This document shows positions 1 through 26,627 of a DNA stretch of 26,627 bases, piece after piece; position 1 is the stretch's first letter, and each line of letters starts with the position of its first letter. The translations under genes were made by a program, and so were the position numbers. The stretch lies in the IMG/VR virus record IMGVR_UViG_3300008264_000045, positions 1-26,627 of that record; one strand, written 5' to 3'. This DNA comes from a virus. The notes below the pieces were generated by a model, which worked only from the letters and a program-made list of their open reading frames with translations, was not told the DNA's origin and searched no databases.

Positions 1-636
1 CTCGTAATCCATTCCTACTGTCTGGCTCCCTGCATGGTGAACATATGCCCTACTTACAAAATGCTGAAATCCAGCCTTAGCCATGTCCATACAGATTATA
101 TTATCTGAAAACCAATTTATAGAGGGAAATTTAGCACTCATCCACGCATCTTTAGTTACAGCAGCGCAAATCGGAGCGATTACTTTTGCCTCTTTTATTT
201 TTTCTTCACTACTGTATTTCAACGCTGTAACACTATCCCCCTCTATCGGGAATCTAATATTCTGGTCATGCAATACATAATCCGACCTACATCCTAACCA
301 ACCTACCTTGAACTCTCTATCGCCTGTTAGAAAGTCATAGTCCTTCTTTAACAGTTCGTAAGTCGTAGGAGTAAATACCACATCATCATTACATACAATT
401 AATGAATCGTAATGCCCATGTAGGAATGTGTAATCGATCGCTGAATTATATGCATCTCCGAAATTGGTAGCAGTATTGGGTCTGAAGATGACATTTCCCT
501 TGTCTCTGACTCTTGCCCAGAGTTCCAAGTTATTACCGCTAAGGTATATCGGTATATCTGGTGCATACTGATTTATTGACTCCATTAATACATGGATGCT
601 CGGACTGTTTACAGTGCATATTACGATTGCTTGCAA
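1..636 (-). CDS. Glycosyltransferase-like protein (GT-A fold), C-terminus cut by window edge
   Basis: An open frame of 212 codons without a stop runs off the left edge. It begins at a TTG codon (634-636) preceded by a strong ribosome binding site (GGAGGT, 4 bases upstream); no ATG fits better. The N-terminus AIVICTVNSPSIHVLMESI looks like the first beta strand and helix of a GT-A glycosyltransferase. NDDVVF near residues 83-88 resembles the nucleotide-sugar/metal-binding DXD region. HHAGSQTVG near the end is a histidine-containing tail motif common in family-2-like enzymes. Expected role is transfer of a sugar from an activated donor, perhaps to host surface glycan or a phage component. It follows a methyltransferase gene by about 100 bases. 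The fold assignment is fairly safe; the substrate is unknown. Confidence 0.72.
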   Translation of the reverse strand, partial: MQAIVICTVNSPSIHVLMESINQYAPDIPIYLSGNNLELWARVRDKGNVIFRPNTATNFGDAYNSAIDYTFLHGHYDSLIVCNDDVVFTPTTYELLKKDYDFLTGDREFKVGWLGCRSDYVLHDQNIRFPIEGDSVTALKYSSEEKIKEAKVIAPICAAVTKDAWMSAKFPSINWFSDNIICMDMAKAGFQHFVSRAYVHHAGSQTVGMDYE

Positions 637-733
637 GTAACCTCCTGTTAGTTGTCGGTATCAGCTATTCCCCATTGTCCGTGTGCACTATGCCACTGCC
701 GACTGTTCACTAATACCAACACGTCATGAGCAC

Positions 734-1339
734 TCACCGTATTTCTCCGGTAGTGGTGCGTTCTACCATCTCCAGCAAATGCTCATGCGTCTTGATACCC
801 CAGAAATACAAATCTTGCGGGTTGCTATTCGTTAAGAATCCGTAACTCTCAAATTCCTCAAACGTAAACTTTTCCCTAAAATCCTCCTCCGTTAAGTTGC
901 GGTAATAATCACCACAAAAAGGAGCATCATCAGGACTAGTCCGTTTAGTTCCATGCTCAGGTCTACCAGTAGTTGCACAAGAGAAAAACACTAGCCCACT
1001 ACTCATCCTAATCATATTCCTAAATGTTGCTTCCCATTCAGGATTATGCTCAAAGCACTCACAACTAGCCACAACCTTAAAGTAACCATCAGGAAACTCT
1101 AATTCCTCCCCTTTAGCTACTAAGTCAACACCCTTACCTTCACCTAAATCCACCCCAATATACTCACAGCCATCAAAAAACTGCCTGATTGAGCCGTTAA
1201 TGTCCAGACTTCCTACTTCCAGCACCCTCTGTCCTGCAAAGTAAATAGGGAATCGGTTAGTTAATAATCTGACAAAATCTAGCTGGCTCTGATGACTCAA
1301 TTGCTCACCATTTGGTTTTGTCTGCCCAGTACGCTGCAC
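734..1339 (-). CDS. SAM-dependent methyltransferase (class I)
   Basis: Class I Rossmann methyltransferase of about 201 residues. The SAM-binding motif I is visible as RVLEVGSLDINGS (residues 38-50). An acidic second-strand end follows (YIGVDLGEGKGVD, 60-72), then a motif IV-like stretch (FKVVASCECFEH, 87-98). This resembles Methyltransf_11/FkbM-like small-molecule or sugar methyltransferases more than DNA methylases, because no DPPY or similar DNA-MTase motif is seen. The start is a GTG that overlaps the upstream gene by 35 bases; a TTG about 14 codons later is an alternative. The neighbouring glycosyltransferase suggests a glycan-modifying pair, which is inference. Confidence 0.75.
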   Translation of the reverse strand: MQRTGQTKPNGEQLSHQSQLDFVRLLTNRFPIYFAGQRVLEVGSLDINGSIRQFFDGCEYIGVDLGEGKGVDLVAKGEELEFPDGYFKVVASCECFEHNPEWEATFRNMIRMSSGLVFFSCATTGRPEHGTKRTSPDDAPFCGDYYRNLTEEDFREKFTFEEFESYGFLTNSNPQDLYFWGIKTHEHLLEMVERTTTGEIR

Positions 1340-1577
1340 TCATCTTTCCCTTAGCGATATTAGCCGCGTGACGAGCTTTAAACGATGCTCTACGGGCTTT
1401 ATCTGCCGCTGACTCACCTTCCCTAGCAGGAGACCCAGAAACGCCTTGCTGACCGAATCTGATGAGTTTTACCTGATCCCCAGATTTAGCCAATACAGCA
1501 TGAGACTTAGTAGGATGACTAGGTGTTTTCTTTGGCTTGTTGTAGCCAGCAAACTCCTCTTTGCCGCGCTTAATCAT
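1305..1577 (-). CDS. Small basic phage protein (DUF6321-like)
   Basis: A 90-residue, strongly basic protein. It contains the segments EFAGYNKPKKTPSHPTKSH, KLIRFGQQGVSGS and SFKARHAANIAKGKMSAAYW, ending in W. From memory these match a widespread family of phage proteins (DUF6321); I could not check this. The many K/R residues and lack of hydrophobic helices suggest a nucleic-acid-associated or virion-associated role, but none is established. The ATG overlaps the stop of the upstream 52-residue gene (ATGA), so translation is probably coupled. Confidence 0.8.
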   Translation of the reverse strand: MIKRGKEEFAGYNKPKKTPSHPTKSHAVLAKSGDQVKLIRFGQQGVSGSPAREGESAADKARRASFKARHAANIAKGKMSAAYWADKTKW

Positions 1578-1732
1578 TTCTTCCTCGCTGCTCTCATGTT
1601 ATCCACTAGATTCGGGTAAGGTCTACCTGCCGCCTTTGCCATCTTCTTAGCCGATGACTTCTGAGTAGGAGTCAGCTTCTCAGGCTTGCCTATGCTTTTA
1701 GGTCTAGCCTTGTCCCAGATAGGCTTTTTCAT
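1574..1732 (-). CDS. Small basic hypothetical phage protein, 52 aa
   Basis: Complete ATG-TGA frame of 52 codons, too short for usual cut-offs. The product begins MKKPIWDKARPKSIGKPEKL and ends AGRPYPNLVDNMRAARKK. It is lysine/arginine rich with a central K-A-rich helix (KSSAKKMAKAAG). A good ribosome binding site (GGGGAAGAA) precedes the ATG. The gene overlaps its upstream neighbour by 4 bases and the downstream gene by 4 bases (ATGA at both ends), so it sits in a chain of coupled genes. Function is unknown; the overlaps and the intact codon structure make it a convincing gene. Confidence 0.8.
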   Translation of the reverse strand: MKKPIWDKARPKSIGKPEKLTPTQKSSAKKMAKAAGRPYPNLVDNMRAARKK

Positions 1733-1890
1733 TTCTTCCCCTTAGAAGCCTTGCGCCCTTCACTTAACATGATCGCAGTCGCTTGTTTCTTAGAAGTAAC
1801 TACAGGGCCACCCTTACCTGAGTGCAAAGTGCCAGCCTTGAATTCGTTGTAAACCTTGCTCATCTTCTTTTCAGCTTTAGTCTTTTTCAT
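1729..1890 (-). CDS. Small basic protein, DUF6496-like, 53 aa
   Basis: A 53-codon ATG-TGA frame. The product begins MKKTKAEKKMSKVYNEFKAG and contains LHSGKGGPVVTSKKQATAIM followed by LSEGRKASKGKK. The pattern of a basic helix, EFKAGxLxSGxG, VTSxKQAxAIxLSE and a basic tail is one I associate with DUF6496 small phage/bacterial proteins. It overlaps the HNH-type gene upstream by 4 bases and the next gene by 4 bases. It is probably nucleic-acid or virion associated, but the function is unknown. It falls in an area with no long ORF, so it is easily missed. Confidence 0.8.
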   Translation of the reverse strand: MKKTKAEKKMSKVYNEFKAGTLHSGKGGPVVTSKKQATAIMLSEGRKASKGKK

Positions 1891-2180
1891 GGAATCACCT
1901 CTAAATGTCCATTGTCAAAAAGTAATCCTATTGTTTTCCGATGCGATTCTTCCCACATTTCTACGCGCTCCTGCTTGCTTAGATTCTTGCCCTGATCTAA
2001 CTCGTAATGGCAGGTAAAACAAAGGCTAGCAATCCTAAAATCACTAGCCTTTATACCCTTTCCTTTCCCATCTCGCAACTGGTTCGAGTGCGCCGCTACT
2101 ACCGTTCCGTCTTGTTTCCCGCAATGCTGACAAGGGAAGTTTCTGACTATCTCCAATAGCTTTTTGTTTCTGTAAATCAA
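1887..2180 (-). CDS. HNH-type / DUF1364-like nuclease-fold protein
   Basis: A 97-residue zinc-binding protein. It carries CQHCGKQ near residues 17-23, AAHSNQ near 29-34, LCFTCHYELDQG near 53-64 and MWEESHRKT near 75-83. Two CxxC/CxxCH pairs plus the internal AAH match the treble-clef HNH arrangement of DUF1364/Ref-like phage recombination nucleases, so a role in phage DNA recombination or resolution is plausible. Start is a TTG overlapping the upstream stop (ATTGA); no good Shine-Dalgarno is seen, so it probably depends on coupling. Downstream it overlaps the DUF6496-like gene. Confidence 0.68.
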   Translation of the reverse strand: MIYRNKKLLEIVRNFPCQHCGKQDGTVVAAHSNQLRDGKGKGIKASDFRIASLCFTCHYELDQGKNLSKQERVEMWEESHRKTIGLLFDNGHLEVIP

Positions 2181-2356
2181 TTTAAATTTAAACTCTTAAT
2201 TAGGTTATCTCTTTCTTCTCTACTTAGCTCACCAGCATATTTCACTGTGGATTTAGTTGTTGCGTTCTTTATTGTTAATTCGAAAAACAACTTGTCGCTC
2301 TCTTTTTCTTCTTTTTTTCCACCTATACTCGTTACAGACATGTTATTTAATATCAT
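2177..2356 (-). CDS. Small hypothetical protein, 59 aa
   Basis: I place the start at the ATG at 2354-2356 (protein MILNNMSVTSIGGKK...), because GGAG lies 6 bases upstream and the ATG overlaps the end of the zinc-ribbon gene. The frame is open for 11 more codons upstream, but that part lies inside the neighbour. The C-terminal half contains FFELTIKNATTKSTVKYAG followed by a charged helix ending KSLNLN. No family recognised. The position between a zinc-ribbon gene and a nuclease-like gene says only that it belongs to the leftward operon. Confidence 0.6.
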   Translation of the reverse strand: MILNNMSVTSIGGKKEEKESDKLFFELTIKNATTKSTVKYAGELSREERDNLIKSLNLN

Positions 2357-2582
2357 TCTTTTTCTCCAAATACTCATATAAGGCTTCATAATTTATTTTA
2401 TATGCAACAACTTTATCTGGATCATAATTAACAAAACTCTCGCCCTCATTGCACTCAGGACACACAGTTACCGTTCCGTCAGAACAAAAAGGATCGTTTG
2501 CAGTAGGAATCTCATCCTTGTCTATTACATAACCGCAAAACTCACATTGAGCCAAATTTGAATCATCAGTATTTTCCATCAT
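2343..2582 (-). CDS. Zinc-ribbon hypothetical protein, 79 aa
   Basis: Acidic 79-residue protein with two cysteine pairs, CEFCGYVIDKDE near residues 13-24 and VCPECNEGES near 40-49, separated by 25 residues that include another cysteine (DPFCSDG). This spacing is typical of a zinc ribbon or rubredoxin-like knuckle. The tail YALYEYLEKKN-type helix is amphipathic. It could be a small regulator or an adaptor that binds a host protein; nothing in the sequence decides. The start is an ATG just after GGAGAAT. Confidence 0.65.
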   Translation of the reverse strand: MMENTDDSNLAQCEFCGYVIDKDEIPTANDPFCSDGTVTVCPECNEGESFVNYDPDKVVAYKINYEALYEYLEKKNDIK

Positions 2583-2588
2583 ATTCTC

Positions 2589-2918
2589 CTATTGAGTATT
2601 CCTGTCTATATTCCTATTAGAAGCCTCTAGCGTCCTAAATACGTCTATCCTTGCCTGTGCTGCTACCAACATCCACCTTAGCCTCTCAGCCTCCTCTACA
2701 GCCTCTCTAAGCCCCTCTACGCACGTTTTATATTCATCTGAAGTATAGGCATCAGCTTCCTTCTCTGCCATTGTATTTTTTAAACTTCTTTGGAATCCAA
2801 TAGCTTTAACCGTTTTACGATGTTCTGTTAAGTAAACAACATCAGATTTAGCCTTGGCATATGCTCCAGCGTTTTTTATTAAAAAATTAATCGCTTCGTT
2901 CGGGTCTATTGTTTTCAT
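2589..2918 (-). CDS. Hypothetical phage protein, ~109 aa (helical)
   Basis: A mostly helical protein. I choose the ATG at 2916-2918, giving MKTIDPNEAINFLIKNAGAY..., because related proteins I recall start here; the AGGA site is rather far away (about 13 bases). The C-terminal segment EEAERLRWMLVAAQARIDVF followed by RTLEASNRNIDRNTQ is the most recognisable part of this uncharacterised phage family. The frame stays open upstream to a TTG at 3023 and, beyond two amber codons, much further (see the upstream region). No enzymatic motif is visible. Confidence 0.72.
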   Translation of the reverse strand: MKTIDPNEAINFLIKNAGAYAKAKSDVVYLTEHRKTVKAIGFQRSLKNTMAEKEADAYTSDEYKTCVEGLREAVEEAERLRWMLVAAQARIDVFRTLEASNRNIDRNTQ

Positions 2919-3298
2919 ATTGCAATCATATTCCTTTAGACAATAAGAGAGGCCAAGAAGGTGATATTCCCATTCTCCAGCCATCCTAATTAGGACTGCT
3001 GCACCCAGAAGGTCTACATTCAATTTCCAGAGCGCCCGTATCGTGGACTATCCGACCATCACCTATTTGCTCTGTTCCTGAGATACCTGTAGCAAGTTCT
3101 CGCGCTGGCCTCTAAAAGCGCACTCGGTTCCCTTGGCAGCAACCCCGAACATGGGTTCATTTCTAACGCGACCAGTACGACCTAGACAATAAAAAAGCCC
3201 TCTAGGTTTGGCTCTCCGTGTGCGGTCACGTTCCCATTTAAGGGATGAGAACCAAAGCTAAAGGGCTTTGATTGTTATCTATGACCGCACATAGACGA
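2919..3298 (-). other. Gene-poor structured spacer with amber-interrupted frame
   Basis: No confident gene lies between the VRR-NUC stop and the start at 2918. On the minus strand it holds a terminator/pseudoknot element (3194-3291), then a 64-codon open frame (3257 to 3063) without an early ATG that contains GRTGRVRNEPMFGVAAKG and LLQVSQEQSK. This frame ends in TAG, is followed four codons later by a second in-frame TAG (3048-3050), and then runs into the 2589-2918 gene. Possible small hairpins: AACCC/GGGTT, GCGCT/AGCGC, TTGCT/AGCAA. The VSQEQSK ending reminds me of the phage P4 Ash family, unverified. An overlapping second frame (MNPCSGLLPREPS...) is also open for 33 codons. Confidence 0.45.
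3191..3269 (-). terminator. Rho-independent terminator with long imperfect stem
   Basis: On the minus strand the arms 3269-3248 and 3215-3194 pair over 22 positions: 19 Watson-Crick pairs, two G-U wobbles (3202/3261 and 3212/3251) and one C/C mismatch. The 3' arm is followed directly by a T run (TTTTTT at 3196-3191, then ATTG). The wobbles are possible only in minus-strand RNA, which supports folding of that transcript. The 32-base loop contains a small TCCC/GGGA hairpin and a 10-mer complementary to 3282-3291. It lies about 30 bases after the VRR-NUC stop, in the middle of the leftward operon. Confidence 0.7.
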
Positions 3299-3592
3299 TC
3301 AAACTATACCAGATAACTTCTTTATTGTGTCAACTGCTTCCTGTGGACTATTTACTACAGTTACTTGCCCCTTCCAATCGTAATGCCAGATAACCTGATC
3401 CGGAGTTAACCTCCTCTGGCTTTCAGGCTTTTCCCCATCCTTAACTTCTAGTAAATAGTTGTTTCCTTTGTAACCTACCAATAAATCAGGGCATCCCTTA
3501 CCTACAGCGTGTAAATGCTGAACAGTAGCCCCTAAGTCTCTTAGTGCTTTGACAACTCTAGTCTGGTTAGAATCTACCTTCTTAAAAACCAT
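3299..3592 (-). CDS. VRR-NUC family nuclease (PD-(D/E)XK)
   Basis: A 97-residue nuclease of the minimal viral VRR-NUC type. The PD-(D/E)XK signature is clear: GCPDLLVGYKGNNYLLEVKDG places P-D at about residues 35-36 and E-x-K at 49-51, after an N-terminal helix with LRDLGATVQHLHAVGKG. Such stand-alone phage VRR-NUC proteins act as structure-specific or Holliday-junction endonucleases, which suits its place in the replication/recombination operon. Length matches the family. The gene follows a small unknown protein with a 1-base overlap and is followed by the terminator-like element. Confidence 0.88.
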   Translation of the reverse strand: MVFKKVDSNQTRVVKALRDLGATVQHLHAVGKGCPDLLVGYKGNNYLLEVKDGEKPESQRRLTPDQVIWHYDWKGQVTVVNSPQEAVDTIKKLSGIV

Positions 3593-3777
3593 TACTTACC
3601 CCTTGCCCTAATAGCTTTAGCTGCTTCTATGTATGTTGCTGAATTAAAAGCAATCTGAGCACAAAATTCACGTTCTATTTCTATTAACTCTTCAAACTTA
3701 TCAAGTTTAGACAATAGATCAGACGTATATTCAAATCCTGCCTGCATTAGCATTTCTGTTAGTTTTTCTCTGTTCAT
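3592..3777 (-). CDS. Small helical hypothetical protein, 61 aa (paralogue-like)
   Basis: I use the ATG at 3775-3777 (MNREKLTEMLMQAGFEY...) because it has a very strong ribosome binding site (GGGGGAAGGA) and overlaps the upstream stop as ATGA; an upstream alternative start exists inside the neighbour. The protein is a short helical chain ending YIEAAKAIRARGK. It shares its architecture with the next upstream gene (N-terminal MNR, AGFE, a Glu-rich helix with ERE..CA, and a terminal AIRARGK), so the two look like tandem duplicates. Function unknown. Confidence 0.62.
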   Translation of the reverse strand: MNREKLTEMLMQAGFEYTSDLLSKLDKFEELIEIEREFCAQIAFNSATYIEAAKAIRARGK

Positions 3778-4019
3778 TCCTTCCCCCTTGCTCGGATAGC
3801 GGCGGCGCAGTTCATGCATCCATCGTTGTACAAATGCTGCGTCCATGCCGCCGTAGCTTCTTCACACACTTTCGCACACGCCTCGCGTTCGGCAGCAGCG
3901 ACTAGACTAGCGAAGCGTTCAAGCAAGTTTGAAAGCGATCCGCTTGTATAAGTCATCCCCAGTGAATTCGACTCAAACCCCGCTTCACGCGCCATCCTAA
4001 CAATGTCATCTCTATTCAT
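3774..4019 (-). CDS. Small helical hypothetical protein, 81 aa (paralogue-like)
   Basis: Start taken at the ATG at 4017-4019 (MNRDDIVRMAREAGFESN...), with GGAG about 8 bases upstream; a GTG three codons earlier is possible. Segments ERFASLVAAAEREACAKVCE and NCAAAIRARGKE are typical of a family of short phage proteins often found in tandem copies. It shares MNR-start, AGFE, ERE.CA and AIRARGK elements with the downstream gene at 3592-3777, and the MNREEL start with the gene at 4016-4159. Four cysteines are present but not in a zinc-ribbon spacing. No function known. Confidence 0.68.
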   Translation of the reverse strand: MNRDDIVRMAREAGFESNSLGMTYTSGSLSNLLERFASLVAAAEREACAKVCEEATAAWTQHLYNDGCMNCAAAIRARGKE

Positions 4020-4159
4020 CGCGCCCACTCCAAAAGAACAGCCACAATAATCCCAATGCAGATCATTAACAGATCAAACCATAAAGGGATAGAAACAAAT
4101 TTATTCTTTTTTGGCTCCATAGCTCGTTCCATTATTCTTGTTAGTTCTTCTCTATTCAT
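4016..4159 (-). CDS. Small single-pass membrane protein, 47 aa
   Basis: Starting from ATG 4157-4159 (MNREELTRIMERAMEPKKNK), the protein has a charged N-terminal helix of about 20 residues and one hydrophobic segment (about residues 25-43, LWFDLLMICIGIIVAVLL), ending in EWAR. GGAG sits about 8 bases upstream and the start overlaps the end of the upstream gene. The MNRE(E/K)LT start matches the two following small genes, suggesting a shared origin with a swapped C-terminus. A longer N-terminal extension into the neighbour is possible but less likely. Confidence 0.6.
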   Translation of the reverse strand: MNREELTRIMERAMEPKKNKFVSIPLWFDLLMICIGIIVAVLLEWAR

Positions 4160-4355
4160 ACCATTCTCCTTTTTCGCCACGGTTTCCCATAGACCACTGT
4201 TCTTTACAGTCAAGTTCTAGCTTATTTGCTTTTTCTTTTCTTTTTTCTCTTACTAAACTTAAATATTCCATTGCCTTGTTTCTATCCTGTACTCTTAATT
4301 GCAGTACATATCGAACCTCGGCTTTATGACGCTCAAGCTCTAAATCTTCCTTCAT
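4152..4355 (-). CDS. Small hypothetical phage protein, ~67 aa
   Basis: I place the start at ATG 4353-4355 (MKEDLELERHKAEVRYVLQL...), inside the last codons of the helicase gene, giving a 67-residue, highly charged helical protein. It carries RVQDRNKAMEYLSLVREKRK and DCKEQWSMGNRGEKGEW and ends in TAG. I recall this as a recurrent short phage protein of unknown role adjacent to replication genes, but cannot name its family with certainty. Overlap with the helicase gene implies translational coupling, so it may be a replisome accessory; that is inference. Confidence 0.68.
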   Translation of the reverse strand: MKEDLELERHKAEVRYVLQLRVQDRNKAMEYLSLVREKRKEKANKLELDCKEQWSMGNRGEKGEWYE

Positions 4356-5340
4356 TGTCAAAATCCATTGGGAAAGCACCTAGTTTTTCTACGAATTGCT
4401 GACTGCTCGCGTGATACCAAAGTTTGTACCACTCTGAAGCATCTCCATTCCTCTGCTTTTCACACATCAATAACGTATCAGCAACATCATCTAACCCTGT
4501 TTCTCCATTCTTAATCATGTTCTCTTTCTTTTTGTTGCGCCAAACTAAGAACACGTTATCTACCTGATCTGCAATAGACCCAGAGCCTTTCAAATCATTC
4601 TTATTTGGCTGCTTCTCATCAGTCTCTTGCTTACGGATATGATGCACAAGATGAACATGTACGTTGTGATCTCTAGCCAATGAGCACAACTCATCTACAA
4701 ACTTCTTCTGCTCGTTATAGTCATCTTCTTTTTCTACGCACTTCATCAAGCTATCGATAAAGATATGCGTTATTTCTTTTTCCATAGCGCAATATCTCGA
4801 CATAGCAATTACCTTATTAGAGCTGGTAGTTCCTTGCTGATCGTAAATAAATAATTTGCCAGCAATAAATTTCCTAAACCTAGCCATAATTGCGCGTATG
4901 TACTCATTACGGTCAGGAGCCAATGGATCATCAATAAACTCACCAGCAAACTGACGAACCATCCTCCATAGCGTCTTTTCAGGCTGCATCTCAAAAGAAG
5001 CAATACATACTTTCTTTCCTTGACGTATCAATCCAAGTGCAATCTGGCCTGTAATAAGCGACTTGCCGCCGCCATTTGTTCCAGCATAAACCGTTACCTC
5101 ACCCATCCGATAACGGAAATCGCTATGCGTACTACTCCACGGCATAGTTACATCCTTGTCAACTTTAGGATTGATATAGCTTTCTTCCATTTCAGAAAGC
5201 CACTCAGTCGCATCCTTAACTTGACTAGTTACATCATGGAAATGTAGATATTTATCAACATCAATATTGCGCGAAGATATTTTCGATTGTTTGATAATCG
5301 CATCGAGTTCTTCAGCCCTAACTTCAAGCATACTTTTCAT
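4333..5340 (-). CDS. DnaB-like replicative helicase (RecA fold)
   Basis: A RecA-fold ATPase of about 335 residues. Walker A is AGTNGGGKS at about residues 86-94, and a Walker B-like ITHIFIDS segment follows roughly 100 residues later. The motif HVHLVHHIRKQ and a KGSGSIADQVDNVFLVWRN stretch match the H3/H4 region of DnaB/Twinkle-type helicases. The N-terminal 70 residues lack the usual DnaB N-terminal domain, so this is a short phage form. It should unwind DNA at the phage fork using ATP, working with the zinc-binding primase-like protein encoded just upstream (17-base overlap) and the DUF1376 protein. ATG 5338-5340 follows GGGAGAG; a TTG one codon earlier is possible. Confidence 0.87.
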   Translation of the reverse strand: MKSMLEVRAEELDAIIKQSKISSRNIDVDKYLHFHDVTSQVKDATEWLSEMEESYINPKVDKDVTMPWSSTHSDFRYRMGEVTVYAGTNGGGKSLITGQIALGLIRQGKKVCIASFEMQPEKTLWRMVRQFAGEFIDDPLAPDRNEYIRAIMARFRKFIAGKLFIYDQQGTTSSNKVIAMSRYCAMEKEITHIFIDSLMKCVEKEDDYNEQKKFVDELCSLARDHNVHVHLVHHIRKQETDEKQPNKNDLKGSGSIADQVDNVFLVWRNKKKENMIKNGETGLDDVADTLLMCEKQRNGDASEWYKLWYHASSQQFVEKLGAFPMDFDNEGRFRA

Positions 5341-5761
5341 CAATCTCTCCCACTACAGCACATATTCTTTCAAAAGCCGTGTTCAAACGCTCTAAATCGC
5401 TTTCTGAGACGTTTTTTCCGTTGGTTATATCCCGAGCTACCATCGCTACGATTAACGCCTCAAATCGCGTTATTTTCAATAAGTCAGATGGATAGAATGG
5501 TCGGCGTTCTGGTTTGGCTGGTTTTGTACGATAAGCCAACGAACTATCATCTGGTGGAAATAAATCTGTTAAGTCCATTCCTACCGAAGCAACTATTTCA
5601 GCAGCAGAACAACCTGAAAAGCATTTCACAAGGATTCGCCCATCGTCCAGCTCTCGAACCGCTAGTGACGGAGATTTATCGTTATGGGCAGGACAACATG
5701 CAGTCCAGCGACCATTCCTGCCGTGAACCTTCTTCAGCCTCGAAAGGAAGTCATCTATCAT
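5324..5761 (-). CDS. DNA primase-type CHC2 zinc-binding protein
   Basis: A 145-residue protein. Its first 60 residues are a CHC2 primase zinc finger: CPAHNDKSPSLAV (C23, H26) then VKCFSGCSAAE (C47, C51), followed by a helix ending DLFPP. This module recognises template sequence and NTPs in DnaG/gp4-type primases. The remaining 80 residues show no TOPRIM motif (no E-G.D or DxD pair), so the catalytic part is absent or divergent. It may act with the adjacent helicase or with a host primase; that is inference. It overlaps the helicase gene by 17 bases and the DUF1376 gene by 4 bases. Confidence 0.82.
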   Translation of the reverse strand: MIDDFLSRLKKVHGRNGRWTACCPAHNDKSPSLAVRELDDGRILVKCFSGCSAAEIVASVGMDLTDLFPPDDSSLAYRTKPAKPERRPFYPSDLLKITRFEALIVAMVARDITNGKNVSESDLERLNTAFERICAVVGEIDEKYA

Positions 5762-6423
5762 TTTGCTCTCCTAAAAATATCAAATTCAGCAACTTTATTA
5801 TTTGTAATTTCATCTTCCCATCGATGACCATTTAGCCATGTAGCAGGATGCGGGACAAATTGAATTTCTTTATCGCAAAGACCTTGAGCATTAATTGCGG
5901 ATAACATCTTTTGAAGCAGTTCATCGCTAGGCTTCAAACGATTCCAAACCTTTAATGCATTTGGTTTAGCAACTTTTCTAGGATATTTCTTCCAGAAAAC
6001 ATCAAATAAATCATGATTAATATTATTGTTCTTTGTTTCTTGTTTATTGTTAGTTGTTAAGGTTACGACTGGCAACCCATCAATAACCGAGTCGGTTTCT
6101 ATTGGCTTTTTAGGTCTGCCACCTGATTTACCATTGGTTTTATTGACTTTTTTCTTGTTTTTATAGGCTTTGATTTTCTCGTCGCAGTGCTTATTGACCC
6201 AACCTTTGTCAGTTTGCGTAAAAAATTCGTTTAGGATGGTTTGAACTTCATCCTGATAGTTTTCGAGTCTGAGCCTACGAATCATCATTCCGTAGTCAGC
6301 CCCTATAGGCGCTTCAGTATCGTAATAGTGGTCGATTAAACGACGATATACAGCTTCTTCCACCAACGTTAGGTGTGCTGTATGAAGATTCCATACGGAA
6401 ATTTCGAACTTGTAATAATGCAC
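5758..6423 (-). CDS. DUF1376 (YdaU-like) replication protein
   Basis: A 221-residue protein with a DUF1376 N-terminus: HYYKFEISVW, then AHLTLVEEAVYRRLIDHYYD and a winged-helix-like segment to about residue 90. A basic, asparagine-rich linker follows (KNKKKVNKTNGKSGGRPKK). The C-terminal domain contains FDVFWKKYPRKVAKPNALKV and FVPHPATWLNGHRWED, as in phage replication-initiation (O/DnaD-like) proteins. It probably binds the origin and loads the helicase encoded two genes on. The start is a GTG with AAGGGG about 5 bases upstream. Length is normal for the family. Confidence 0.85.
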   Translation of the reverse strand: MHYYKFEISVWNLHTAHLTLVEEAVYRRLIDHYYDTEAPIGADYGMMIRRLRLENYQDEVQTILNEFFTQTDKGWVNKHCDEKIKAYKNKKKVNKTNGKSGGRPKKPIETDSVIDGLPVVTLTTNNKQETKNNNINHDLFDVFWKKYPRKVAKPNALKVWNRLKPSDELLQKMLSAINAQGLCDKEIQFVPHPATWLNGHRWEDEITNNKVAEFDIFRRAK

Positions 6424-6532
6424 AATCGCCCCTTATATCATCGGGTAGCTATCACTGGTGAAGATCAAGGTCAGGCTGGTGATAAGGCAGCTTTTCGGGT
6501 TGCACTCCCTAGACCTTTGTTGCAACTATAAA
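6424..6532. other. Short non-coding gap between regulator-like gene and DUF1376 gene
   Basis: About 110 bases hold only the ribosome binding site of the DUF1376 gene (AAGGGGCG) and weak inverted repeats (TATCAC/GTGATA at about 6448-6482, and TTGCA/TGCAA further right). No T-run follows, so a terminator is not convincing. A 30-codon TTG frame exists on the minus strand but shows no protein-like features. Confidence 0.4.
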
Positions 6533-6736
6533 CTATTTTTTCCTCAGTGTGCAAATCCTACACAAATCTCCATTCTGAAACTGTACTGATGATCGAGTTC
6601 TCTTGCAACTAGGACATACTTTCTTGGTGAAATTATATATTGTTGGGGTTTTGGACTTTGATTTTTGAGTTGCAAGTTTTGAAACTTCTTCGTTCAATTG
6701 GCTGTCCTCTAGGGCTGACTGTTGGTAAAAATGTAT
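6533..6736 (-). pseudogene. Out-of-frame C-terminal zinc ribbon of the 6633-7010 gene
   Basis: In the frame +1 to the upstream gene, 67 codons are open from just before a five-T run (6731-6727 on the minus strand) to TAG 6533-6535. They encode QQSALEDSQLNEEVSKLATQ, a basic linker, and then VCPSCKRTRSSVQFQNGDLC followed by RICTLRKK. This is a CX2C-X14-CX2C zinc ribbon with a basic tail. No start codon serves it, but removing one T from the run joins it smoothly to the upstream frame, while the uncorrected frame gives a random-looking tail (SPRGQPIERRSFKTC). So this is probably the true C-terminus of the upstream gene. Confidence 0.7.
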
Positions 6737-7010
6737 TCAGTGGCTTAAATACCATAGGTTGACGTATTACAACTTCTGTAACAACTTCTGGTTCTTCTAT
6801 CTTAATATTTTCGTAATATCTACCATCCTCCTCCCTAACGACTTCAAATCCAATCAAGATATTTAGCTCTCGCGTAACCATAAATTGATCGTCGTACTGC
6901 TTTAAAGCCTTGTGCAATTGCATTACGGTTAAGCCGGGATGTTTCAGTACATACTCATATAGTCTTGCTCTTTTGCTACCAATCTTAGGCTTATAGCTTC
7001 TTTTAATCAT
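6633..7010 (-). CDS. Winged-helix-like regulator/replication protein (apparent frameshift)
   Basis: First gene of the leftward operon. From ATG 7008-7010 the protein starts MIKRSYKPKIGSKRARLYEY and continues VLKHPGLTVMQLHKALK, ELNILIGFEVVREEDGRYYE: a helix-turn-helix/winged-helix pattern followed by an acidic-hydrophobic linker. After NTFLPTV the in-frame sequence loses protein character, whereas the +1 frame encodes a zinc ribbon (6533-6736). A TTG 11 codons upstream extends the frame (MCKNFFIDNLQ) without a ribosome binding site. A DNA-binding role, perhaps transcriptional control at the adjacent divergent region, is inferred from wing plus zinc ribbon. Confidence 0.6.
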   Translation of the reverse strand: MIKRSYKPKIGSKRARLYEYVLKHPGLTVMQLHKALKQYDDQFMVTRELNILIGFEVVREEDGRYYENIKIEEPEVVTEVVIRQPMVFKPLNTFLPTVSPRGQPIERRSFKTCNSKIKVQNPNNI

Positions 7011-7102
7011 TTGTAAGTTATCTATAAAAAAGTTTTTACACAAAAATATTGACTGTGGTATCGTTCTCTTACCGCAACACGCGGGGTTACTAGGAGAATA
7101 AT
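7011..7102. promoter_or_regulatory. Divergent control region with promoter and operator-like dyad
   Basis: The only divergent gene boundary in the window. On the plus strand, TTTACA (7035-7040) and an extended -10 TGGTATCGT (7056-7064) are separated by 18 bases. A dyad GTGGTA (7055-7060) / TACCGC (7070-7075), with a 9-base spacer and one mismatch, overlaps this -10 and would suit a Cro/CI-type repressor such as the one encoded at 9152. For the minus strand, TATAGA (7026-7021) lies close to the ATG at 7010, implying a very short leader; its -35 is poor. Assignments are by eye. Confidence 0.4.
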
Positions 7103-7107
7103 ATGAA
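7089..7107 (+). repeat. 19-bp direct repeat over ribosome binding site, copy 1
   Basis: ACTAGGAGAATAATATGAA occurs here and again at 7255-7273. Each copy contains the GGAG site, the spacer and the ATG of a gene. In copy 2 the same bases also encode the last residues and the TAA stop of the preceding gene. Confidence 0.85.
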
Positions 7108-7267
7108 CCAAATCAAAATCGCAAATGCAATTACGTCAGGAAAATATTCTTTTGAGCAAATTGCTGAAATGTTTAATGTTCGCGTTATGGATGTTGAGAT
7201 TACATGGTCTGAAATGAATGATGCAGACGCATGGTATTACGTTCAAATTAGTCAACTAGGAGAATAA
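7103..7267 (+). CDS. Small HTH-like protein, 54 aa
   Basis: First gene of the rightward operon, 54 codons, with a perfect GGAG site 6 bases before the ATG. The product begins MNQIKIANAITSGKYSFEQI and has AEMFNVRVMDVEITWSEM next. The SFEQIAEMFNVRVMDVE part reads like a helix-turn-helix (helix, short turn, recognition helix). It is therefore a candidate early regulator, though the fold is only suggested. It ends in TAA one base before the next ATG, and its last codons lie inside the second copy of the 19-bp repeat. It is too short for common ORF cut-offs. Confidence 0.75.
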   Translation: MNQIKIANAITSGKYSFEQIAEMFNVRVMDVEITWSEMNDADAWYYVQISQLGE

Positions 7268-7273
7268 TATGAA
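7255..7273 (+). repeat. 19-bp direct repeat over ribosome binding site, copy 2
   Basis: Exact second copy of the 19-bp repeat at 7089-7107. It overlaps the end of the 54-residue gene and the start of the 101-residue gene. Confidence 0.85.
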
Positions 7274-7574
7274 ACGTCACGAATTTGAGCAAGAGTGTTT
7301 GCAAATGATTCTAGATAAAAAGCCTGAAGATTTTCTAGAAGAGTTTGAATATGGTGACATGAAAGAGTTTCTTGCAGACTTTCTGGTTGCTTACGCAGAA
7401 TACAGGAATCAGCCACCGCTACTCAATGCAGCTATCGCTAGAATCATTGGCAAGATGATTGAATATGCATCAGCATACTCAAAACACGTTGATGATCGTG
7501 TTACCGCAGAGGACTTGTGGAACTATGAACAAGATATGAAAACTCACAAATGGGAGGCTCGTCGTGATTACTAA
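7269..7574 (+). CDS. Acidic helical hypothetical protein, 101 aa
   Basis: A 101-residue, acidic, apparently all-helical protein: MKRHEFEQECLQMILDKKPE, then DFLEEFEYGDMKEFLADFLV, then ARIIGKMIEYASAYSKHVDD and a charged tail ending WEARRDY. No catalytic or zinc-binding motif is visible. Size, acidity and early position fit a host-takeover or inhibitor-type protein, but this is only context. ATG has GGAG 6 bases upstream; the end overlaps the next gene by 11 bases. Confidence 0.75.
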   Translation: MKRHEFEQECLQMILDKKPEDFLEEFEYGDMKEFLADFLVAYAEYRNQPPLLNAAIARIIGKMIEYASAYSKHVDDRVTAEDLWNYEQDMKTHKWEARRDY

Positions 7575-7764
7575 AATGCATAACTGGGAAATAGCTGAAC
7601 TGGTCTACACCATCCGTTTGCTGGCTCATAACCTAGAGCAGAAACAAGACAAGACTCCTGAAGAAGAAGAAATCCTTACCATTGCTTACGAGTCTCTCTT
7701 GATCCCACCGCGGGATATTCATCAACTAGCTGACCAGATCGAGAACAATGAAAACTTTGCTTAA
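7564..7764 (+). CDS. Helical hypothetical protein, 66 aa
   Basis: GTG start with GGGAGG about 8 bases upstream; an ATG four codons later (MHNWEIAELVYTIRLLAHNL) is the alternative. The 66-residue product has two helices joined by a glutamate run (KTPEEEEILTIAYESLL) and ends QLADQIENNENFA. No family recognised. It overlaps the preceding gene by 11 bases and the following 32-residue membrane peptide by 17 bases, as expected in a coupled early operon. Confidence 0.68.
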   Translation: MITKMHNWEIAELVYTIRLLAHNLEQKQDKTPEEEEILTIAYESLLIPPRDIHQLADQIENNENFA

Positions 7765-7846
7765 CACTAATGATTGGTTTGGTCGCCATCCAATAATCTG
7801 TGGTTTAATGATGTTGTTTCTATACATCATTGGTTGCTCAATATGA
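7748..7846 (+). CDS. 32-residue membrane peptide
   Basis: ATG-TGA frame of 32 codons overlapping the end of the previous gene by 17 bases and, as ATGA, the start of the next. The product begins MKTLLNTNDWFGRHPIICGL and ends MMLFLYIIGCSI. The hydrophobic stretch from about residue 15 to the end would span the inner membrane. The overlaps at both ends are the main support; the upstream site is only a weak GAGA. It competes with a TTG-started extension of the next gene in another frame, which is less likely because it has no ribosome binding site. Confidence 0.5.
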   Translation: MKTLLNTNDWFGRHPIICGLMMLFLYIIGCSI

Positions 7847-8016
7847 AAGACGAAAAAAACATTCTCTACAAAGCAGACTATGTTCCTTCACATCGAACGG
7901 ATATACGCAAGACTTTTGCTAAGTTTAAAAAAGAGCAGAAGAAGGCTTCAACGGTACAAGTTGCTGAGAAGCCACAACCTAACAATATTGTGCAGTATAA
8001 AAAATTCAAAGGATAA
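7843..8016 (+). CDS. Small basic hypothetical protein, 57 aa
   Basis: ATG start within the stop of the 32-residue gene (ATGA), giving MKDEKNILYKADYVPSHRTD and then IRKTFAKFKKEQKK. The protein is lysine rich and ends NNIVQYKKFKG. The frame is also open upstream to a TTG at 7774, but that extension lies in the membrane-peptide gene. Likely nucleic-acid binding from its charge; no family recognised. It lies two bases before the ERF gene, so a recombination-accessory role is possible. Confidence 0.6.
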   Translation: MKDEKNILYKADYVPSHRTDIRKTFAKFKKEQKKASTVQVAEKPQPNNIVQYKKFKG

Positions 8017-8018
8017 AT

Positions 8019-8915
8019 ATGGACTCTAATTATCAGCAACAGGCTGAACATGAGCAGCAGCAGTGGCTCGTCTATCAAAAGCTACAAAATGCCAGAGTTA
8101 AACTACAGGCTATGTCGTTAAAGAAGTCTGGTCATAATAAGTTTGCAGACTTTAAATACTTTGAACTTGCTGATTTCTTGCCATCTGTAAACACCATCTT
8201 TGCAGAACTAGGTCTTTGCTCTGTGTTCTCAATTAACGGTGATGAAGCAGTCTTACGGATCGTAGACTTTGAGACAGGTGGATCAATTCATTTCCGTAGC
8301 CCTACCGCTGAAGCCGTATCAAGGGTCACTATTGAAAGCGGTAAGTCTCCAGCTATACAGGCTCTAGGAAGCCAGCACACCTATCTCAGACGCTATCTAA
8401 TGCTCAATGCGCTCGAAATAACCGAGCATGATGCAGTAGACGCAGTTATCGGAAAAGACGCTCCTAAGTCTGCTAAAGCAGTCACAGTGGACGTTTATGA
8501 TTCCATGACTCAAGACGATCAGGGGTTTGTAGAGACTATTGCAACAGAAGCTAGGTGGATGATCGAGAAAGGAGATGTTGAGGGAGCAGTTAAATATATT
8601 AATGACTGTGAACTAGATGCAGACTTTAAAACTGCACTCTGGTCACGTTTTGATTCTAAACAACGTAATATGGAATATGACAACACTAATCGCGGCACTT
8701 TGTATCGTAACGAGAACAAAAAAGAGGAAAACCACCCTGACTACTCTGGAAGCCTAAATGTTGGAGGCAAAGAGTTCTGGCTATCTGGATGGGTCAAAGA
8801 GTCTAAGAAAGACGGTAAGAAGTTTTTTAGCCTGAGTATTAAACCTAAAGCTAAGGAAAATCCTCACGCTAAGAAGCAAGTTGAAGATGATCTGAACGAT
8901 TCGATTCCTTTCTAG
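8019..8915 (+). CDS. erf: ERF-family ssDNA annealing protein with SSB-like C-terminal part
   Basis: Residues about 20-145 match the ERF single-strand annealing family: LQAMSLKKSGHNKFADFKYF (30-49), LADFLPSVNTIFAELGL, and AIQALGSQHTYLRRYLMLNA (112-131), the conserved ERF core. Such proteins anneal complementary ssDNA during phage recombination and genome circularisation. The C-terminal part from M218 (MEYDNTNRGTLYRNENKKEE) contains DYSGSLNVGGKEFWLSGWVK and KKDGKKFFSLSIKPK, a beta-rich DUF736/OB-like pattern. It ends with the acidic tip DDLNDSIPF, as in single-strand binding proteins. It may therefore be a fusion, or a nested second start at 8670. Ends in TAG. Confidence 0.85.
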   Translation: MDSNYQQQAEHEQQQWLVYQKLQNARVKLQAMSLKKSGHNKFADFKYFELADFLPSVNTIFAELGLCSVFSINGDEAVLRIVDFETGGSIHFRSPTAEAVSRVTIESGKSPAIQALGSQHTYLRRYLMLNALEITEHDAVDAVIGKDAPKSAKAVTVDVYDSMTQDDQGFVETIATEARWMIEKGDVEGAVKYINDCELDADFKTALWSRFDSKQRNMEYDNTNRGTLYRNENKKEENHPDYSGSLNVGGKEFWLSGWVKESKKDGKKFFSLSIKPKAKENPHAKKQVEDDLNDSIPF

Positions 8916-8923
8916 GAGGCAAT

Positions 8924-9070
8924 ATGAAATATCTAATCGCACTATGGATTGTTGCTTCATCCACTATGGCTTATGCCGCTTGTACTTATCACACATATTG
9001 TGATGCAGGTCGTTGTGTGACTTGCACAACTTGCTGCTACGGTGCAAATTGCAATACTAGCTGCTATTAA
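8924..9070 (+). CDS. Exported cysteine-rich peptide, 48 aa
   Basis: A 48-codon frame with an excellent ribosome binding site (GGAGG, 5 bases before the ATG). Residues 1-19 form a signal peptide: K2, hydrophobic YLIALWIVASSTM, and an AYA-A cleavage site. The predicted mature peptide of about 29 residues begins CTYHTYCDAGRCVTCTTCCY and has eight cysteines in total. Such a peptide would be disulfide bonded in the periplasm or exposed, possibly acting on the host envelope or excluding other phages; that is inference. It starts 9 bases after the ERF gene. Confidence 0.75.
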   Translation: MKYLIALWIVASSTMAYAACTYHTYCDAGRCVTCTTCCYGANCNTSCY

Positions 9071-9151
9071 TTAACGAGGGAAAGTCGGCACTTTGATTAA
9101 CATTGGTCTGTGATCTGGCTGGCGAGTACCTCACCTTTTAAGGAGAACTAA

Positions 9152-9343
9152 GTGAAACTGTTGGACACTCTAAAAGAAAAATACGACCTGAAGAACGATG
9201 CAGCTATCTCTCGCGCTTTAGAAGTCGCCCCTCCTGTTATCTCTCGTATTCGTAACGGGAAACTAGAACCTTCAGCAGATATTATTCTGCGTATACATGA
9301 GAAACTAGGTATGCCTGTGGCTGATATTCGGGCTTGCCTGTGA
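9152..9343 (+). CDS. Cro/C1-type helix-turn-helix repressor, 63 aa
   Basis: GTG start with AAGGAG 6 bases upstream. The 63-residue product is a compact XRE-type HTH: MKLLDTLKEKYDLKNDAAIS, RALEVAPPVISRIRNGKLEP, then SADIILRIHEKLGMPVADIR. The central AAISRALEVAPPVISRIRNG is a classic helix-turn-recognition-helix with the SRIRNG end seen in Cro-like proteins. It probably controls early/late transcription, possibly at the dyad near 7055-7075 (inference). The last codons overlap the next gene. Confidence 0.88.
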   Translation: MKLLDTLKEKYDLKNDAAISRALEVAPPVISRIRNGKLEPSADIILRIHEKLGMPVADIRACL

Positions 9344-9546
9344 AAGTCTTGTGGTATGTGATCTGCATACTAGCGATTATCTGGGCTGGTTCTGAGTTGT
9401 TTGTAGAACGAGTCCAGAGAGCCTACTTCAGAGGGTATCAAGACGGTCTTAGAGCCGTTCCTAAGCCTCCTGTGAGTGATGGTCAGTGTGCAGCATGGCT
9501 AATGGAAACTAATATGAAAGATGCCAAGCGGAGGATATGTAAATGA
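9340..9546 (+). CDS. Small membrane-anchored hypothetical protein, 68 aa
   Basis: GTG overlapping the stop of the repressor gene (GTGA). The product begins MKVLWYVICILAIIWAGSEL, an N-terminal anchor, followed by a charged domain RVQRAYFRGYQDGLRAVPKP and a tail with two cysteines ending in KRRICK. A TTG two codons earlier is possible. No Shine-Dalgarno is seen, so expression depends on coupling. The topology suggests a short soluble domain on one side of the inner membrane. Family not recognised. Confidence 0.68.
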   Translation: MKVLWYVICILAIIWAGSELFVERVQRAYFRGYQDGLRAVPKPPVSDGQCAAWLMETNMKDAKRRICK

Positions 9547-9728
9547 AAACTCCTAAAGAACTGGATATTGTTCGTAGACATGAAATGTTCGATGACACTC
9601 CTCTGATAGTTAAAATTCTAGAAGATGGAAAGATGCCAGAAATCGCCCGACACGTTCATAAAATGCACATTTACCAGAAGCATCTAATCGCTGAAGTCAG
9701 AAAACTACGGAGAGAACTAAAAAAATGA
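9543..9728 (+). CDS. Charged helical hypothetical protein, 61 aa
   Basis: A 61-residue protein, MKTPKELDIVRRHEMFDDTP, with a C-terminal highly basic helix (HLIAEVRKLRRELKK) that could form a coiled coil or bind nucleic acid. The start overlaps the upstream stop (ATGA) and GGAGG lies about 10 bases before it. The stop overlaps the MazG-like gene. Not recognised. Confidence 0.7.
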   Translation: MKTPKELDIVRRHEMFDDTPLIVKILEDGKMPEIARHVHKMHIYQKHLIAEVRKLRRELKK

Positions 9729-10036
9729 GTTGGAATATTGCAGAATTGAATGTAATCAGGTGGAGTGAAGCTAGAGGAATTATCCCTAACTCTACTTCTT
9801 TAGCGCAGCATAAGAAGGCTCAGGAGGAAATGAATGAACTTCTCACAGCTATTACAGACCGAGACAGGGCAGGAATTATTGATGGAGTTGGGGATATTCT
9901 TGTATGCCTTATTAATGTTTGCGCTCTTGAGGATGTCAGCATGACTCAGTGCCTAGAGGCTGCGTATCAGGAGATTAAGGATCGCAAGGGATACATGAAT
10001 TCAGATGGTATTTTTGTGAAGGAAACAAATGGCTAG
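9725..10036 (+). CDS. MazG-like NTP pyrophosphohydrolase
   Basis: A 103-residue all-alpha NTP-PPase-like protein. The metal-binding pattern is seen as KKAQEEMNELLTAI (E34, E35, E38) followed by IIDGVGDILVCLINV (D53, D57), the EExxE...D..D arrangement of MazG folds. It should hydrolyse nucleoside triphosphates, or perhaps (p)ppGpp-related nucleotides, to monophosphate and pyrophosphate; phage MazG proteins are thought to tune host nucleotide or alarmone pools. Length fits a single-domain phage form. It overlaps both neighbours, as is usual in this early operon. Confidence 0.82.
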   Translation: MSWNIAELNVIRWSEARGIIPNSTSLAQHKKAQEEMNELLTAITDRDRAGIIDGVGDILVCLINVCALEDVSMTQCLEAAYQEIKDRKGYMNSDGIFVKETNG

Positions 10037-10214
10037 GCCTCGTAAGAATCCAGATGATCCTAAGTGGTCACAGCCAGAACAAACCGACGTTAAGTTGGTT
10101 TTATATGCTGTGTCTCTAGCAGGTGTAATAGCTCAAGGAAAGCCAGTAAGTCAGGAGCAAGCAGCTAGAAGTGCTATGGAATATGCCGAGGCTGCACTAA
10201 AAATATGGGGATAA
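10029..10214 (+). CDS. Hypothetical protein, 61 aa
   Basis: A 61-residue protein MARPRKNPDDPKWSQPEQTD with a basic, proline-rich start, then two helices (LVLYAVSLAGVIAQGKP and QEQAARSAMEYAEAALKIWG). The start overlaps the MazG-like gene by 8 bases. No function recognised. The basic, proline-rich N-terminus could contact nucleic acid. Confidence 0.65.
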   Translation: MARPRKNPDDPKWSQPEQTDVKLVLYAVSLAGVIAQGKPVSQEQAARSAMEYAEAALKIWG

Positions 10215-10215
10215 T

Positions 10216-10383
10216 ATGGGCTGGCAAGACACAAAACGATATAAACAACGCAAAAGAGAAGAAATAGAACGAGTCAAACTTCTACACGATCTATTCTTTA
10301 AACATCCTATTTCAAAGAATCATACTGAGCGTAACACTGCTTTAAAGCAATCCTCAACTCATCAGCATCCATCGCTAGTTTGA
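10216..10383 (+). CDS. Small basic protein, 55 aa, converging on the spanin gene
   Basis: ATG one base after the upstream stop, with GGGGA in the preceding codons. The 55-codon frame begins MGWQDTKRYKQRKREEIERV and continues KLLHDLFFKHPISKN, a strongly charged helical start. The last 26 codons overlap the end of the oppositely oriented Rz gene (10307-10383), so that part is constrained by the other strand and looks less protein-like. It is the last gene of the rightward operon. No terminator is evident between the converging operons. Confidence 0.5.
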   Translation: MGWQDTKRYKQRKREEIERVKLLHDLFFKHPISKNHTERNTALKQSSTHQHPSLV

Positions 10384-10762
10384 CAATATCTGTTGCGCTC
10401 TCTCGGTGAAGGTCTTTTCCGGAACAACCACTTTGTCCAGCACTGGCGGTTTCGGACACTCCACTACCCGAGGGGCGCTCTGGCCTGTGGCGCAAGCTGT
10501 CAAGGAGCAACTTATTAGTATCAGCAACTTTCTTAAGTTCACGATCCTTCTCCTGACGTAACTTATCGGCATTACCCTGCATTGACTGTTCTTTTTCCCT
10601 CATAGCCGTAACATTAGCCGCGTATTCCTCAGCTAATTTGGCTCTCTCCTGATCCCACTTGGCCTGAATCTTAGCCTGACCAGCATCGTCACCTTGCCAA
10701 TGACCAACACCATAAGCACAGACCACCGCTAGAACGCCACCAGCGACGATATACGGGTTCAT
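10307..10762 (-). CDS. Rz: i-spanin, Rz-like
   Basis: A 151-residue inner-membrane spanin. An N-terminal anchor (MNPYIVAGGVLAVVCAYGVG) is followed by a periplasmic coiled coil rich in K/E/Q (KIQAKWDQERAKLAEEYAAN and on to about residue 90). A Ser/Gly linker and a C-terminal helical part follow. It works with the embedded Rz1 lipoprotein to fuse inner and outer membranes at the last step of lysis. The gene overlaps the endolysin gene by 4 bases and contains Rz1 in another frame. It ends inside the converging 55-residue gene. Confidence 0.86.
   Translation of the reverse strand: MNPYIVAGGVLAVVCAYGVGHWQGDDAGQAKIQAKWDQERAKLAEEYAANVTAMREKEQSMQGNADKLRQEKDRELKKVADTNKLLLDSLRHRPERPSGSGVSETASAGQSGCSGKDLHRESATDIVKLAMDADELRIALKQCYAQYDSLK
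10375..10572 (-). CDS. Rz1: o-spanin lipoprotein, Rz1-like, embedded in Rz
   Basis: A 65-residue frame nested entirely in the Rz gene. It has a basic N-terminus and a hydrophobic stretch (RKLLILISCSLTAC) ending in a lipobox LTAC with the lipid-carrying cysteine at about residue 27. The short mature part is proline-containing (CPKPPVLDKVVVPE), as is typical of Rz1. Lipidation would place it on the outer membrane, where it meets Rz. The nested arrangement is classical and supports a Gram-negative host. AGGG lies just before the ATG. Confidence 0.84.
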   Translation of the reverse strand: MPISYVRRRIVNLRKLLILISCSLTACATGQSAPRVVECPKPPVLDKVVVPEKTFTERAQQILSN

Positions 10763-11244
10763 TTTGGCTCCGACATATATAGAGCTATCTCGTCGTTACG
10801 ACGCTTCACAAGCCCCGGTAACACCTTCCCACCGGCCTTTGTGAACTTCAGGAACTCGTCCTTAACACCCTCAAAGTCGCCTCGATTATGCTTCTGGCGC
10901 AATGTAGACCGCTGCAATGTTCCTAGCCCAACATTGAACGCAAAAGAAACCAGCGCTCCCAGCCGATTTTCGTTAAGGTTATCAGGACAATAACGAAGAA
11001 CGCCAGCGACAAACCGCTGTAAGTCTGCTTTAAGGATGTTATCAACTTCGTCTTTTGAAAATACACGGAAATCCTCTATCTTGAGTGCGAACTTGTCTCT
11101 TTCGGTTATAGGCATCTTGCCCTGCTCAGGGTAAAGCACATGGCCTACCCCAATCGTCCACAACTTTGCCGGGCATTTGTAGGGCTTGTACCTAACGCCC
11201 TCATGATGCTTAATCATTGCAATAGTTGCATCTGGTAGCTTCAT
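10759..11244 (-). CDS. Endolysin, T4-type lysozyme (GH24)
   Basis: A 161-residue glycoside hydrolase family 24 lysozyme. The catalytic glutamate is in IKHHEGVRYKPYKC (E15) and the hallmark WTIGVGHV follows (residues 29-36). Further on, LVSFAFNVGLG and GGKVLPGLVKRRNDEIALYM match the C-terminal lobe (GL..RR..E). It cleaves the beta-1,4 bond of peptidoglycan. There is no signal or SAR-type N-terminus, so release depends on the holin encoded immediately upstream (4-base overlap). The usual Asp of the E-D-T triad is not obvious (YKCPAKLWT in its place), which is a small oddity. Confidence 0.9.
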   Translation of the reverse strand: MKLPDATIAMIKHHEGVRYKPYKCPAKLWTIGVGHVLYPEQGKMPITERDKFALKIEDFRVFSKDEVDNILKADLQRFVAGVLRYCPDNLNENRLGALVSFAFNVGLGTLQRSTLRQKHNRGDFEGVKDEFLKFTKAGGKVLPGLVKRRNDEIALYMSEPK

Positions 11245-11750
11245 TTCTTGCTATTCCCGCGAGAGCCGAACCACATCGCAATAATTGTCCCCAACAGAGC
11301 CATTTCATCAGCATCAAAGACTATTTCCATAATCTGAATCAACTCGCCAATAGACGTAACCTTGTCGCCGTGCATAAATATCCAGAGCATTGTCAAAAGG
11401 TTAATCAGGACAAGCTCAAACACAAAGATAAACGTAACGAAAGGACGGGTGGCTGCTGTAATGTCTTTAACCCACTGAGATGAATTCTCTAGGAGTTTCT
11501 CCTGATTGTTATAAATCATCCCCATCTGAGCCATGTATTGCTGGTGGTCTTGCTCATCGTTCTGGCGGACTTCTTCAGTCTTGTCAGCAGGCGAATAACC
11601 TTTCTCGGTCAGCCGAAGCTGCTGCTGCATCTGCATATGCAGAATGTCCAGCTCATGTTTCTTATCAGCACGATCCTGAAGCGTGTCAAATATTCTCGGA
11701 AACAGCGCAACGATATAGCCAGCAATACTCGATATAAGTGTAAGCATCAT
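11241..11750 (-). CDS. Putative holin with three membrane segments
   Basis: A 169-residue protein with hydrophobic segments at about residues 4-20 (LISSIAGYIVALFPRIF), 102-125 (RPFVTFIFVFELVLINLLTM...) and 150-163 (MALLGTIIAMWFGS). Between the first two lies a long charged coiled-coil-like stretch, and the C-terminus is basic (RGNSKK). This topology and position directly upstream of the lysozyme match the 3-TM holin family known from gene transfer agents (GTA_holin_3TM). It would permeabilise the inner membrane to release the endolysin. The assignment is by context and topology. Confidence 0.7.
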   Translation of the reverse strand: MMLTLISSIAGYIVALFPRIFDTLQDRADKKHELDILHMQMQQQLRLTEKGYSPADKTEEVRQNDEQDHQQYMAQMGMIYNNQEKLLENSSQWVKDITAATRPFVTFIFVFELVLINLLTMLWIFMHGDKVTSIGELIQIMEIVFDADEMALLGTIIAMWFGSRGNSKK

Positions 11751-11950
11751 TCCCCCATTAAAATCTTAGCCCTGAGTTCTCGCATCTTGCGAATTTCTTG
11801 AATAGCAACTTGAGTAGCGTTGTGCATGTCTAAATAAGTCATCGCCAATAGTGGAATAGCAATAACAAACGTCAATGCCATTATTGCAAGACATAATACG
11901 ATAACAAGCGATACGTCTGACTCATCCTTATTAGTATTATTACGCCCCAC
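11747..11950 (-). CDS. Small membrane protein (start uncertain)
   Basis: The C-terminal part is convincing: DESDVSLVIVLCLAIMALTF and VIAIPLLAMTYLDMHN form one long membrane segment, followed by a charged helix ending MRELRAKILMGE. The frame extends to an ATG at 12031, but the extra residues (QKNNKQAKGSSNMDWGNPVR) look unnatural and overlap a coding region in another frame. A GTG at 11950 with GGGG upstream is more plausible, giving 67 residues. It may be a lysis accessory or antiholin-like protein, since the holin follows with a 4-base overlap; that is inference. Confidence 0.6.
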   Translation of the reverse strand: MGRNNTNKDESDVSLVIVLCLAIMALTFVIAIPLLAMTYLDMHNATQVAIQEIRKMRELRAKILMGE

Positions 11951-12585
11951 ATCCACCCCACCACGAACAGGATTGCCCCAATCCATGTTGCTAGAGCCTT
12001 TAGCTTGTTTATTGTTCTTCTGCGTTGCCATGCGATTATTTGATTCTTCCGCAATTCTTCAGCTAAAGCAATGTTCTGTTCTTCAACTATTTGTTCCCAC
12101 ATAGACTCAAAACGAGTCCATACATCGCGTAATTCTGGTGGCGTGTGGTACACCATTAATTCCCGTACTTCTTTCAATGAGGCATCTAGCTGCGTTCTTA
12201 TCTGAATCCTTCTTAACGCTCTTCTAGCTAGGCTCTCATCCCCCTTGTATACCTTCTTAGAGTTAGCTTCTTCCTCGATAAAGGCTTTAGCTAACCTATC
12301 GTACTCGTCAATAAAGTTCCCTAGATGATCCCAGATGGTATTTAACGCATCTTGTGGATGAGTCTTAGAAACTTCCTGAACCCTCTTGACCTCCTCGTTA
12401 TATTGCTTAACCTGAGCAGGACTAGGATTTGTTATCTTATGGAATTGTTTCTTTAAGTCATCTAATACGTCTGATACATCACCGGCTGTGCTTTTAATTT
12501 CCTTATATAAAGCAACGCCACGCTTGCACAGGTCTATGGCAGTCGTGGCGGCTTTAAATGCAGCAGCTATAGTGATCGGATCAAT
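11881..12585 (-). CDS. Membrane-anchored helical phage protein with probable ATT start
   Basis: A 234-residue frame fills a 400-base stretch that otherwise looks empty. It begins IDPITIAAAFKAATTAIDLC, has a long alpha-helical body (KEIKSTAGDVSDVLDDLKKQ..., MWEQIVEEQNIALAEELRKN) and ends with a membrane helix (WIGAILFVVGWMWGVIILI) plus RMSQTYRLLSYYVLQ. Its first codon after the upstream TAA is AAC, then ATT at 12583-12585 with AAGGG 7 bases upstream; no ATG/GTG/TTG in frame lies near. Related proteins I recall begin MDPITIA, so ATT probably replaces ATG. Role unknown; near the lysis genes. Confidence 0.72.
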   Translation of the reverse strand: MDPITIAAAFKAATTAIDLCKRGVALYKEIKSTAGDVSDVLDDLKKQFHKITNPSPAQVKQYNEEVKRVQEVSKTHPQDALNTIWDHLGNFIDEYDRLAKAFIEEEANSKKVYKGDESLARRALRRIQIRTQLDASLKEVRELMVYHTPPELRDVWTRFESMWEQIVEEQNIALAEELRKNQIIAWQRRRTINKLKALATWIGAILFVVGWMWGVIILIRMSQTYRLLSYYVLQ

Positions 12586-12588
12586 GTT

Positions 12589-12954
12589 TTAACCCTTTAT
12601 ATGACCATTACCGCCTAACCACACAAGAAGGAATAATGCTCCAGCGCCTACGATCCAGAATATCTTCTTGACCACAGAACGACCCACTTCTTCATAGATT
12701 TTCTTGAAAGCAACCTCAGCAGCCTTTTCTGCAATATGGTTGATTTGCTCGTCAGTAAGTTGAACCTTTTCCACTTCTAGCTCCATTATTGGTTGATATT
12801 CGCCAATCTCGCCAAATTCACCCGCTACCGCCCTGTTAAATAACTCTCTACCGTAATCTTCTGGATCATCTGCTCTAGCGGTAAATGGTAACTTCTGACC
12901 GCTAATAGTGATAATCATATCAATACTAGTGTGCTCCGAGTTAGCCCATCTCAT
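12589..12954 (-). CDS. Membrane-anchored hypothetical protein, 121 aa
   Basis: The protein starts MRWANSEHTSIDMIITISGQ; the acidic middle (AGEFGEIGEYQPIMELEVEK) is followed by a helix (INHIAEKAAEVAFKKIYEEV) and a C-terminal membrane segment (IFWIVGAGALFLLVWLGGNG). The second methionine (MIITISGQ) is a possible start. The ATG overlaps the fibre gene stop (TAATG). Position between a tail fibre and the lysis region is common for small late membrane proteins of unknown function. Confidence 0.68.
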   Translation of the reverse strand: MRWANSEHTSIDMIITISGQKLPFTARADDPEDYGRELFNRAVAGEFGEIGEYQPIMELEVEKVQLTDEQINHIAEKAAEVAFKKIYEEVGRSVVKKIFWIVGAGALFLLVWLGGNGHIKG

Positions 12955-13739
12955 TAGCTAATCCGAAGGAATAGAGTCAATTTATATGGACTACTAGTTA
13001 ATGTGTTTTCTCCCATAGCTCTCCATGTACCAGAAAGAGCATTTGCACCGCGAGAGTAAAATGCAGAAACACCACCACCAGCGCTAATCGCAGCAGTTGC
13101 ATGACCACCAGCAGGGAAAATAGACGATCCTGAATATGTACTATCTGCACTAACAGAACTTGTAGCTATGTAACCATAAACATAAGTGCCAACAGCGCCA
13201 TACGATAGAGCAGCGATCTTAGCGCCTACATTAACCGTTACAGCGCCAGTAGAACCATCTACAGAAGTCACGCCAGTATTCGTAATCGTCGGGTTTCCTG
13301 ATACGCCTGTACCGTTAGAAACAGAAATACCAGTGCCAGCAGTAATCGTTCTAGCCACCGTAGTTGCCGATGCAGTACGCGCCACAATACCGTTAGAGCC
13401 GGGGTCAGATAATTTAGTAGAGCCACCAATAGCAGTATCCACATAAGCCGTTGTAGCGACCTTAGTAGAGTTATCGCTAGGAGATGCAGTAGTAGCCGTA
13501 GCAGATGACCCTAAAGCCACTGTAGAGCTAAATACAGCAGCACCAGAGCAAGTAAACGCGCCACCTACTGTAAAACCATCAGCATCAGTACCACTTTGCA
13601 TATCCTTTAACTGAGCCATTAACTCACGGATTGCATTATTGATACCAGATGGAGCACAGCCCTCAGCAATGTTAATTCCACCAATATCGGTATTGTTTGA
13701 CGCTGTTGAACTGTATTCAGATACTTTGTTCTTTGGCAT
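12954..13739 (-). CDS. Tail fibre-like protein, 261 aa
   Basis: A Ser/Thr/Gly/Ala-rich 261-residue protein. The N-terminus includes INNAIRELMAQLKDMQSGTD, a conserved fibre segment near attachment domains. Residues 80-105 contain SPSDNSTKVATTAYVDTAIG, a motif I associate with trimeric phage tail fibres, then TITAGTGISVSNGTG and GVTSVDGSTGAVTVN. The C-terminal part (SYGAVGTYVYGYIATSS... to TLFLRIS) probably forms the receptor-contacting or capping beta domain. It is likely virion surface exposed. The ATG has a strong GGGGGT site. Confidence 0.75.
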   Translation of the reverse strand: MPKNKVSEYSSTASNNTDIGGINIAEGCAPSGINNAIRELMAQLKDMQSGTDADGFTVGGAFTCSGAAVFSSTVALGSSATATTASPSDNSTKVATTAYVDTAIGGSTKLSDPGSNGIVARTASATTVARTITAGTGISVSNGTGVSGNPTITNTGVTSVDGSTGAVTVNVGAKIAALSYGAVGTYVYGYIATSSVSADSTYSGSSIFPAGGHATAAISAGGGVSAFYSRGANALSGTWRAMGENTLTSSPYKLTLFLRIS

Positions 13740-15652
13740 TATTGACCCCCTAATAGACCTGTTACTGTACCTAGAGCAGCAGCACCCGGAACATTGCCAA
13801 TAGGACGCATACCTTGAGTTCTACGCTGCAATTCCTGCAATATAGCCCTCTGCTCAATAGGATCAACAGCAAATAACCGTTTTTGCAACTCAGCAGAAGT
13901 CTCTCCGCTAATACCTTTAGTTCTAGCTAAACCCTGACGCGCAATATCCATAGCAACGCCAGTAAGTCCTCGAGTCGCATAAGACTGAGCTAATTGACCT
14001 AGTTCAGCAGCACCCTCAGAAGTAGCTAGTCTCTCACCAGTTTGAGAGCCACCCATCAACGCCTTAGCAGTCTTAGTTTGACCCTCAAGAGCATCAACAT
14101 ATCTTACAAAATCACGATACTGACCTTCATCAGTAAAGGCATAACGCATCAATGATTTCTGTTTATCGCTCTTAAATATCTGACGAGCAAAATCTCCACC
14201 CTTAAAGCTCTCAAGACGAGAATTAACGTCAGCCATCATGCCAAGACGAAACGCCTCTTTCTCAGCATCATTCATCTTCTTTAACTGATCGTATGCTTGT
14301 TTATATTCAAGTTTTTGATACTTTTGACCAGACTCAAATGCAGAACGAATACGCTCGTTATCAGCAAATTCAGCATTAGCCTTTGCATATATCGGATTCT
14401 TAGCCTTAATAAGATCATTAAACTCTTTTCTTACCGTAGCTACATCACGACCATATCCTGTTACTTTATTGGTAACCGAGTCTGTTTCTCTTTCAACAAT
14501 ACGATCAAGGCCAATCTTTATTTGGTGCATTACCTGAGTAGGAACCTTCCTATCACTTAGGAAAATATCCAAGTCTGGCAACGTATCTCCGTAAACCGCA
14601 GCACGTTTCTGAGCTTCACGATAAGCCTCTTGAAACACTGGACGATCCATGAATTGACGGAAATCTTTAGCAAAAACATTCTTGCTATACGCTTCTGGAT
14701 ATTTAGAACTAGCCGCAGACTTTTGATTTTCAGCTAAGAAATTAAGATATTCGTAACCATTAACATTCTTGCCAAGTCCAGCCCTATCAACTAATCCCTT
14801 CACAATGTCGCTAGGTTGGTCAATCATCCGAGACTCAAGGAATCTAGCTGTAGCCGCCTTTTGTCCAGAAGGAACAACATAGGCCGAATAAGCTAAGTCC
14901 TGAAGGCTTTTGCCCAAATCTGCAATTACAGGACGAGGAACACCAACACGTTGCATTTCTGCCAAAAGTTCTCTTGCCTCATCAACAGACAAGTTTTCTT
15001 TCTTTAGCGCATTAGCAATCATCTTAGAAGCTGCGCCCGGCTGATCTCCAATGCCAGAAGCAGTCAAAACATTACGGATAACCTTGCCTGCACCCTGAAT
15101 CGCAACAGGAACTACGCCTCCTATAGCAGCGCCAAAAACGCCCGTTTCCAGAGCCTTTCCAGATACATCCTCAGTAGCCGTACCAGCACCAGTTAAAGCC
15201 CCTGTAGCGCCTCCTACAGCCGCACCTCGAGCTACTTGACCCGGCAAAGTCGTTCCAGTAATAGCCTCCTGAACTACAGGGCCAGCCCTACCTAAAGCCT
15301 TATAAGCCCCAAAAGGAGCAGCCAAAGCACCACCAAACTCAGTAACACCGCCAGCAACCGGATATTCCTTCTGGAATGCTTGTTGTTGCGCTCTCAGACG
15401 GTTACGCATTTCCTCATATTGCTGACCAGAAATAGCGCCAGTTCTCAGAGCCGCCTCGAGTTCCTCGCCAAATCCAAACGTAGCACCTTGTACAGCAGAC
15501 CTAGCAGCCTCAGCCCTCGGAGAAAACGGAATACTAGGAGCCATCACAGAACCCTGCATGTTCCTATCAATAGCAGCCGCAATCTCCTGATCTGACATGT
15601 AATCAGGAAACTCAACTCTACCCATACCGGGAACTTCAATGACCTTAGCCAT
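13739..15652 (-). CDS. Large internal virion / DNA ejection protein, 637 aa
   Basis: It begins MAKVIEVPGMGRVEFPDYMS followed by DQEIAAAIDRNM, a small N-terminal motif found in many phage structural proteins. Residues about 100-190 are Gly/Ala rich and amphipathic or hydrophobic (GGVTEFGGALAAPFGAYKAL, GAAVGGATGALTGAGTATED, VFGAAIGGVVPVAI), as expected for a protein that inserts into the host envelope during ejection. The rest is a long helical, charged rod. Position after two other Ala/Gln-rich proteins in the late operon supports a set of ejected internal virion proteins. No lytic transglycosylase motif is visible. Confidence 0.65.
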   Translation of the reverse strand: MAKVIEVPGMGRVEFPDYMSDQEIAAAIDRNMQGSVMAPSIPFSPRAEAARSAVQGATFGFGEELEAALRTGAISGQQYEEMRNRLRAQQQAFQKEYPVAGGVTEFGGALAAPFGAYKALGRAGPVVQEAITGTTLPGQVARGAAVGGATGALTGAGTATEDVSGKALETGVFGAAIGGVVPVAIQGAGKVIRNVLTASGIGDQPGAASKMIANALKKENLSVDEARELLAEMQRVGVPRPVIADLGKSLQDLAYSAYVVPSGQKAATARFLESRMIDQPSDIVKGLVDRAGLGKNVNGYEYLNFLAENQKSAASSKYPEAYSKNVFAKDFRQFMDRPVFQEAYREAQKRAAVYGDTLPDLDIFLSDRKVPTQVMHQIKIGLDRIVERETDSVTNKVTGYGRDVATVRKEFNDLIKAKNPIYAKANAEFADNERIRSAFESGQKYQKLEYKQAYDQLKKMNDAEKEAFRLGMMADVNSRLESFKGGDFARQIFKSDKQKSLMRYAFTDEGQYRDFVRYVDALEGQTKTAKALMGGSQTGERLATSEGAAELGQLAQSYATRGLTGVAMDIARQGLARTKGISGETSAELQKRLFAVDPIEQRAILQELQRRTQGMRPIGNVPGAAALGTVTGLLGGQ

Positions 15653-17256
15653 TATTCAATCCTTCCAGTAGCAGGGTTGTATTTCTTAACTGGAGATTTA
15701 GGCGCTTCGATCTTGTAATACTTGGAATATTTGCTTGCAACAGGGTCTTGGCTCATCAACTCATAATTAGCCTGATGAGAACTGATTTTCTGTTGAGCAA
15801 CCTTCTCCAAAGATGACAATAGAGCCTGAATCTCGCCAGCAGTAAAGTCACGAAGATTTCCACCAGCAGCCCTAGCAATCAAACTACGCTCATTCTCAGT
15901 AATAGCGCCTTGACCCTTCATAGCCTCAGCAGCCTGAAGTTCCAAACTAGCAAGTTGCTGCATTGCCACAGCAGTTCTCTGAAGTTTTTCTTGCGTATCC
16001 TTACCAGTAACACCCATAGCTGTTGCCATCTGGTCAACTGATCTAGGAACGCCAGCCCTAAAACTATCGTAAACGCCAGCTTGAATTACTGGACGCAAAC
16101 GATTAATTGCACCTAAAGTATTAGACGCAGACTTTGCTTGTGCGAAAGATGCTCGAGTATCCTCAACAACACCCTTTGCAAACTCTTTCTCCATCTCACG
16201 ACTACCCATATCAATAACGGTAGCCTGAGCACGACGACGCTTGATTTCAGCAGCCTGAAGTGTCGGGTCTAAGTCCTCTAGCAGTTTTGCATCTGCCTTC
16301 AGAATATCGTTTTGCTCACTAATAATTTGCTCCTGAGTCATGTTAGGAGCACGTTTTTTCAGCGATTCAACACGTTTCTTTAGCGTCGGGAATACAGCCT
16401 CAAGTTGTGGATCAACCTGATTTACCAAACCTTCCTTACGAGCCTGAGCACGAAGATTAGCCGCTATATCCTGAGACTTTTTAGCCTCATCTAACTTACC
16501 GATAGCAGTATAGTAATCAGCATCAATATCAGCAGAATCAATCTTTGATTGCAGTTCTGAAACTCTAGGGGTAATGGTTTGTGCCGTCTGGATAGGCTGA
16601 GGACGCTCAACCATCGCAGGAATAGTTTGTCCCGGAGCAGTAACAGTTAAAGGTTCACCCGGCATAGGAACAGGCATAGCCTCTGCAACCGGAGTAGGAG
16701 CAGGAGGCTGAGACATACGAGACTTACGATAAGACTCTAATGCACTACGTTGAGCAACCATCTCAAGCGCTTTATCAGGATTGTTCCTCAAGAAAGCAAT
16801 CAGAGAAGGATTATCCTTAACATTAGGATCAGTAGTTATTAGATTCTCAATAGATTGGAATGCTTGCTGTTGGCGCTGCAATGCCTGTAATGTTTTTGCT
16901 CTTTCAAGTTGCTGACCCTGAATCTGTTGCTGCATTGCGAAGTTTTGCAATCCTTGTTGAGCAACTTGACCAGCCGTACCGTAACCAGCGCCTAAAGCAC
17001 CTAGAACATTTTGAATCGCAGATCGACGAGGGCCTTGAGAACCCATGCCTTGAGCCAATGCAGCAGCAGCTCCAAGCAGACCGGCAATGTTAGAACGCTG
17101 ACTTAGTTGTTGAGTCTGTTCAGCACCTAGAAGCCCTTCAAATCCAGCAGGAACACCGCCAAAGACGTTAGGGATATAGTCCATCAATCCAGAGCTTTGA
17201 TATGGCTTCCCGGTCATTTGTGACCATGCGGCTTGTTCTTCAGGAGAAAGTGCCAT
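15652..17256 (-). CDS. Internal virion protein, Gln-rich, 534 aa
   Basis: It starts MALSPEEQAAWSQMTGKPYQ. Residues about 55-100 are Gly/Ala rich (IAGLLGAAAALAQGMGSQGP), then a strongly Gln-rich helical region (FAMQQQIQGQQLERAKTLQA, LQRQQQAFQ). After a proline-rich linker (PPAPTPVAEAMPVPMPGEPL) come long helices including AMKGQGAITENERSLIARAA and KVAQQKISSHQANYELM. This composition is typical of podoviral internal or ejection proteins. I assign by composition and order, not by a specific family. It overlaps the next gene by one base. Confidence 0.62.
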   Translation of the reverse strand: MALSPEEQAAWSQMTGKPYQSSGLMDYIPNVFGGVPAGFEGLLGAEQTQQLSQRSNIAGLLGAAAALAQGMGSQGPRRSAIQNVLGALGAGYGTAGQVAQQGLQNFAMQQQIQGQQLERAKTLQALQRQQQAFQSIENLITTDPNVKDNPSLIAFLRNNPDKALEMVAQRSALESYRKSRMSQPPAPTPVAEAMPVPMPGEPLTVTAPGQTIPAMVERPQPIQTAQTITPRVSELQSKIDSADIDADYYTAIGKLDEAKKSQDIAANLRAQARKEGLVNQVDPQLEAVFPTLKKRVESLKKRAPNMTQEQIISEQNDILKADAKLLEDLDPTLQAAEIKRRRAQATVIDMGSREMEKEFAKGVVEDTRASFAQAKSASNTLGAINRLRPVIQAGVYDSFRAGVPRSVDQMATAMGVTGKDTQEKLQRTAVAMQQLASLELQAAEAMKGQGAITENERSLIARAAGGNLRDFTAGEIQALLSSLEKVAQQKISSHQANYELMSQDPVASKYSKYYKIEAPKSPVKKYNPATGRIE

Positions 17257-17263
17257 ACATCAC

Positions 17264-17671
17264 CTATAGCAAAGAAACAGGAGCAGGACGCATTACATTC
17301 TGCTGCTGAGGATTCAATAAACTCATATAGTCAACCGGAGGAATTTGAGCGCCGGGACGAACAGACGCGCCCATGCCTGCCATACGAGGCTGCTGACCAA
17401 ATCCTAGAGCCTGACCTACTTGGTTATATGCCCCTGCTGCTTGACCAACATTAGAAAGCATCCCGCCTTGACCAAATATCGGGCCTCTAAATGCTTCAGT
17501 AATTCCTTGACCAATGCCGCCTAGAGTAGGATCAAATCCGAATAACGAGCCGCCACCAAAACTTGAACCAGCAGCACCAGCAGCCATAGAAGCAGTCAGA
17601 GGATTTACAGCAGCCCCTAACGATGGAGCTACAACAGAACCGACTGCACCAGCCGTAATAGGATCACCCAT
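17264..17671 (-). CDS. Small Gly/Ala-rich virion protein, 135 aa
   Basis: A low-complexity 135-residue protein: MGDPITAGAVGSVVAPSLGA, GAAGSSFGGGSLFGFDPTLG and later QALGFGQQPRMAGMGASVRP. The hydrophobic small-residue stretches could form a membrane-active or core-packing segment. It shares a one-base overlap with the upstream Ala/Gln-rich gene and lies in the run of probable ejection proteins. Specific function not recognised. Confidence 0.6.
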   Translation of the reverse strand: MGDPITAGAVGSVVAPSLGAAVNPLTASMAAGAAGSSFGGGSLFGFDPTLGGIGQGITEAFRGPIFGQGGMLSNVGQAAGAYNQVGQALGFGQQPRMAGMGASVRPGAQIPPVDYMSLLNPQQQNVMRPAPVSLL

Positions 17672-18405
17672 TATTTACCTCCTTGTGGTGTCGCACTCTG
17701 AGTCACTATCTGACCCTGTGGAGCACCATAAATCAATCCAGCATATTGCTGTAGCTTCATAGCAGGTAGATTCTGCTCAAAGTTATAACGGTTAATAGCG
17801 TCCTGAAGCTCTGCTGCGCTCTGCTGTTCTCTAGCGCCGCCAACAGTCAATAGACGCTGAATATCTGCATAGTCCTGAGCAGCCATAGCAGGAGCATTTC
17901 TAGTAGCTTCCATCTGACGCTGACGCTCCGCTTCTGCACTCTGATACGCTAGTTGACCACCTTGCTCAGCAAGTGCGCGAGCAAATATATCTTGAGCCTG
18001 ACCTGCTTGTTGACCCATCGCAGATGAGCCATATCTACCGCGAGAAGCGGCTTCAGACTGAAGATTCTGAATGTTGCGAGTGAATTGCTCACCAGACAAT
18101 CTATTAGCTTGCTCCAAAGCACCCGCTAGAAAAGGATTAACACCTTGTCCTTGAATCGTAGCTAGTGTTTGTTGTTGAGCAGCCTGAGTCAGCGGAGAAC
18201 CAGCTAAAGCACGTTGTTCAGCAAGTCCTAGAGCTTGCGTAGTAGCCTCAGACGGACTTACATACGTTTGACCCGGAAAGAAGGATGGAGTGGTTCCCTG
18301 ATAAAGACGTTTAGCTTCACCAAGACCATACTCAACATAAGGCTTGAGTGTTGGATCAATCTCAGCCCTAGCTGTTTGTGTTTGAGTACCGCCGCCACCG
18401 CCCAT
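17671..18405 (-). CDS. Ala/Gln-rich internal virion or tail protein, 244 aa
   Basis: It starts MGGGGGTQTQTARAEIDPTL and PYVEYGLGEAKRLYQGTTPS, then FFPGQTYVSPSEATTQAL. A long helical Gln/Ala-rich section follows (LAEQRALAGSPLTQAAQQQT, AEAERQRQMEATRNAPAMAA), then YAGLIYGAPQGQIVTQSA at the end. The FxPGQTYxxPS...T motif recurs in phage proteins of this type that I recall as internal or tail-tube-associated. Late-operon position between the GNAT-like gene and other Ala-rich genes supports a virion role. Confidence 0.6.
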   Translation of the reverse strand: MGGGGGTQTQTARAEIDPTLKPYVEYGLGEAKRLYQGTTPSFFPGQTYVSPSEATTQALGLAEQRALAGSPLTQAAQQQTLATIQGQGVNPFLAGALEQANRLSGEQFTRNIQNLQSEAASRGRYGSSAMGQQAGQAQDIFARALAEQGGQLAYQSAEAERQRQMEATRNAPAMAAQDYADIQRLLTVGGAREQQSAAELQDAINRYNFEQNLPAMKLQQYAGLIYGAPQGQIVTQSATPQGGK

Positions 18406-18407
18406 AA

Positions 18408-18806
18408 TTACACCTCACAAATCCATTGTTTAGGACGGAATCCATAAGCCGCCGCCCTTCTATCCCAACCGCGCCTATGGCTAGAAAATGTCAGATATTT
18501 GACGTTAGCTTGAGCCGCCATGCCTTTAATGTATTTTAAGGCATTTTCGACAACTTCATAGCTATTTTCTAACGAATAAGCAGCCCATACATGCAGAGTC
18601 TCACCCATCGGTTGTAAGACAAAGAAGCCCTTATAGTGGTTATTCTCTATCAGTACAAAAAGTAAACTTTTCTGATTGAAACAGTCGGTATATACATCCT
18701 CAACTATCCAACCATCATTTCCCCTGCTTCTAATTTTCTCTAACGCTGGCTTTATACTTTCCCACCAGCCCCTAAGTTGTTGTGGCTCAATATATTTGTA
18801 TTCCAT
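18408..18806 (-). CDS. GNAT-like phage protein, 132 aa
   Basis: A 132-residue alpha/beta protein: WWESIKPALEKIRSRGNDGW, IVEDVYTDCFNQKSLLFVLI, GFFVLQPMGETLHVWAAYSL, then a helix and KYLTFSSHRRGWDRRAAAYG with FRPKQWICEV at the end. The strand order and the closing R-x-A-A-x-x-G-F segment resemble the GNAT-like fold of T7 gp13-type phage proteins. The acetyl-CoA-binding Q/RxxGxG/A loop is not clear, so it may be structural rather than catalytic. It sits among virion genes, overlapping its upstream neighbour by one base. Confidence 0.6.
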   Translation of the reverse strand: MEYKYIEPQQLRGWWESIKPALEKIRSRGNDGWIVEDVYTDCFNQKSLLFVLIENNHYKGFFVLQPMGETLHVWAAYSLENSYEVVENALKYIKGMAAQANVKYLTFSSHRRGWDRRAAAYGFRPKQWICEV

Positions 18807-19603
18807 TAACCAACGATAATGTATCCGTATGTTTTATTCGCAGTCGAGTTAGCCCAATGGGTTATCGTCGCCTGACCTCTTTGTTGACTTGACACATAAA
18901 CATTACTTGTTGCAGACGGAGCAACATAAGCAACTGTAACTATAGCACTAGGGATCGATGGTCTAGTCGGACTAGAACTAGTAGGATATTGTTCAATTGA
19001 AACTCCTACGTCAGATACTCTCCACATTATCTGAATGTAATCATTTGCTTGCAATTCTATAAAATAATTCATTGCAGCAATTAAGTGCGACGGATCACCA
19101 GTAGATTTCCTAGCAGGCATACTAAAACGACTATTTGATCCTGCTATATCCGATCCATTCTTCCTGAACCATATATCCGTGTCCTGAGAATCATTCGTCG
19201 TATTCTTTAACTGAATAGAAAACTGGATGTTGTAAATCCCGTAATTCCTTACGTTAACTCTTGACGTATTGGAAACATAGACACCAGACGAATAATCCGT
19301 CGTATTTAAAGCTACAGCATAAGCAGTCGCAGTATCCGCAGCAGTCTGGTCTGTAGAGTCCTGAAACGCTCCATACGGAGCTGAATCAGCCTCAGCAGCA
19401 TCAGATACAGGCGTGAAGAAAATCAGGCTCTCATTGCCTATACGCTCATCGTAGAGGGTAGTTGTCGTAGCGTTACCAGTTGCCAGAGTAATAAGACCAG
19501 TGTTATTAGTCTTACCATCCATAATTCCACGAACAACCTCAGACACTTGACGAGGATCAGCGCCAAATACCGGAAGCGTTCTAAATTGTGCAACTCTAGT
19601 CAT
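18806..19603 (-). CDS. Tail fibre / receptor-binding protein with C1q-like domain
   Basis: The N-terminus (MTRVAQFRTLPVFGADPRQV, SEVVRGIMDGKTNNTGLITL) looks like a virion-attachment segment that recurs in phage tail proteins. Residues about 115-230 read as a jelly-roll C1q/TNF-like domain: NYGIYNIQFSIQLKNTTN, DIWFRKNGSDIAGSNSRF, NYFIELQANDYIQIMWRVSD and IPSAIVTVAYV. Such domains trimerise and bind ligands at fibre tips. The gene overlaps the gp10-like gene by 4 bases, so the protein probably attaches near the tail hub. Receptor unknown. Confidence 0.7.
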   Translation of the reverse strand: MTRVAQFRTLPVFGADPRQVSEVVRGIMDGKTNNTGLITLATGNATTTTLYDERIGNESLIFFTPVSDAAEADSAPYGAFQDSTDQTAADTATAYAVALNTTDYSSGVYVSNTSRVNVRNYGIYNIQFSIQLKNTTNDSQDTDIWFRKNGSDIAGSNSRFSMPARKSTGDPSHLIAAMNYFIELQANDYIQIMWRVSDVGVSIEQYPTSSSPTRPSIPSAIVTVAYVAPSATSNVYVSSQQRGQATITHWANSTANKTYGYIIVG

Positions 19604-21024
19604 CGATTACCCTGTTTCACAACTTCAACATCTACGCCAATAAGAGTTTTCCAGTTGGAACCTGTCGGAGTAACCTTAATCCGGTGATAATCCCCATTAG
19701 ACCTCAGAGAAACCCTGTTTTCTGCGTCTGCTGCTACCGGAGTTCCGAATTCAACTGTTTCTGTGAGCAAATCTCTGCTTGCAACTGCGACTGTTGCCGA
19801 TCCATTATCAACAATAGGTTTTGCCAATGTGACAGTAGAACGTCCAATATCTATATCTCCAGAAACAACGTATGCAGTTTTATATGGGCCTGAAATAGCT
19901 ACGATCTTTTGCTCTCTAACACCCAACGCTAAGAGTTGACCTCCAGCAAATACCCGTGAATCTAGCGGAATTGTCAGTGCATCAATGCTTGTAGAGTAAT
20001 TATCTAGTTCTTCAAGTGTCGCGCTAGGCGTAAAACCATAAGAAATTGACGTTACATCGGTAGTCGCATAGCTCCATTTACCTAAATCAATACTGAAATA
20101 CAGTAAATTACGCCCACCAAACGCATTTTTAAAGTTCCAAACGACTAATTTCCTAATAGGATCAACTGTTGCACTCATGGAAGTGCTAATTTCACCCGGA
20201 ATAGCATTCTCAAAGAACCATCGATTGACCTTTTCTAGCCCAATGTTCTTAACCGTCTGACCATCACATACATAAAAGCCGTCATCAGCTAGAAAGTAAG
20301 TCAATCCACCAAACTGAGCGATAGAACCGTTAGAAATACAGCCTAGAGTCCTAGAAATAGCGTCAAACTGGAAGAAATACGGGCTTCCAGAGTAGGACAT
20401 ACGATAAATCGCCCTCTCTAGGAAGATCAAACCGTATTCACCACCTGCAAGACCAGTAATATCCCCACCATCAGGGATTACCTGAGAATCACTCTGAGAA
20501 GCAGCGCCCGGTGTCCAATCTGTCTCGTCGTTAATATCAGACCAATAGACTTTAGATTCCTCACCACCAACATTAGCCGCAACTACAAAGTCTCTAACTA
20601 CCGTCACATACTTAGCTGTAGGAGCAGCCGCAGCTAAATCCGATACCGTCGTAGACCCACCTAGATCATAAGACTGCAACTTATTAGCGCCATTAGCCAT
20701 AATCATCCGTGAGCCAAACTGAGTAATATCCCATTGCTCTACAGAACCGTATGTTGTCTTTAAAGCATCCAATGAGGCATCACTAGAGTCAAACTTATAG
20801 ATCGAAGTAGCACTAGCAGCAAATAGAGTGGAAGCACCAGAATACTTACCTGCAAAAGCAACGAGCAGAGTTTCTCCAGCAGCGTCAGAATAGTCGGCGG
20901 CATCTCGAATAGGGGCATAACCGTTAGAAACAGGATAACAATTCACAGCGTCAGTTACAGCACCAGTTACACCCGGCTGATCTGGCAACCATTCTCCAAA
21001 AGTAATCTTCACTGTCTCACCCAA
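19600..21024 (-). CDS. P22 gp10-like tail hub / packaged DNA stabilisation protein
   Basis: A 474-residue, mostly beta protein. Segments FGEWLPDQPGVTGAVTDAVN, then VNCYPVSNGYAPIRDAADYS at the start match the N-terminus I know from P22 gp10-like hub proteins. Repeated blade-like strands follow (FGSRMIMANGANKLQSYDLG, VVRDFVVAANVGGEESKVYW, LIFLERAIYRMSYSG, GGLTYFLADDGFYVCDGQTV). Together these suggest a beta-propeller that closes the portal after packaging and connects the adaptor to fibres. The gp4-like adaptor gene lies upstream in the same operon. No frame problems here. Confidence 0.72.
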   Translation of the reverse strand: MGETVKITFGEWLPDQPGVTGAVTDAVNCYPVSNGYAPIRDAADYSDAAGETLLVAFAGKYSGASTLFAASATSIYKFDSSDASLDALKTTYGSVEQWDITQFGSRMIMANGANKLQSYDLGGSTTVSDLAAAAPTAKYVTVVRDFVVAANVGGEESKVYWSDINDETDWTPGAASQSDSQVIPDGGDITGLAGGEYGLIFLERAIYRMSYSGSPYFFQFDAISRTLGCISNGSIAQFGGLTYFLADDGFYVCDGQTVKNIGLEKVNRWFFENAIPGEISTSMSATVDPIRKLVVWNFKNAFGGRNLLYFSIDLGKWSYATTDVTSISYGFTPSATLEELDNYSTSIDALTIPLDSRVFAGGQLLALGVREQKIVAISGPYKTAYVVSGDIDIGRSTVTLAKPIVDNGSATVAVASRDLLTETVEFGTPVAADAENRVSLRSNGDYHRIKVTPTGSNWKTLIGVDVEVVKQGNR

Positions 21025-21713
21025 TCAGTAGAACCAGCCGAAACTTGCTGCCAGACATTAGAACCCGCTGCAACATCAGTCCATGTCGTAGACTCAGGAA
21101 GAACTTCTTCCCACTCATAACCAATAATATCGCCAATTGCATCTACTGTTGCTAGTCCATTAACACTAGCCGCAGCTTGAGTAATAAGCCCACCAAGTGC
21201 TGTAACCGTACCTAGACCAGTTACAGAAGCAGATCCGTTAGTAATGTAGACAGCAGCCGCAGAAACCGCACCAGAAGCCTCTACAGCAGCCGTTCCTACC
21301 TGAACAGTGGTAACGGTAGTCTCTAGCGTTCCAAGCCCTGTAAACGCTCCTGAGCCGTTTTGAACACGTATTCCGGCAGCAATGAATACAGCCTCAGCCG
21401 TAATCGATACGCTAGGCTCAATATCATCAAATTCACAGTAACCACCAACCCAATATCCTTTGACCACATAAGGATCAATAGGTGGAGTCGCAGTTACCGT
21501 CGCAGTAGCAGTAATTGACGCAGAACCAAAAACAAAATCAGCCGCTTTAGCTGTTACAGTCGCACTAGCAGTAATAGCCGCAGAGCCTTCAATAGCCTCA
21601 TATAAGGCGTATCCATCACTCCAATACCCTGCTACGACATAGCGATCAGGCTGGCTTAAGTCACCTTCGCCATATCCCTGAACCCAATAATCGTAGTCAA
21701 CATAGTTAGCCAC
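21009..21713 (-). CDS. Repeat-containing tail protein, 234 aa
   Basis: An Ala/Thr/Val-rich protein with tandem repeats. A Tyr/Trp unit occurs as YDYWVQGYGEGD, YVVAGYWSDGYALYE and YVVKGYWVGGYCEFD. A second unit alternates GSAAITASATVTAKA, GSASITATATVTATP and, later, NGSASVTGLGTVTALGG-type stretches. The C-terminus carries two Trp-containing repeats (TTWTDVAAGSNVWQQVSAGS). Such beta-repeat proteins are found as phage tail or appendage components. It overlaps the gp10-like gene by 16 bases. Function inferred from context. Confidence 0.6.
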   Translation of the reverse strand: MANYVDYDYWVQGYGEGDLSQPDRYVVAGYWSDGYALYEAIEGSAAITASATVTAKAADFVFGSASITATATVTATPPIDPYVVKGYWVGGYCEFDDIEPSVSITAEAVFIAAGIRVQNGSGAFTGLGTLETTVTTVQVGTAAVEASGAVSAAAVYITNGSASVTGLGTVTALGGLITQAAASVNGLATVDAIGDIIGYEWEEVLPESTTWTDVAAGSNVWQQVSAGSTDWVRQ

Positions 21714-22062
21714 TCACTACATCCCAAGTTTGATTAGCTTCATTCCATGAATACATCCCATCAGTAGGCATCGCTACAGGAGGCTGCCAGTTAGCATCAG
21801 CGTCTAGCGTCCAGCTAGGATAAGGCTGCGGAGGCACAAACGCATCAATGTCTGCACGATAGGTATATCCAATGCCAGCATAGTGCTTACGGATATTACC
21901 GTTGTAACTTGTCTGCTTCCAAGTGCCACCGAATAAACGCTCACAGAATGCAGCGCCGATATATTCTTTCTCTACGCCATTGGCATCAGAACAGTCCTTG
22001 TTATCTACTACGATAACCCGCTGAACAATATTGCTGCCATCAATCTCTGCGAAGTGCGCCAT
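21706..22062 (-). CDS. Phage structural-region protein, 118 aa
   Basis: A 118-residue protein beginning MAHFAEIDGSNIVQRVIVVD, with GVEKEYIGAAFCERLFGGTW, KQTSYNGNIRKHYAGIGYTY and FVPPQPYPSWTLDADANWQP. The KTSYN...HYAGIGxTYxxxxDAFxPPQPYPSW pattern is a recurrent short protein in marine and freshwater phage structural modules, whose function I do not know. It could be a chaperone or an appendage piece. It overlaps the following tail gene by 8 bases and follows the oxygenase gene directly. Confidence 0.7.
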   Translation of the reverse strand: MAHFAEIDGSNIVQRVIVVDNKDCSDANGVEKEYIGAAFCERLFGGTWKQTSYNGNIRKHYAGIGYTYRADIDAFVPPQPYPSWTLDADANWQPPVAMPTDGMYSWNEANQTWDVVSG

Positions 22063-22656
22063 TCAAGCCTCCAATTTCAATCCGGTCAAACTTAGTTCGT
22101 CGCCCACCACTCCAACAGGGAACGTGTTAAACGACATACTTATCCTTGTATCCTCACCTTGCACAGTAGGAACATTATGCTCAAGCGATGATGGGAACAA
22201 AATCAATCGCCCTACCTTCGCCTCAAACCACCATGACTCAGAGTTGTAGCTATTCCATTCTTTAGGTGGGAACTTAATCTGTTGCCAGCCAGAACGATAG
22301 AAATAAATCTTATCGTCTGCGTTAGTATTTAGATAAAAAACACCAGAAACAAAGCTATTCGGATGCGCGTGTTTATGATGCCATTGACCTTGCTCAGAAT
22401 AATTAAACCAGCTCTGAGTAATTCTTAAATGAACGTCATGCTTAGGATCGGTTGTTGCTTTAAAGTATTCTGCTACACAATCTTCAATCCATCCTCTAAG
22501 AGAAGTCATATCTCTTAGAACAAAGTTATTTACACTGGTTAAGTTTCCTTCATTTGGTCTAGTTTCCTGACCTCTGGCAAATAATAGTTCTTCGTCAGTA
22601 AGTTCACGGTCTATGTCAAACATTCCGATAGCAGTAGGAAAAAGATTATGAATCAT
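22063..22656 (-). CDS. 2-oxoglutarate/Fe(II)-dependent oxygenase family protein
   Basis: A 197-residue 2OG-Fe(II) oxygenase of the type common in aquatic phages. The iron ligands sit in WHHKHAHPNSFVSGVFYLN (H96/H98 region) and the distal LEHNVPTVQGEDTRISMSFN (H160; R171 for 2-oxoglutarate). The strand SWWFEAKVGRLILFPSSLEH completes the double-stranded beta helix. A hydroxylation role is likely; in the tail module the target may be a virion protein or a host component, unknown. It overlaps the upstream 84-residue gene by 4 bases. Confidence 0.85.
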   Translation of the reverse strand: MIHNLFPTAIGMFDIDRELTDEELLFARGQETRPNEGNLTSVNNFVLRDMTSLRGWIEDCVAEYFKATTDPKHDVHLRITQSWFNYSEQGQWHHKHAHPNSFVSGVFYLNTNADDKIYFYRSGWQQIKFPPKEWNSYNSESWWFEAKVGRLILFPSSLEHNVPTVQGEDTRISMSFNTFPVGVVGDELSLTGLKLEA

Positions 22657-22907
22657 GCCATTGCATCCTCAATCTCTTTAACCTGTGCCGTAATTTCTTC
22701 TAGTTGCTCAGGAAGCCAAATCGTAGGAATTGCATCCTCAAACTCTTTGATCTTCTCCATTACATAATTCACTTCATCCATGCTAGGGCAAGGTCTTGGA
22801 TCTTCCCAACGGGTAAACATATTGTTGCTTATTTCCCATTTAGCGCCGGGACGAAGAAGCTCCATTGCCGTGTTAATTCCAAAGTATCGATAAACTTTGC
22901 TTTGCAT
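22653..22907 (-). CDS. Small hypothetical protein of the tail module, 84 aa
   Basis: An 84-residue acidic protein: MQSKVYRYFGINTAMELLRP, GAKWEISNNMFTRWEDPRPC, PSMDEVNYVMEKIKEFEDAI and a C-terminal helix. The W-E-D-P-R-P-C-P-S segment followed by helices recurs in small phage proteins next to tail-fibre genes; I have no name for it. It could be a fibre chaperone or assembly factor by position, between the glycine-rich adhesin and the oxygenase. The stop overlaps the oxygenase start. Confidence 0.62.
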   Translation of the reverse strand: MQSKVYRYFGINTAMELLRPGAKWEISNNMFTRWEDPRPCPSMDEVNYVMEKIKEFEDAIPTIWLPEQLEEITAQVKEIEDAMA

Positions 22908-22915
22908 GAATATCC

Positions 22916-24490
22916 TTATTGATTTATCTTGATGATGACGATGCCAGAACCGCCTGCGCCGCCGCTGTAGGTATTTAACGCCCCGCCGCCGCCACCACCG
23001 GTGTTTGTCGTTCCATTGCTTGCGTTCCCTGTAACAGCTCCATTCCCGCCACCGCCAGCGCCTCCCGCTCCTGCGCTTGGAGTGGCATAACCACCGCCAC
23101 CGCCAGCATATGTAACGGACGAACCAGAAATAGATGAGGCCGTTCCAGCGCCGCCATTACTTCCACTGCCGCCAGCTTGACCAACTGCTCCAGCGCCTCC
23201 ACCACCGCCGCCAGCGTATGGCGTACCTGATTGTCCAGCCCCACCGTTATTTCCTTGCGATGGGGTTGTATTTGGAGTGTTGCCAGTTCCTCCGGTGCCG
23301 CCAGTTCCTCCACCGCCTCCACCGCCTCCAGAACCGCCGTTTTTGCCGTTTTGAGTAGCAGCGCCTGCGCCGCCACCGCCACCCGTTGAAGTAATGGTGC
23401 TGAATACCGAATCGCTTCCGTTGTTTCCGGCGGCAGTTGTTGTTGCTGCTCCACCAGCTCCAACAGTAATTGTGTATTCGGTGCCAGCAGTAACCGCTAA
23501 TGAAGTTCCAGTTCTGAATCCACCTGCGCCGCCGCCACCGCCTTGATAAGCGTTTCCGGTATTGCCACCACCACCACCTCCACCAGCAACCACCAAATAA
23601 TCCACACTAGTCACACCAGTCGGAGCAACCCACTTAGTAGATGACTTAAAGGTAAAGACAGTCTGCGATGCTACGGTGTATTTCAGGATGACGATGCCAG
23701 AGCCGCCTGCTGCGGATGGCTGTTGATTTGTGTAGCCACCACCACCACCGCCGCCAGTGTTGACTGTGCCAGCGGTTGCAGCCGTCGCCGGGGTTTGTCT
23801 TGCGCCGCTTCCACCGCCACCAGAACCGCCAGTTCCGACAGTACTTGTGCCACCACCGCCACCACCCCCGGCATACGTGACGGACGATCCAGTAATACTT
23901 GACGCAGTTCCAGCACCGCCATTTCCACCTGTGCTTGCAGAACCATTTCCCCCAACAGCGCCAGCGCCACCACCGCCACCAGCTCCAGTACCGCCCGTAG
24001 AAACCGCAGTACCGCCGTTATTTCCTTGAGATGGTGTTGTTGATGGAGTGTTTCCACTCCCAGCTGTGCCGCTAGGGTAAGGCGCAGTTGCCGACGCTCC
24101 TGCGCCGCCTCCAGAGCCGCCGTTTAATCCATTTTGGTTTGTGTTGCTAAACGCGCCGCCGCCACCGCCGCCCGTTGATGTGATAGTGCTAAATACTGAA
24201 TCATTCCCATTGGTTCCTTTGTTACCAGTGCTACCTGCGCCACCGCCGGAGCCAACAGTAATTGTGTAATCAGTTCCAGCCGTTACACTTAAACCTGTGC
24301 CAGTTCTAAATCCTCCAGCACCACCGCCACCAAAATCGCCACCGCCAGCGCCACCGCCAACAACAAGATAATCGACGCTGGTGACACCAGCCGGTGCTGT
24401 CCATGTACCAGAGGCAGTAAACGTCTGTACTACACTAAGGCCGCTAGTCGCTAATGCACGACCTAACAGCATTGCCATGATTCCACTCAT
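22916..24490 (-). CDS. Glycine-rich tail adhesin with duplicated domain, 524 aa
   Basis: A 524-residue protein dominated by Gly-rich runs. Two homologous halves are visible. The first has TFTASGTWTAPAGVTSVDYL (about residue 23) leading into VVGGGAGGG, FRTGTGLSVTAGTDYTITVG, NNGGTAVSTGGTG and GSGIVILKYT. The second has TFKSSTKWVAPTGVTSVDYL (about residue 280) leading into VVAGGGGGG, FRTGTSLAVTAGTEYTITVG and GSGIVIIKIN. Each half is a beta framework holding polyglycine II-like loops, as in glycine-rich phage adhesins. It is likely a host-receptor-binding tip protein. AAGGAAC precedes the ATG. Confidence 0.78.
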   Translation of the reverse strand: MSGIMAMLLGRALATSGLSVVQTFTASGTWTAPAGVTSVDYLVVGGGAGGGDFGGGGAGGFRTGTGLSVTAGTDYTITVGSGGGAGSTGNKGTNGNDSVFSTITSTGGGGGGAFSNTNQNGLNGGSGGGAGASATAPYPSGTAGSGNTPSTTPSQGNNGGTAVSTGGTGAGGGGGAGAVGGNGSASTGGNGGAGTASSITGSSVTYAGGGGGGGTSTVGTGGSGGGGSGARQTPATAATAGTVNTGGGGGGGYTNQQPSAAGGSGIVILKYTVASQTVFTFKSSTKWVAPTGVTSVDYLVVAGGGGGGGNTGNAYQGGGGGAGGFRTGTSLAVTAGTEYTITVGAGGAATTTAAGNNGSDSVFSTITSTGGGGGAGAATQNGKNGGSGGGGGGGGTGGTGGTGNTPNTTPSQGNNGGAGQSGTPYAGGGGGGAGAVGQAGGSGSNGGAGTASSISGSSVTYAGGGGGYATPSAGAGGAGGGGNGAVTGNASNGTTNTGGGGGGALNTYSGGAGGSGIVIIKINQ

Positions 24491-24499
24491 ATCTGTTCC

Positions 24500-24697
24500 T
24501 TAGCTTACGTTTCCAGTTACAACACAAACAGTGCCGCTAATGAATAGAATCGTTGCAATACCCCTTGTAGCAAGAGTCATCGTGTCCTTATCAGTATTTG
24601 TTCCTGCGATATAAGCAGTAGTAATTGAGCAAGTAATCGTAATATTACCCGTCGTATTATTAAAAATGCTAATTACATCGCCAGCAGCAAATGTAAT
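24500..24697 (-). pseudogene. Out-of-frame C-terminal domain of the 24673-25161 fibre gene
   Basis: Sixty-five open codons in the -1 frame relative to the upstream gene encode ITFAAGDVISIFNNTTGNIT, ITCSITTAYIAGTNTDKDTM, TLATRGIATILFISGTVCVV and TGNVS, then TAA. This is a recognisable tail-fibre C-terminal domain, but it has no start codon of its own. The upstream gene breaks off at TTDVGE; the strand and glycine segment that usually connects the two parts seems missing. The TAA lies 10 bases before the glycine-rich adhesin ATG, the normal spacing for the real gene end, so this is probably the true tail of a gene broken by an internal deletion. Confidence 0.72.
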
Positions 24698-25161
24698 TCA
24701 CCAACATCTGTTGTCGCAAGAGTGTAAGAAGTCGTTTTATCTGAACCAGACTGAGGCACATTTCTATAGCCTAGTGTCGCAGCATCAGGAGGAAGCGTAT
24801 AAGTATTCGTAGCCGCCGCAGCAGGAGCATTCAACGTCGCAGTACCGCTAGAAGAACCATTTAGCCTCAGATTTCCACTGTTAAACGATTGGTTAGCACT
24901 CCATGTACTAGCCGTATCAGGTTTAGCGTAATCCGTTCCAGCCGTAGCAGCAGCCACCACACCTGAAGTTGCCTTCAATACACCTGTTACCGTAGCTCGC
25001 TTTAGAACCTTGCCTGTCGTGCTACTCCACAAGGCAAGTTCACTGTCTACGCTAGACGTAATGCCTTCAATCTTGTCATTGTTCAGATTACTAAAGTTGT
25101 TATCAACCTCAGTAAAGCTAAGGGCTGATCCCTTAACATTCCGTAAAGTAATTGTTGTCAT
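24673..25161 (-). CDS. Tail fibre-like protein, frameshifted near C-terminus
   Basis: It starts MTTITLRNVKGSALSFTEVD and NNFSNLNNDKIEGI, a fibre N-terminal pattern (EVDNNFxNLNNDK), then GKVLKRATVTGVLKATSGVV and AAATAGTDYAKPDTASTW. The last part is NVPQSGSDKTTSYTLATTDV followed by GE, where protein character stops and seven odd residues (LHLLLAM) precede TAA. The expected C-terminal domain lies in the next frame (24500-24697). As read, the fibre lacks that domain. GGGG before the ATG is a good site. It may be non-functional, or may be rescued if the sequence is in error. Confidence 0.68.
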   Translation of the reverse strand: MTTITLRNVKGSALSFTEVDNNFSNLNNDKIEGITSSVDSELALWSSTTGKVLKRATVTGVLKATSGVVAAATAGTDYAKPDTASTWSANQSFNSGNLRLNGSSSGTATLNAPAAAATNTYTLPPDAATLGYRNVPQSGSDKTTSYTLATTDVGELHLLLAM

Positions 25162-25172
25162 TTAATTACCCC

Positions 25173-25559
25173 TTACGAAAGTTGAACGCTCAGATTGCCA
25201 GCAGTAATCTTGAACACATCACCGTTATTAATCGTCTTAGATGCGTCCAGAGCCGTATGAAACAGCAGATTCCCTGAAGTCACCGCATCACGGATACCGA
25301 CATAAGTAATCACGCCCCAATCAGCAGTAGCTTGAGGAAACTCTACCGCCGCACTATTAGTTGACGTGCCGTTACTCGGAGCGCCAAAAGTAATAGCCTG
25401 ACGTACATACGACCCACCAGTGATCTCAGTGCCAGTATCAGCGTCCGTAGGATCAGACGTGTATAGCGCCAGATAAGTCGTTGTAGGACTCGTATAGCTT
25501 GTGTTGCGGAGAACAGCGTTAATCAAAGCGTTCTCAAGGTGGTTTGACATTTCGGCCAT
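25173..25559 (-). CDS. Tail fibre-associated protein, 128 aa
   Basis: A 128-residue beta-rich protein: MAEMSNHLENALINAVLRNT, SYTSPTTTYLALYTSDPTDA, EITGGSYVRQAITFGAPSNG, and FPQATADWGVITYVGIRDAV, closing with NGDVFKITAGNLSVQLS. The pattern of an N-terminal helix, LALYT(S/A)DPTD, GGSYxRQ..F and A.ADWG.ITYVGI.DA is common to small tail-fibre components of aquatic phages. It begins just after the truncated gp4-like gene (its ATG is 3 bases from the TAA of the displaced C-terminus), confirming the original end of that gene. Confidence 0.72.
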   Translation of the reverse strand: MAEMSNHLENALINAVLRNTSYTSPTTTYLALYTSDPTDADTGTEITGGSYVRQAITFGAPSNGTSTNSAAVEFPQATADWGVITYVGIRDAVTSGNLLFHTALDASKTINNGDVFKITAGNLSVQLS

Positions 25560-25562
25560 TTT

Positions 25563-25690
25563 TTACCTCACATAAGACATAGACATAGGCTGACCACCGT
25601 ACTCACTGGATTGGTCAGAAGTATTAATTGCAGTTATCGCACGATCATACAAAGCAGCCCAAGTCTGCAACCTTGGCCTGAACCGGAGTC
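25563..25690 (-). pseudogene. Out-of-frame C-terminus of the gp4-like adaptor
   Basis: In the frame +1 to the truncated adaptor, the codons RPRLQTWAALYDRAITAINT and SDQSSEYGGQPMSMSYVR run to a TAA just before the next gene. A Trp-Ala-containing helix, an acidic turn and Q-P-(M/L)-x-M at the end resemble the C-terminus of gp4-like adaptor proteins as I recall them. No start codon serves this fragment. It marks the original end of the gene and shows that the in-frame stop at 25645 is secondary. Confidence 0.65.
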
Positions 25691-25920
25691 GTTCTAAGGT
25701 GCATGTCTCGCATCTCTAGGAAGTCCGTAGGAAGCCCTACAGTCGAATCACTAGCGGTAGTATCAGCGCGAGCTACAACGAGCATCTTGCGCGTTCTAAG
25801 GTCTCTAGCGAGCCTTTCCTCGGCTAAACGGATAAAGTCCGGTATCTGGTCAGTAAGATCACTTCTAGCCAGATAACTTGCTACCGAAGTCTTTAGCGAA
25901 CTGTAATCCGTTAGCGCCAT
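25645..25920 (-). CDS. P22 gp4-like adaptor, truncated by internal deletion/frameshift
   Basis: The first 80 residues fit an adaptor or head-completion protein: MALTDYSSLKTSVASYLARS, DLTDQIPDFIRLAEERLARD, a basic RTRKMLVVARAD, then VGLPTDFLEMRDMHLRTTPV. After that the frame ends in a random-looking QAKVADLGCFV. Family members I recall are near 200 residues; here only 91 are in frame, and the C-terminal 38 or so lie in another frame directly after. Adaptors of this type bind the portal and carry the tail. Loss of the middle should inactivate it unless the sequence is in error. Confidence 0.68.
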   Translation of the reverse strand: MALTDYSSLKTSVASYLARSDLTDQIPDFIRLAEERLARDLRTRKMLVVARADTTASDSTVGLPTDFLEMRDMHLRTTPVQAKVADLGCFV

Positions 25921-25922
25921 GT

Positions 25923-26627
25923 CTATTTCCCTGCGTTATAGTCCTCGATTGCAGTCTCTCCAACATCAGCCCATGTATGCTCAGATACACCTAAATGACC
26001 GATATACTTTGATAGATCATGGTCAACATACGTCGGGATTCCCTCATCTAAGGCCTTCAGACAAAAATATACGTCCTCGCCTATGATTCCCCTCGGTGAC
26101 CACTGAGCATCAAACCACGGAGTTCCTAACTTCTCAAAGACTTCCCTACGAATCAAGGTTACACCAAAACCAACAGCAGTAACCTGCTCAATTCCTTCTT
26201 TTCCACGCGAATCTACCTTTAGCCAACGAGTCTTTTTAATCTCACCCGTCTCATCATCCTTAGTCAACTCTAAATTCAGAGCCGTACTAACAATAGGCTT
26301 TCTGCGTGTAACTGCATTGACACCTAATATCGGAACATTGCGACTTAGCATGATGCTAATAATATCGCTAGGGAACCGCATATCTGAGTCAATAAACAAG
26401 ACTGCATCACAACCTTCTGATAACGCAGCCTTTACTAATCCTTCTCTCTGGTCAAAGATCAGAGTTCCTGCCATCGTGTAGAGCTTCAGACCGTTCCCTG
26501 TATCTCCACACCGAAACTTCACATCGTGTCCGACCATCTTGGCAAAGTCGAACGCAAATCCTGTATGTACCTCATCACGCGCTGGAACACATACTCCAAC
26601 TGTGACACCTTTTTCCTTCGCTTTCTT
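25923..26627 (-). CDS. Glycosyltransferase-like protein, N-terminus cut by window edge
   Basis: The frame is open to the right edge, so 234 residues are visible without a certain start; an internal ATG at 26537 is not the real one, because the upstream VTVGVCVPARDEVHTGFAFD is clearly the first beta strand and helix. The DXD-type motif is LFIDSDMRFP (visible residues about 77-86), followed by VPILGVNAVTRRKPIV, TAVGFGVTLIRREVFEKLG and GEDVYFCLKALDEGIPTYVD. This is a GT-A-like family common in aquatic phages, close to the capsid-adaptor region; the acceptor is unknown. It ends 2 bases before the adaptor start. Confidence 0.78.
   Translation of the reverse strand, partial: KKAKEKGVTVGVCVPARDEVHTGFAFDFAKMVGHDVKFRCGDTGNGLKLYTMAGTLIFDQREGLVKAALSEGCDAVLFIDSDMRFPSDIISIMLSRNVPILGVNAVTRRKPIVSTALNLELTKDDETGEIKKTRWLKVDSRGKEGIEQVTAVGFGVTLIRREVFEKLGTPWFDAQWSPRGIIGEDVYFCLKALDEGIPTYVDHDLSKYIGHLGVSEHTWADVGETAIEDYNAGK

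Follow-up and report, generated by a model that had tools for sequence, protein, structure and literature searches.

The hairpin originally predicted behind a phage nuclease gene is real. It forms the leading portion of a small RNA gene, a mobile one that sits between genes of freshwater phages. Within the window, as we call the whole 26,627-nt stretch of viral DNA analyzed here, sequence comparison indicates that a ten-letter pairing ties the RNA start to a terminator-like hairpin, with matched mutations in dozens of relatives. We give about even chances to a model in which this element acts in cis as the 5′ leader of a mobile phage RNA cassette and attenuates transcription; if so, the leader probably decides whether the structured RNA downstream of it is produced.

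The cassette (positions 2919 to 3302, minus strand) was delimited by locus comparison. It lies between an upstream VRR-NUC-like endonuclease gene (3299 to 3592, minus strand; phrog_93 endonuclease, E 4e-12, the VRR-NUC name being assigned by eye) and a downstream gene of no known family, ORF B (2589 to 2918, minus strand). The cassette is missing from L002, the closest relative (protein identities of 94% and 97%), in which the two flanking genes overlap in a clean empty site; at this overlap the window carries 380 nt, an insertion that separates the two genes. A homologous cassette is present in L005, L006, L133, L108, L119, L121, L136, L129, L104, L109, and L110, while L134 and L003 have only the front part in common, and cassette and downstream gene are co-oriented in 42 of 43 loci. 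Where the nuclease gene meets ORF B, other relatives have longer inserts or various small ORFs, which marks this junction as a cargo hotspot; the small ORFs there differ among L004, L012, L075, L127, and L128. The element is thus not simply a device after the nuclease gene, as originally predicted: it is linked to a promoter and forms the leader of an optional cassette, in which a structured RNA follows it.

A −35-like TTGACA, read from the sequence (3328 to 3333, minus strand), sits inside the 3′ end of the nuclease gene and is followed, after a 19-nt spacer, by a −10-like TATAGT (3303 to 3308, minus strand), which was located by promoter scoring, has an upstream TGG (extended −10), and is set 6 nt ahead of the leader's first base. 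The same spacing recurs in the relatives: the best −10-like box precedes the leader's 5′ hairpin, H1, by 6 nt in 34 of 39 distinct upstream regions. Promoter scores average 9.0 of 12 across these 39 regions and 6.4 (sd 1.1) in shuffles, and scores of at least 9 are reached by 27 of the 39 compared with 3.4% of shuffles. Given this fixed spacing, the σ70-type promoter pattern most likely places the predicted RNA start at 3296, with H1 at the very 5′ end of the transcript.

The leader is about 105 nt long and holds both the pair TGTGCGGTCA/TGACCGCACA and a stem that ends in a U-run (all leader features are on the minus strand). H1 (GUCUAUG-UGCGGU-CAUAGAU, 3277 to 3296), identified by growing-chain folding and covariation, occupies the inferred +1. 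The 5′ strand of the 10-bp helix, TGTGCGGTCA (3291 to 3282), is the exact complement of its 3′ strand, TGACCGCACA (3228 to 3219), as had been claimed, and both strands are further defined by covariation. The minus-strand stem with its six-T run had likewise been called correctly: the 5′ arm (3269 to 3247; complementarity, folding, and covariation) and the 3′ arm (3216 to 3194; complementarity, the upper stem being 99.8% paired) show 87% Watson-Crick complementarity, and the six T of the sequence occupy 3196 to 3191. The stem is also the better one in minus-strand RNA, as expected at the outset, since two of its three non-Watson-Crick positions are G-U there, the third being a C-C mismatch. Its apex is a predicted three-way junction bearing the hairpins H2a (UCCC-UUAAAU-GGGA, 3232 to 3245; from folding) and H2b (CGUG-ACCGCA-CACG, 3217 to 3230; from folding and covariation), and the loop of H2b is the kissing partner of the H1 loop. 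The partner 10-mer had been placed in the loop of the stem; it does lie within the apex, but it forms the loop and stem top of the small hairpin H2b, not a plain loop. The folding energy of the hairpin stretch is −54.7 kcal/mol compared with −30.2 kcal/mol in shuffles (z −6.5; 0 of 200 shuffles as low), and leader nucleotides 1 to 78 alone, closed by the 10-bp helix, reach −32 kcal/mol (z −5.9). The window's leader thus has the GC stem followed by a U-run that characterizes intrinsic terminators, and the complementarity of two hairpin loops, with compensatory changes, that characterizes kissing RNAs.

Pattern scans of IMG/VR yielded 52 distinct copies of the leader, of which 45 were usable for the analysis of self-complementarity and 43 were aligned. 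Own-pair complementarity between the H1 region and the apex is perfect over 10 nt in 36 of the 45, which carry 22 different paired segments, and leaders of different alleles complement one another rarely and mostly by 4 to 6 nt. Across the 43-leader alignment, 98.3% of the cells of the pairing helix are paired, with two-sided changes at five pairs; one helix position shows all four Watson-Crick pairs (UA 16, CG 12, AU 8, GC 5), and so does another (CG 19, GC 16, AU 4, UA 2). The core loop-loop pairs are 99.2% paired, the H2b stem is 100% paired, and the H1 stem is paired in 86 to 89% of cells, with two-sided changes. Over the whole structure, 84 cells show two-sided changes compared with 22.9 in shuffles, counts that are uncorrected for phylogeny, and slid versions of the structure lose pairing. 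Covariation in relatives was the check that the original prediction had named beforehand as decisive if absent, and both helices clearly covary. A U-run of at least five T is kept in 49 of the 52 leaders; in L110, L146, and L153 it has decayed (UUUGUCAUUU) with the loop pairing intact. One leader, L155:9073-9185, combines H1 and H2b loops from different alleles, leaving 6 bp, and is a natural recombinant. The hairpin stems are kept in L109, L311, and L318, where the H1 and H2b stems and an extended 10-bp helix compete for the same bases; this points to a 6- to 7-bp kissing contact in the final fold, and it favors such an end state over a pure antiterminator.

An alternative hairpin was found in the linker and the 5′ arm of the stem. 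The linker before the stem (YYR preceding AAGC) can pair with GCUUUGGU in the same arm, giving the AT hairpin (AAUCAAAGC-CCUUUA-GCUUUGGUU, 3273 to 3250; covariation and folding), which is mutually exclusive with the terminator stem. The evidence for AT is good but weaker: 95.1% of its cells pair compared with 16 to 59% when slid, but the variation is confined to one side of the pairs (C/U against G, A/G against U), and the search pattern had dictated the 3′ strand. The 10-bp helix (P10) and AT, the latter with one-sided changes only, make up a conserved alternative structure that excludes the terminator, as is typical of attenuators. We derived the folding order from minimum-energy folds of growing chains, that is, equilibrium prefixes without pseudoknots or kinetics. 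In these folds, H1 appears at nt 25, H1 and AT at nt 45 to 61, and H1, AT, and H2a at nt 65 to 69; from roughly nt 77 onward, AT and H2a are joined by the 10-bp helix, which closes them into a three-way junction that reaches −35.1 kcal/mol at nt 85 to 93. This state of P10, AT, and H2a is the minimum until nt 96. At nt 97 the terminator is predicted to take over, about 9 nt short of where the U-run (nt 101 to 106) ends. The P10 state precedes the terminator in all 41 leaders for which the correct segment was picked (L109 and L311, where another segment was picked, were not counted). The initial two-state idea, of a helix set against the terminator or a pseudoknot, agrees with the covariation of both helices and with these folds; antitermination itself is what our model proposes.

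Behind the window's leader lies a structured RNA, cargo type a (2936 to 3181, minus strand), with compensatory changes at 18 of 33 predicted pairs in 22 aligned sequences. The window contains no Rfam family at the gathering threshold and nothing convincing up to E 10; it does not match the ROOL or GOLLD models, and its cargo does not match the RF02932 model. We rejected a group I intron as the identity of the cargo, there being no support from Rfam intron models, as well as permissive Rfam matches such as mir-1265 and Phe_leader, whose scores were far below gathering. The association of leader and cargo is modular. Among the 52 window-type leaders, 36 precede cargo type a and three precede RF02932 (L142, L173, and L180; 86.9 to 93.7 bits); three precede a further RNA type and then type a, one that further type cut off by the end of the contig, seven an HNH/NUMOD4 endonuclease (Pfam was run on two), and two something else. 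In L150, L176, and L320, one leader is followed by two different structured RNAs in tandem. The endonuclease gene follows the leader directly in L140, L143, L148, L174, L179 (second copy), L182, and L186, and these versions carry AGAGGG in the 3′ arm of the stem, 7 to 8 nt before the ATG, which could be a ribosome-binding site. The cargo starts about 8 to 25 nt from the U-run, too near for a promoter of its own, and would therefore be made only by read-through.

The design extends beyond leaders of recognizable sequence. A descriptor for a hairpin whose loop complements the inside of a U-run stem gave 80 matches (47 distinct) in 2.4 Mb of fetched sequence compared with 1 in locally shuffled sequence, a count that speaks for specificity and not for frequency because the scanned sequence is enriched for the leader family. 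The same scan revealed no second cassette elsewhere in the window. Leaders without sequence similarity to that of the window were found in L310 (pair GUAGAAGU/ACUUCUAC), L327 (GUGAAGGU/ACCUUCAC), L328 (GUGGAAAAC/GUUUUCCAC), and L025 (CCGGCAAG/CUUGCCGG); the first three precede cargo type a or RF02932, and the RNA behind the last is RF02932-like by eye only. In growing-chain folds of the L310, L327, and L328 leaders, the antiterminator state is favored only briefly. In GenBank phage MW202545, RF02932 (100 bits) comes after an array of five tRNAs and a leader that has this design but an unrelated sequence; the record (L328, 1456 to 1573, MW202545.1) annotates hypothetical proteins over RF02932. 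When the cassette and four relatives were compared with GenBank phages by blastn, RF02932 in MW202545 was the only match. No kissing-loop leader accompanies the RF02932 copies of bacterial genomes, and one such genome (G323) holds three copies without the phage leader (L329, L333, and L334), one of them below the gathering score. We discarded the non-type-I scan matches L141-, L204, L223, L266, and L321- as probable chance hits within coding-like sequence, two matches from the pattern scan of genome contigs as chance hits in coding sequence, and matches to the pattern GCTACAGGTA... as mostly due to chance.

In the mechanism that we propose, H1, AT, and H2a would fold first as the RNA polymerase advances, and the H1 segment would then pair over 10 bp with the H2b segment, closing a three-way-junction antiterminator. 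The 3′ arm would have to displace AT to form the terminator, and the predicted crossover lies about where the terminator would decide. One outcome would be a stop that releases the ~105-nt leader RNA, in whose end state the 6- to 7-bp kissing contact between H1 and H2b can persist; the other would be read-through into the cargo, which is a structured RNA here and RF02932 or an HNH nuclease elsewhere. We thus infer an antiterminator role for P10 and AT, control of read-through by the leader, and a part for the kissing contact. An efficient unconditional terminator at this place would leave the cargo silent, and probably the operon behind it as well; the need for read-through, together with the conserved mutually exclusive structures, makes an attenuator the simplest reading.

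It is somewhat unlikely that leader and cargo instead form one long noncoding RNA, in which the kissing-loop stem serves as a structural domain at the 5′ end and the U-run stem causes little or no termination. Such a continuous RNA would fit the unrelated leaders of the same architecture that directly precede RNAs of this kind, the constant proximity of the cargo, and the decayed U-runs of L110, L146, and L153 despite intact pairing; it is at odds with the retention of at least five T in 49 of 52 leaders, with an HNH ORF rather than an RNA behind seven of them, and with the bacterial RF02932 copies that lack such a leader. The promoter at a fixed distance, the U-run, and the compact covarying fold could also describe a stand-alone small RNA gene of ~105 nt with its own promoter and terminator, in which kissing stabilizes the RNA or presents a loop to a target and the cargo is a separate gene riding along. 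We regard this as unlikely, given that there is no room for a promoter of the cargo's own, that the cargo is tightly associated across leader types, and that the loops are already occupied by self-pairing.

The variable loops might also act between molecules, such that sibling cassettes or coinfecting phages regulate or exclude one another and alleles diversify against crosstalk. The 22 paired segments, the different alleles in the sole two-leader contig (L179), and a loop diversity that recalls antisense-RNA loops would suit this idea, which is nevertheless very unlikely, as the complementarity is intramolecular, a single allele turns up at different sites and in front of different cargo, and no antisense transcript was found. 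For the HNH versions, the positions of AGAGGG and ATG in L140 and L143 would allow the stem to act mainly on translation by hiding the ribosome-binding site, a form of control known for phage homing endonucleases (PMC2988022); as an account of the feature it is very improbable indeed, being inapplicable to noncoding cargo such as that of the window. Finally, an ordinary terminator after the nuclease gene accompanied by a chance 10-mer is hardly credible: the stem and U-run resemble an intrinsic terminator, but the covariation, the 80 versus 1 scan matches, and the empty site contradict it.

Beyond the window, we tentatively propose, at somewhat less than even odds, that these elements represent a widespread and undescribed kind of phage RNA gene, composed of a promoter, a kissing-loop attenuator whose loops change fast but always match each other, and exchangeable structured RNAs as cargo, the orphan RF02932 among them; the gene would spread as a cassette between phage genes and share its leader with homing endonucleases. 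In a literature search that covered few subscription papers, and not the original publication of many Rfam motifs, we found no paper naming RF02932 and no phage leader of such design. If the proposal is true, the decision of an attenuator would rest on a loop-loop contact that evolution has repeatedly rewired yet kept matched, and the attenuator would be placed before a noncoding RNA and not before protein genes. RF02932 would gain a phage genetic context (leader, promoter, and cassette) and with it a way to test its function, and the natural matched alleles would offer a ready collection of candidate orthogonal RNA parts.

Among known systems, attenuators of the riboswitch or leader type resemble the window's element in that hairpins formed early in a leader close to the promoter preclude a U-run terminator; here, by contrast, the 5′ loop and the terminator loop form a covarying contact, the cargo is a noncoding RNA or a homing nuclease, there is no Rfam match, and no ligand is known. 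The PeSL cassettes of T4-type phages likewise consist of a mobile promoter and stem-loop between phage genes, in unrelated phages, and we know of no loop-loop pairing or RNA cargo in them. The put RNA of HK022, which is not known to have a built-in U-run terminator, unlike the window's leader, is similar in design, being a two-hairpin promoter-proximal phage RNA that affects termination, as is predicted here. This nascent RNA of ~70 nt, with its two hairpins just downstream of the promoter, modifies RNA polymerase and affects termination (PMC9378689). T4-type homing endonucleases are preceded by hairpins that hide the ribosome-binding site (PMC2988022), comparable to the stable hairpin before HNH nucleases in seven relatives, whereas the window's leader precedes a noncoding RNA. 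ROOL and GOLLD are structured phage RNAs of unknown function, often near tRNAs, with covarying kissing loops (PMC12286853); they share the presence of such loops with the window's element, and the relative L328 also follows a tRNA array, but they are far larger, make intermolecular contacts, and belong to other Rfam families. RF02932 (Betaproteobacteria-1 RNA), finally, is itself a cargo, lying behind the window-type leader in L142, L173, and L180; in L328 it follows a different leader.
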